Shown: positions 1 to 31,142 of the stretch, piece by piece | How the letters are laid out: each line of letters starts with the position of its first letter | Numbering within the stretch: position 1 is the first letter of the stretch | From: a virus | DNA: 31,142 nucleotides | IMG/VR virus record: IMGVR_UViG_3300014819_000019 | Location: 315 to 31,456 of that record | Direction: 5' to 3' (one strand) | The notes under the pieces: model-generated | Databases searched by the model: none | What the model was told of the DNA's origin: nothing | Seen by the model: the letters and a program-made list of their open reading frames with translations, nothing else | Translations under genes and position numbers: made by a program

Positions 1-1140
1 ACCAGATACAGTATCTGTTTCGATTGTTACTGTTGCCGAAGAGCCACTCAAACCTGCTGCAGGTCCTGCAGGAAGATTATCTGGAAAATATGGTAATAGA
101 TAAGTGAATGTTGATGAGTTAATAACAGTTTGAACTTTTGTAGAAATATTGTACGTATCATCGCTTACACCACGAATTTTGATTGGTGTATCGCCATTCA
201 ATCCGTGTGGAGTTGCTGTTACAACTGTTACAACACTTCCTGGTGTTGCTCCGTCTCCAGAAATAATACTTGAGATGTTGACTGGATCTGAAGCAAATGC
301 TCCAACGATTTCCCACTCTGGTCTCCGCTTTGCGAATCCTAGTGGTTCTGCTGGATATTTTTGATCAATGTCTCTTCCAGAAGTTCTATTAAAGGCATTT
401 GAGACCTTGCTATAATACATGTCAAGGTCGGTTAGATCATAACCAGATTTAACATTTACACCATCTACATATTCGAAGCAAGTTAGTTTGTGGTGAGAAA
501 ATGTTGGGCGAGATTGATTAATAAGAGAGAAATTTTGACTGTCAGTATAGACTAATCCGCTTTCACTTCCATCAAAAATACTAAACTGCCAGAAATAACA
601 GGCACCAGTGATTCTGAAAATCGCACTGGTGGGGACATTAGAATCAGTTGGATTTGGAACATATTTTGGGCGAATTTTAGTTTTTCTAAGATCAAGCCCA
701 ACAATTGAAGTTCCACGAGGTACAACAACACCTCCGTAAACACTATTAAACTTGTAAAGAATATTATTTGATTGAGTTAAATCGAAATTAGAATCTAGAG
801 AAAGTGTTAACTCATTTTGTGCTGCACTTACAGATCCTCCAGGAGAAATAGAAATCGCATTTCCACCATTGTCTTGAATCAAATATCCTGGACGGTTATC
901 AATTACATGTTCTCCAGGAAATAGTAAAATTGTTGTTTTTTCAGTAATATCATTATCGCTGCCTCTCAAATATGAAAATCTTGCTGCTTCTAAAAGTGCC
1001 CTTTGTATGGTTTTAAAGGGCTTTGTCATCGAGTTGCCCTGATTTTCAACACCATCAGTAGCATCAAGATCATTTGGATTAACATAAAGAATACGACCTT
1101 CTGTATTCTTTATAAAATTCTCTAACTTATTAAGAGGCAT
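1..1140 (-). CDS. Virion structural protein, N-terminal part (truncated by window edge)
   Basis: The minus-strand frame is open from an ATG at 1140 to the window edge, giving 380 codons with no stop; the 3' end lies outside. The N terminus (MPLNKLENFIKNTEGRILY, then NPNDLDATDG and KPFKTIQRALLEAARFSYLRG) is the pattern I associate with a large structural protein of cyanomyoviruses. The segment reading TTILLFPGEH, with later SIVGLDLRKTKIRP, suggests a parallel beta-helix of the pectate-lyase type, as in tail-fibre or decoration proteins; this is inference. A late-type motif lies 33 bases upstream, consistent with late expression. The exact position in the virion cannot be told from this part. 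Confidence 0.8.
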   Translation of the reverse strand, partial: MPLNKLENFIKNTEGRILYVNPNDLDATDGVENQGNSMTKPFKTIQRALLEAARFSYLRGSDNDITEKTTILLFPGEHVIDNRPGYLIQDNGGNAISISPGGSVSAAQNELTLSLDSNFDLTQSNNILYKFNSVYGGVVVPRGTSIVGLDLRKTKIRPKYVPNPTDSNVPTSAIFRITGACYFWQFSIFDGSESGLVYTDSQNFSLINQSRPTFSHHKLTCFEYVDGVNVKSGYDLTDLDMYYSKVSNAFNRTSGRDIDQKYPAEPLGFAKRRPEWEIVGAFASDPVNISSIISGDGATPGSVVTVVTATPHGLNGDTPIKIRGVSDDTYNISTKVQTVINSSTFTYLLPYFPDNLPAGPAAGLSGSSATVTIETDTVSG

Positions 1141-1172
1141 CGGATTATATTGATGAAAATATTTCTATGTTT

Positions 1173-1181
1173 TATTTATTC
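1173..1181 (-). promoter_or_regulatory. Late promoter-like motif GAATAAATA
   Basis: On the minus strand GAATAAATA sits 33 bases upstream of the structural gene starting at 1140. It matches the T4 late consensus TATAAATA in its ATAAATA core. Similar motifs precede several other virion genes in this window, which supports the reading. Confidence 0.55.
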
Positions 1182-1184
1182 TAA

Positions 1185-1439
1185 TTAATCGACTGGTCTT
1201 TCAAATTCTGTTCCATCCTGAACAATCCCATCACCATCACCATCGACAGCATTTGGATTATAAGTTACATCTTTTACAACTTTTCCACCAAACTCATAAA
1301 GTTCTTTGGTGGCATCTGCTTTCTTATTATAAAGTTTCCGATGCTCGTGTACGGTGGTCCAACGATTGTCTCCTTGATAAAATATAGACACTTCTCCAAA
1401 ACCAAAATTTTCCGTATGCTGAATATGATATTTTGCCAT
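1185..1439 (-). CDS. Small conserved-type cyanophage protein with Ca-loop-like C terminus
   Basis: 84 residues from ATG 1439; an in-frame TTG nine bases upstream lies inside the promoter region and is less likely. The body (AKYHIQHTENFGFGEVSIFYQ) resembles no enzyme I know. The C terminus carries DGDGDGIVQDGTEFERP, an aspartate-rich loop similar to the calcium-binding loops of dockerins and EF-hands (D at positions 1, 3 and 5, G at 6, V at 8). I have seen this tail on several short cyanophage proteins, but the function is unknown. It lies between the tRNAs and a structural gene and has its own late-type motif. Confidence 0.7.
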   Translation of the reverse strand: MAKYHIQHTENFGFGEVSIFYQGDNRWTTVHEHRKLYNKKADATKELYEFGGKVVKDVTYNPNAVDGDGDGIVQDGTEFERPVD

Positions 1440-1449
1440 TTTTTTCAAG

Positions 1450-1456
1450 TATTTAT
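1450..1456 (-). promoter_or_regulatory. Late promoter-like motif TAATAAATAC
   Basis: The ATAAATA core begins 17 bases upstream of the ATG at 1439, in the expected place for a gp55-type late promoter. It would separate expression of the small protein from the early tRNA unit upstream. Confidence 0.5.
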
Positions 1457-1511
1457 TATTTCAATCATTCCATTAAATCTTTCTTATCATAATATAAGTT
1501 TATCAGTTCAA

Positions 1512-1783
1512 TACTCGCGGTCGGATTCGAACCGACACTGTGAAGATTTTCTTACCACTACAAGTTTCCTTGCCCCTACGGTTTGTGGTCTGGACTATAC
1601 CTTCACCATACTTTTCAGTTTAGGTGCTCCCCGTCTAGTCTCTACACCTTCATCTTGCGATGCTTGGCTCGGTATTGCCATTTCACAGGTTTCACCGAAT
1701 TTGAGGAATTACACTCATAAGGTTTCCCAAATGAGGCTCAATTTTACATAAGTCTTCTGTCTCTGCCGTTGGACTACGCGAGC
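1512..1783 (-). tRNA. tRNA gene split by a group I intron; anticodon UAA after splicing (nominally Leu)
   Basis: The two exons are 1751-1783 plus the U at 1750, and 1512-1550. The acceptor GCTCGCG pairs with CGCGAGT (G1 pairs U72 as a wobble), followed by discriminator A. The D stem is GTC/GAC, the anticodon stem GAAGA/TCTTC, and the T arm GTCGG-TTCGAAT-CCGAC. Removing the intron gives the seven-base loop CTTAAAA, with anticodon UAA reading UUA. No CCA is encoded. The oddity is a variable region of only five bases (ACAGT), whereas leucine tRNAs normally carry a long variable arm. The amino-acid identity is therefore tentative although the tRNA fold itself is clear. Confidence 0.85.
1551..1749 (-). 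ncRNA. Group I self-splicing intron (IC3-like) in the tRNA anticodon loop, 199 nt
   Basis: The core matches bacterial tRNA introns of subgroup IC3, as in Azoarcus tRNA-Ile and cyanobacterial tRNA-Leu. Visible elements in order: guide segment GAGCC, CAAATTCGGTGAAACC, ATGGCAATACCGAGCCAAGC (P/Q and P4-P6 region), the R element GGTGTAGAGACTAGACGG at 1631-1648, and the S element GAAGGTATAGTCC at 1592-1604. The exon end CUU pairs with GAG of the guide, giving the required U-G pair at the 5' splice site. The intron ends in G at 1551. No endonuclease ORF is inside. It sits after U34, the same site as the cyanobacterial tRNA-Leu(UAA) intron. Confidence 0.92.
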
Positions 1784-1831
1784 ATATTTAATTGCAAGAC
1801 CATTGTAACTCATAGAGTCGTAGTGGTCAAG

Positions 1832-1905
1832 TGCTCGTTGTCAGGATTGAACTGACCTCTGCCGATTTATGAGATCGGTCCCTTCAACCAGATGGGTAAA
1901 CGAGC
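1832..1905 (-). tRNA. tRNA with anticodon CAU (Met elongator or Ile2)
   Basis: A 74-base cloverleaf: acceptor GCTCGTT/AACGAGC with discriminator A, D stem CCC/GGG, anticodon arm CCGAT-CTCATAA-ATCGG, T arm GTCAG-TTCAATC-CTGAC. The G1-C72 pair and the absence of three G-C pairs in the anticodon stem argue against an initiator. CAU could also be an isoleucine tRNA for AUA after lysidine modification, as with the T4 CAU tRNA; sequence alone does not decide. No CCA is encoded. Confidence 0.88.
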
Positions 1906-1934
1906 ATTCGCTATTCGCAAATATAGGATAGCAA

Positions 1935-2025
1935 TAGGGACACTTGGATTCGAACCAAGACCTCGCGCTAATCTGGCGCTAATACGGAGTATAAGACCGC
2001 TGTTCTGCCGTTGAACTATGCCCCC
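1935..2025 (-). tRNA. Atypical tRNA with expanded variable arm; apparent anticodon UAU
   Basis: The 91 bases fold with acceptor GGGGGCA/TGTCCCT (two G-U pairs), discriminator A, a good D arm GTTC-AACGGCA-GAAC and T arm CTTGG-TTCGAAT-CCAAG. The anticodon arm is poor: GCGGT-CTTATAC-TCCGT has a U-U mismatch at 31/39 and a G-U at 27/43. The apparent anticodon is UAU (Ile, AUA). The 24-base variable region contains ATTAGCGC twice, 11 bases apart, which looks like a tandem duplication and can form a GCGC/GCGC stem. A long variable arm does not fit isoleucine. It may be a decaying or altered tRNA. Confidence 0.65.
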
Positions 2026-2033
2026 CCTACGGT

Positions 2034-2207
2034 TTATGATGCCTCGTTGTTATACTCGGTGTGTATTCGTATGAGGTCATCATTCATAGGCATCATAACT
2101 GCTGCTTGCCCATCTTCGTCAATTATACCTAATCGCTCTCCATTTTCAACTCTCACAATCAGTTCATCAAACTGTTCTTGAAATTCTGCCACAGTAAAAA
2201 CTTCCAT
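2034..2207 (-). CDS. Phd/YefM antitoxin-like small protein
   Basis: 57 residues from ATG 2207. The pattern TVAEFQEQFDELIVRVENGE, then RLGIIDEDGQAAVMMP, matches the N-terminal DNA-binding and dimerisation half of the Phd/YefM family (strand, EF...DEL...VENGE helix, I..DG..A.M.P). A recognisable toxin-binding C-terminal extension is absent and no toxin gene is adjacent. In the family such proteins bind their own operator and neutralise RelE/Doc-type toxins. Here it could counter a host toxin or act as a repressor; that is inference. It is in the early unit from the promoter at 2455-2483, between a 69-residue protein and the tRNAs. Confidence 0.7.
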   Translation of the reverse strand: MEVFTVAEFQEQFDELIVRVENGERLGIIDEDGQAAVMMPMNDDLIRIHTEYNNEAS

Positions 2208-2219
2208 TTTGGTTAATAT

Positions 2220-2429
2220 TTAGTTAACTTCCTGATCACGGATTGCCAGATCAGCATACTTAATCTGCTCAGGATCCACTTGAGCAGTGACAACTTCCAG
2301 CACATTCATAAACTCTTCAACAGTTTTGCACTCTACCAGGCGCTCGCTGCCCTGATCGCTGAGAAGAAGAAAGGTGCGGGTGCATACATCAATCACAATG
2401 CCGTGTACGGTTTCTTGTGCGGTGCTCAT
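2220..2429 (-). CDS. Hypothetical early protein, 69 residues
   Basis: Starts at ATG 2429, about 26 bases downstream of a perfect sigma70 -10 box, so it is the first gene of an early transcript. The sequence begins MSTAQETVHGIVIDVCTRTF and is rich in acidic residues toward the C terminus (VDPEQIKYADLAIRDQEVN). No catalytic motif or membrane segment is visible. I recall similar short proteins in marine cyanophages, but no function is known. It is followed 12 bases later by the Phd-like gene. Codon choice is more G+C-rich than in the virion genes, like other early genes in the window such as gp32. Confidence 0.75.
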   Translation of the reverse strand: MSTAQETVHGIVIDVCTRTFLLLSDQGSERLVECKTVEEFMNVLEVVTAQVDPEQIKYADLAIRDQEVN

Positions 2430-2454
2430 TTGGTGTTTCGTTGATTACCTGAGT

Positions 2455-2483
2455 ATTATAGGGCAGATCAAGGCGGGTGTCAA
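2455..2483 (-). promoter_or_regulatory. Consensus sigma70 early promoter for the tRNA/Phd unit
   Basis: The minus strand has TTGACA (2478-2483), a 17-base spacer and TATAAT (2455-2460), an exact match to the bacterial vegetative consensus. The expected start is near 2448, 19 bases before the ATG at 2429. It would use the unmodified host RNA polymerase early in infection. The -35 box lies in the loop of a small CGGG/CCCG hairpin just past the end of the fibre gene. Confidence 0.92.
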
Positions 2484-2489
2484 CCCCGT

Positions 2490-4313
2490 TTAATATGAAG
2501 TTCTTGCCACATCAAAAGCATTACCATAATCCCCATTTGGAACAGATGCTGGTCCAGCATCTGTTCCATTTGATGGCCAACCATATTGTGATCCCGTATA
2601 CGTCCCCGCAAAATATGCATATCCACCAACTACAACATAATAATAAGTTCCATCATAAAATGGAACTATAGAGTCTGTATTTAAAATAACAGATCCTGCC
2701 CACTTTATGACTAGTTGTCTAATATAAGTGTTTGGAGTAGTTTGGATACCACCCGATCTTGTGTACCATCCGTATGATGGTGTTGATTGTGTTGCTGGAT
2801 TATAGTTAATAGATGTAGAAGTTTGAAAAGATGTTGGTGAAATAACTGGATATATTACCACCCTAGAGTTATTATTTTGATCACCTGCAGATCCTCTATA
2901 TGGATCTCCAGCATCAGCAAATGAACTTGTAGATCCGCTGGTTACATATGATCCATTAATATATCCAGATCCTCCTCCACCACCAGAGGAATTTCTAGTT
3001 GTATTTCCAAAATCATTGCCACCGCCGCCGCCGCCTCCACCATAATATCCTCCGCCTCCACCGCCGCCGCCAGCAGCGTTTGTAAATTGAGTGATTACTC
3101 CAGATCCACCAGTTCCTCCTTGAAGCGCATCACCTGCCGTCGCTGCGACATTTGTTGTAAAAGCACCAGCAGAAACAAGAACTTCAATATCGTCCCAAGA
3201 TCCACCACCATCATTTGCCTGAACTCTTTGAGGATTTGTTGGATCAACTCTTACGGCACTAAATCCTGTTGTGTCATTTGTGGCAGTAACTAAGTATGTT
3301 CCAGCACTTACAAATATTGTTTCTGGATTTGGTGTATTATTTTCTGGGAAGTTTTTGATACCTTGAATATTTAATCGGTTAAAAAAACCAGAATTTTCTG
3401 TTACATAAAACGATACATTTTGAGAACTATCAAGACGGTAATAAAGATTGGTATCTATTGGATTACCACCACTTCCACCAGAACCTTGTGATCCACCAGC
3501 ACCACCAGTGGATCCTATTTCACTATTTGAGGAAGATGTTCCAGTTGCACCAGAGGAACCACCACCACCGCCGCCAGCAGAACCGTCTCCTCCACCACCA
3601 GATCCACCAGCAATCATCATTGCAGAACCTTGATTGATTCCAGTCCCAGCAAACATTCCAGCCAGTCCACCTCCAGATTGTGCCGAATTTATTTTAGATC
3701 CAAATCCAGTTCCAGCATTTCCTCCACCATAGTTTAACTTAACTGTATAAGTTGATCCAGATCCAAATGCAACTTGTCCAGTCGAATATCCACCAGTTCC
3801 ACCCGATCTACCCTGTCCCCACATTTTTGTAATCTTATTAAAGTTTCTAGATGGAGAAAGTGTGTATGTTGTGTTTGTTCCACCATCTAGAATTAGAGGT
3901 CCGTCAACTGCAAAAACCCAGGTGGTCTTTCCACTCACCGCTGGTGTAACCGAAAGATCAGCACTGACAACAGTAATCACGGCCTCATTGCTTGTTACGC
4001 TATCTGCGTTATTAGAACTTAAAATACAACGATACCTGTCTCCATTATCATTTGCCACTGATAAAACTGGAGTTGTATAACTATTGCTATTTGTCCCAAC
4101 ATTATTCCAAGATACACCAGAATTATCTGATCTTTGCCACTGATATGTGATTGTACCGTCAGTAATTCCTGCGACAACGGTAAATGTGGATGTAGAACCT
4201 TCTGCACATGCAGCAGAAGTTGGGTGTGAAATAATAGTTATTAATTCTCTTCTTCCTAGAAATCCGTATCCTATTGCACTTAAAGAAGACGAAGTTCCTA
4301 AAATTGGTGCCAT
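2490..4313 (-). CDS. Tail fibre/adhesin with Ig-like domain and polyglycine motifs
   Basis: 607 residues. After a short N-terminal anchor comes an Ig-like domain at about residues 33-115 (Cys-Ala-Glu, TYQWQRSDNSGVSWNNV, DNGDRYRCILSS), with the paired cysteines and central tryptophan of the fold. The middle, roughly 155-470, has many glycine runs, including GGGGGGGGGYYGG near 415. These recall the glycine-rich receptor loops of T-even gp38 adhesins and polyglycine-II sandwiches. The C terminus (TYYYVVVGGYAYFAGTYTGSQYGW) is aromatic. It is the last gene of the baseplate/tail operon. A host-binding role is inferred. Such genes recombine and mutate fast, so weak homology is expected. Confidence 0.75.
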   Translation of the reverse strand: MAPILGTSSSLSAIGYGFLGRRELITIISHPTSAACAEGSTSTFTVVAGITDGTITYQWQRSDNSGVSWNNVGTNSNSYTTPVLSVANDNGDRYRCILSSNNADSVTSNEAVITVVSADLSVTPAVSGKTTWVFAVDGPLILDGGTNTTYTLSPSRNFNKITKMWGQGRSGGTGGYSTGQVAFGSGSTYTVKLNYGGGNAGTGFGSKINSAQSGGGLAGMFAGTGINQGSAMMIAGGSGGGGDGSAGGGGGGSSGATGTSSSNSEIGSTGGAGGSQGSGGSGGNPIDTNLYYRLDSSQNVSFYVTENSGFFNRLNIQGIKNFPENNTPNPETIFVSAGTYLVTATNDTTGFSAVRVDPTNPQRVQANDGGGSWDDIEVLVSAGAFTTNVAATAGDALQGGTGGSGVITQFTNAAGGGGGGGGYYGGGGGGGGNDFGNTTRNSSGGGGGSGYINGSYVTSGSTSSFADAGDPYRGSAGDQNNNSRVVIYPVISPTSFQTSTSINYNPATQSTPSYGWYTRSGGIQTTPNTYIRQLVIKWAGSVILNTDSIVPFYDGTYYYVVVGGYAYFAGTYTGSQYGWPSNGTDAGPASVPNGDYGNAFDVARTSY

Positions 4314-4315
4314 AA

Positions 4316-4984
4316 TCAGGTTGTTCTATTTAAAGATCCGATAACAGTATAAGTATTATCTGCAGTTTTTATAATCACAAATGTATAGATGTTTATGCTG
4401 TTAGTATACCCTCCCGTAGGAGTAATAGAGTTCATCCATTTAGGAGTTATTGTTACACCATCAACTTGAAAAGTATTTGCATAGTATGCACTTCCACCCT
4501 GTGTTGATAAAAGTGTTACTGTTACGCTTTTATTAACGGGCAAAACAGAGTTTAATGTTGTATTTTGATTTCCCGTGACATTAACAGTCCAGTTTCCTGT
4601 TGCATTTTGTGTGTAATAATATAATGTTCCAGACAAAACATTTAGATTAATAGTTCCAGTTAAGGCAGTCGATAAGATATTTGCTCTCTCAAATAACTCT
4701 TGGACATGTCCACTTCTTTCTAAAGTTACGGTATTTGCAATACCAATATTACTTTGAGTTAGAGTAACAATACCAACATTATTAGTTGTTACTGTAACGG
4801 TATTTGCTATACTAACTGCAACACTAGAATTTGCATTACTAATAATATTTGTAGATCCTATCCCTGCTGCCGCTTCTTTTTCTAATCCATAAACATTTCC
4901 ATAAAAATAAACATCCTCATTAAACCACGTTTCCTTGTTGATAACAGTTAAGTCTGATAGATTTTCTTTATCTTGAAAACTCAT
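4316..4984 (-). CDS. Virion structural protein, probably fibre- or baseplate-associated
   Basis: 222 residues. The N-terminal part (LSDLTVINKETWFNEDVYFYGNVYGL) looks like an attachment segment shared by cyanophage fibre proteins. It is followed by S/T/N/V-rich beta sequence with short internal echoes (SIANTVTVTTNNVGIVTLTQ, then SNIGIANTVTLE) typical of trimeric fibres. The later part (LNVLSGTLYYYTQNATGNWTVNV) resembles a compact beta domain found in phage structural proteins. Its start overlaps the spike gene stop by four bases (ATGA), and it ends two bases before the fibre gene, so the three are probably co-translated. It could be an adaptor linking the fibre to the baseplate; this is inference. 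Confidence 0.65.
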   Translation of the reverse strand: MSFQDKENLSDLTVINKETWFNEDVYFYGNVYGLEKEAAAGIGSTNIISNANSSVAVSIANTVTVTTNNVGIVTLTQSNIGIANTVTLERSGHVQELFERANILSTALTGTINLNVLSGTLYYYTQNATGNWTVNVTGNQNTTLNSVLPVNKSVTVTLLSTQGGSAYYANTFQVDGVTITPKWMNSITPTGGYTNSINIYTFVIIKTADNTYTVIGSLNRTT

Positions 4985-5523
4985 AATTTTTTACCAAGAA
5001 TTCCTGCCGCAAGATCACTTACATAAGTTCCTTTCAAAACCTTATTCATAAATGTTGTCTCCTGAGGTGCTAGATTTCCAGCAAGAGCATCACAGTTTGC
5101 AATATTTGATTGTAAGTCTATTTTATTTGCAGCTTTTAATTTTAAGTTATTTCCAGCATTAATCGTTACGTCCATATCAGCATCAATCACGATTGATGAT
5201 GCACGAATACGAACTTGACCGTTTTTTTCTGCCGTGATACAAATATCTCCGTTCTTTCCAGTAATCATAATGTCAACACCAGTCGTTTCTGATTTTTCTC
5301 CTCCAACAATCTCAATTGTGTTATCATTGTAAACGTGCATCATTCCGCCTTCTGAAAGACCGATTAGAGAAATATCTCCATTATCAGATACTGCATAAAG
5401 GTCATATACAGAAGATCCATTCAAACCCATTTGTGGGTTTGCCATATCAATTCTAAATTTTGGTCCAAAAGTAGTAAAACTTCTTCCTTGCCAGTTTTGG
5501 TTTTTAATCGGTCTTTGTGCCAT
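4981..5523 (-). CDS. Baseplate central spike, beta-helix part (gp5 C-terminal-like)
   Basis: 180 residues. Regular short strands with polar turns run from about residue 80 to 145 (DICITAEKNGQVRIRASSIV, then IDADMDVTINAGNNLKLKAA). This is the repeat style of the trimeric beta-helix at the T4 gp5 C terminus and of VgrG needles. The preceding gene in the transcript encodes the OB-fold part, so the function of T4 gp5 appears spread over two genes. It would form the membrane-piercing needle at the tail tip. No PAAR-type tip protein is recognised nearby. The start is one base from the previous stop. Confidence 0.7.
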   Translation of the reverse strand: MAQRPIKNQNWQGRSFTTFGPKFRIDMANPQMGLNGSSVYDLYAVSDNGDISLIGLSEGGMMHVYNDNTIEIVGGEKSETTGVDIMITGKNGDICITAEKNGQVRIRASSIVIDADMDVTINAGNNLKLKAANKIDLQSNIANCDALAGNLAPQETTFMNKVLKGTYVSDLAAGILGKKL

Positions 5524-7590
5524 TTATTTTGTAATACAATCAATATTTTGTTCAATCTGCCCTTGTGGGACTGATTTTGGTTTTGGAGCTAGATTTGCTT
5601 TAATGATCGCACCAGATCCAGTTTCGGATTTGACAGTGAATGTGGGTAAGTCCGTAACAGTTTGAAGTGCTGTTGCTGGAGCTGGAGTTGTTGCCGTTAA
5701 AATATTTATTGGTTTGATCTTAGTGATCTTTCCATCAGGAGTTGTCTCAATGATATAAGTGTTTCCAATACCAATATTGTCTTGAACGATATCCGTATTT
5801 TTATATCCTGTTCCTGGATCAACTACATCAATATTTTCGACAATATGTTCTTCAGGTTCTGATCCAATCGGATAGTTTTCCCCTTCTGATACAATATAAA
5901 TCGAAGTTACTTCTCCGTTATCGTTAATCATAGCTCTTCCAATCGCGCCATATCCCTGATTACATGCATCGGTAATCTCAACAAATGGTGGAAAGTCATA
6001 TCCAGAACCACTATTAGTAATGATTGCTCCGATAACACTTCCTACAGTTCCAACAATTGATCCAAAAACAGGAATCGCAGTTGCACCAGAACCATTAGTT
6101 CCAAAGATATTAATTTTTGTTTTTCCGCAAGTTACTGGAGGTCCTGCATAACAGGCACCAACGATTCCCGCAAGACTTGGAGAACTAATACTAGAATTTA
6201 ATATTCCAAACATTCCGATGGAATTTGCCAAACCTCCAACAGATTCACCTAAAGTGATCGCAGATTGAGCAAGTGCATCTGCTTCATTTGCACTTTTAAG
6301 AATATCATCGATTGGAATTCCAGGATCTTGTTTTGCCCCTTTACCAATCTCCCATTGCTGTACATTTGAAGTATTATTTTGCGAAACTTCATTACAACTT
6401 AAACTACCAATCAATCCTCCGATTAAAGAAGAATTGCCACGAAGAAATCCAGTAACAGAAAAACCTCCAGAGATTTTAGAAACTGCTTGCATCGCAGAGG
6501 AAATTTGACTTCCTACTCCACCAATTACAAAATTTACAAGAGATGCAACAAACTGTGTTGCCACACAAGAAACAAAGTTGGAAACGTTGTTTACGACTGA
6601 ACTTAAAACAGATCCGATTGTTCCTGCGATGGTTCCAAGAATTTTATTTGCAATACAAGGCAATAGGTTTTGAATTTCTGAAATTGGTTTGACAAGTGCT
6701 GCTTGAGCGGCAACTCCTGCTCTATGAGCAAATGCAGGAATCTTTGTTGCTGCAAGTACAGTCGAATAAACAGTTTTATATAATGCCTTTAACCCAGCAT
6801 TTAACACGGGTGCCATTCCTTGATATAAACCATTAATCATTGATCCAACAAGACCCGATGATATTTTTTGAATCTTTGCTGTAACTTTCTTAATCTCTTT
6901 GTTGATTAAATCTTTAACTCTTCCAGCAGCATTTTTAATGTCACTCGTGATCTTTTGAATCTTTTGAACCAGATTATTAACTTCAGTTGTAATCTTATTA
7001 ATGAATGAACTTGGAGATGTAGTTGCAAAAGATACAATATCACCAATACCTCTAAAATATGAAACTTCTTTAGGTCCTATGCTTTGTGCCTGTTGCGTTG
7101 AAACGTTTCTTGGGGCTTTTGCAGAAGCGGCGTTCTGTTCGTTTGTTTCATTTTTAGGATTACGAGATCCATCATTTTTAATCTTATCAGTATATCCAGT
7201 AAAAGGAATAAATGGTCCTCTGTAATCTGTAGAAGGAACTTGTGATGTTCTACCAAAGCAACCTACAATGACTGGGATTTGAGCATTGTCTCCGTCCATG
7301 AAAAATCCAAATACTGTATCACCTGGATGCAGTTTAACATTTGAACCACTATTTGCTGCACCAGTTCCTGCAGTTGTTGGCAGAAGAACTTGTGCCCAAG
7401 GTAAATCTTCATCTGGAAGTTCTACAGCACTATAGGGATGATAACCCATAATACGAACTTTAGACCTATTTCCCCACCCACCCCCATTTACTTGATTTCC
7501 TTGAGCACTGACCTGGGGAATCTGACCGATCCACCAACGGAATCCGTCTCTACCTACAAACTTACTTTGAACTAAAGAACTGTCTAACAT
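5524..7590 (-). CDS. gp5: Baseplate hub protein with gp5-type OB fold, no lysozyme domain
   Basis: 688 residues. Residues about 10-115 match the T4 gp5 N-terminal OB domain: FVGRDGFRWWIGQIP, KVRIMGYHPYSAV, LPWAQVLLPTTAG, GDTVFGFFMDGDNAQIPVIV, GCFGR. T4 gp5 continues into a lysozyme; here that domain is missing. Residues about 185-480 are long amphipathic helices and small-residue hydrophobic stretches. The C-terminal third has two units of the form GSGYDFPPFVEI ... GAIGRAMI ... VTSIYIVSEGENY, a repeat seen in other cyanophage structural proteins. It follows the gp27-like hub gene by two bases, as gp5 partners gp27 in T4. The peptidoglycan hydrolase function seems to be supplied by the gene at 8937-10880. 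Confidence 0.8.
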   Translation of the reverse strand: MLDSSLVQSKFVGRDGFRWWIGQIPQVSAQGNQVNGGGWGNRSKVRIMGYHPYSAVELPDEDLPWAQVLLPTTAGTGAANSGSNVKLHPGDTVFGFFMDGDNAQIPVIVGCFGRTSQVPSTDYRGPFIPFTGYTDKIKNDGSRNPKNETNEQNAASAKAPRNVSTQQAQSIGPKEVSYFRGIGDIVSFATTSPSSFINKITTEVNNLVQKIQKITSDIKNAAGRVKDLINKEIKKVTAKIQKISSGLVGSMINGLYQGMAPVLNAGLKALYKTVYSTVLAATKIPAFAHRAGVAAQAALVKPISEIQNLLPCIANKILGTIAGTIGSVLSSVVNNVSNFVSCVATQFVASLVNFVIGGVGSQISSAMQAVSKISGGFSVTGFLRGNSSLIGGLIGSLSCNEVSQNNTSNVQQWEIGKGAKQDPGIPIDDILKSANEADALAQSAITLGESVGGLANSIGMFGILNSSISSPSLAGIVGACYAGPPVTCGKTKINIFGTNGSGATAIPVFGSIVGTVGSVIGAIITNSGSGYDFPPFVEITDACNQGYGAIGRAMINDNGEVTSIYIVSEGENYPIGSEPEEHIVENIDVVDPGTGYKNTDIVQDNIGIGNTYIIETTPDGKITKIKPINILTATTPAPATALQTVTDLPTFTVKSETGSGAIIKANLAPKPKSVPQGQIEQNIDCITK

Positions 7591-7592
7591 TT

Positions 7593-8936
7593 TTATTTCT
7601 TATTGTTTGTTCCGTATCGACCAAATGTATCACGTATTAAAGACATTGATGTATAAGACCCATTAGTATCAAAATGATGACATAACTCTTTAATCATATA
7701 TAGACCACTTTGTTCCTGATCAAACTCTTTTCCGTTTCCACTTGCAATTTTAGGAAACTCACATTCAATCAAATCACCAGCACGAAGATTTGTATTTGAT
7801 GGAATAATCATACTCACAGTCTGAGTAAACAAAACATTATATCTCATCAAAGACTGAGATTGATATTTAAAAGGATCGGAGTTTATATCTGTCGAAACAT
7901 CCTTTTCTATTGTTCCAACATCTAGAATTTGAGTCAAAATCCTTGATGGAAGATCTCCTAATGTCTGATCTGAACCTGGTGAAACTTTAGGAAGTTCAAC
8001 TTTTTTGCCTAGATTCTTTGAATCATTTACATAATTTTCTAACTTGAAGACTCCTTTATCAGGAGGAGTAAAATTAAAGGTTAGAGGATTGAAAAAGATT
8101 CTATAACTCGAATATGTTCCTAGTCTTAACTTTTCAAGAAGATTTTGATTCCGATTGATTGAATAAGACATAATATTGAAAGAGGTGTCTTCATCTTCAG
8201 GCGATTTAACAACTTGAGTATAAGTATATTTTGCCTTTGCATCTTGCGTGATTAGGTTATCAATTGATTTAAAATTAAAACCACTTTTTGTTTGATAAAA
8301 TACAAATCCAGCAGTTGCATCTTTAGAAGATAAATCTGGAACTGACTTTGATGCTAACCAAACTAGAACACTAAAGGGTTTTCTAAGATTACCAATAAAT
8401 CCATATTTGTTTTGTGTTTTGTCAATATCTAAAGGTTTTTTTGTTTTGAGTATATTTTTGATGATGTCTTCAACTGATGCAGAAATTGTTGAGGATGATG
8501 GATATTTTTTTCCAACTCTTACAGTTTCATTTGTGATTGCTTCTCTTGAAACAAGATTCAATACAAAGACTTCTCTTTGACTCTGGCTTATTACGTTTGA
8601 TATACTCGAAACATAAAGATAATCATCTATATTTTTTGAAAAATCTAATCCAGGATTTGTGGGTGAGTTTCCTGCAATCTTCATTAAAACTCTTTCTCCA
8701 CCTCTCAATGGAAGACCATTATAAATCGTTTGAAACTGACCATCAGGATTTCCTTGATTATTAGATCCTTGAATCGAATCCCCAGTATTTGCAACGATTA
8801 TTTTTGCTGTGATTGTCGGAGAAAAAATGTCTTCATAATAATCTATTGAAATCGTACCAGATTTAATATCAACCGATTTCTTTTGATCATTTGATTCAAT
8901 CACCAGTTCTTCGTATATAGATTTTTTTGCTGACAT
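7593..8936 (-). CDS. Baseplate hub protein, gp27-like
   Basis: 447 residues, a little longer than T4 gp27 (391). The N terminus (DIKSGTISIDYYEDIFSPTITAKIIV) is typical of the first tube-like domain of phage hub proteins, followed by YVSSISNVISQSQREVFVLNLVS with the expected beta pattern. The C-terminal part (LRAGDLIECEFPKI, then SGLYMIKELCHHF) resembles the hub segment that supports the OB-fold spike. The position directly before the gp5-like gene supports pairing of the two proteins. It would adapt the sixfold tube to the threefold spike. I assign gp27 by context and pattern, not by residue-level certainty. Confidence 0.7.
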   Translation of the reverse strand: MSAKKSIYEELVIESNDQKKSVDIKSGTISIDYYEDIFSPTITAKIIVANTGDSIQGSNNQGNPDGQFQTIYNGLPLRGGERVLMKIAGNSPTNPGLDFSKNIDDYLYVSSISNVISQSQREVFVLNLVSREAITNETVRVGKKYPSSSTISASVEDIIKNILKTKKPLDIDKTQNKYGFIGNLRKPFSVLVWLASKSVPDLSSKDATAGFVFYQTKSGFNFKSIDNLITQDAKAKYTYTQVVKSPEDEDTSFNIMSYSINRNQNLLEKLRLGTYSSYRIFFNPLTFNFTPPDKGVFKLENYVNDSKNLGKKVELPKVSPGSDQTLGDLPSRILTQILDVGTIEKDVSTDINSDPFKYQSQSLMRYNVLFTQTVSMIIPSNTNLRAGDLIECEFPKIASGNGKEFDQEQSGLYMIKELCHHFDTNGSYTSMSLIRDTFGRYGTNNKK

Positions 8937-10880
8937 TTATGTATAAGCTAGTTCGAGTAATAATCTTTGAGTTGTAATTATATTTAACATCGTTAATGGA
9001 TCAGATTTGTCAGAAAATGGTGGGGAAGATTCTTCTCTCACTATTTTAGGAGTTTGTGCTTGTGGAGTTGATGGTTGTTGAAGAACAATTGAAGGTCCAC
9101 TTCTATCTGGTGCTGCAGTTGTCGTAGCAAGACGTTGTTGAGGAGTTCTTGTTGGTGCAATCTGAGCCTTTTCTTTTGGCGCTGGAGGAGCAACAAATCC
9201 TTTTGGTGCAGTTCTACCAAATATGAGAAACTCAATATAAGGACTAGGATCTCTATCTCCACCATATGCAAGTTGGTTTGGCGTTTCACTAAATCCGTGT
9301 GCTTCAATATGCACATGCGGGCCAGTAGTTTTAGCTCCAGTATTACCACTTCTAGCAAAAGGAGTTCCTGCAGGAATATTTCCAGATTTAACTAATATTT
9401 CACTCAGGTGACCAAACCTTAACATTACACCTAAAGATGGAATTTTTATATCAATAAAGTTTCCATATCCATATTCTTTACTGGCAACATCAACAATTGC
9501 TGGATACTTACAAGAGATATAAGTTCCAACATCCATACCAATATCAAGACCTCCGTGCCATCCTCCTCTTCTAGGTCCTCTTAAACTTGTAACCGTTCCA
9601 ACATTTTGAATATTAGTTCCTACTGTTAATCTTTTTTGTCTGTCAATAACTGGAGTTCCTGCTACGGGTCCTGCCGTAGGTTGTGGAGAAGGTGCTTGTG
9701 TTTCCTGTGGTATTTTGTTCTCAACTCCCCCAGGTTTAAAGGACTTAATAAACTGGTTATGTTTTCTTCTTCTTTCGGTATAGACTCCTGAATATGGGTT
9801 TTCCCAGTTTCTCATCCACCAATCTGCTGCTTCTTCCGCAGAAGAAAATGGTGTTTTTAAAAATGCTGGACCTGCACCCTCACCAATTGCATATTTTATT
9901 TGCCCCTTCCAGTTAGTTTTGTAATCAGGAACATTTTGAAGAAATGCATTTTTTCTTGATGCTTCTGAATATTGAAATAACCCAATACCAGGCCCATCTG
10001 GTTGTTTACTGTCTATTCTAAATTCACTTTCTCCCTTAATGTTTGCTAGAATACCAAGGGCATGTATGTGATTAACACCAAGTTGACGCAAATATGAATA
10101 TCCAGATTGTGGATTTAGAACTTTACCGCCGCCAGTTGTTTCTTGCCCTCTAGGTGGTTTATATGTTGTTCCTGGAGAAGAAGGTCCTGGAGAAGAAGGT
10201 CCTGGAGAAGAAGGTGGTGGTGCTGATGGTTCCCCTTCCCCATCCTTAGGAGCACCAAAATCCAAAGGTTCTCTCAAAACATCTAATGCATCTTCTATTG
10301 AACTACTCATTATTTTAAATCCATAAGTCATCGAATCCATTGATCTTTTAACACGATTAGATGAATCTCCAAAGTCAAAGTTGACTAAATCTGCAAGACC
10401 ACTCCCAATTAAAGATCCAAATCCAGATAAAGTTGTTGTTATTCCAGTTATAAATCCCCCCAAAACACTAACTGTTTTTTGTATTTTTTTGATTAGAGCT
10501 TCTGCAAGTTTAATAATTCCTGGTAGATTATTGATGATCCATCCAGTCAAAACAGTTCCTACAAAATCAAAAATTCTTCCTAAAAATCCTCTAGTGCTTG
10601 CAGCAATGACTTTTCCTTGCCTTTTAACTGCTCCACCAATTCCAGATGCCTCAATAATATCTTCTTGTTCTCTTCTTCTTGCAGATTCTCTTCTTTTTTG
10701 AAAAAGAAAGTTATCTCTTGATATTGATTCTCTTTTGAATCTTGTTTGCTTAAAAAGAATAGTGTTTGCGGTTTGTGCAGACTTTTTTGCTTGTGAAACT
10801 CCTTTTTGAAAAGAAGAAACACTTTTATTAATATTCGAAATATCTATTGCCGATTTATAGGTAGATTGTGCAACTGCCAT
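8937..10880 (-). CDS. Tail hub protein with lysozyme-like and M23 peptidase domains
   Basis: 647 residues. Residues 1-200 are helical with a hydrophobic stretch (FVGTVLTGWIINNLPGIIKL, 106-125). A P/S/G linker follows at 219-238. Residues 258-385 look like a phage-tail lysozyme (GYSYLRQLGVNHIHALGILA, NIKGESEF with Glu284 as likely catalyst, GPGIGLFQYS). Residues 428-535 form a LytM/M23 endopeptidase: HGGLDIG gives His442 and Asp446, His491 is in FGHLSE, and His522/His524 in GPHVHIE. Both glycan and peptide bonds of peptidoglycan could be cut during injection. In T4 this role is held by the gp5 lysozyme, absent here. The gene ends one base before the gp27-like gene. Confidence 0.88.
   Translation of the reverse strand: MAVAQSTYKSAIDISNINKSVSSFQKGVSQAKKSAQTANTILFKQTRFKRESISRDNFLFQKRRESARRREQEDIIEASGIGGAVKRQGKVIAASTRGFLGRIFDFVGTVLTGWIINNLPGIIKLAEALIKKIQKTVSVLGGFITGITTTLSGFGSLIGSGLADLVNFDFGDSSNRVKRSMDSMTYGFKIMSSSIEDALDVLREPLDFGAPKDGEGEPSAPPPSSPGPSSPGPSSPGTTYKPPRGQETTGGGKVLNPQSGYSYLRQLGVNHIHALGILANIKGESEFRIDSKQPDGPGIGLFQYSEASRKNAFLQNVPDYKTNWKGQIKYAIGEGAGPAFLKTPFSSAEEAADWWMRNWENPYSGVYTERRRKHNQFIKSFKPGGVENKIPQETQAPSPQPTAGPVAGTPVIDRQKRLTVGTNIQNVGTVTSLRGPRRGGWHGGLDIGMDVGTYISCKYPAIVDVASKEYGYGNFIDIKIPSLGVMLRFGHLSEILVKSGNIPAGTPFARSGNTGAKTTGPHVHIEAHGFSETPNQLAYGGDRDPSPYIEFLIFGRTAPKGFVAPPAPKEKAQIAPTRTPQQRLATTTAAPDRSGPSIVLQQPSTPQAQTPKIVREESSPPFSDKSDPLTMLNIITTQRLLLELAYT
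10171..10215 (-). repeat. Three perfect 15-bp tandem repeats encoding PSSPG linker
   Basis: Three identical copies of CCTGGAGAAGAAGGT (plus-strand sense) encode the repeated PSSPG linker between the helical N-terminal region and the lysozyme domain. Perfect identity suggests recent slippage, so linker length probably varies between relatives. Confidence 0.9.
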
Positions 10881-10881
10881 T

Positions 10882-12453
10882 TTAGAATACTACATTATAG
10901 TTCATTTGAGAAAATAACACGTACATATTATCTGGATTTGATGCCGAAATATTAGGCACAGAGTTTGCTTGTCCACCAGTGTTTCCAGATGGAGCATATT
11001 GTATTTCTTGTTGGGATGGAGGTACTACTACAACATTTGGTTTTGCTTTTGGTAACGGGCCAACAGTTGTTGATTTTTCGACAGAACCTTCTGATTTGAG
11101 TGGTTGTACTAATGCTTCAGAATTAAATATAACGGATGCATTTGAAGAAGTTATAGAAGGAAATGTCACACTTGTCTGAGTTCCCTCTGGTTTTTGCGAT
11201 TCTTGAACATTTTGATTTTGTTGATCTTGAGCGTTTATTTGGCCCAAAGATAAATTCATGGTTCCATACTTTGGTTTTTGACTAAAATCTTGTTCCGTTT
11301 CTTTTTTTTGCGATTTTTGTTCAACTTTTGGTGTTACTGGTTGTGCTTTTGCGGATGTTCCTAAAAACTTATCAGAAAGACCTTTACTAAACTCCTCACC
11401 TTTACCATATGCAAGGGCACCAGCAACAACTCCACTTCCAGGAATTGGAATTGCAGATCCTAGTGTAAATGCCGCCGCCGATGTTAACATTCCACCAACT
11501 GTTCCTGCAACTGCCCTCTTTGGATCTTCTCCTTTCGAAATATCATAAGCAGTAAATGCAGATCCAGTTAAAAGGGGAAGACCAAAACCTCTTGCTGCTC
11601 CCCCTAATCTAGAAAATGCTCTTTTACCTATACCAAGAATTCCTCCTTCTACTTCTCCTTTAGCAGTACCTTTTATGGCGGATTCTACCGCAGTGGCTTT
11701 TCCACCCCCTCCTCCAGTTGGTTTAGATTCTTTTGGTTTTAGTCCAAATGTTTCCGCAAGTTTTACCCCAGCACCCTTAACAGCATTTAAAAGTGCTTCT
11801 ATTGGTTTTACAAATAAATTTTTACGAACCGCATTAAATATAGAACCTACTGTTCTGGAAACTATACTCGTTAAAAGGGAAAATCCACCTCTTAAGGCAA
11901 GATATATTCCACCAATGATCGCAATATTTTTAAGGACATTATTTCTAATTCCTTCAAGTTTTTTTTGGTTATTTTGACCAAGTGCTCTTAGAGTTTCAAT
12001 ACCTTGATTGATTAACCAACCACTCAAAAGAGTTATAAAGAATCCTTGTAAACTTACAAAAATTCTTTGTGCTTTTTGTGATATTTTTTGAGCAGGAGCA
12101 AGAAGTGCAGATTGCATCTTTCTTTCGATAATGCTCTCTTTTCCAGACCTTAATGCTTGTTCAGCAAGAATTCTTTCTTGATTTTGTTTTAATATTTCTC
12201 TTTGTCTCTCTAAACCAGAATCAGTTGCAATAGAATTCGAAAGCACACCCAAGGATGCACTCAAATCTCTCATTTGCTGAGAAATACCAGTCAGTTGATT
12301 TGAGATCGTTGCAAGAGCAAGTTGGTTTCTATTTAAGGCTGCAGTTTCTCCAGAGTTTTCGGCAGAAGCAGCATTAGATCTAAAAGCACTAGAAGATATA
12401 GTTCTTCTAGCTACTCTAATACCCCCCAGTATTGGTGATGAAAACTCAGCCAT
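10882..12453 (-). CDS. Putative tape-measure or hub protein with membrane-active segments
   Basis: 523 residues. The N terminus contains coiled-coil-prone sequence (LATISNQLTGISQQMRDLSA, ERQREILKQNQERILAEQA). Hydrophobic segments follow at about 135-160 (IFVSLQGFFITLLSGWLI) and 175-200 (NIAIIGGIYLALRGGFSLL), then a glycine/alanine-rich hydrophobic region (TAYDISKGEDPKRAVAGTVG, TLGSAIPIPGSGVVAGALAY). The C terminus is disordered and Q/P-rich. Long helices plus membrane-insertable segments fit a tape-measure or pilot protein, and no other gene in the tail operon is a better gp29 counterpart. It shares the motif G...(T/S)GW.IN with the hydrolase encoded next. The start overlaps the previous gene by eight bases. 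Confidence 0.6.
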   Translation of the reverse strand: MAEFSSPILGGIRVARRTISSSAFRSNAASAENSGETAALNRNQLALATISNQLTGISQQMRDLSASLGVLSNSIATDSGLERQREILKQNQERILAEQALRSGKESIIERKMQSALLAPAQKISQKAQRIFVSLQGFFITLLSGWLINQGIETLRALGQNNQKKLEGIRNNVLKNIAIIGGIYLALRGGFSLLTSIVSRTVGSIFNAVRKNLFVKPIEALLNAVKGAGVKLAETFGLKPKESKPTGGGGGKATAVESAIKGTAKGEVEGGILGIGKRAFSRLGGAARGFGLPLLTGSAFTAYDISKGEDPKRAVAGTVGGMLTSAAAFTLGSAIPIPGSGVVAGALAYGKGEEFSKGLSDKFLGTSAKAQPVTPKVEQKSQKKETEQDFSQKPKYGTMNLSLGQINAQDQQNQNVQESQKPEGTQTSVTFPSITSSNASVIFNSEALVQPLKSEGSVEKSTTVGPLPKAKPNVVVVPPSQQEIQYAPSGNTGGQANSVPNISASNPDNMYVLFSQMNYNVVF

Positions 12454-12622
12454 TTGAAATGCCGTTCTTTAGATTTTCTTCTTCAATGTACTGTTGGAGA
12501 AGAGATAAGTAAATTTCTCTTTCCCAAGGAATCATATTTTCTAGTTCTGTCAAGCTATATTTATGATGCTGCATCAAGGCAAAATTAACTTTATAGTATG
12601 ACGCAAGATCTTCATGCGCCAT
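12446..12622 (-). CDS. Small tail-operon protein, possible tail assembly chaperone
   Basis: 58 residues from ATG 12622, two bases after the gp26 stop, and overlapping the tape-measure-like gene start by eight bases, so translation is probably coupled. The sequence contains YYKVNFALMQHHKYSLTELE, NMIPWEREIYLSLLQQYIEE, a helical pattern seen in small tail-assembly chaperones (the E/G/G-T type encoded just before the tape measure). I recall a similar small gene at this place in cyanomyoviruses, sometimes linked to gp51, but cannot confirm that name. The position between a hub gene and a tape measure is the main clue. Confidence 0.65.
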   Translation of the reverse strand: MAHEDLASYYKVNFALMQHHKYSLTELENMIPWEREIYLSLLQQYIEEENLKNGISNG

Positions 12623-12624
12623 AC

Positions 12625-13344
12625 TTATACGAAAAAAGAAGATAGCCCCTCTAAAACAACTTCGCTTTCTACACCAGTATTTGGATTTGTCACCTTGATG
12701 TTATGAGAAAGTTTTGGCATCGTATTAAAGAACTTTTCAATCTCTTTGAACTGTTTTGAACTGATTTGCTCTAAAAACTCTTTGAGTTCTTTTTTCGTGC
12801 AATCAGCAGCGGTCCAAGATTCTTCCTCAGAATAAACTTGTTCAATGCAAGAAGCAATCAAATCAAAAGTATCATCGACACTAATTTCGATACCAGTGGC
12901 AAAGTTACTTTTAATGAACTCATCCATCGAAGGATACTTCATTCGAAGAGTTAAGGAATCATCCAACTTAATATCTCTTGAGTGTTTAGGATCAAACTGA
13001 ACTTGGATCTCATCAAGAGAAATAAATGTGGGAACTTGAGTTTGATTATCATCTGGACACGTTACAAGAACTTCAACTTCTTCTCCAACTGATTTTCCGC
13101 GAATATTTAAAAACAAATATTCAATATCGAAAGTCGAAAGTTCATCAACCTTAATATCTTTTGTAAAAATACAATTTGTTATTACATCTTTAATCGCAGA
13201 TGCAATCTGACTTGTGTCCTCACTCTCCATAGCAATGATTAAAATCTTTTCTTCTTTAACTAGAAAAGGTCTATATTTAATTTTCTTTTTATTAGAAGGA
13301 ATTTCCAACTCATATGTTGGTGTTGCAATCTTTGGTAAAGGCAT
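12625..13344 (-). CDS. gp26: Baseplate hub subunit gp26
   Basis: 239 residues, slightly longer than T4 gp26 (208). The beginning (MPLPKIATPTYELEIPSNKK, KIKYRPFLVKEEKILIIAME) and the centre (FDIEYLFLNIRGKSVGEEVE) are characteristic of the T4 gp26 baseplate family (Pfam T4_baseplate), with the conserved Y.F.VKEE..L..A and I..D.E.LFL..R. In T4 it acts in hub assembly at the centre of the baseplate. A CTAAATAC late motif lies upstream over the stop codon of gp54, so it may start a separate late transcript. Confidence 0.85.
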   Translation of the reverse strand: MPLPKIATPTYELEIPSNKKKIKYRPFLVKEEKILIIAMESEDTSQIASAIKDVITNCIFTKDIKVDELSTFDIEYLFLNIRGKSVGEEVEVLVTCPDDNQTQVPTFISLDEIQVQFDPKHSRDIKLDDSLTLRMKYPSMDEFIKSNFATGIEISVDDTFDLIASCIEQVYSEEESWTAADCTKKELKEFLEQISSKQFKEIEKFFNTMPKLSHNIKVTNPNTGVESEVVLEGLSSFFV

Positions 13345-13370
13345 AATGACCTATAGAAATTTCAGTAAAA

Positions 13371-13378
13371 GTATTTAG
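13371..13378 (-). promoter_or_regulatory. Late promoter-like motif CTAAATAC before gp26
   Basis: The minus strand reads TTCTAAATACTTT, with the motif overlapping the TAA stop of gp54 and lying 27 bases upstream of the gp26 ATG. It is the same form as the two motifs in the divergent promoter at 14218-14258. Confidence 0.5.
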
Positions 13379-14217
13379 AACACTCTGCGGGTTCCAATAT
13401 CGATTGATTTTCCAGTTGATGCAGAGTTATTTGTCGAATATGAATATGGATCAACGATTGTGGGAATCACACTTCCTGGAGGTGTAATCGTTGCTCTCAC
13501 ACCGCTTTCATTTCCAAGAGATGCTCCAGTTCTATAGATTAAAGGTGTATTACTACTATTTGTGTATATGTTCTGTTGAGATACTCCATCACGATTATTA
13601 TCAGTTCCTTTGAACACATCAACACTTAGAGTTCTTCCACAAACATATCTATCATAGTTAAATGATACGGTTGTTTTTAAAATTTCTGATGTATTATAAG
13701 TGACTACAATTGAGTTAAGTGCTAAAGGAAAAAGACCATAAAAAGTATATTCCAAAGTTCTATTATAGTCTCTTTCAAACTTAACGATTTTTGTTTGATC
13801 AGTTTTATAATTTTCTGGATATTGCATTCTGAAAAAATATCCTTTATTATAAGGAGATGCTGTTGATGCTCCTGAAATATATTCCATCCAATGCTCTAAA
13901 AACTTCAGAGCTCTGTAATCTTTATCAACATAAAACTCTAAATCTATTTGTGTAAATGCGCGTGTATGAGCAAACTTTTCTGTAACTCCAGGAAAGTTTC
14001 CAACAATATCAGTTGTTGCAAAGGAACTTCCAGGCAGAGATGCAGAACTACACAAAAGTCCTACCGATTCTCCAATAAAAATGGGATCAATTCCACGATA
14101 AAACAAATAGGATCTTAATCCTCCAGACAAACCACCAAAATTCACTTGGTAATGTGATGTCTGGGCTAGATTTGTGAGTAATGGTTTAATCTGAGATATT
14201 TTGCGCGGAGTAGGCAC
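13375..14217 (-). CDS. gp54: Baseplate tail-tube initiator gp54
   Basis: 280 residues (T4 gp54 has 320). The start is GTG at 14217 (MPTPRKISQIKPLLTNLAQT). The body has the tail-tube fold pattern shared by gp19, gp48 and gp54: FLCSSASLPG-like SSASLPGSSFATTDIVGNFP, AHTRAFTQIDLEFYVDKDYR, LEHWMEYI, then YNRTLEYTFYGLFPLALNSI and VSFNYDRYV. It would sit on the hub and start tube polymerisation. It is the first gene of the minus-strand tail operon and diverges from gp4 across a palindromic promoter of 41 bases. Confidence 0.82.
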   Translation of the reverse strand: MPTPRKISQIKPLLTNLAQTSHYQVNFGGLSGGLRSYLFYRGIDPIFIGESVGLLCSSASLPGSSFATTDIVGNFPGVTEKFAHTRAFTQIDLEFYVDKDYRALKFLEHWMEYISGASTASPYNKGYFFRMQYPENYKTDQTKIVKFERDYNRTLEYTFYGLFPLALNSIVVTYNTSEILKTTVSFNYDRYVCGRTLSVDVFKGTDNNRDGVSQQNIYTNSSNTPLIYRTGASLGNESGVRATITPPGSVIPTIVDPYSYSTNNSASTGKSIDIGTRRVF

Positions 14218-14258
14218 TCTAAATACCTATTATAAAAGTTTTATTATAGATATTTAGA
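14218..14258. promoter_or_regulatory. Divergent late promoter pair in a 41-bp near-perfect palindrome
   Basis: CTAAATA on the plus strand at 14219-14225 and CTAAATA on the minus strand at 14251-14257 point toward each other; 18 of 20 symmetric base pairs match around 14238. Starts would fall near 14231 (plus, toward gp4) and 14245 (minus, toward gp54). The motif resembles the T4-type late promoter core. The palindrome ends at the A of the gp4 start codon and begins next to the gp54 GTG. Confidence 0.65.
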
Positions 14259-14695
14259 TGTCATATAAAGGAAAATATAAACCATCCTTTCCCGAAAAAT
14301 ATCGTGGTGATGTAACTTCAATAATTTATAGGTCATTATGGGAACGCAAATTTATGATTTATTGCGACACAAATGAAAATATTTTAGAATGGAAATCTGA
14401 AGAAATTGCTCTTCCATATAGATCGCCAATAGATAATAAGATTCATAGATATTTTCCTGATTTTTATATCAAAGTCAAAGAAAGTAATGGTCAAATCAAA
14501 AAATATTTGATTGAGATTAAACCAAAAAAACAAACAGTAGAACCAATACCTCAAAAAAGAAAAACAAAAGGATATATCTACGAAGTTTATGAATATGCTA
14601 AAAATCAAGCAAAGTGGGAAGCAGCAAAAGAGTGGTGTATGGACAGAGGTTATGAATTCAAGATTCTTACGGAAATTGACTTAAATATCAAGTAA
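14258..14695 (+). CDS. gp4: Head completion protein gp4
   Basis: 145 residues, close to T4 gp4 (150). It has the gp4 pattern SYKGKYKPSFPEKYRGDVTS, YRSLWERKFMIYCD, EWKSEEIALPYRSPID, HRYFPDFYIK and YLIEIKPKKQ. The E..E...PY...D...H.Y.PDF.I......IEIKP series is that of a restriction-endonuclease-like fold (TnsA/VSR-like), with PDF and EIK as the metal-site residues. In T4 gp4 acts on packaged heads before tail joining. The ATG overlaps the end of the divergent promoter, and the stop overlaps the next start (TAATG). Confidence 0.9.
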   Translation: MSYKGKYKPSFPEKYRGDVTSIIYRSLWERKFMIYCDTNENILEWKSEEIALPYRSPIDNKIHRYFPDFYIKVKESNGQIKKYLIEIKPKKQTVEPIPQKRKTKGYIYEVYEYAKNQAKWEAAKEWCMDRGYEFKILTEIDLNIK

Positions 14696-15102
14696 TGCCA
14701 AGAAAAACTCTTAAGCAAAGAACAGGAAAGAATGTAACGGATACTGATTCGAATGTTAATCGTATTCGCAATATTTCTGATAACTTGATTGGCAACGAAG
14801 ATCCAGATGATTTGATGTTAGAAATATTAAATGTTCTTTCAGAAAGTGGTAAAGTTCCTCAATCTGGAAAGTATTACGTTTTTGTTTATAATCCAAAAAC
14901 CCCAAATATTCAATATGATCAAAATCCATTAGTTGCTGTTACTGATGTTTTTCAATGGGGATTTAGAGGAATCAACTTTCATTGGGGAGAAACTCGTCAA
15001 TATACTTGGAATGAAGTTGCTGGATCATTATACGAAGTATTTCCTTCTGAGATTAAAGATCTACAACAGATTCCTTTTGGTAATATCAGAATAAATAACT
15101 AA
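14695..15102 (+). CDS. Conserved-type virion or assembly protein of unknown role
   Basis: 135 residues. The C-terminal part has strong features (SGKYYVFVYNPKTPNIQYDQ, PLVAVTDVFQWGFRGINFHW, GETRQYTWNEVAGSLYEVFP), a small beta domain rich in aromatic residues. The N terminus is basic (MPRKTLKQRTGKNVTDTD) and probably disordered. I recall a gene of this type between gp4 and gp48 in marine T4-like phages but do not know a T4 counterpart by sequence. The TAATG overlap with gp4 and the late motif at its end leading into gp48 suggest a tail or head assembly protein. Confidence 0.7.
   Translation: MPRKTLKQRTGKNVTDTDSNVNRIRNISDNLIGNEDPDDLMLEILNVLSESGKVPQSGKYYVFVYNPKTPNIQYDQNPLVAVTDVFQWGFRGINFHWGETRQYTWNEVAGSLYEVFPSEIKDLQQIPFGNIRINN
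15089..15097 (+). promoter_or_regulatory. Late promoter-like motif GAATAAATA before gp48
   Basis: GAATAAATAAC overlaps the last codons of the preceding gene and lies 15 bases upstream of the gp48 ATG. It is identical in its first nine bases to the motif at 1173-1181. Confidence 0.5.
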
Positions 15103-15112
15103 AAAAACATAG

Positions 15113-16126
15113 ATGGCAAATAGTCTAACTGGATTTACAATTGCTCAAAACGGAGTCAGTCTAGCACAAAATTCCCTTAATGCATTAAGTTCTGGTGCAA
15201 AGGGTTTGGTGGGTGAGTCATCCACTATGTATAGATATCCATTAGATAGAATCGATGATCAAACGGACTATTTGCAAATAAAGATATCTGACTATGTTTT
15301 ATCATCCAAACCATTTACAGTTTCTAGTTCTGCCCCATACATTAATGTAGAAAGTTATAGTGAAAGAGTATCTAAACGTGGAGATGAATCAGTTAAATAT
15401 CGAATATTACTACCTATTCCTCAAGGAATTGCAGATTCCTTATCTGTAAGTTGGGATCAAGAAGGAATCAATGCTGCAGAAGCTGTTGGTCTTTCAGTAG
15501 CTTCTGGAGCAATGCAAGATCCATATGGTGCAGTACAAAATGCAGCTAATTCAGTTTTGTCGGGACTTAAAAATATTGATCCAACAACTCAAAATATGCT
15601 TACTAATGTATTAGCGGGAAGGGCCGTAAATAGTTTAGGAGGAAATGTATCAATAACTGGATTAATATCAAGAGCGACTGGAAGTATTTTGAACAATAAC
15701 TTAGAACTTCTTTTTCAAGGAGTAAACTTAAGAACTTTTGCATTTTCGTTTGATTTTTCACCAAGATCTCAAAGAGAAGCACAAGAAGTTAAAAGCATCA
15801 TTCGAACTTTTAAACAAACAATGACTGCCAGAACTGGAAATCCGAATGAACCAAGTACTGGAACAAGTCAGGGTTTATTTCTTTCTGCTCCTAGCACTTT
15901 TCAACTTGAATATAAAACTGGAAGTAATCCACATCCCTACTTAAATAGATTTAAACCTTGTGCATTAAGTGATATTTCAGTTAACTACACTGCATCTGGG
16001 CCTTATGCAACATATGCAGATGGGTCACCTGTTCATATTCAAATGACTTTAACATTTAAAGAAATCAATCCAATTTACTTTGGAGATTATGATACAGATC
16101 AAGGACAAATAGGAGTAGGATACTAA
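15113..16126 (+). CDS. gp48: Baseplate tail-tube cap gp48
   Basis: 337 residues (T4 gp48 has 364). The pattern MYRYPLDRIDDQTDYLQIKI, VKYRILLPIPQGI, LFQGVNLRTFAFSFDFSPRS, QREAQEVKSIIRTFKQTMTA, LFLSAPSTFQLEYKTG and CALSDISVNYTASGPYATYA is the tail-tube-like fold of gp48 and other tube terminators: a strand pair (RTFAFSFDFSPRS..E...) and a long helix before the final sheet. In T4 gp48 caps the baseplate dome together with gp54 and starts the tube. It is followed one base later by gp53, and the two are probably translated together. Confidence 0.82.
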   Translation: MANSLTGFTIAQNGVSLAQNSLNALSSGAKGLVGESSTMYRYPLDRIDDQTDYLQIKISDYVLSSKPFTVSSSAPYINVESYSERVSKRGDESVKYRILLPIPQGIADSLSVSWDQEGINAAEAVGLSVASGAMQDPYGAVQNAANSVLSGLKNIDPTTQNMLTNVLAGRAVNSLGGNVSITGLISRATGSILNNNLELLFQGVNLRTFAFSFDFSPRSQREAQEVKSIIRTFKQTMTARTGNPNEPSTGTSQGLFLSAPSTFQLEYKTGSNPHPYLNRFKPCALSDISVNYTASGPYATYADGSPVHIQMTLTFKEINPIYFGDYDTDQGQIGVGY

Positions 16127-16127
16127 T

Positions 16128-16778
16128 ATGTCATACTTTAGAGAACTTCCAGATTTACAATATCAATCACCACTTTCTCATAAGAACTCTTCTCGTGAAT
16201 ATGTAAGAGTCAAAAATCTTTTTAGAAGAGTCCGTCTCCGTGAAGATCTTCAAAAAAACTTTGTTGCATTTGATAAGTATCAAATACCAGATGGTGCAAG
16301 ACCAGACACAGTTGCAGAAGGTTTTTATGGTAGAGCAGATTATGACTGGGTTGTTTTATTAACTGCTGGAATCACGAATGTTAGAGATCAGTGGCCACTT
16401 TCTGATCGTGACATTTATAGATTTTCCGATAACAAATATGGAACATCACTAAATGATATTCATCATTATGAAACAACAGAAATTAAAGACTCAAAGGGTA
16501 GATTAATTCTTCCTGCTGGTCAAGTTATTGATTCCTCATTTGTGATTCCAAATCCAAATGATCAATATCTTTCAGATTTGAATCCAGTTACGGGAGTTAG
16601 TAACTATGAATATGAAGTTCGTAAAAATAATCAGAAAAGATCAATTTACCTACTTAAATCAATCTATCTTCAGCAGTTTCTAAACGATATGAGACTGATT
16701 ATGAACTATGATCAAAGTTCTCAATACGTTGATAATAAGTTAATCCGTACCGAAAACACTCATCTCATCGGACCATAA
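16128..16778 (+). CDS. gp53: Baseplate wedge subunit gp53
   Basis: 216 residues (T4 gp53 has 196). Key gp53 features are the helix and strand before IPDGARPDTVAEGFYGRADY, then DWVVLLTAGITNVRDQWPLS, and the C-terminal helix KSIYLQQFLNDMRLIMNYDQ, which aligns with T4 I.S.I..F.NDL..IM. The family contains a LysM-like wedge-locking domain. In T4 gp53 joins adjacent wedges around the hub. It is the last gene of the plus-strand unit; the next gene, gp32, converges on it after 30 bases. Confidence 0.85.
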   Translation: MSYFRELPDLQYQSPLSHKNSSREYVRVKNLFRRVRLREDLQKNFVAFDKYQIPDGARPDTVAEGFYGRADYDWVVLLTAGITNVRDQWPLSDRDIYRFSDNKYGTSLNDIHHYETTEIKDSKGRLILPAGQVIDSSFVIPNPNDQYLSDLNPVTGVSNYEYEVRKNNQKRSIYLLKSIYLQQFLNDMRLIMNYDQSSQYVDNKLIRTENTHLIGP

Positions 16779-16779
16779 A

Positions 16780-16802
16780 GGGGGAGGATTAACCCCCCCC
16801 CC
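16780..16802 (+). terminator. G/C hairpin between convergent gp53 and gp32
   Basis: GGGGG (16780-16784), an eight-base loop and a run of ten C residues can form a five-pair stem. There is no T run on the plus strand; on the minus strand the stem is followed by TTTA only. It lies exactly between two convergent genes, so a bidirectional stop or RNA-stabilising role is plausible but not proven. Confidence 0.35.
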
Positions 16803-16808
16803 AGATAA

Positions 16809-17738
16809 TCAGTCTTCTGCAAGTTTAGCAAAGTAACTGAGTGCATCATCTTCACTCTCATCATCTTCAGCAACCACAGTGGCGGGACGAGTGGGTTTGA
16901 GGTTACTAAGTTCTTCACGAAGATCTTCATCCAGATCCTTCACATGACCACGGGTGTTATCTTCATCGAGATCTTCAGGATCCTGATAGCGAGGAGTGCC
17001 TTTAGCACCAAGAACATAGTCAAGACGCTTCTTCAGTTCATCATAGGTCTTAAACTGGTCGGTAGCAACAAGTTCGGCAAGTGAATACTGCTTCTTCCAC
17101 ACTGTTTCCATTGCGTCATCGTCATCCAGTAGAGCACCTTGTGCAGCAAACTCACTGGAATCATAGTTACGATAACCAGCAACATTCTTTGCCTTCAGTT
17201 TGAAGTTGGCACCTTGCCAGAAGTCAAATGGATCGATTGCTTGTTCATCTTCAAACTCGGGTTGCATTGCAGCAGTCAGTTTATCAAAGATTTTTTTACC
17301 GTATTTGAACAAAAAGACTTTACCTTCATTGGCAGGATTAGCGGGGTCCTTGACCACATAGATGTTGCTCACATAAGTCAGTTTACGCTTCTGCTTACGG
17401 GCAACTTCTTTACCAGCATCGGTGCCGTTGTTCCAGAGTTCGGAGTTCAGTTCTGAAACAGGATCTTTCTGACCCAGAGTGGTGAGACTGTTCTCAATAT
17501 ACCAACCACCAGAACCTTGAAATGCGTGACTATAAAGTTTTACGAATGGTAGGTCTTCACCGTTAGGAGCAGGAAGGAAACGAATGACGGCATAACCGTT
17601 GCCGCTCTTATCGCATTCGAGTTTCCATACACGATCATCGCCAGATGATGTGTTGTTATTCATTTTTTCAACTTCCTTGACCAGTTTTGCAGTCAGGGAA
17701 CCAAGTTTGGATTGTTTTTTAAGATCAGAAAAGGACAT
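16809..17738 (-). CDS. gp32: Single-stranded DNA-binding protein gp32
   Basis: 309 residues (T4 gp32 has 301). The N-terminal cooperativity segment is present (KKQSKLGSLTAKLVKEVEKM, with K-L-G-S-L-T like the T4 LAST motif). The OB core shows VWKLECDKSGNGYAVIRFLP, LPFVKLYSHAFQGSGGWYIE, KRKLTYVSNIYVVKDPANPA and NEGKVFLFKYGKKIFDKL. The C-terminal tail is acidic (EDDESEDDALSYFAKLAED) for contacts with gp59, polymerase and UvsX. Of the T4 zinc ligands (H64, C77, C87, C90), only the histidine remains; the cysteines are replaced in ENSLTTLGQKDPVSEL. It has a strong promoter 44 bases upstream and codon use that is richer in G+C than its neighbours, as expected for abundant expression. Confidence 0.95.
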   Translation of the reverse strand: MSFSDLKKQSKLGSLTAKLVKEVEKMNNNTSSGDDRVWKLECDKSGNGYAVIRFLPAPNGEDLPFVKLYSHAFQGSGGWYIENSLTTLGQKDPVSELNSELWNNGTDAGKEVARKQKRKLTYVSNIYVVKDPANPANEGKVFLFKYGKKIFDKLTAAMQPEFEDEQAIDPFDFWQGANFKLKAKNVAGYRNYDSSEFAAQGALLDDDDAMETVWKKQYSLAELVATDQFKTYDELKKRLDYVLGAKGTPRYQDPEDLDEDNTRGHVKDLDEDLREELSNLKPTRPATVVAEDDESEDDALSYFAKLAED

Positions 17739-17781
17739 TTGGATTACCTCGGATAGTTTGGATTCGGGAGATTACTCGGAT

Positions 17782-17810
17782 ATTATAGCAAAGATACTCT
17801 CATCGGTCAA
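17782..17810 (-). promoter_or_regulatory. Sigma70-type early promoter for gp32
   Basis: TTGACC (17805-17810), a 17-base spacer and TATAAT (17782-17787) on the minus strand. The expected start is near 17775, giving a leader of about 37 bases. The -35 box overlaps the last codons and stop of the DUF1825 gene, so gp32 can be made without read-through from upstream. Confidence 0.9.
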
Positions 17811-18132
17811 CGTATTGTTTGAGAGATTCAATTGTTTTATTCATACTATTAAACAAGATACTCATATCAGTTTCTGGTGGAAATCCCATCAGAACAACAG
17901 ATTTGCGAAGATTCTCTTTCATCTCAATCGCTTGGGGGTCATCGGAAAGAGACAAACGTGTATACATTACACATTGTTTTTCAAGGAGCACTTGTAGTTT
18001 TTTAATATGTTCCAATTTTGTTTCACGGTCCATCATACCAAAAGAAAGAATACTTCCGTAAATCTCCTCTTGCAACTTATTGATTTCTTTCAGCTCTTCT
18101 TGAATAATATCAGAATCAAAAAATCTACTCAT
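17800..18132 (-). CDS. DUF1825-like cyanobacterial-type protein
   Basis: 110 residues: SRFFDSDIIQEELKEINKLQ, EEIYGSILSFGMM, EHIKKLQVLLEKQCVMYTRL, SLSDDPQAIEMKENLRKSVV, GFPPETDMSILFNSMNKTIE. This matches the DUF1825 family, which I know from cyanobacterial chromosomes and their phages. It is all-helical with no catalytic motif. Its start overlaps the gp59 stop by eight bases and it sits between gp59 and gp32, a place that in T4 relatives holds replication and transcription accessory proteins. A role in binding the host transcription or replication machinery is a guess from position. It is not gp33; a better gp33 is at 19408-19668. Confidence 0.8.
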   Translation of the reverse strand: MSRFFDSDIIQEELKEINKLQEEIYGSILSFGMMDRETKLEHIKKLQVLLEKQCVMYTRLSLSDDPQAIEMKENLRKSVVLMGFPPETDMSILFNSMNKTIESLKQYVDR

Positions 18133-18715
18133 TGATTATTTCCCGTAAAATCTTTTTGTAATGGAACTTATCGATATTTATGAATGGTGAATACTTTTTG
18201 ATTTTTAAACTTACTGTCTCCCACACTGGATCCAAAAGTTTCTTATCAAAATCTTCTGCAAAAGAAAAGATTCTGTTGTAGATTACGAAAGTTTCTAGCG
18301 ATAATTTCCCGCTTAGAAACTTTTTGAGAACTGGTGGGTGTCCTTTGGAACATCCCAATACATCTTCTAATTTTTTCTCCAAGAACAATTCGCTGCTTTG
18401 TTCTTTGAACAAGTAAGTCAAACTCTGTTGGCGTCTCATCCATTCTTGATAGGTTCTTTCGCCAGAATTGATAATTTCGCCAATCCATAAGTTACTTGGG
18501 GAATCTGCTGCTACAAAGTTTGATACTAAAAAATCTACGACTTCTTTGTCGCCATATTTCCTCGAAGTTTTTTCAAACCAGTATTTATCTCTCCTTTTAT
18601 TAAAGGATGTTATACTTGCACGAGTCTTTGCACCATATTTAAAAAAATCATATTTTGGATTTGTAAAATGGTTTTTGAGTGACAAATAATGTTGGTAAGT
18701 TTCAAATGGTGACAT
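18125..18715 (-). CDS. gp59: Replicative helicase loader gp59
   Basis: 196 residues (T4 gp59 has 217). The sequence YQHYLSLKNHFTNPKYDFFK, YGAKTRASITSFNKRRDKYW, FEKTSRKYGDKEVVDFLVSN, FVAADSPSNLWIGEI is the classic gp59 N-terminal HMG-like domain (AY..Y..LK.HF....YD..KY). The C-terminal half is helical (YNRIFSFAEDFDKKLLDPVW). It loads the gp41 helicase on forks coated with gp32, and its gene is close to gp32 as in T4. The start is ATG 18715. Confidence 0.9.
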   Translation of the reverse strand: MSPFETYQHYLSLKNHFTNPKYDFFKYGAKTRASITSFNKRRDKYWFEKTSRKYGDKEVVDFLVSNFVAADSPSNLWIGEIINSGERTYQEWMRRQQSLTYLFKEQSSELFLEKKLEDVLGCSKGHPPVLKKFLSGKLSLETFVIYNRIFSFAEDFDKKLLDPVWETVSLKIKKYSPFINIDKFHYKKILREIINE

Positions 18716-18731
18716 AATGAATTACAAAAAA

Positions 18732-19376
18732 CTACTTTCCCCCATATGTCTTATATCGTGAAGTCTCAGTATCTGTCCAAGATCTTGGTTTGAAGTCAGC
18801 ACCTGCTCCAGAACCTGTTACACCCCTCAATCTTGATAAAACTTTTGGTTGGGATGAAGTATTTGCAGAAGGTTTTGGTGTAGAAACAGGAGCAGAAGGT
18901 ATGGGTAAAGTATCTTTACTTCCAGTATCATAGGATGAATAACTTTTTGGATGAACACCATCCTTTCCAGCAACAAATCCCCCCTTAAAATTTGCACCAT
19001 ATGATGATGAAAGACTAGCAAGTCTTTCATTTTCTTTATCATAACGACCTTTTGCTGCTCCTAAAACAGTTACATTTGCCCCAGATTTTTTAAGAAGAGC
19101 AAGTTGTCTTTCAATACTTTTAAAATCACTAGGATTATTACTCACACCAGTTGAAACATTGACAGATTGCCCTTTAAATTTATCTGGATTATTTTTTAAA
19201 TCTGATTGAAGTTGTGTATATACTTCGGCAGGACTAGCCCCAACTCGTCTTGTTCCAGGAGAATTTCCACCATATCCAACGGCAATACTGTCACCATAAT
19301 AATATTCAACCAAATGATCAGCAAAAGATGGTGAGGCCGTAGAGGAGGCAAGTAAAAACTGTCCGAAAGTTTTCAT
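18732..19376 (-). CDS. SGNH-hydrolase-like protein with a putative capsid-targeting peptide
   Basis: 214 residues from ATG 19376 (an alternative ATG at 19391 adds five). The SGNH blocks are present: GDS with the nucleophile in YYGDSIAVGYGG, GVSN as oxyanion GxxN, and DGVHP as the Asp/His block. The helix SIERQLALLKKSGANVTVLG sits between. The C terminus is low-complexity (P/S/T) and then basic. The N terminus MKTFGQFLLASSTASPSFAD is like T4 head-targeting peptides (MKTYQEFI...), and HLVE just before YYGDS fits the (L/I)xE rule of prohead protease gp21. A late-type motif precedes it although all neighbours are early or middle genes. A packaged, injected esterase or deacetylase is the inferred role; an alternative is a secreted protein. 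Confidence 0.65.
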   Translation of the reverse strand: MKTFGQFLLASSTASPSFADHLVEYYYGDSIAVGYGGNSPGTRRVGASPAEVYTQLQSDLKNNPDKFKGQSVNVSTGVSNNPSDFKSIERQLALLKKSGANVTVLGAAKGRYDKENERLASLSSSYGANFKGGFVAGKDGVHPKSYSSYDTGSKDTLPIPSAPVSTPKPSANTSSQPKVLSRLRGVTGSGAGADFKPRSWTDTETSRYKTYGGK

Positions 19377-19399
19377 TAATTTGCTTTTCATTATAAGTT

Positions 19400-19406
19400 T
19401 ATTTAT
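19400..19406 (-). promoter_or_regulatory. Late promoter-like motif ATAAATA before the SGNH gene
   Basis: GAAATAAATAAAC on the minus strand overlaps the gp33 stop codon. A late start about six bases downstream would be near 19394, which makes the ATG at 19376 the more likely start for the SGNH gene than 19391. Confidence 0.5.
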
Positions 19407-19407
19407 T

Positions 19408-19668
19408 TCAAAGAGGAAGTTTTGCTTTTGAAGTTTTCTTCATAAAGTTTAGATTAATCGCATCATATTTCAACCTCTCTTTGAGAGGTTTTGAAATCAA
19501 ACGAGCAATAGTATCAACTTCAATATTATTTATTTCACAATAATGACAAATAGCATCAATATAGTTACACTTCTCGTCTGTGACTATTTTTTCTATCTCT
19601 AAAGAAAACTTAGAAGGGGTTAAAAACTTATTCTGGATCGCTTGTTCTAGTTCTTTATTTGGTTCCAT
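19408..19668 (-). CDS. gp33: Late transcription co-activator gp33-like
   Basis: 86 residues from ATG 19668 (MEPNKELEQ); longer in-frame starts would run deep into the exonuclease gene. The order FSLEIEKIVTDEKCNYIDAI, CHYCEINNIEVDTIARLISK, PLKERLKYDAINLNFMKK resembles T4 gp33 (FIIEKMVEEFGMSYLEAMTA ... IEKIQSEAIDENLL). The C terminus (KAKLPL) has the hydrophobic ending expected of a clamp-binding peptide. In T4, gp33 bridges RNA polymerase and the sliding clamp at late promoters. It is near gp59 and gp32 as in T4, and overlaps the exonuclease by 14 bases. Confidence 0.75.
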   Translation of the reverse strand: MEPNKELEQAIQNKFLTPSKFSLEIEKIVTDEKCNYIDAICHYCEINNIEVDTIARLISKPLKERLKYDAINLNFMKKTSKAKLPL

Positions 19669-20335
19669 AGATCTCCAACTTATCTCTAACAAACTCTCCA
19701 ATGTATTGGGTAAGGAGTTTGATGTATTTTGATTTTTCTCTTTCTTCATAAACGATGCATTCTCCATTTTCACAAGCCATAATGATTACAAGTTTTTTGA
19801 CTGAGATACCAGTCAGTTCGTATAGCATACAACCATATGCCATACATTGAACAAAGTAGTGTTCAATCCACTCTCGTGGTTTTGGTTTTTTAGAAGTCTT
19901 AAAGTCTATTATTGCTAACTCGCCGTCATATTCGGCGATGCAGTCAACAGTCCCAGCAATACCAAGTTGTTTGCTGTATAAGGATCCTTCAAGGGCGTAA
20001 ATGTTATTTATACGTTTTAGATATGTCTTTGAAATATTAAATAAGAAATCTGATAAAGGTTGTACCGAAGGAAGATCACGATTATGAAGATAGTTTTCCA
20101 CAAGTGTGTGCATATCCGTTCCACGACTAGTTGCCTGTCGTGTAATTTTATCCGCTTCTTCTTCACCAACTTTTTTACGCCAGTTAGCAAATATCTGGCG
20201 ATTTTTATGACTTGTTACGGAAGTAATAGAAACTAATTTTAAAAGTTTTTTTGCATCGGGAACTTTATAGTAACGGACACCATCAATGGTTTCACGCTCC
20301 AACTGAGGGAGTTCAATATTAATATGATTAAACAT
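19655..20335 (-). CDS. PD-(D/E)XK exonuclease, RecB/Cas4/MGME1-like
   Basis: 226 residues. The catalytic series is clear: His76 in RGTDMHTLVENYL, Asp131 in GIAGTVDCIAEYDGE, and Asp144 with Lys146 in LAIIDFKTSKKPK. This H-GT.D-DFK pattern is that of RecB-like nucleases (PDDEXK_1). The helix WIEHYFVQCMAYGCMLYELT follows as in Cas4 and MGME1-type single-strand exonucleases. No cysteine cluster for an iron-sulfur centre is present. It could process DNA ends in recombination or degrade host DNA. It overlaps phoH by one base and gp33 by 14, so it is part of the replication/transcription operon. Confidence 0.85.
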   Translation of the reverse strand: MFNHINIELPQLERETIDGVRYYKVPDAKKLLKLVSITSVTSHKNRQIFANWRKKVGEEEADKITRQATSRGTDMHTLVENYLHNRDLPSVQPLSDFLFNISKTYLKRINNIYALEGSLYSKQLGIAGTVDCIAEYDGELAIIDFKTSKKPKPREWIEHYFVQCMAYGCMLYELTGISVKKLVIIMACENGECIVYEEREKSKYIKLLTQYIGEFVRDKLEIYGTK

Positions 20336-21093
20336 TAAAAACCTTCTTCTATTTTTGCGAGGATGTATTCTTTAACAAGTCCAGAGCGAACAATATCTTC
20401 TACACCAAACTCAATTATATCAAAAGATGGCATTTTACGCAAGATGCTCATAAAATCTACGATTCCATTTCTCTCATTTGTTTTTTGTAAATCTGATTGA
20501 GAGGCATCTCCACAGAAACAAATCTTGGTGTTTTCACCAACACGAGTAATAATAGAGTCAAGTTCGTGGAAGTTTAGGTTTTGAAACTCATCCACAATAA
20601 TAATCGAGTTATCCAGTGTAGTTCCGCGAAGGAATGAAGTTGACCAGAACTTAATGGTTTCTTGTGACTTCAAGTTTCCATATAGCATTTCAAAGTCTGC
20701 ATCAGAAGGCATTTGAAACATATACTTCACCATATTCTTATAAGGAATCTGGTAAATATCTGCCTTATCTTCGTGAGAACCAGGAAGGAAACCAATCTCT
20801 CTTGTGGCAACTAATGAACGAACAAGATAGATTCTTTCATAAGGAGACTGCTCATTTAGAACATCTTGTAGAGCATTATACAGAGTAATAAAGGTCTTAC
20901 CAGTTCCAGCACATCCATAAGCAACGATATGCTTTCCATCAGAGTAAGATTCAAATAATTTTTTTTGATTATCTGTAAGAGGATCAATATCAATTAAATA
21001 GTCAGAACTTAGAGGTTTTTTTCTCTTCATTTGCTTTGCAGTCAGATCAACTTCAATAGATTGATTAATGTTGCCTCTTTTTCTTCTTGCCAT
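20335..21093 (-). CDS. phoH: PhoH-family ATPase
   Basis: 252 residues. Walker A is GCAGTGKT (60-67) in KHIVAYGCAGTGKTFITLYN; Walker B is NSIIIVDEFQNLNFHELDSI; sensor-like sequence follows in RVGENTKICFCGDASQSDLQ. This is the PhoH core (ATPase half of an SF1-like helicase), common in marine phages. The N terminus is basic (MARRKRGN). Despite the name, a role in phosphate stress has not been shown for phage versions; RNA or DNA helicase activity is a family-level idea. It precedes the exonuclease in the same transcript. Confidence 0.93.
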   Translation of the reverse strand: MARRKRGNINQSIEVDLTAKQMKRKKPLSSDYLIDIDPLTDNQKKLFESYSDGKHIVAYGCAGTGKTFITLYNALQDVLNEQSPYERIYLVRSLVATREIGFLPGSHEDKADIYQIPYKNMVKYMFQMPSDADFEMLYGNLKSQETIKFWSTSFLRGTTLDNSIIIVDEFQNLNFHELDSIITRVGENTKICFCGDASQSDLQKTNERNGIVDFMSILRKMPSFDIIEFGVEDIVRSGLVKEYILAKIEEGF

Positions 21094-21102
21094 ACTAGTA
21101 GG

Positions 21103-21345
21103 TTAGATTTTTTTTACACGTGAACCAGGGGCTTTACTTGCTTTTGCGAGTACATCATTCCATCCAGGATTTTTTGCAACAAGTTTATCCTTCCACTCAC
21201 CAACTTCTCCTGGTGTAGCACATCCTTGTGACCAATCTCTGGACCACTGGGGATTGTCTTTATACCACTGGGTAATGTCGTGAACGCTCATTTCAATCAC
21301 TTTTTTTTCACCAGTTTCCTTGTTTATAATTGGATATATTGCCAT
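21103..21345 (-). CDS. Small cyanophage protein, FmdB-like family pattern
   Basis: 80 residues: MAIYPIINKETGEKKVIEMS, VHDITQWYKDNPQWSRDWSQ, GCATPGEVGEWKDKLVAKNP, GWNDVLAKASKAPGSRVKKI. The outline (Y.I.N..TGE, motif .MS..., ..NP, then G...VL.K....PGS.V) resembles a cyanophage branch related to FmdB-type regulatory proteins, but without the zinc-ribbon cysteines. It shares this outline with the gene next upstream in the transcript (21371-21529). No function is known. A late-type ATAAATA motif lies 22 bases before the start. Confidence 0.65.
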   Translation of the reverse strand: MAIYPIINKETGEKKVIEMSVHDITQWYKDNPQWSRDWSQGCATPGEVGEWKDKLVAKNPGWNDVLAKASKAPGSRVKKI

Positions 21346-21367
21346 TTGTTAAAATAATTTACAAAAA

Positions 21368-21374
21368 TATTTAT
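21368..21374 (-). promoter_or_regulatory. Late promoter-like motif GAATAAATA
   Basis: The minus strand reads GAATAAATATT over the stop codon of the preceding gene, in the same arrangement (motif over a stop codon) as at 13371, 15089 and 19400. It may give the 80-residue gene its own late transcript. Confidence 0.4.
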
Positions 21375-21529
21375 TCTATGCAAATAGATGGTGCATCATC
21401 ACATTCGATGCAATTGATGCACTCGTCGATGTCTGGATTCTTTTTTAGAAAATCTTGAAACTCTTGTTCAGTTAAAAGAATCTTAAATATATTGCCAGTA
21501 AGATGATCTTTGATACAGTAAGATTTCAT
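21371..21529 (-). CDS. Small cysteine-rich-tailed protein, related in outline to its neighbour
   Basis: 52 residues from ATG 21529, four bases after the thyX stop; an ATG at 21574 inside thyX would add 15 residues. The sequence is MKSYCIKDHLTGNIFKILLT, EQEFQDFLKKNPDIDECINC, IECDDAPSICIE. The Y.I.D..TG...K..LT..E...FLK.NP outline matches the FmdB-like pattern of the next gene. The acidic tail has four cysteines (ECINCIEC...CIE), which could bind a metal. No enzyme motif is seen. Confidence 0.6.
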   Translation of the reverse strand: MKSYCIKDHLTGNIFKILLTEQEFQDFLKKNPDIDECINCIECDDAPSICIE

Positions 21530-21533
21530 TTTC

Positions 21534-22289
21534 TTAAGGAGATAATCTAGCTTTATGTAGTCTCTTTTCTTCATAATAACTAAAAATCTCAGGAACCCAT
21601 TCTTTAATGATAGGAACCATACCTTCACAGAGTGCCTGAATCTCTACCTGAGCATCTAGTTTTGCACGAAGATCTAAGAAGTGGAGTGCTGCTCTTAGTG
21701 AAAATGAAACTACAAAGTTCTGACGAATGTTCTGAGGAAGATAATCTCTCAGATGCTCTTCTGCCATACCACGCTTTTCATAACCTTCTGCATAACGCTC
21801 AGATGCCGCTAGACAGAACTTTAACTGCCTTTCGTAATCTTCTCTTGTCCATTCGTATTTGTGCCCCTTACGATCCAAATACAACCCCTCTGGGCGAACA
21901 TAATAAACTTCTTCGGGTCTTAGATCACCCTTAGCAACTTTTAGAACACGGCGTCCAGTATAACGCTGCGATTGAACATCAAATGATACACCAACACGAT
22001 GAGTTCTTGCCTGAACCATTACATTATGAACAAATCCAGCACAGTCCAAAGTGATTGCAGGATGTTCCAACGGTCCCCAATGACCTCTTTCATTTGCAAG
22101 TAATTGGTCCACAACCCATTTTCCACATTCTTTTTCAAATGGAATATCTTTCGTATGAATGGGTTCCTCAGAGTAATCATTCTTTCCTGCCTGATAAACA
22201 AGAGTTTGCGAAAGTTGTGTCTTCTGAAGCAACACAACTTTCATATTCTTATCTAGTTCTAAAAGATCTTTTGCTTTAATAGGTTTCAT
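21534..22289 (-). CDS. thyX: Flavin-dependent thymidylate synthase ThyX
   Basis: 251 residues. The ThyX signature R.HR...S...QSQRY appears as QARTHRVGVSFDVQSQRYTG, with PLEHPAITLDCAGFVHNVMV before it (histidine and the FAD-binding strand). The C-terminal part contains DYLPQNIRQNFVVSFSLRAA, LHFLDLRAKLDAQVEIQALC, including the second R..L..FL..R.....Q.EI motif. It makes dTMP from dUMP using methylenetetrahydrofolate and FADH2, and supplies phage DNA synthesis. Translation is probably coupled to the upstream gene through an ATGA overlap, which also fixes the start. Confidence 0.96.
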   Translation of the reverse strand: MKPIKAKDLLELDKNMKVVLLQKTQLSQTLVYQAGKNDYSEEPIHTKDIPFEKECGKWVVDQLLANERGHWGPLEHPAITLDCAGFVHNVMVQARTHRVGVSFDVQSQRYTGRRVLKVAKGDLRPEEVYYVRPEGLYLDRKGHKYEWTREDYERQLKFCLAASERYAEGYEKRGMAEEHLRDYLPQNIRQNFVVSFSLRAALHFLDLRAKLDAQVEIQALCEGMVPIIKEWVPEIFSYYEEKRLHKARLSP

Positions 22290-22465
22290 TTAGTTTTAAA
22301 TCCTTTTGATGTTTGTGCTTCTAGTTCTGCAAGTTCTTTTTTTACTGTTCGCAGTTGAGATTTCATTTCTTTAATTTTATCTTGAGAATATAAATGTTCT
22401 TGTTTAAGTAGACGCTCTAAAAGTTTTACAAGTTTTCTTACTTTACTAGTCGGGATAACCATCAT
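22286..22465 (-). CDS. Small coiled-coil protein
   Basis: 59 residues from ATG 22465 (a second ATG follows directly at 22462). The protein is mostly basic helix with heptad spacing (VRKLVKLLERLLKQEHLYSQ, IKEMKSQLRTVKKELAELEA), probably a coiled coil. It overlaps the previous gene by 20 bases and thyX by four (ATGA). No known family is recognised; small helical proteins of this type are frequent in cyanophage middle regions. Confidence 0.65.
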   Translation of the reverse strand: MMVIPTSKVRKLVKLLERLLKQEHLYSQDKIKEMKSQLRTVKKELAELEAQTSKGFKTK

Positions 22466-22622
22466 CGTCAAAAATTTCGTCGTAATCTAAAGCAGGTTTT
22501 TGTATTAGTTTTGATTCTGCAGATATTGAATATGCAGAAACATCAGAATATATTTCCACTTTTAAAGAATCAATTAAAAGTTCTAGATTGCGGATTATTA
22601 GTTTAAGTTTTTCTTTATCCAT
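22446..22622 (-). CDS. Small acidic protein ending in DYDEIFDDDGYPD
   Basis: 58 residues from ATG 22622. An N-terminal helix (MDKEKLKLIIRNLELLIDSL) is followed by KVEIYSDVSAYSISAESKLI and a very acidic tail. It overlaps the gene before it by eight bases and the coiled-coil gene after it by about 20, a dense arrangement that supports translation of all three. I recall similar acidic-tailed short proteins before thyX in cyanomyoviruses but know no function. Confidence 0.65.
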   Translation of the reverse strand: MDKEKLKLIIRNLELLIDSLKVEIYSDVSAYSISAESKLIQKPALDYDEIFDDDGYPD

Positions 22623-22791
22623 TTATCTCACAAATAAGAAGACCAAAGTAATGATTAATCTCATCGATTAAAATTAACTTCTCTGAGGTAGAGAGGAATA
22701 CTCTCCCAGAAGTTGCCTTATCAAGCATTTTACTCAAATGATTTGCTAGTTCTTGAGAATATTTGAGTCTGATTCTTTCTTCTCGGTTCAT
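22615..22791 (-). CDS. Hypothetical helical protein
   Basis: 58 residues from ATG 22791 (MNREERIRLKYSQELANHLS, KMLDKATSGRVFLSTSEKLI, LIDEINHYFGLLICEING). An ATG at 22815 would add eight residues but lies at the predicted transcription start, so it would be nearly leaderless. The protein looks like a compact helical bundle. It is the first gene of the transcript from the promoter at 22821-22849, leading through thyX and probably phoH to gp33. Confidence 0.6.
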   Translation of the reverse strand: MNREERIRLKYSQELANHLSKMLDKATSGRVFLSTSEKLILIDEINHYFGLLICEING

Positions 22792-22820
22792 TACATCTTT
22801 TTTAAAATATCTCATTATTG

Positions 22821-22849
22821 ATTTTAACATAAAAAAAGAGGGGTGTAAA
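22821..22849 (-). promoter_or_regulatory. Sigma70-type promoter for the thyX-phoH unit
   Basis: TTTACA (22844-22849), a 17-base spacer and TAAAAT (22821-22826) on the minus strand. The -35 box is the loop region of the terminator hairpin described at 22831-22853, so the end of one transcript and the start of the next overlap. Confidence 0.7.
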
Positions 22850-22853
22850 CCCC
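22831..22853 (-). terminator. Intrinsic terminator after the riboswitch-controlled unit
   Basis: On the minus strand GGGGT, a TTAC loop and ACCCC are followed by TC and seven T residues. The stem of five pairs with the U run is a standard factor-independent terminator. It lies 17 bases after the stop of the 43-residue gene and closes the short transcript that begins near 23254. Confidence 0.75.
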
Positions 22854-22869
22854 ACCCCCCCAAAAAATA

Positions 22870-23001
22870 TTATTTGAGTGATGCTAGTTGTGCCGCTTTA
22901 CGACGCTGTTCTTTTTGAATTTGTTCTTTAATCAGTTGAAGAACATTGATCTTACGATCTTCAACGTTACACTTAACACTGCGATGAGTTGCTGTTGTCA
23001 T
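22870..23001 (-). CDS. Small basic helical protein, 43 residues
   Basis: Starts at ATG 23001 after a strong ribosome-binding site (AAAGGAG, six to seven bases upstream). The sequence begins MTTATHRSVKCNVEDRKINV and ends in a basic helix (LIKEQIQKEQRRKAAQLASL). It is the second and last gene of the riboswitch-led transcript, 42 bases after the 50-residue peptide and just before a terminator. No family is recognised. The basic helix could bind RNA or a host protein; this is a guess. Confidence 0.75.
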   Translation of the reverse strand: MTTATHRSVKCNVEDRKINVLQLIKEQIQKEQRRKAAQLASLK

Positions 23002-23043
23002 TAGGTTTGCTCCTTTACTTGTTTAGGGTGAGGTAACGTTCCT

Positions 23044-23196
23044 TCAGTCAACTTTTGCGTCTATCTTACACTCCTTTGGAGAAACTTGTTTGAGTTCCCA
23101 AATCAGTTCATTTTTTTGTTGTTTGGGAATATTTTTTTGATAAATTCTTCCCGCAATTAGTTGTGCCTGTAGACATGTTAAAATGAGTGTTTCCAT
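23044..23196 (-). CDS. Short peptide gene downstream of the glutamine-riboswitch-like RNA
   Basis: 50 residues from ATG 23196: METLILTCLQAQLIAGRIYQ, KNIPKQQKNELIWELKQVSP, KECKIDAKVD. The first helix is hydrophobic, the rest basic then mixed, with the ending SPKECKIDAKVD. I recall cyanophage peptides of the form ...LLLTC.QAQ...R ... E.K..SPKEC.IDAK. and regard this as one. Downstream-peptide riboswitches are named for such short ORFs. The gene lies about 58 bases after the predicted transcription start. Function is unknown; a link to glutamine or nitrogen state of the host is inferred from the RNA element. Confidence 0.8.
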   Translation of the reverse strand: METLILTCLQAQLIAGRIYQKNIPKQQKNELIWELKQVSPKECKIDAKVD

Positions 23197-23252
23197 AGAT
23201 GAACGAAATCCGTTCCGAGTCGCTTACTTCCGTCTGGTTTCCCAGATGAACG
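23197..23252 (-). promoter_or_regulatory. Glutamine riboswitch-like RNA (downstream-peptide/glnA family) with expression platform
   Basis: The aptamer is 23211-23252 on the minus strand. P1 pairs CGTTC (23252-23248) with GAACG (23215-23211). P2 is TCTGG/CCAGA closed by a GAAA tetraloop. The family-typical segment GACGGAAGTAAGCGA follows. These match the glutamine-binding glnA/downstream-peptide RNAs of cyanobacteria as I remember their consensus. From 23205 to 23197 the nine bases CGTTCATCT are repeated just before the start codon; GAACG can pair with this second CGTTC instead, giving an alternative hairpin that ends four bases before the ATG. This suggests control of translation initiation. 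Confidence 0.82.
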
Positions 23253-23260
23253 ATAGGAGT

Positions 23261-23289
23261 ACTATACTCCCTTTCGTGATATTTAGCAA
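23261..23289 (-). promoter_or_regulatory. Sigma70-type promoter placing the riboswitch at the RNA 5' end
   Basis: TTGCTA (23284-23289), 17-base spacer, TATAGT (23261-23266) on the minus strand. The start expected seven bases downstream is A at 23254, two bases before the first P1 base. The -10 box lies in a small GGAGTA/TACTCC inverted repeat. The spacing match between promoter and aptamer supports both calls. Confidence 0.7.
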
Positions 23290-23345
23290 CTATCAATCGC
23301 ATAATGTGATATAGTTTTATAAAACCTTAATGCGTAAAAATTTTG

Positions 23346-23369
23346 AAAAATTTTTCCTAATCTGGAAAA
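23346..23369 (-). terminator. Weak AT-rich terminator after the 114-residue gene
   Basis: On the minus strand TTTTCC, loop AGATTA, GGAAAA, then A and five T residues, directly after the stop codon at 23370. The six-pair stem is weak. With the new promoter at 23261-23289 it would separate two transcripts. The stretch 23290-23345 holds two more AT palindromes and no gene that I can support. Confidence 0.4.
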
Positions 23370-23714
23370 TTACTTTCTCTTTTTAGTTTTAGGTGTCTGA
23401 TAACCCCAGGTTTTTGGATTGATTGTACCATATCCAAAATCGATGCTTTTTAAGTTCTCACGAAACTTGTCCCAGTACATATCAAACAGTTTACTTTTGC
23501 TACCTTTGGTCAGGTCAAAACAAATCTTATCATCTACAAGATACTTAATGATACGAGCATCTGTAGGTGCTTCTTTCGTACAAACTTCGGCATATGAACC
23601 ATTTTCAACTATAATCTCACAGGCATAACGTGACTTACAAGTTTCTTTTTCTGTTGGTGTCCAATGTCCCATATGCTTTTTTGTATCTTGTATCTTTTCA
23701 ACAACTTGACTCAC
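23370..23714 (-). CDS. Hypothetical protein, 114 residues
   Basis: The start is GTG at 23714, preceded by GGGGAGGA about five bases upstream and overlapping the previous stop (GTGA). An ATG at 23672 (MGHWTPTEK) would be shorter but has no such site. The sequence includes GHWTPTEKETCKSRYACEII, VENGSYAEVCTKEAPTDARI, VDDKICFDLTKGSKSKLFDM, YWDKFRENLKSIDFGYGTIN, PKTWGYQTPKTKKRK. Four cysteines in the first 70 residues could form a small metal site. The C terminus is strongly basic. I recognise it as a cyanophage-type gene but know no function. Confidence 0.7.
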   Translation of the reverse strand: MSQVVEKIQDTKKHMGHWTPTEKETCKSRYACEIIVENGSYAEVCTKEAPTDARIIKYLVDDKICFDLTKGSKSKLFDMYWDKFRENLKSIDFGYGTINPKTWGYQTPKTKKRK

Positions 23715-24349
23715 GAACGTCCTCCCCAGACAATATCAGGAAATGCTTGCGAAACAATGTCCTTACTAATCTTGTACTTTGTTTCAAGTTTTTTATCTTT
23801 CACAAGACATATAATCTCCGCCTCAAGAGGATGAAGACCTTGTAGAATATTAATGAACATGGTCTCTCTGCGAATAGAACTCAATGAATCATTACCACCC
23901 CTCACAAAGTTATAAAATCTTTGATACTCTTTACGAATAGAAGAGTGTCCTTGATCTTGAGAACCCAAAGAAGTACTTCCAAGTTCTTCCATTTTTTCTA
24001 CTGCATCCGCAATCTTTTCACTCAGAGTGCCTTTGAATGAATCCATCTCATTTACAGCAGAGTAAGGAACATCTCCAGGAGGGAGAGCAGAAATCACGGT
24101 TTCATCAAAGTTCCAAATAAAAACTGCTTTCAGGCAAGGGTGATCATATTTGCGAAGCACCTCAACTTTTTTGGTATTATTCGTTTGTTTTACAACAAGA
24201 TTAAAAATCTCAAAGACAAAGGGGTTTGCAGGAAGATCAATCATCGATTCTTCCGAAACGATTGCCTTTGGTATTGTTGTTGTTTTTACTGTGGTAGTAG
24301 TCTTTGCTCTACTCTTCGTTGCTGCTGTCGTCTTCTTCGTCGTAGTCAT
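23711..24349 (-). CDS. DUF6433-like phage protein
   Basis: 212 residues from ATG 24349; an in-frame TTG at 24361 is less likely. After a Thr/Lys-rich, probably disordered start (MTTTKKTTAATKSRAKTTTT) the domain begins at MIDLPANPFVFEIFNLVVKQ, then KKVEVLRKYDHPCLKAVFIW, NFDETVISALPPGDVPYSAV, YQRFYNFVRGGNDSLSSIRR, ETMFINILQGLHPLEAEIIC, LVKDKKLETKYKISKDIVSQ. This pattern is shared by T4-like phages of cyanobacteria and, I believe, named DUF6433. No catalytic residues are apparent. It overlaps the membrane-protein gene before it by 41 bases. Confidence 0.75.
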   Translation of the reverse strand: MTTTKKTTAATKSRAKTTTTVKTTTIPKAIVSEESMIDLPANPFVFEIFNLVVKQTNNTKKVEVLRKYDHPCLKAVFIWNFDETVISALPPGDVPYSAVNEMDSFKGTLSEKIADAVEKMEELGSTSLGSQDQGHSSIRKEYQRFYNFVRGGNDSLSSIRRETMFINILQGLHPLEAEIICLVKDKKLETKYKISKDIVSQAFPDIVWGGRS

Positions 24350-24542
24350 GATAGTTTTCAAAATTAAATGCGATTACTTCGTTGGGTATAAGATTTCCTT
24401 GATTATCAAACATTTCGGGATGTGGTCTAGGAATCTCACGATAGTTCATTACATATTCTCTTGCCACCCAACCTGTTACAAGTCCCACTATAAGAAATAA
24501 AACCGTTAGAAATGAACCAAGTACTAAACTAACTGCTAACAT
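24309..24542 (-). CDS. Small single-pass membrane protein
   Basis: 77 residues from ATG 24542 with GAGG upstream. Residues 1-26 (MLAVSLVLGSFLTVLFLIVG, LVTGWV) form one transmembrane helix; the rest is soluble (REIPRPHPEMFDNQGNLIPN) and ends in a strongly acidic tail (DYDEEDDSSNEE). The topology is probably N-out or N-in with an exposed acidic domain; the sequence does not decide. The PRPHPEMFD segment is distinctive and I recall it from other cyanophages. A role in altering the host membrane is inferred. Confidence 0.75.
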   Translation of the reverse strand: MLAVSLVLGSFLTVLFLIVGLVTGWVAREYVMNYREIPRPHPEMFDNQGNLIPNEVIAFNFENYHDYDEEDDSSNEE

Positions 24543-24547
24543 TTCTT

Positions 24548-24781
24548 TTACCTCGGGAAACTACTTTTTTTCTTCCTTGATTTAAAGGAAAACTCGAAAT
24601 GGATAGTTACTTCCCGATTTAGAAAGCAAACCACCTTTTCGAAGATGATGTTGGGGGGTTGAGCTTGCTTTCTTTTACCTCCATTAAGTATGAGTTCGAC
24701 ACCCCGATTGAAGTGGTCTTCTTCTTTATTTATGTTCGTATCAAACGATTTTTTGCTCTTTGAGGAATTTGATTGTTTCAA
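24548..24781 (-). CDS. Hypothetical protein with a TTG start
   Basis: 77 residues. The start is TTG at 24781, with a strong AGGAGG site five bases upstream inside the glutaredoxin gene, whose end it overlaps by 41 bases. The N-terminal third is polar (KQSNSSKSKKSFDTNINKEE); the more conserved-looking part is FNRGVELILNGGKRKQAQPP, NIIFEKVVCFLNREVTIHFE, FSFKSRKKKSSFPR. No motif is recognised. The next gene starts five bases after its stop. Confidence 0.6.
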   Translation of the reverse strand: MKQSNSSKSKKSFDTNINKEEDHFNRGVELILNGGKRKQAQPPNIIFEKVVCFLNREVTIHFEFSFKSRKKKSSFPR

Positions 24782-24977
24782 CCGATCCTCCTAACTTTTT
24801 ATCATTACAAACAATCTGTGGAAATGAAGACCCTTCTCCAAACTCGGCGCAAAATTCTTCTCTGGTAAAATCCTCACCAAGAGTATATATCACAAAAGAT
24901 TGTTTTGTCAAGGATAGTACATCCTTAATTTTGTCGCAATATGGACATCCTGGCTTTGAATAAATTGTAAAGTTCAT
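24741..24977 (-). CDS. grx: Glutaredoxin
   Basis: 78 residues, the usual size for a phage glutaredoxin. The active site is CPYC (Cys11, Cys14) in IYSKPGCPYCDKIKDVL. The cis-proline is in SSFPQIVCNDKKLGGSVETI, followed by the GG of the glutathione-binding site. It likely supplies electrons to ribonucleotide reductase or balances redox in the infected cell. No ribonucleotide reductase gene is in this window. The start overlaps a possible 22-residue ORF (ATGA). Confidence 0.93.
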   Translation of the reverse strand: MNFTIYSKPGCPYCDKIKDVLSLTKQSFVIYTLGEDFTREEFCAEFGEGSSFPQIVCNDKKLGGSVETIKFLKEQKIV

Positions 24978-25042
24978 ATGGTTTTGTAAACTCTTATTAA
25001 TTTATCTAAAATTTTTTCCTCTTGATTTTTAGTGAGATACAT
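24974..25042 (-). CDS. Possible 22-residue leader peptide before glutaredoxin
   Basis: ATG 25042 to TGA 24974, encoding MYLTKNQEEKILDKLIRVYK then TI, a regular amphipathic helix. Its stop overlaps the glutaredoxin start by four bases (ATGA), as other coupled genes here do. It is too short to judge by composition, and a TATAAT just upstream would leave almost no leader. Confidence 0.3.
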   Translation of the reverse strand: MYLTKNQEEKILDKLIRVYKTI

Positions 25043-25050
25043 AGTATTAT
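25022..25050 (+). promoter_or_regulatory. Possible sigma70-type promoter for the halogenase-hldD pair
   Basis: TTGATT (25022-25027), 17-base spacer, TATTAT (25045-25050) on the plus strand, 28 bases upstream of the ATG at 25079. It is a moderate match in a divergent intergenic space and the only candidate seen for these two plus-strand genes. Confidence 0.45.
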
Positions 25051-25078
25051 AACATATAAAACAAAAACTGATTAGTTT

Positions 25079-26713
25079 ATGTATAGATCACAAAGAATTG
25101 TCGTTGTTGGTGGCGGCACTGCTGGTTGGTTCTCAGCAACAACTTTAAAAAGATTTTTTCCAGAAAGAGATATAACCGTTATTGAAAGTCCCAAAGTCCC
25201 GATTATTGGCGTAGGAGAAAGTACCTTAGGATACTTTACTTACTGGTTACATGCAATGGGTATTGATGAAAAAGTTCTTTTCCAATACACAGACGCTTCT
25301 TATAAATCCAGTATTAAGTTTACGGACTTTTACAAAAAAGATGCTGGAGGATTTCACTATCCATTTGGCAGACCATGGACTCCTAACGAACTTTTTGGAG
25401 ATATTGGTGCTAAAGCTTGGCAGTATAAAAAAGTTTTTTATCCAGAAACTCCAGTAGAAGATTACTGCAGAACAATATATCCTCATATGCCATTGATTGA
25501 AAATAATAAAATAAACAAAAATGAGGAAGGAAAACTAGAAGATTATACATTTATACATGCAAATGCATATCATTTTGATGCTGTTAAGTTTGGAATATTT
25601 CTAAGAGATCATCTATGCGTTCCAAATGGAGTTAAACACATTACGGCGGAAGTAAAGAAAGTTGTATCGGATGAAAATGGAGTTAAAGAAGTCGTTCTTG
25701 ATGATGGAAGAGTCATTCAAGGTGATTTATTCGTTGATTGTACTGGATGGAAAAGTCTTCTGATAGGTGAAGAAATGGGAGAACCTTTCTTATCCTACGA
25801 TCACCTTATTCCAAACAATAAAGCTTGGGCAACAAAAATTCCATATACAGATAAAGAAAAAGAACTTGAACCATATACCAACTGCATAGCATTGGGAAAT
25901 GGATGGGTTTGGAATATTCCTCTCTGGTCAAGAATTGGAACTGGGTATGTCTATTCTGATAAGTACATCTCAAAAGAAAATGCTCTAGAAGAGTTTAAAA
26001 GATACCTTAAATCAGATAAAATGAGCCATTATGATCCAAACAGAAATGTAGATGATCTTGAGTTCAAAGATATCAACATGCGTATTGGAATTCATCGCAG
26101 AACCTGGGTTAAAAATGTAGTTGCCATCGGTCTTGCTGCTGGATTTATTGAACCATTGGAAAGCACAGGTTTATACACTGTTCACGAATTTCTAATGAAA
26201 CTGGTGAGTTACATAGATAGAGATTATTATAATCAGTTTGAGATTGATTCATATAATGCGACAACAAGATTAATGTTTGATGGTCTATGTAAGTTTGTTG
26301 CCGTTCATTATGCTCTCTCACACAGAGACGATACTGAATACTGGAGAGATGTTAGAAAAAGATCTTATGCATCGTATTTAATCGATGATGTTCAAACAAA
26401 TCAAGCAATAGAACTTCAGTATTGTGTCGACCAGTTTGGAGAACTTGTTGCTAGAAAATCGCATGTCCATGAACACAATCTACGTTCAGGCAATCACTGC
26501 ATTTTAAATGGTCTGAACTATAATGTAGTTAGTATGGAAAATGTTGTTCATGATGGATTCTATGGATATGGGCCAAGTGTTGAGGATGCTAAGAAAACGA
26601 TTAATCAGATGATGGTTAAGTGGGAGGAAAAGCAAAAAGAATGGCAAAAAATTGCCGATGAATCTCCAACTCAAATGCAATACTTATACGATAATTTTTA
26701 CAAGCATTTTTAA
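25079..26713 (+). CDS. prnA: Flavin-dependent tryptophan-halogenase-like enzyme
   Basis: 544 residues (PrnA has 538). The FAD-binding motif is VVVGGGTAGWFSA (8-20). Lys76 in DASYKSSIKF matches the essential lysine of PrnA and RebH that forms the chloramine or guides HOCl. The halogenase WxWxIP motif is WVWNIP (276-281). AGFIEPLESTGLY (354-366) holds the glutamate near the substrate. GVGEST (44-49) is also conserved. The enzyme would halogenate an indole-type substrate using FADH2 from a separate reductase, which is not found here. Similar genes occur in some cyanophages. The true substrate is unknown, and a peptide or other aromatic is possible. Confidence 0.9.
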   Translation: MYRSQRIVVVGGGTAGWFSATTLKRFFPERDITVIESPKVPIIGVGESTLGYFTYWLHAMGIDEKVLFQYTDASYKSSIKFTDFYKKDAGGFHYPFGRPWTPNELFGDIGAKAWQYKKVFYPETPVEDYCRTIYPHMPLIENNKINKNEEGKLEDYTFIHANAYHFDAVKFGIFLRDHLCVPNGVKHITAEVKKVVSDENGVKEVVLDDGRVIQGDLFVDCTGWKSLLIGEEMGEPFLSYDHLIPNNKAWATKIPYTDKEKELEPYTNCIALGNGWVWNIPLWSRIGTGYVYSDKYISKENALEEFKRYLKSDKMSHYDPNRNVDDLEFKDINMRIGIHRRTWVKNVVAIGLAAGFIEPLESTGLYTVHEFLMKLVSYIDRDYYNQFEIDSYNATTRLMFDGLCKFVAVHYALSHRDDTEYWRDVRKRSYASYLIDDVQTNQAIELQYCVDQFGELVARKSHVHEHNLRSGNHCILNGLNYNVVSMENVVHDGFYGYGPSVEDAKKTINQMMVKWEEKQKEWQKIADESPTQMQYLYDNFYKHF

Positions 26714-26714
26714 T

Positions 26715-27503
26715 ATGATTTTATTGACAGGATCTTCTGGATTTATTGGAAAAAACTTTTGCAATCGATTGTCTGATCATGATGTTCTTTTATTAGATGT
26801 TAATGATGCATATAGATTTTTAAGAGATTTTGATGATTGGCAAAAAATCTCCTTGATTATTCATCAAGGAGCAATCTCTTCTACTACAGAAAAAAATATT
26901 CCTACAATTTATCACCACAATGTGGCATTTACTCTTTTCCTTTTAGAGTATGCCATACAATATGAAATCCCCATAAAGTATGCTTCGTCAGCCTCGGTGT
27001 ATGGAAATACACAGGGACAGATCAATCCTCTTAATCAATATGCGATTTCAAAACTACAAATTGATTATTGTGTATTGGACAATCTAGATAAGTTTCCATT
27101 AATTCAGGGATTTCGTTACTTTAACGTGTATGGTGAAGGAGAAGAACATAAAGGCGATCAAGCAAGCCCAGTAAGTAAGTTTACAAAGCAAGTTAAAGAA
27201 ACTGGAAAAATCAAACTCTTTGAGGGGTCTGATCAGTTTGTAAGAGATTTTGTTTGTGTAGACGATGTTGTAGATATTGTGCTCAATAACAATGCTCCTA
27301 GCGGCATATATGATATTGGAACAAGTTCCCCAATTTCATTTCAAGAAGTTGCAGAACTTGTTGCCGAAAAAGAAGGGGGTGAGATAGAATATATCCCATT
27401 CCCTGAGCATTTAAAAGGAAAATACCAAACTTATACTTGTGCAGATATGAGCTGGTTAAAAGATTATAAGTTCAAAACAGTTAAAGAGTATCTCCAGAAA
27501 TAA
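26715..27503 (+). CDS. hldD: ADP-L-glycero-D-manno-heptose 6-epimerase (HldD-like)
   Basis: 262 residues from ATG 26715, one base after the halogenase stop. The NAD-binding motif is TGSSGFIG (5-12), the catalytic pair is in QYAISK (Tyr, Lys), and HQGAISSTTEKN matches the HldD active-site loop. GFRYFNVYGEGEEHKGDQAS and KLFEGSDQFVRDFVCVDDVV are typical of HldD and less so of other sugar epimerases. It would convert ADP-D-glycero-D-manno-heptose to the L-glycero form. E. coli HldD has 310 residues, so this is a short form. Its 3' end overlaps the convergent cupin gene by 23 bases. Confidence 0.88.
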   Translation: MILLTGSSGFIGKNFCNRLSDHDVLLLDVNDAYRFLRDFDDWQKISLIIHQGAISSTTEKNIPTIYHHNVAFTLFLLEYAIQYEIPIKYASSASVYGNTQGQINPLNQYAISKLQIDYCVLDNLDKFPLIQGFRYFNVYGEGEEHKGDQASPVSKFTKQVKETGKIKLFEGSDQFVRDFVCVDDVVDIVLNNNAPSGIYDIGTSSPISFQEVAELVAEKEGGEIEYIPFPEHLKGKYQTYTCADMSWLKDYKFKTVKEYLQK

Positions 27504-27861
27504 CTCTATAACTATCAGAATCAAAATGTTCCGTCGAAAACTCAAATAGTTCAGAATCTTCCATAGCAACCATTTGATGTTTGAGACCTATTGGAATGTG
27601 AAAGGAATCCCCTGGTTCTAAAACTAAGATTTCTGCTTTTGCAAGATCTTCATCCCACCCATAATATAAAGAGATGAGACCACTTTGTAAGTAAAAAGTC
27701 TCATCTTTTATTTTGTGATAGTGCCAAGAACATCTTTTACCTTTATTGAAGAATAAAAGTTTTCCACAATATTTTTCATTATTCACGATCCACTTTTCAA
27801 ATCCCCAACCTTTGGGAACTATTTTAATACCACTCATTTGGTTATCTTTGTTAATTCTCAT
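27481..27861 (-). CDS. Cupin-fold protein, sugar-phosphate isomerase-like
   Basis: 126 residues. The cupin pattern is complete: KRCSWHYHKIKDETFYLQSG (H.H......E) and LEPGDSFHIPIGLKHQMVAM (PG..H.IP...H), which give a metal site of three histidines and a glutamate. The start GWGFEKWIVNNEKYCGKLLF recalls the C-terminal cupin of mannose-6-phosphate isomerase/GDP-mannose pyrophosphorylase enzymes. It is downstream of the 2OG oxygenase (11-base overlap) and heptose genes. It may isomerise or bind a sugar phosphate, perhaps filling the missing GmhA step, but that is speculation. The start could also be the internal Met of MSGIKIVPK. Confidence 0.75.
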   Translation of the reverse strand: MRINKDNQMSGIKIVPKGWGFEKWIVNNEKYCGKLLFFNKGKRCSWHYHKIKDETFYLQSGLISLYYGWDEDLAKAEILVLEPGDSFHIPIGLKHQMVAMEDSELFEFSTEHFDSDSYRVISGDTL

Positions 27862-28486
27862 TACTATAAACTGATATGTACATATTAGCGGCTATAGTAT
27901 ATCTAGGATCTTCAGAATCAATCAAACAACTTCTGTGCGGTAGCCATCCTGGAAAAATAATCCAAGAAAATAAATCTGGTTCGATTACATACGATCCATT
28001 TGTTTTTAGAATCGAACTTTTGGGATCGAAAAATTCTGTTCCTTTTTTATAGTTATCTGGTATTTTTAAATAGAAAACTCCAGAAAGGTATGCTGGAGAA
28101 TGTGTATGAACAGGATTGTTATTTTGTTTTTGATTTAAAGAATGCCAAGACTTAAAAGCCCAAGCATGAGAATCAATCGGATTTAAAGTTTCTAGTGTAT
28201 GTTTATCGCAATATTCTGGAGTTTGTTTCAAATAAAAATAGCAAGCATTGTAAAATGAATCTTTTAATTTTTTCCAAACTTTTGGTCTATCTTCATTAAA
28301 TAAGACAATCTTTGTTTGATAAAGCGGATGATTACCAGTATTTTCAAACATTCCAATATCAATCAAATGATCAATATCTCTGATCATCTCTTGTTGATCT
28401 TGAAGTGTGAAATGTTCAGATAGGTCAACTTTCACAACACTAGTTGGAAATAAATCTGTCTTACAATATTTTATATCGTTTTCCAT
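27851..28486 (-). CDS. 2OG-Fe(II) oxygenase, PF13759-like
   Basis: 211 residues. The core is HAWAFKSWHSLNQKQNNNPV, HTHSPAYLSGVFYLKIP and LFSWIIFPGWLPHRSCL, followed by DPRYTIAANMYIS. The two histidine clusters (HTH and PHR with following R..I) match the phage family called putative 2OG-Fe(II) oxygenase, in which the second His and Arg bind iron and 2-oxoglutarate. These genes are common in cyanophages and their substrate is mostly unknown. Here it sits between the sugar phosphatase and the cupin, so a sugar or sugar-linked substrate is possible. Confidence 0.82.
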   Translation of the reverse strand: MENDIKYCKTDLFPTSVVKVDLSEHFTLQDQQEMIRDIDHLIDIGMFENTGNHPLYQTKIVLFNEDRPKVWKKLKDSFYNACYFYLKQTPEYCDKHTLETLNPIDSHAWAFKSWHSLNQKQNNNPVHTHSPAYLSGVFYLKIPDNYKKGTEFFDPKSSILKTNGSYVIEPDLFSWIIFPGWLPHRSCLIDSEDPRYTIAANMYISVYSNEN

Positions 28487-28804
28487 TTAGTTCTTAAAAA
28501 AATAATCAGATTGAATAGCTTTGTCATCTATGTAGTAATCTGCAGATGGTTTACCCATATAAAGATGATCGTATTTACAACCCCACTGATCTAATTGCTT
28601 TTTGGTGAAAGAATACCACTCAGCACAAGCTTTAGATGGTGGAGGATTTTTACTCATACCTCTTGCAGTAAAATACCATATTTCATGCCCCTGATCATGA
28701 AGATCATTGATTATTTTGATTCTTTCCACAAAAGGTTCTGCTTTTTCATAAGCACCAAAAGTATTTGTGCAAATTGTACCATCTATGTCAACTACATATT
28801 TCAT
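28487..28804 (-). CDS. HAD-family phosphatase, capsule-biosynthesis type
   Basis: 105 residues. HAD motif I is DIDGTIC (DxD), motif II is in YFTARGM, the lysine is in YMGKPSADYYIDDKA, and that last DD supplies motif IV. The short size without a large cap and the sequence FTARGM match EcbF/BcbF-like capsule biosynthesis phosphatases. In this context it could dephosphorylate heptose-1,7-bisphosphate (the GmhB step) between the kinase and the adenylyltransferase. That role is inferred from neighbours. It overlaps the kinase gene end by 17 bases. Confidence 0.82.
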   Translation of the reverse strand: MKYVVDIDGTICTNTFGAYEKAEPFVERIKIINDLHDQGHEIWYFTARGMSKNPPPSKACAEWYSFTKKQLDQWGCKYDHLYMGKPSADYYIDDKAIQSDYFFKN

Positions 28805-29546
28805 TTATGTCATCCCGAGTCAATACGTAAGTTCCACGATTTTGAACAGCAATCGCTGCTGCTTTATTTGCATATGGCATTGCATCTTCTATTCTACCAT
28901 ATTTTAAATAAAAATACACCAAAGTACAGAGAAAAGTATCTCCTGCACCAACAACATCATAGACATTTACCTTCTCTCCTGGATATGATTTTCCATCATA
29001 TACAGATCCTTTATCACCATAAGTAACTATTAGATTTTTATTATTTTTAGATTCCTTATTCAATCTATTATATTCCTGCTCATTAATTTTAATGTAACAG
29101 TTATATTCTGGTAATATAGTTTTTTTAGTATCAATAAAAACTGGACATTTCATACTATAAACAATCTCAAACATTTTTGAACTTGTTATAAATCCTTTAT
29201 TGTAATCACTGATTACAACTGCATCATATTTTTCATTTGGAATATCATACTCCATCGGTTTGCATTGATCCTCAGTATCAACTCTAAGAATCTGTTGGTT
29301 TGTTTTTTCATCAATATATCTGGTTTTTATAATCTTCTCATTATTGGTCATCATATAAACTTCTAAACCAAATGCTTTCAAATTATTATAAACATTCCAG
29401 GCCATACCCTGTCTTTTTTCTGTTCGTCTGTATTTTAAAATGGGAACGGGTGCTTCTGGATTTAATCTTTCAACTACACCATAAACATATTCATCTATAC
29501 AACTATCACCTATTAATAATATTTTGAATCGTTTTTGTTGTGGCAT
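28788..29546 (-). CDS. hldE: Heptose-7-phosphate kinase, HldE N-terminal-like (RfaE1)
   Basis: 252 residues from ATG 29546 (a GTG at 29552 would add two). The PfkB/ribokinase fold is shown by LLIGDSCIDEYVYGVVERLN, PEAPVPI, the glycine/asparagine motif RQGMAWNVYNNLKAFGLEV, and the catalytic anion hole VGAGDTFLCTLVYFYL. NPEAPVPI is specific for the HldE branch. Compared with E. coli HldE, about 25 residues are missing after AFGLEV, so the lid region is reduced. It would make heptose-1,7-bisphosphate. It overlaps the adenylyltransferase gene by 41 bases, keeping the two HldE halves linked in order adenylyltransferase then kinase, the reverse of the fused enzyme. Confidence 0.86.
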   Translation of the reverse strand: MPQQKRFKILLIGDSCIDEYVYGVVERLNPEAPVPILKYRRTEKRQGMAWNVYNNLKAFGLEVYMMTNNEKIIKTRYIDEKTNQQILRVDTEDQCKPMEYDIPNEKYDAVVISDYNKGFITSSKMFEIVYSMKCPVFIDTKKTILPEYNCYIKINEQEYNRLNKESKNNKNLIVTYGDKGSVYDGKSYPGEKVNVYDVVGAGDTFLCTLVYFYLKYGRIEDAMPYANKAAAIAVQNRGTYVLTRDDINEICS

Positions 29547-29904
29547 AATCACCTACTCTATCAAAGAATAAAAGTTTTGCGGCATAGTATGATCCTATCA
29601 CAGATTTACCTTTCCAATCAGATCCTACTACCATTATATTAGGTTTAAAGGATTTTATCATTTCTTCCAACTCATTATCAGTAGAAAAGATATCAACAGC
29701 ATTAACTGATTTAAGATTTTCTAGAAAAAATTTTCTTTCTTCCTGATTATGTATAGGTCTTGTTGGACCCTTTTTTTCAGAAACTCTATCATCACTATCA
29801 ATACCAACTAATAAAAAATCTCCTAAACTCTTTGCATAGTTTAAAAGTTCTAAATGACCACGATGAAGAAGATCAAAAGTTCCATTTACAAAAACTTTAG
29901 TCAT
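29506..29904 (-). CDS. hldE: Heptose-1-phosphate adenylyltransferase, HldE C-terminal-like (RfaE2)
   Basis: 132 residues. The nucleotidyltransferase motif HxGH is in VNGTFDLLHRGHLELLNYAK (His14, His17). The second motif region is GPTRPIHNQEERKFFLENLK, and the adenylyl-transfer loop is MVVGSDWKGKSVIGSYYAAK (replacing the usual K..DY). GIDSDDRVSEKKG is typical. It would join heptose-1-phosphate to ATP, giving ADP-heptose. Glycerol-3-phosphate cytidylyltransferases share the fold, but the kinase next door supports HldE. Its start overlaps the previous stop by one base (TAATG). Confidence 0.87.
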   Translation of the reverse strand: MTKVFVNGTFDLLHRGHLELLNYAKSLGDFLLVGIDSDDRVSEKKGPTRPIHNQEERKFFLENLKSVNAVDIFSTDNELEEMIKSFKPNIMVVGSDWKGKSVIGSYYAAKLLFFDRVGDYATTKTIQNIINR

Positions 29905-30410
29905 TAAGAAAACTTACCATGAGATTTTTGATTTTTCATATATTCTAAGAACTCGGCATCGCCAAGATAGCGAACTTCTCCTTTAGATCCAGGAAATTCA
30001 TATACCAAAGGTGTTTTGTTGTTTAAACAAAAATCAAGAATCCAAACAAAAGTTTTAACATCATATCCATCACCAATTGATAAAACTCTAAGCATTTGAT
30101 ATTGTTTTTGCTCACCCCACCTTTCAACACAAACTAAAATATTAGATTCATCTGGTTTCATCCACTCAGGCAAAAGTCTTTGTGACCAGGCACATTGAAA
30201 ATTTCTGCAAACATCAGGTCTATTTTCGTGAATAGTACATTTTTTTTCTTTACACAGAAAAAAACAAGGATTGCCTGGTTTTACTGTATGTCCATATACA
30301 TCTTCAATGTATAAGTTTTTACAACATTCTGTACAGGAACCACAATCTCTAAAATCCTTTATTACTTGCAAGTTTTCTTGGTTTTGTTCTAATAGTTTGT
30401 GGTTTTTCAT
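29904..30410 (-). CDS. YkgJ-like CxxCxxCC cluster protein
   Basis: 168 residues. The cysteine pattern CGSCTECC, then C in NPCFFLCKEKKCTIHENRPD, and CRNFQCAW is that of the PF03692 (YkgJ) family, thought to bind zinc or an iron-sulfur cluster. R-P-x-x-C-R-x-F is diagnostic. The biochemical role is unknown for most members. It lies between the GT9 glycosyltransferase (62-base overlap) and the adenylyltransferase and is probably co-expressed, so it may act in modifying the same glycan. Confidence 0.8.
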   Translation of the reverse strand: MKNHKLLEQNQENLQVIKDFRDCGSCTECCKNLYIEDVYGHTVKPGNPCFFLCKEKKCTIHENRPDVCRNFQCAWSQRLLPEWMKPDESNILVCVERWGEQKQYQMLRVLSIGDGYDVKTFVWILDFCLNNKTPLVYEFPGSKGEVRYLGDAEFLEYMKNQKSHGKFS

Positions 30411-31142
30411 AAGAATCCTTTACATCCTCCCCGATCTTTGTAAAAATTTCTTTTAACTGCGATTCATCAAATTTCATAACACCATCATTTGTTCTATCTG
30501 CAAGTTGACAATCTAATCCACCAATTCTGATTGGATTATATTTTACTTTTACATTTCTGTTTCTATAAAATTTAAAGTAATCTGGATATGATACATTTTT
30601 TTCAAAAGTAGATCCCATTAAAATAAGACCCTTTTTGTTAAAGGCACGAGCTATATGTTGCCCAACACTGTCACACCCAATAAAATAATCACACTCATTT
30701 ATCAGTGACATGTACATTCTTAAATCTGTCGTTGGTGGGCAAAATGCATCAGAACATCCAGAGAACTGAAATAAATCTGGAGGACCAAAGTAAACAATTC
30801 CAGCATATTGAGAAAGATGTTTACACAAAGTTGCAAAATCTTCTGGATACATGCTTCTACCAGAAGAGTCTATGAAAAGATTATTCTCAAGTTTTGCTCC
30901 ACTTCCAAATGGTTGAAAAACAATAATTTTATTTTTATTAACTTGCTGCTTAAAATTTTCAATATTTGATCTTATTCTTGCTGTTTCTTCATAACTAACG
31001 TACAGATTAGGTTTATCTAAATCGCTATGGTCTTCAGTTTTATTAATGATTTCATCAAAAGATTCGGCAAGGCGGACGGGAGCACGGTGGGTTCCGTCGT
31101 GGATTCTTTGTAATTGGGTGCGAAGTCCACGGTATCCTCCTC
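30349..31142 (-). CDS. Glycosyltransferase family 9 (heptosyltransferase-like), C-terminal part
   Basis: The frame is open to the window edge, so the 5' end is missing; 264 codons are present. The last Rossmann domain has KIIVFQPFGSGAKLENNLFI, then GIVYFGPPDLFQF, MSLINECDYFIGCDSVGQHI, ARAFNKKGLILMGSTFEKNV. The D-S-V-G-Q-H-I-A-R-A segment equals the GT9 D(S/T)...H.A.A..(K/R) sugar-nucleotide site, here with G before Q. An LPS heptosyltransferase (WaaC/F-like) or related phage GT fits, and the neighbouring ADP-heptose genes strengthen it. The end of the gene overlaps the YkgJ-like gene by 62 bases. Confidence 0.8.
   Translation of the reverse strand, partial: GGYRGLRTQLQRIHDGTHRAPVRLAESFDEIINKTEDHSDLDKPNLYVSYEETARIRSNIENFKQQVNKNKIIVFQPFGSGAKLENNLFIDSSGRSMYPEDFATLCKHLSQYAGIVYFGPPDLFQFSGCSDAFCPPTTDLRMYMSLINECDYFIGCDSVGQHIARAFNKKGLILMGSTFEKNVSYPDYFKFYRNRNVKVKYNPIRIGGLDCQLADRTNDGVMKFDESQLKEIFTKIGEDVKDSYEKPQTIRTKPRKLASNKGF

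Follow-up and report, generated by a model that had tools for sequence, protein, structure and literature searches.

How did a T4-like cyanophage come to carry a group I intron in one of its tRNA genes, and by what route did the intron arrive there? The DNA analysed here, called the window below, is a stretch of 31,142 nucleotides within a virus record of 45,195 bases. On its minus strand, a tRNA-Leu(UAA) gene (1783-1512) is interrupted after U34 by a group I intron of 199 nt (1749-1551). The insertion site after U34 of UAA is presumably the one occupied by the ancient tRNA-Leu intron of cyanobacteria and plastids. An earlier note on this sequence had offered two origins, namely capture of a host intron together with its tRNA, or movement of an intron between tRNAs.

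The split tRNA-Leu(UAA) gene and its intron

The 5' exon (1783-1750, minus strand) ends with U34, and the 3' exon (1550-1512, minus strand) comprises AAAA, the anticodon stem, a variable loop of 5 nt, the T arm and A73. Joined, the two exons form a tRNA of 73 nt with a 7-bp acceptor stem, a 5-bp anticodon stem and the loop CUUAAAA. Because the variable loop has only 5 nt, this tRNA-Leu belongs to class I; bacterial Leu tRNAs are normally of class II. ARAGORN with introns allowed (-i) reported a tRNA-Leu(taa) at c[1511,1784] with an intron of 199 nt, and its default settings returned for the window only the neighbouring tRNA-Met and tRNA-Ile genes and missed the split gene. The earlier note had read a group I intron after U34 of tRNA-Leu(UAA), free of a homing endonuclease, and had proposed a covariance search with a group I model. 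Both readings hold: the full Rfam model RF00028 (group I intron) matches at 1759-1558 on the minus strand with 62 bits (E 1.2e-13; gathering score 50), and no endonuclease gene lies inside the ORF-less 199 nt, which end with the omega-G. The size, the lack of room for P5abc and the tRNA insertion site are consistent with subgroup IC3.

That all core elements are readable within 199 nt, as had also been claimed, is confirmed by pairing. The window sequence forms each of the helices P2, P3, P4, P5, P6, P7, P8 and P9; P1 is short, with three contiguous pairs to the 5' exon. At the 5' splice site U34 pairs with guide G11, and the terminal base of the intron is G199. Among the pairings tried on the same sequence, two did not form: one in outer P6a and an initial version of P9b. 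The structure was read from the window alone and compared with an alignment that was not fitted to it, made of 53 phage tRNA introns, each at most 240 nt long and pairwise less than 85% identical. These rows stem from 88 representatives of 192 introns, 55 of them phage or viral, minus two Arg(CCU) representatives. In this alignment 93.3% of 2569 cells pair, against 28.9-40.2% when the partners are slid by 1-3 columns, and changes on both sides of a pair occur in 610 cells, compared with a shuffled mean of 200.6, and in 38 of 50 pairs. P3 (1708-1703 with 1632-1627, minus strand), which encloses P4-P6, has six of six pairs changed on both sides and 95.9% of its cells paired. P7 (1640-1636 with 1597-1593, minus strand), the core helix that makes the P3/P7 pseudoknot, is paired in 100% of cells, with three of five pairs invariant and one changed on both sides. 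P9 (1588-1585 with 1558-1555, minus strand) and its two inner hairpins are paired in 100%, 99.0% and 97.7% of cells, and P4 (98.9%), P5 and the base of P8 (97.1%) likewise exceed 95%. Pairing is less complete in the outer part of P2 (73.5%), in inner P8 (67-71%) and at the tip of P6a (43.9%). The guide/exon test of P1 gave a mixed result, since CAU introns pair 15/22 with the Leu exon and 17/22 with their own. Overall, covariation supports the P3-P8 core with its P3/P7 pseudoknot. The pre-tRNA of 272 nt would splice itself by guanosine-initiated transesterification and restore a class I tRNA-Leu(UAA).

The split gene is part of a tRNA cluster. Upstream of it lie tRNA-Met(CAU) (1905-1831, minus strand; ARAGORN) and tRNA-Ile(UAU) (2025-1935, minus strand; ARAGORN, and Rfam tRNA with 56.2 bits), and 3' of the cluster a tail fibre gene (1-1140, minus strand; PHROG 529, tblastn) runs open to the window edge. 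T4-like baseplate, tail and single-strand DNA-binding proteins are also encoded (PHROG). The tail fibre matches 460 phage records by tblastn, 453 named for Synechococcus, Prochlorococcus or cyanophage and 7 'Marine', which together with the T4-like proteins agrees with the cyanophage proposed from the sequence.

Several features of the surroundings are recorded in their own right. The tRNA-Ile(UAU) has a long, class-II-like variable arm with an 11-bp near-tandem repeat (ATTAGCGCCAG ATTAGCGCGAG), and S-SRM01 holds a 90-nt homologue of it (L005 458-547); a class-II-like tRNA-Ile beside a class I tRNA-Leu is the reverse of the usual rule. Elsewhere in the window, a glutamine riboswitch aptamer (RF01739; 23254-23207, minus strand) scores 38.3 bits against a cut-off of 35, and a protein of 544 aa (25079-26713, plus strand) matches PHROG 2928, tryptophan halogenase, with E 1.6e-140. 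Photosystem genes occur in relatives whose introns are close: PF00124 was found in five of 16 records searched, namely G001, G002 and G007 (holding L434, L440 and L182), S-SRM01 and S-T4; the window's own fragment gave no match to it.

Relatives of the intron and movement between tRNA scaffolds

Similar introns are numerous in viral tRNA genes. Two pattern scans of IMG/VR each gave at least 120 stretches, and a scan of the genome collection at least 116. A finder that required the anticodon and acceptor stems of a tRNA together with a P7 motif and a terminal omega-G accepted 249 tRNAs among the matches listed (162 in IMG/VR contigs, 83 in genomes and 4 in named records or the window), a set that excludes introns without AGTCCAGAC or without an AGTNG..G end. 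The viral rows among the matches listed are dominated by Leu(UAA) interrupted after U34 (113, of which 92 are class II and 21 class I), followed by CAU after U33 (13; that of L039 is placed at 11037-11243), Arg(UCU) after U34 (12) or U33 (3), Asn(GUU) after U35 (6), Arg(CCU) (3), Lys(UUU) (2) and a few unclear cases. These counts were made after a two-base shift of 20 rows to U34, which were reassigned to Leu because their shared start, GACTT before and ATG after the splice site, and their AAAAT exon fit Leu. The 'Tyr(ata)'-type isotypes that ARAGORN gave to class II Leu introns were accordingly rejected as artefacts of 5' splice choice.

In a sample of 14 viral loci, 14 of 17 neighbouring proteins match PHROG; several are clear phage genes, including tape measure, PhoH-like and homing nuclease genes, and others match weakly. 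Contamination of the IMG/VR set by prophages or host DNA is possible at some loci. For instance, L020 and L046, whose Arg(CCU) introns lie close to where their 42-kb contigs begin, resemble host tRNAs located at the ends of prophages, and L020 clusters with a bacterial intron in the tree.

Among named phage isolates, tRNA introns look rare. A blastn search of 50,697 records found them in the huge phages LR756501 (LR756503 gives the same match) and LR756511, in Agrobacterium phage Atu_ph07 (Leu, with an intron of 278 nt) and in Gordonia phage Daredevil (Lys, with one of 238 nt); the other named-phage matches inspected held no intron-bearing tRNA (six loci without a tRNA, five with an intronless one). 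The Lys(UUU) intron of Daredevil, known from ARAGORN only, is absent from the 249-row set because of the motif filters. A family model, R1, recognised introns outside its training in Atu_ph07 (160.9 bits) and Daredevil (125.9 bits), and its two matches in LR756511 (103.9 and 49 bits) are one intron split by its ORF. RF00028 at its cut-off matched none of the tRNA introns of Atu_ph07, Daredevil, LR756511 and LR756501 (records L007, L008, L012 and L015). A second group I intron of LR756501 (718155-718390; L310, L451) scores 96.1 bits with RF00028, and no tRNA was found around it.

Outside viruses, tRNA-intron-like matches (L193-L308) are listed in genomes of Omnitrophota, the candidate phyla radiation, Bacteroidota, Chloroflexi and Acidobacteria. 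None of the genome-scan matches listed is cyanobacterial by title, and the pattern is perhaps unsuited to Cyanobacteria. Part of the intron core also matches 1,271 records of the plasmids collection, most of them from enterobacteria; identity is about 74% over roughly bases 81-178 of the query in the enterobacterial rows listed, and 71-80% in Bradyrhizobium plasmids.

Intronless homologues of the split gene also exist. In five named cyanophages a class I tRNA-Leu(UAA) runs continuously across the junction of ACTT and AAAAT, with identities to the joined exons of the window of 66/73 (S-CREM1), 63/74 (S-SRM01), 62/74 (S-T4), 60/73 (P-SSM7) and 59/74 (Sf-FR1). S-SRM01 and S-T4 have the gene order of the window, that is tRNA-Ile, tRNA-Met, tRNA-Leu and tail fibre. 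Two further observations concern S-SRM01: a free-standing HNH gene (L005 594-1013) lies inside its tRNA-Ile/Met/Leu cluster, upstream of the intronless tRNA-Leu, and a broken-up psbA-like (PF00124) region at 208546-209709 adjoins two weak family-model matches.

The closest introns do not follow their tRNAs. Identity of the window intron reaches 97.0% with the L166 intron and 95.5% with the L154 intron, both of which sit in class II tRNAs whose exons are only 61.9% and 63.1% identical to those of the window. Conversely, L435 shares 69 of 73 exon letters with the window, yet its intron is only 92.6% identical. With 97% identity between introns against 62% between exons, introns must have passed from one tRNA scaffold to another. 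A tree built from 44 close introns, 13 of class I and 31 of class II, contains five changes of tRNA class, at least three of them forced by well-supported branches, and a single clade of class I introns is rejected (p-AU 0.0055). Nearly identical introns have thus moved laterally between class I and class II phage tRNA-Leu genes, which bears out the second origin named in the earlier note. These close relatives keep the setting of tRNA-Leu and tail fibre, often with baseplate genes on the other side, and their tail fibres are mostly 48-75% identical to that of the window (tblastn). A wider tree, with 113 rows, places the window together with 14 phage introns (support 94/99); phage and bacterial introns are interleaved there, with at least nine changes forced, patchy support and an unsettled bootstrap.

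HNH nucleases and the manner of movement

An endonuclease match lies inside 33 of the 249 introns listed. Where it lies in a phage Leu intron, it is an HNH-type protein of about 160 aa (Pfam HNH_3 in two tested), and a bacterial Arg(UCU) intron carries PDDEXK_5 (Pfam, one tested). Across four phage HNH proteins tested, Pfam named HNH in two; L432 gave a sub-threshold HTH only and S-SRM01 nothing. Where a phage Leu intron is ORF-less, a homologous HNH gene often stands free beside the tRNA instead. Using the same 11 queries, mostly from intron-encoded copies, on listed matches of separate scans that cover different lineages, and leaving out loci with less than 450 nt on a side as well as, for ORF-less counts, introns longer than 320 nt, an HNH was found within 250 nt on either side at 34 of 87 ORF-less Leu intron loci versus 2 of 102 intronless tRNA-Leu loci. 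After clustering by flank similarity the figures are 15 of 38 intron clusters versus 2 of 99 intronless ones (Fisher p 3.7e-8). HNH edges downstream of the intron were counted at 28 of 98 loci for 0-250 nt and 12 of 95 for 250-500 nt, and upstream at 12 of 103 within 250 nt; every other 250-nt bin out to 2 kb holds none or one. Since the edges are piled up next to the intron, the association does not merely reflect HNH-rich genomes. A tree of 44 HNH proteins (17 in introns, 25 downstream, 2 upstream), from a set seeded with an intron-encoded query and hence biased towards its kin, shows six changes into or out of the intron, at least four of them forced.

In the window, tblastn with 11 nuclease queries detected no convincing HNH; its five matches had E 0.003-0.59, and the best of them (E 0.003) falls inside the intron itself. 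A single HNH query, run without a positive control, found no HNH in the 45,195-base record, which may be a fragment. The close relatives L166, L154, L059, L171 and L106 also have no HNH within 250 nt; L432 and L119 are relatives with an adjacent one, and in L146 the HNH is encoded by the intron. The arrangement of an ORF-less intron and an adjacent free-standing nuclease is present in the family and, with the queries used, was not found in the phage of the window. L416 holds an intronless class I tRNA-Leu (insertion site 4387, minus strand) followed 75 nt downstream by an HNH, which may be a nuclease that lacks its intron and would make a natural test case for self-cleavage.

We consider that the intron is probably a mobile, ORF-less group I intron of a T4-like cyanophage tRNA-Leu(UAA), self-splicing and spread by homing in trans. 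Splicing of the pre-tRNA would keep the host gene functional as a class I tRNA-Leu(UAA). In relatives, the HNH gene, which sits in the intron itself or at most a few hundred nt from the tRNA, would encode a nuclease that cuts, at the anticodon region, the tRNA-Leu genes of co-infecting phages that lack the intron, and the intron would shield the donor's own tRNA gene from the cut. Repair would then copy the intron with or without the HNH gene, and the window copy would be one without an HNH partner nearby. Its partner may have been lost, or may act from another phage, or the movement may need none.

The last option leads to a different explanation, which we regard as unlikely and still the most serious competitor: the intron would pass from one phage tRNA-Leu gene to another with no nuclease involved, either by reverse splicing into tRNA or by ordinary recombination during co-infection through the shared GACTTAAAATC anticodon arm and flanks, and the HNH neighbours would be separate selfish genes that favour the same conserved spot. 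No HNH was found close to the intron in the window or in several of its closest relatives, the exons share little outside the anticodon arm, and the same core occurs at several tRNA isotypes, as it would after ectopic insertion; all of this would fit. Nevertheless, HNHs cluster at Leu sites that bear an intron and hardly occur at those without one, and the adjacent HNHs are homologous to the intron-encoded ones, both of which speak against this explanation.

There is a rather slim chance that the intron is old, vertically inherited and now immobile in this clade, its similarity being kept by ribozyme constraint. Close relatives do occupy the same locus 5' of the tail fibre gene, and the one-query search without a positive control found no HNH in the record. 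However, an intron identity of 97% lies far above the 62% of the interrupted tRNAs, the closest tRNA sister, L435, has a more distant intron, the tree test rejects a single class I clade, and related phages hold intronless homologues.

Capture of a cyanobacterial host tRNA-Leu together with its ancient intron, the first origin proposed in the earlier note, seems very improbable. The intron of cyanobacteria and plastids, to which earlier papers by Kuhsel, Xu, Paquin and co-workers are reportedly tied, likewise interrupts a tRNA with the anticodon UAA, presumably at the same site, and is likewise a short ORF-less group I intron. In contrast, the intron of the window interrupts a class I tRNA of a phage and belongs to a phage family that crosses scaffolds and isotypes. 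Capture is not supported because the tRNA is of a phage type, class I with a 5-nt variable loop, and its nearest homologues are intronless cyanophage tRNAs (66/73 in S-CREM1); the intron, moreover, groups with phage introns (94/99). The cyanobacterial comparison used a single, provisional Anabaena intron sequence, which shows no close similarity to the window intron, is at most 65% identical to any row, takes no well-supported place in the tree and found no match in the plasmids collection. Least credible of all is decay of the intron to a non-splicing remnant within a dead tRNA gene: P1 is short, but all core helices pair in the window copy, and the stems of the exons are intact and differ from those of relatives in a compensatory way.

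Precedents and meaning for phage tRNA genes

Homing in trans has a precedent in cyanophage S-PM2, whose F-CphI/psbA pair defines collaborative homing (PMC6083498, PMC3984707). In both cases a phage group I intron lacks an ORF and a free-standing nuclease gene lies next to the gene that the intron interrupts, and the intron is predicted to mask the cut site here too. F-CphI, however, has an Endo VII motif, whereas the tRNA-intron family has HNH proteins with a predicted tRNA anticodon target and occurs in many lineages. Phage protein genes harbour group I introns with the same core; for example, an intron of the Pelagibacter phage HTVC120P, which sits between annotated pieces of a capsid gene, scores 163.7 bits with the family model. 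The difference lies in the host gene, a tRNA: splicing has no reading frame to preserve, and the RNA that results is the final product. T4 SegB is reportedly a homing endonuclease of the T4 tRNA region; the likeness is nuclease-driven inheritance of such a region, and no intron is said to be involved there.

The earlier note also thought a tRNA intron in a cyanophage remarkable. According to a 2014 review, all phage introns seen by then were in protein genes despite the many phage tRNA genes (PMC3984707), which favours that view; its novelty is reduced by the introns in tRNA genes of Lak megaphages, reported in 2019 as enigmatic and with no stated class (PMC6784885), and by the IMG/VR scans, each with at least 120 stretches. 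With stricter filters, the whole Lak-A1 record gave no RF00028 match and, with the family model, one weak match of 32.6 bits at a locus where ARAGORN finds no tRNA. The Lak introns were therefore not taken as the same family, the Lak-A1 searches having yielded no tRNA intron of it. A literature search for prior group I introns in phage tRNAs, covering mainly open-access papers, returned the Lak report alone. All components are known, and a tRNA-centred, scaffold-hopping family of phage introns with paired HNHs appears to be new.

Phage tRNA genes carry a large, laterally moving intron family, and phage tRNA counts change because intron-bearing tRNA genes go unannotated. The route by which a free-standing nuclease and an intron become joined is said to be unclear (PMC10448857). 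Since the family shows both states of the HNH gene, with at least four switches between them, the association of nuclease and intron becomes testable with natural pairs. A more tentative idea, which we hold to be possible rather than probable, is that phage tRNA anticodon loops may be a battleground in which an ORF-less intron and its adjacent HNH form a two-part element that cuts the tRNA genes of co-infecting rivals at the anticodon and keeps the phage's own tRNA gene shielded. If this were true, the moves of HNH genes into and out of the intron would show composite mobile introns forming and falling apart, and phages would also be a source of bacterial tRNA introns.

Follow-up and report, generated by a model that had tools for sequence, protein, structure and literature searches.

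We find that T4-like cyanophages carry, between gp33 and gp59, a new locus in which the same leader type and the same C-tail surround different enzymes. The gene analyzed here would be one allele of this exchangeable late-gene cargo locus, and its 214-aa product is, on balance, likely to be a head-targeted, prohead-protease-processed and exchangeable enzyme that acts on the cell wall. It lies on the minus strand of the window, by which we mean the whole 31,142-nt stretch of viral DNA analyzed (positions 315 to 31,456 of IMG/VR record IMGVR_UViG_3300014819_000019). Its features and flanks are as follows.

18732..19376 (-): gene for the leader-SGNH-tail protein, 214 aa, an intact ORF with a conserved start
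19400..19407 (-): T4-type late promoter motif AATAAATA, a late motif of the NATAAATA type
19408..19773 (-): gp33-like late-transcription coactivator, the upstream flank of the locus, as annotated; its true start is probably further in
18125..18715 (-): gp59 helicase loader, the downstream flank of the locus
19353..19376 (-): capsid-targeting-like leader, residues 1-8, MKTFGQFL
19314..19352 (-): spacer, residues 9-21, variable and moderately hydrophobic, with a signal-peptidase-like SPSFA
19305..19313 (-): LVE, residues 22-24, predicted prohead-protease site with the cut expected before Y25
18927..19304 (-): predicted SGNH hydrolase domain with S30, G46, N80, D139 and H142
18843..18926 (-): Ser/Pro/Thr-rich linker of variable length
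18735..18842 (-): C-tail module VLSRLRGVTGSGAGADFKPRSWTDTETSRYKTYGGK, common to the GH73 and M15-like alleles

We take the Met of MKTF (19376) as the right start, since conservation among relatives begins there and since the ATG of a longer in-frame start, MKSKL (19391), lies just 8 nt past the promoter motif; the MKSKL extension is not conserved. The initial annotation had given the gene a late-type promoter and a place between gp59 and gp33, and both observations hold. The NATAAATA sequence is the late motif reported for S-PM2 (PMC2984593), and a [TC]AAATA motif precedes the SGNH-type gene in all relatives with complete upstream sequence. The same motif occurs in 6-9% of random 50-nt stretches of the window and is absent upstream of the window's gp59, gp33, exonuclease, PhoH and gp32 genes.

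The SGNH blocks GDSIAxG, Gly, STGVSN and DGVHP occur in this order in the 214-aa protein, and S, G, N and H do not vary across nine diverse sequences, including copies from a Helicobacter prophage, Synechococcus phage S-H38 and Kuttervirus. This agrees with the initial annotation, which had read an SGNH hydrolase from blocks GDS, GxxN and DxxH and had proposed structure prediction as a check on the triad. No usable match for the domain came from sequence searches of Pfam, NCBIfam and the PDB. AlphaFold2 run on the full-length protein with six relatives reached a pLDDT of 53; we used instead a model of the SGNH domain alone, built from 16 sequences (pLDDT 86.2, pTM 0.82). The best structural match to this model in the PDB was the SGNH esterase CrmE10 (Z 12.1, 123 residues, rmsd 3.1), followed by TesA (Z 11.7), the OatA peptidoglycan O-acetyltransferase domain (Z 11.4) and PatB (Z 9.9), and nearly all of the PDB matches listed were SGNH/GDSL enzymes. 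The SGNH fold is thus a confident prediction, and by motif and modeled fold we assign the protein to the SGNH hydrolase superfamily, with predicted ester hydrolase activity. The fold does not settle the substrate because TesA and simple esterases match as well as the peptidoglycan O-acetyl enzymes OatA and PatB, whose sequence identity to the window's domain is just 12-18%.

IMG/VR holds 12 distinct full-length SGNH-type sequences, the window's included, and relatives from one IMG/VR search share 59-71% identity with the window protein. More distant relatives occur in tail or envelope-acting proteins. In S-H38 the domain sits inside a 1196-aa tail-region protein, named Peptidase M15C in UniProt, and in the Helicobacter prophage it sits inside a protein at the tape-measure position, followed by a lysozyme-like region. 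Both copies are about 37-43% identical to the window's domain with the same blocks; however, they are embedded in a large protein, close to an M15 peptidase or lysozyme-like region, whereas the window protein is small and stand-alone, with a leader and a tail. The putative lipase of Kuttervirus SeF6a/CBA6 (141 aa) is likewise a small stand-alone SGNH protein encoded near late tail genes, but it has a clear Sec signal peptide and neither the MKTF leader nor the C-tail. A scan of genome contigs with a single peptide pattern confirmed no bacterial relative.

A search with the C-tail, which has no match in Pfam or in annotated phages, returned 59 loci with three central domains: SGNH, a GH73 glucosaminidase (PF01832, E 1e-12 to 1e-13) and a third, uncharacterized domain that we call M15-like on the sole basis of an SxHxxxxAxD-like motif and for which no Pfam family was found. 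The C-tail, the leader type and the presence of a TAAATA promoter motif are common to all three alleles. gp33 lies upstream and gp59 downstream at 14 of 16 SGNH loci, 25 of 26 GH73 loci and 13 of 13 M15-like loci, the last representing one single protein sequence; departures from these flanks come from two GH73 loci at contig ends and from one SGNH genotype placed elsewhere. In all 29 distinct leaders [LIV]xE occurs exactly once within the first 32 residues, at position 10, 13, 15 or 24, and always ahead of the enzyme. When we compared a GH73 contig (L148) with an SGNH contig (L149), identity was 95.9% over the upstream 300 nt, 99.1% for the tail and 99.8% on the downstream side, with unrelated centers, indicating that leader and enzyme are exchanged as a pair and that tail and flanks remain in place. 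Since the first eight codons of this pair are just 70.8% identical, the shared leader pattern was not simply carried over by recombination. Conversely, contigs L168 and L170 have identical centers and downstream flanks that are 90% identical. Among the 80 closest gp59 relatives surveyed we saw three clear inserts, all of GH73 type; the insert between gp33 and gp59 is accessory and missing from most close relatives. The same spot with the same front and tail ends but different enzymes suggests swappable enzyme cargo. In the open-access literature we found no paper describing an enzyme swap locus between gp33 and gp59.

Several observations lie beside this locus. An 82-aa ORF made of two tandem C-tail copies is found next to glycosyltransferase-like genes (L182 5989-6237, and L184), which indicates that the C-tail is a free-standing, repeatable domain. 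On L172 (602-6111; the genotype of L171/L021) an SGNH-type gene with its own late promoter motif lies at another locus, close to a transaldolase-like gene; also nearby is a psbA-like reading frame that looks interrupted and is preceded by an HNH-like ORF. Thirteen metagenome contigs (L151-L163) carry the identical 171-aa M15-like allele, whose center weakly resembles a 991-aa protein that in podovirus S-CBP3 adjoins the internal virion proteins. Between gp26/gp51 and the gp5-like hub, the tail-tip protein contains GH73 in S-RIM2 (L197 3215-5422), and at the same position in S-H38 (L007 4276-7866) it contains SGNH and an M15-like region. By sequence, the same kinds of domain appear to be exchanged at this second place in the genome.

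The leader suggests a link between the locus and the phage head. MKTFGQFL had been likened to the T4 capsid-targeting peptide, and the likeness is borne out: T4 ipII and ipIII both start MKTYQEFIAEA, and in T4 residues 4 and 7 drive targeting, residues 8 and 10 drive processing, and the prohead protease cuts after L/I-X-E (PMC9026906). All 12 SGNH-type sequences keep Q6, F7 and [LI]xE at residues 22-24, while residue 4 is Phe in 10 and Leu in two. Across these 12 sequences pN/pS is 0.16 for codons 1-8, 0.82 for spacer codons 9-21, 0.26 for LxE and 0.26 for the enzyme. At the sequence level, strong constraint on codons 1-8 with a nearly free spacer is what one would expect if a targeting head were followed by a spacer and then a cut site. 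The initial annotation had also held that LVE fits the gp21 cleavage rule. In this case the motif stands, as the T4-type propeptide test (L/I-x-E within 7-65 residues) finds it at 22-24 in 12 of 12 SGNH-type sequences, but the position does not follow the T4 internal proteins, which are processed at 8-10. Residue 10 is never Glu in SGNH-type leaders, and the sole [LIV]xE of the window leader is at 22-24; the predicted cut therefore shifts to residue 24. In the AlphaFold2 model this cut abuts the first residue of strand 1, and the site may be hard to cleave once the SGNH domain has folded. A lipoprotein reading of the leader (Cys at 11) was rejected, as the Cys is Ser in two members and the hydrophobic stretch before it is short. 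We did not find a prohead protease gene on the window's own record, a 45-kb fragment; the nearest isolate, S-SRM01, has one.

We also compared the leader with N termini of cyanophage virion proteins, a check proposed in the initial annotation. MKTFxQF starts at least 122 distinct, unrelated phage proteins that are not SGNH, and among the matches listed at least 84 have [LIMV]xE at 8-10 and at least 50 are preceded by a TAAATA motif at a distance of 10-45 nt. Cytidylyltransferases, SAM lyases, GNAT enzymes and an ADP-ribosyltransferase are represented, among them enzyme classes found in cyanophage virions. S-CREM2 has a published virion proteome (PMC10665884, Table 3), and we scanned its 3148 candidate start codons with a strict motif, M..F..F[LIMVF].E. 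Four starts matched, and all four are annotated genes with virion-detected products (a SAM hydrolase, an APH-like kinase, a cytidylyltransferase and ORF136), giving p=0.003 against 52 of 219, a value that is somewhat generous because the motif, though taken from other phages, was relaxed after some S-CREM2 N termini had been seen. S-SCSM1 (PMC9602691) has two motif carriers: one is the virion NMNAT, which starts MKSFLQFLKE, and the other is a 106-aa protein that is not listed as a virion protein. In six cyanophage genomes the forward pattern occurs 11 times and the reversed pattern 0 times. The authors of both proteome papers caution that such virion enzymes might be purification carry-over (PMC10665884, PMC9602691). 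The virion-detected enzymes of S-CREM2 and S-SCSM1 resemble the SGNH protein in leader kind, in related hosts and phages and, for most of them, in the late promoter motif; they differ in enzyme type and in having the cut site at residue 10. Head targeting of the SGNH protein is supported by this comparison. One more S-CREM2 virion protein, ORF12 (L200 7704-10313), is annotated as Cas9 and has an internal, targeting-like RFASFMAEA stretch near its N terminus, so that both its start codon and its name look doubtful.

The T4 proteins IPII, IPIII and Alt are the closest known parallel, sharing the start M-K-T-[FY]-x-[QE]-F-[LI], an L/I-x-E in a short propeptide, late expression and a non-structural nature. 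Unlike them, the SGNH protein has its predicted site at 24 rather than 10, a hydrophobic spacer, an SGNH enzyme, a constant C-tail and a gp33-gp59 swap locus, and it is known here from sequence alone. Cyanomyoviruses have no alt homologues (PMC2984593).

Other uses of such a leader must be weighed. The protein could be a Sec-exported periplasmic hydrolase, in which case the leader would be a signal peptide with cleavage after SPSFA (residue 19). The obvious signal peptide of the Kuttervirus relative points this way, and we keep the possibility because the SGNH leaders are all moderately hydrophobic (KD11 0.96-1.89, above most MKTFxQF proteins, median 0.30) and mostly have a signal-peptidase-like site, with 10 of 12 fitting the -3/-1 rule, S/V-x-A/G, at 17-19. 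Nevertheless, these values fall below those of all 14 reference signal peptides (1.92-3.18), the L149 leader has a Glu in its hydrophobic core, and L149 and L171 are without the S/V-x-A/G site. Constraint on residues 1-8 and on [LI]xE around an unconstrained spacer also fits poorly, and the GH73 leaders at the same locus, which are not hydrophobic, argue against a Sec signal. We consider export on these grounds quite improbable. The initial claim that the protein is packaged in the head thus gains from leader conservation, selection and related virion proteomes, while the signal-like hydrophobicity and site of the SGNH leaders count against it.

Two further readings concern what the enzyme does. 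It might be a lysis enzyme, modular and endolysin-like with exchangeable catalytic domains and a constant wall-binding or anchoring C-tail, made late and acting at release. The late promoter, the GH73 swap partner, the usual endolysin plan of a constant C-tail with a swapped catalytic domain and the endolysin annotation of related GH73 proteins all fit. A peptidoglycan-cutting domain is seen in the GH73 partner alleles, SGNH not being itself a proven wall hydrolase. However, this reading leaves unexplained the MKTFxxF and [LIV]xE leader common to non-lytic virion enzymes, and absence from most close relatives is odd for an essential lysis gene. We consider a lysis role unlikely, though it is the strongest of the alternatives. 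Alternatively, the enzyme could be packaged in the head and injected but have a cytoplasmic target, namely lipids, thioesters or small esters, instead of the wall. In favor of this, OatA is no better a match to the fold than TesA and AlinE4, and other proteins with the same leader are cytoplasmic-type enzymes. Yet no cytoplasmic substrate is known for GH73, which occupies the same locus, and in SGNH relatives the domain is joined to wall-active domains; we regard a cytoplasmic target as highly improbable.

For the head-targeted wall enzyme that we prefer, predicted targeting and cleavage are supported by comparison, through motif conservation, the selection pattern, related virion proteomes and the non-hydrophobic leaders of the swap partners. 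The protein would be synthesized late from the T4-type late promoter, its first eight residues would direct it to the prohead core in the manner of the T4 capsid-targeting sequence, and cleavage by the prohead protease after L-V-E(24) would leave inside the head an SGNH hydrolase that ends in a short C-terminal tail. We infer that the hydrolase would be delivered with the DNA and that its most likely target is the cell wall, where it might serve, for instance, as a peptidoglycan de-O-acetylase or related esterase. The initial annotation had named host lipids or glycans as substrate; we narrow this to the wall because a glucosaminidase holds the same place elsewhere and SGNH relatives are fused to wall-active domains. 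Ejected wall enzymes are known in podoviruses, e.g., T7 gp16, and action during envelope passage, as with these enzymes, could be one route to peptidoglycan. More tentatively, a dedicated recombining locus may load wall-active enzymes into the head through leader and C-tail for delivery at infection, and the SGNH leader may also serve as an export signal, so that the protein could be packaged or exported.

NMNAT-like enzymes recur in cyanomyovirus virions, and their discoverers could not say with confidence if these were cargo or contaminants. With a simple start motif that predicts virion enzymes in a published proteome, this question becomes testable. At the swap locus, phages exchange enzymes as a unit, and the leader pattern is under selection while the enzyme changes.

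Elsewhere in the window, an ORF at 25079-26713 that starts MYRSQRIVVVGGGTAGWFSATTLKRFFP looks like a flavin-dependent halogenase-type protein. Adjacent ORFs at 28788-29904 look like HldE-like kinase and cytidylyltransferase halves, split in two.

Follow-up and report, generated by a model that had tools for sequence, protein, structure and literature searches.

The stretch of DNA analysed here (the window, 31,142 nucleotides) belongs to a 45-kb IMG/VR virus contig; the named phages closest to it are the T4-like freshwater Synechococcus phages S-SRM01, DSL-LC02 and DSL-LC03. The window also carries a group I intron on the minus strand (1558-1759; RF00028, 62 bits) near two tRNA genes (1831-1905 and 1935-2025), and a tryptophan halogenase gene on the plus strand (25079-26713; PF04820, E 1e-101). 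The locus of interest, on the minus strand, is probably a small phage transcription unit composed of a promoter, a nested RNA of ~220 nt, two short genes and a terminator. Its features are given below, with the P1-type strands numbered 1 (CGUUC), 2 (GAACG), 3 (CGUUC, 5' of the ATG) and 4 (GAACG, 3' of the stop codon).

23261..23289, minus strand: promoter-like TTGCTA-17-TATAGT (9/12 matches)
Within 23261..23289, minus strand: dyad GGAGTA..TACTCC around the -10 box
23036..23254, minus strand: predicted nested glutamine-riboswitch RNA as a whole, embedded open reading frame (ORF) included
23248..23252, minus strand: strand 1 CGUUC, predicted outer P1 5' strand, pairing with strand 4 (23041..23037) in an unguided RNAalifold consensus of 25 compact loci
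23233..23246, minus strand: P2a arm, compact hairpin UCUGG GAAA CCAGA
23225..23232, minus strand: J2/3 CGGAAGUA, holding ligand-site G22 and G23 and the loop E AGUA (contacts per PMC6698751, PMC5393176)
23218..23224, minus strand: p3a AGCGACU, 5' strand of the long-range P3
23211..23215, minus strand: strand 2 GAACG, pairing with strand 3; G60' comes next, at 23210
23201..23205, minus strand: strand 3 CGUUC, inner P1, the second copy of the earlier note discussed below (kept 50/50)
23195..23199, minus strand: P2b 5' strand UCUAU, including the AU of the start codon
23044..23196, minus strand: embedded 50-aa ORF, PHROG 504-like, two cysteines, predicted helical hairpin
23060..23064, minus strand: P2b 3' strand AUAGA, within codons 45-46
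23054..23059, minus strand: inner J2/3 CGCAAA, whose C23' pairs with G60' (23210)
23046..23053, minus strand: p3b AGUUGACU, P3 3' strand, coding for the last residues and the first stop-codon base
23042..23045, minus strand: J3/1 GAAG, overlapping the stop codon UGA (23046..23044)
23036..23041, minus strand: strand 4 GAACG, closing the outer P1, then nt 60
23010..23016, minus strand: Shine-Dalgarno-like AAAGGAG of the downstream gene (found in 204/209 relatives)
22870..23001, minus strand: downstream 43-aa ORF, degenerate relative of YRG/DUF4278-like peptides
22837..22861, minus strand: terminator-like hairpin and T run, closing the unit

Taken alone the promoter match is weak, five such sites occurring in 600 bases compared with 1.8 expected; among relatives, a TATAAT-like box (TANNNT) lies 4-12 nt 5' of strand 1 in 171/191. 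The -10 box lies at the centre of an inverted repeat in the window (23256-23270, minus strand) and in 191 related upstream regions, the symmetry of the repeat being kept and its sequence varying among phages (e.g., GTGTTAATATTAACAC, TAGGGGTATAATAATCCCCTA). The best arm of this repeat was 5.55 compared with 4.61 ± 0.08 in shuffles, and the repeat sits 5' of the expected RNA start.

A glutamine-family aptamer, as proposed in an earlier note on this DNA, was recovered with the covariance model of the glnA-type glutamine riboswitch (RF01739), which matched 23254..23207 (minus strand) at 38.3 bits (E 4.7e-5 for the window), above its curated gathering score of 35 bits; the note had named the lack of such a hit as one of its refutation tests, which the aptamer thus passed. 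The note had left the family as downstream-peptide or glnA; only the latter held, the downstream-peptide model (Glutamine-II, RF01704) reaching 16.5 bits in the window, under its cut-off of 33. P1, P2, J2/3 CGGAAGUA and the loop E partner GAA in J3/1, the elements of RF01739 membership, are all present when the 3' half beyond the ORF is counted, and the 5' half of the window RNA by itself is without J3/1. The note's nine bases, CGTTCATCT, do occur twice on the minus strand (23252..23244 and 23205..23197), the second copy adjoining the ATG at 23196. A promoter-like site likewise stands just upstream, but the leader is not minimal as had been thought: the GAAG of J3/1 and the partner of pair 23:60 lie beyond the ORF at 23045..23036. 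The interval 23197-23289 was also too short, matching RNA elements running across and past the ORF to 23036.

A search of viral contigs with the peptide only gave 206 relatives, 80 of which were fetched and 50 distinct ones compared. Retention of the second CGTTC, set beforehand as a refutation test, was complete (50/50 distinct relatives, nine bases before the ATG), and strand 2 and CG[GC]AAGTA were each kept in 49. In 48/50 distinct relatives a 3' half, CG[CG]AA..AAGGAACG, came after or overlapped the stop codon; this 3' half, ATAGACGCAAAAGCCGACTGAAGGAACG, codes for the last seven residues and the stop and then continues, and it is that of a glutamine aptamer. A short-P2 pattern search for the second unit found ~100 loci with the same flanks and a plain hairpin replacing the ORF, and other loci were split in the first unit, with ACGTTCATCCTATG, a 68-aa ORF and then ATAGGACGGAAGTAAG. 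Where strand 1 was not nearby and enough upstream sequence was available, CGTTCA was found 192-242 nt upstream in 67/67 loci, and after it a strand able to form 3-8 contiguous pairs with the far side of P2. Among the 218 nested loci, the P2a/P2b arms were hairpin/ORF in 84 (the window type), hairpin/hairpin in 68, ORF/ORF in 36 and ORF/hairpin in 30, proportions that depend on the search patterns, which are biased to intact copies. One locus (L035) has an intact 5' part and terminator-like sequence instead of the post-ORF 3' half, which is lost.

Named isolates carry the same element. In P-RSM4, P-HM2 and P-SSM4 both embedded genes lie within the RNA and are annotated as hypothetical (T4-GC 429 and its neighbour); both arms are also filled in S-CAM1, S-CAM9 and S-T4 combine a hairpin P2a with an unannotated 56-57-aa P2b ORF, and the window-type ORF is present, unannotated, in DSL-LC03. 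A host origin was considered and rejected: a strict nested pattern had 0 matches in 84,980 bacterial and archaeal species, and a looser one gave chance matches only in a 257-Gb collection. Single aptamers of the ordinary kind whose P2 holds an ORF were also sought and rejected as a category: among 148 canonical-core sites only L234 was without a nearby strand 1, and it is tandem. That locus (627-950) has two canonical-looking cores; its second P2, closed by an 8-bp helix, holds a 57-aa ORF with two cysteines, and the locus may stand as an intermediate between the tandem and the nested form.

Because the four P1-type strands have the same, invariant sequence, P1 cannot separate two aptamers in tandem (1:2, 3:4) from one enclosing the other (1:4, 2:3), and the RNA could adopt the tandem pairing as an alternative state. 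In the nested arrangement, the outer part would be a canonical glutamine-I aptamer in which strand 1 pairs with strand 4 ~200 nt downstream; J2/3 CGGAAGUA is supplied by the 5' half and J3/1 GAAG by the 3' half, and the P3 arm, with no terminal loop, opens into an inner junction. The long-range pair 23:60, which shapes the glutamine site in crystal structures (PMC6698751, PMC5393176), then links J2/3 in the 5' half to the nucleotide that follows strand 4 and was standard in 218/218 loci (G:C in 143, C:G in 71, the rest G:U or other), compared with 34% and 33% of these loci if two tandem aptamers are assumed. In the window nt 60 is U, a wobble with G23, and in relatives it is C or G; C:G replaces G:C inside the freshwater ORF/ORF group as well (L051, L073). 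The long-range P3 pairs the segment after J2/3 with that before GAAG (AGUCG/CGACU, GGACGG/CCGCCC, AAACGAC/GUUGUUU, CAAC/GUUG). Its mean duplex energy was -4.19 versus -3.11 ± 0.23 with shuffled partners (0/2000), two-sided changes were found at 5/8 pairs, P-RSM4 adds a further one (AUUCG/CGAAU), and P3 also has two recurrent non-standard C.A positions.

Overall, 94.9% of cells were paired in the nested structure, with 88 two-sided cells versus 24 when shuffled and 5-12 when slid, counts that are inflated by related sequences. Elements specific to the tandem fold were paired in 50-68% of cells, and its local P3 pairs in 50-55% with zero two-sided change. RNAalifold, run unguided on 25 compact loci with distinct P3 pairs, returned 1:4 with 2:3, and Infernal with RF01739 aligned two compact loci of ~95 nt (L330, 42.9 bits; L371, 35.6 bits) each as one aptamer, the inner part being a 41-48 nt insert in P3. 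In all 68 compact loci the energy of the nested fold was below that of the tandem fold; for the full window RNA, the minimum-energy fold is without P2b. The idea that the two local AGCCGACU stems cross-pair as kissing loops was set aside, nested P3 accounting for those strands, and membership in the tandem glutamine doublets was rejected for want of an own P3 (50-55% of cells) or own 23:60 (33-34% of 218 loci). Sequence comparison across loci shows a nested pairing that is split across the gene, with selection on both RNA and protein.

Read from P3, the inner junction runs through strand 2, a short loop, strand 3, A, P2b and CGCAAA back to P3, which is the order of a glutamine aptamer opened at P3 and closed at P1, and therefore a circular permutation. 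It retains C1, G2, C58, G59 and G22 as well as the 23:60 pair, i.e., the glutamine-contacting nucleotides of both known classes, and is without loop E. The inner 23:60 pair was paired in 96%, as C:G and once as G:C (L207); in S-SRM01 (L001) the inner 60' base is A. Glutamine may bind at both the outer and the inner site. The second CGTTCATCT copy had been read as a spare strand against P1, with GAACG contested by the two copies. GAACG (23215..23211) does pair with the second CGTTC (23205..23201), but this copy is no mere competitor of P1 and instead forms the 5' strand of an inner, gene-bearing, aptamer-like junction.

In the window the 50-aa gene makes up the loop of P2b, with its AUG in the P2b 5' strand and its UGA straddling P3 and J3/1. 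The window peptide family matches PHROG 504, of unknown function (phrog_504, E 3.3e-5). The predicted fold of the window peptide is two helices (8-20 and 25-38, pLDDT 84.8); no Pfam match was found for the 50-aa ORF, and a solved-structure search with the peptide profile had none below E 0.1. With pN/pS at 0.26 in the ORF interior (codons 4-43), the family is under protein-level selection, and in codons 44-50, which overlap the RNA, synonymous variation falls from 0.61 to 0.22, the codons GAC, GCA and GAC of this region being invariant in 77 sequences. Codon 49 was GTT in 13/13 loci with p3a CAAC and otherwise mostly GCC (p 2e-10; like the other p-values for the embedded genes a guide only, the sequences being related), from which the RNA appears to dictate residue 49 of the peptide.

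Distinct ORFs numbered 60 in P2a (59-73 codons) and 113 in P2b (mostly 50-56 codons), and the embedded peptides have a hydrophobic start and two invariant cysteines in common. ORFs of both arms start within 3-7 nt of CGTTCA, with the AUG in or adjoining the P2 5' strand, and stop within the P2 3' strand, just 5' of it, or in the junction; in several loci the start codon pairs with the stop-bearing strand (UCUUAUG with CAUAAGA). The embedded starts are without a clear Shine-Dalgarno site, and initiation is therefore probably Shine-Dalgarno-less. Across a 200-nt gene the P2a helix is kept (UCUUAUG/CAUAAGA, UCUCAUG/UAUGAGA, UCCAAUG/UAUUGGA, UCCUAUG/AAUAGGA), with 5.39 contiguous pairs versus 4.06 ± 0.24 in shuffles (0/5000). 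P2b in the ORF type is a short helix with an almost invariant 5' side and zero two-sided change, and 272/5000 shuffles reach the observed value. In three loci (L134, L205, L158) the embedded P2b ORF is shortened to 17-25 codons with its start context intact, and the RNA may there be outliving its gene. The embedded ORF of S-SRM01 (L001, ~3030-3200) has lost its stop (GAC GGA) and reads on through strand 4.

Several other explanations were weighed. Two ordinary tandem aptamers with their own ligand sites, the second split by the ORF, would form a pseudo-cooperative doublet as in PMC9481103; locally the sequence elements follow one another as in two successive aptamers, the P1 strands are interchangeable, RF01739 aligns the 5' half of the window alone, and true tandem glutamine aptamers with local P3 stems are found in phages (L224, L243, L284, L285). 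We consider this unlikely, as tandem pairing fails at 23:60 in two thirds of loci, P3 and 23:60 covary only as nested, the nested fold is lower in energy in 68/68, and GAAG and AAGUA, the two sides of loop E in glutamine-I, occur once each in opposite halves, leaving the first half without GAAG and the second without AAGUA. As the ligand-bound state the tandem fold is largely refuted; as a ligand-free alternative it could survive. The earlier note's own model, in which the second copy contests the P1 3' strand and ligand frees the AUG of the 50-aa peptide, correctly drew on the GAACG/second CGUUC pairing, which is real and invariant. We regard the model as improbable nonetheless: its 5' half alone has neither the J3/1 GAAG nor a partner for G23, it leaves the conserved 3' half past the ORF unexplained, and the same RNA occurs with no ORF after the second copy in the 68 hairpin/hairpin loci. 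The nested fold with a canonical pocket has the second CGTTC base-paired and the start codon within P2b, and it is more likely that glutamine would hide the start codon of the 50-aa ORF than free it.

The RNA-like flanks might alternatively mark a recombination or cassette-exchange site, where their main role would be to supply the DNA homology through which phages swap small ORFs, the fold being a relic. Several unrelated-looking ORFs, or none, do occupy the same arms, and a GIY-YIG-like ORF is found between strands 2 and 3 (L054/L062, L239/L293). Homology conserves sequence and not complementarity, however, and P2, P3 and 23:60 change on both sides, which makes this explanation hard to credit, although ORF swapping can be true in addition to a riboswitch role. 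The inserted ORF, of ~190 aa and inside P3 (L062/L054, 909-1490; also L239 and L293), looks by eye like a GIY-YIG-type homing endonuclease; it had no Pfam match. Finally, the motifs around the ORF could reflect only protein conservation together with a fixed translation-start signal, the peptide's KIDAKAD/KIDAKVD being conserved. Synonymous changes, however, drop exactly at this motif, the sequence stays conserved past the stop codon, and identical RNA is found with no ORF in compact loci, by which this highly improbable account is already refuted.

Immediately 3' of the nested RNA the unit offers a second target, of a better-known type than the 50-aa ORF: a DUF4278-like gene preceded by a good Shine-Dalgarno site. 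Site and start follow strand 4 by ~30 nt in 204/209 loci, and a YRG-like motif was present in 153/170 downstream peptides. Scores of the relatives' peptides against DUF4278 were 14.3-22.3 bits, under the Pfam cut-off of 25.3, and the 43-aa ORF of the window had no DUF4278 Pfam match. The downstream genes resemble the N-terminus of a glutamine synthetase inactivating factor, and host glutamine riboswitches are ON switches for DUF4278/IF17 genes (PMC6316151). The host gifB/IF17 and DUF4278 genes under such riboswitches share with the phage unit a DUF4278-like peptide downstream, but the phage peptides are short and below the Pfam cut-off, and the window copy is degenerate.

Of the known systems, Glutamine-I (glnA RNA, RF01739; structure PDB 5DDP, Ren et al., 2015, as cited in PMC6698751 and PMC5393176) shares P1, P2, J2/3 CGGAAGUA, the loop E partner GAA, GAACG and the long-range 23:60, as well as a downstream gene with a Shine-Dalgarno site. 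In the phage RNA, by contrast, P1 spans a whole gene, P3 leads into another junction that is circularly permuted, the P2 arms can hold genes and 23:60 is often C:G. Glutamine-II (RF01704; PMC6698751) has in common with the inner junction a C:G long-range pair, a CGCA linking strand and the lack of loop E, and a small peptide gene lies nearby in both, but its architecture is a pseudoknot with a hairpin around GGAACG and the window scored below its threshold (16.5 < 33 bits). The 157 glutamine riboswitch doublets in PMC9481103 were taken as tandem only without intervening ORFs, gaps over 300 nt being discarded; they too have two glutamine aptamer-like units in succession, whereas here the halves are exchanged and one unit encloses the other. 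In the Mycobacterium tuberculosis metE B12 riboswitch (PMC11260477) a short ORF also overlaps the aptamer and is translated, influencing the downstream gene. That upstream ORF is non-AUG, belongs to a different riboswitch class and is of unknown conservation, while the ORFs here are conserved proteins that occupy the P2 loops precisely, their start and stop codons falling in helices or junctions. Glutamine riboswitches in cyanophages were already known (PMC9964418, PMC9602691). In the open-access literature we found no paper on DUF4278 together with cyanophage, nor any account of ORFs lying inside glutamine aptamers, of two glutamine aptamers nested one in the other, of aptamer arms formed by genes or of a glutamine site in permuted form.

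We favour, with a probability of roughly 0.7, a single nested glutamine-sensing RNA around the 50-aa gene, with a canonical outer and a permuted inner aptamer, acting as an either/or switch between two peptides. With glutamine present, the nested RNA would close, locking P2b and the embedded start codon and silencing the embedded gene, and the downstream DUF4278-like gene would be released or enhanced, as in host glutamine riboswitches, from which this ON direction is borrowed. With glutamine absent, ribosomes on the embedded gene would cross P2b, P3 and J3/1 and thereby prevent the aptamer from closing. The aptamer could not fold while the embedded gene is translated, nor could the gene be translated while the aptamer is folded, so that glutamine-driven closure may switch the embedded and downstream genes reciprocally.

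Natural riboswitches have been treated as leaders before genes, whereas here a predicted ligand-binding domain encloses genes, in up to two of its arms. The element occurs in T4-like cyanophages of lakes and oceans, including long-studied isolates in which the embedded genes are annotated as hypothetical and the RNA went unnoticed; standard RNA searches miss such elements because a gene-sized gap breaks the covariance model. It offers a testable case of competition between ribosome and ligand and of natural circular permutation of an aptamer, and links phage small peptides with host nitrogen state. At even odds, in our judgement, these RNAs would represent a riboswitch class in which complete, selected protein genes serve as aptamer loops, with the start codon in one helix strand and the stop in the opposite one or within the binding junction; ribosome and ligand would compete for the same RNA, and the nested sites, one canonical and one circularly permuted, would give cooperative, reciprocal control of the embedded and downstream peptides during infection.
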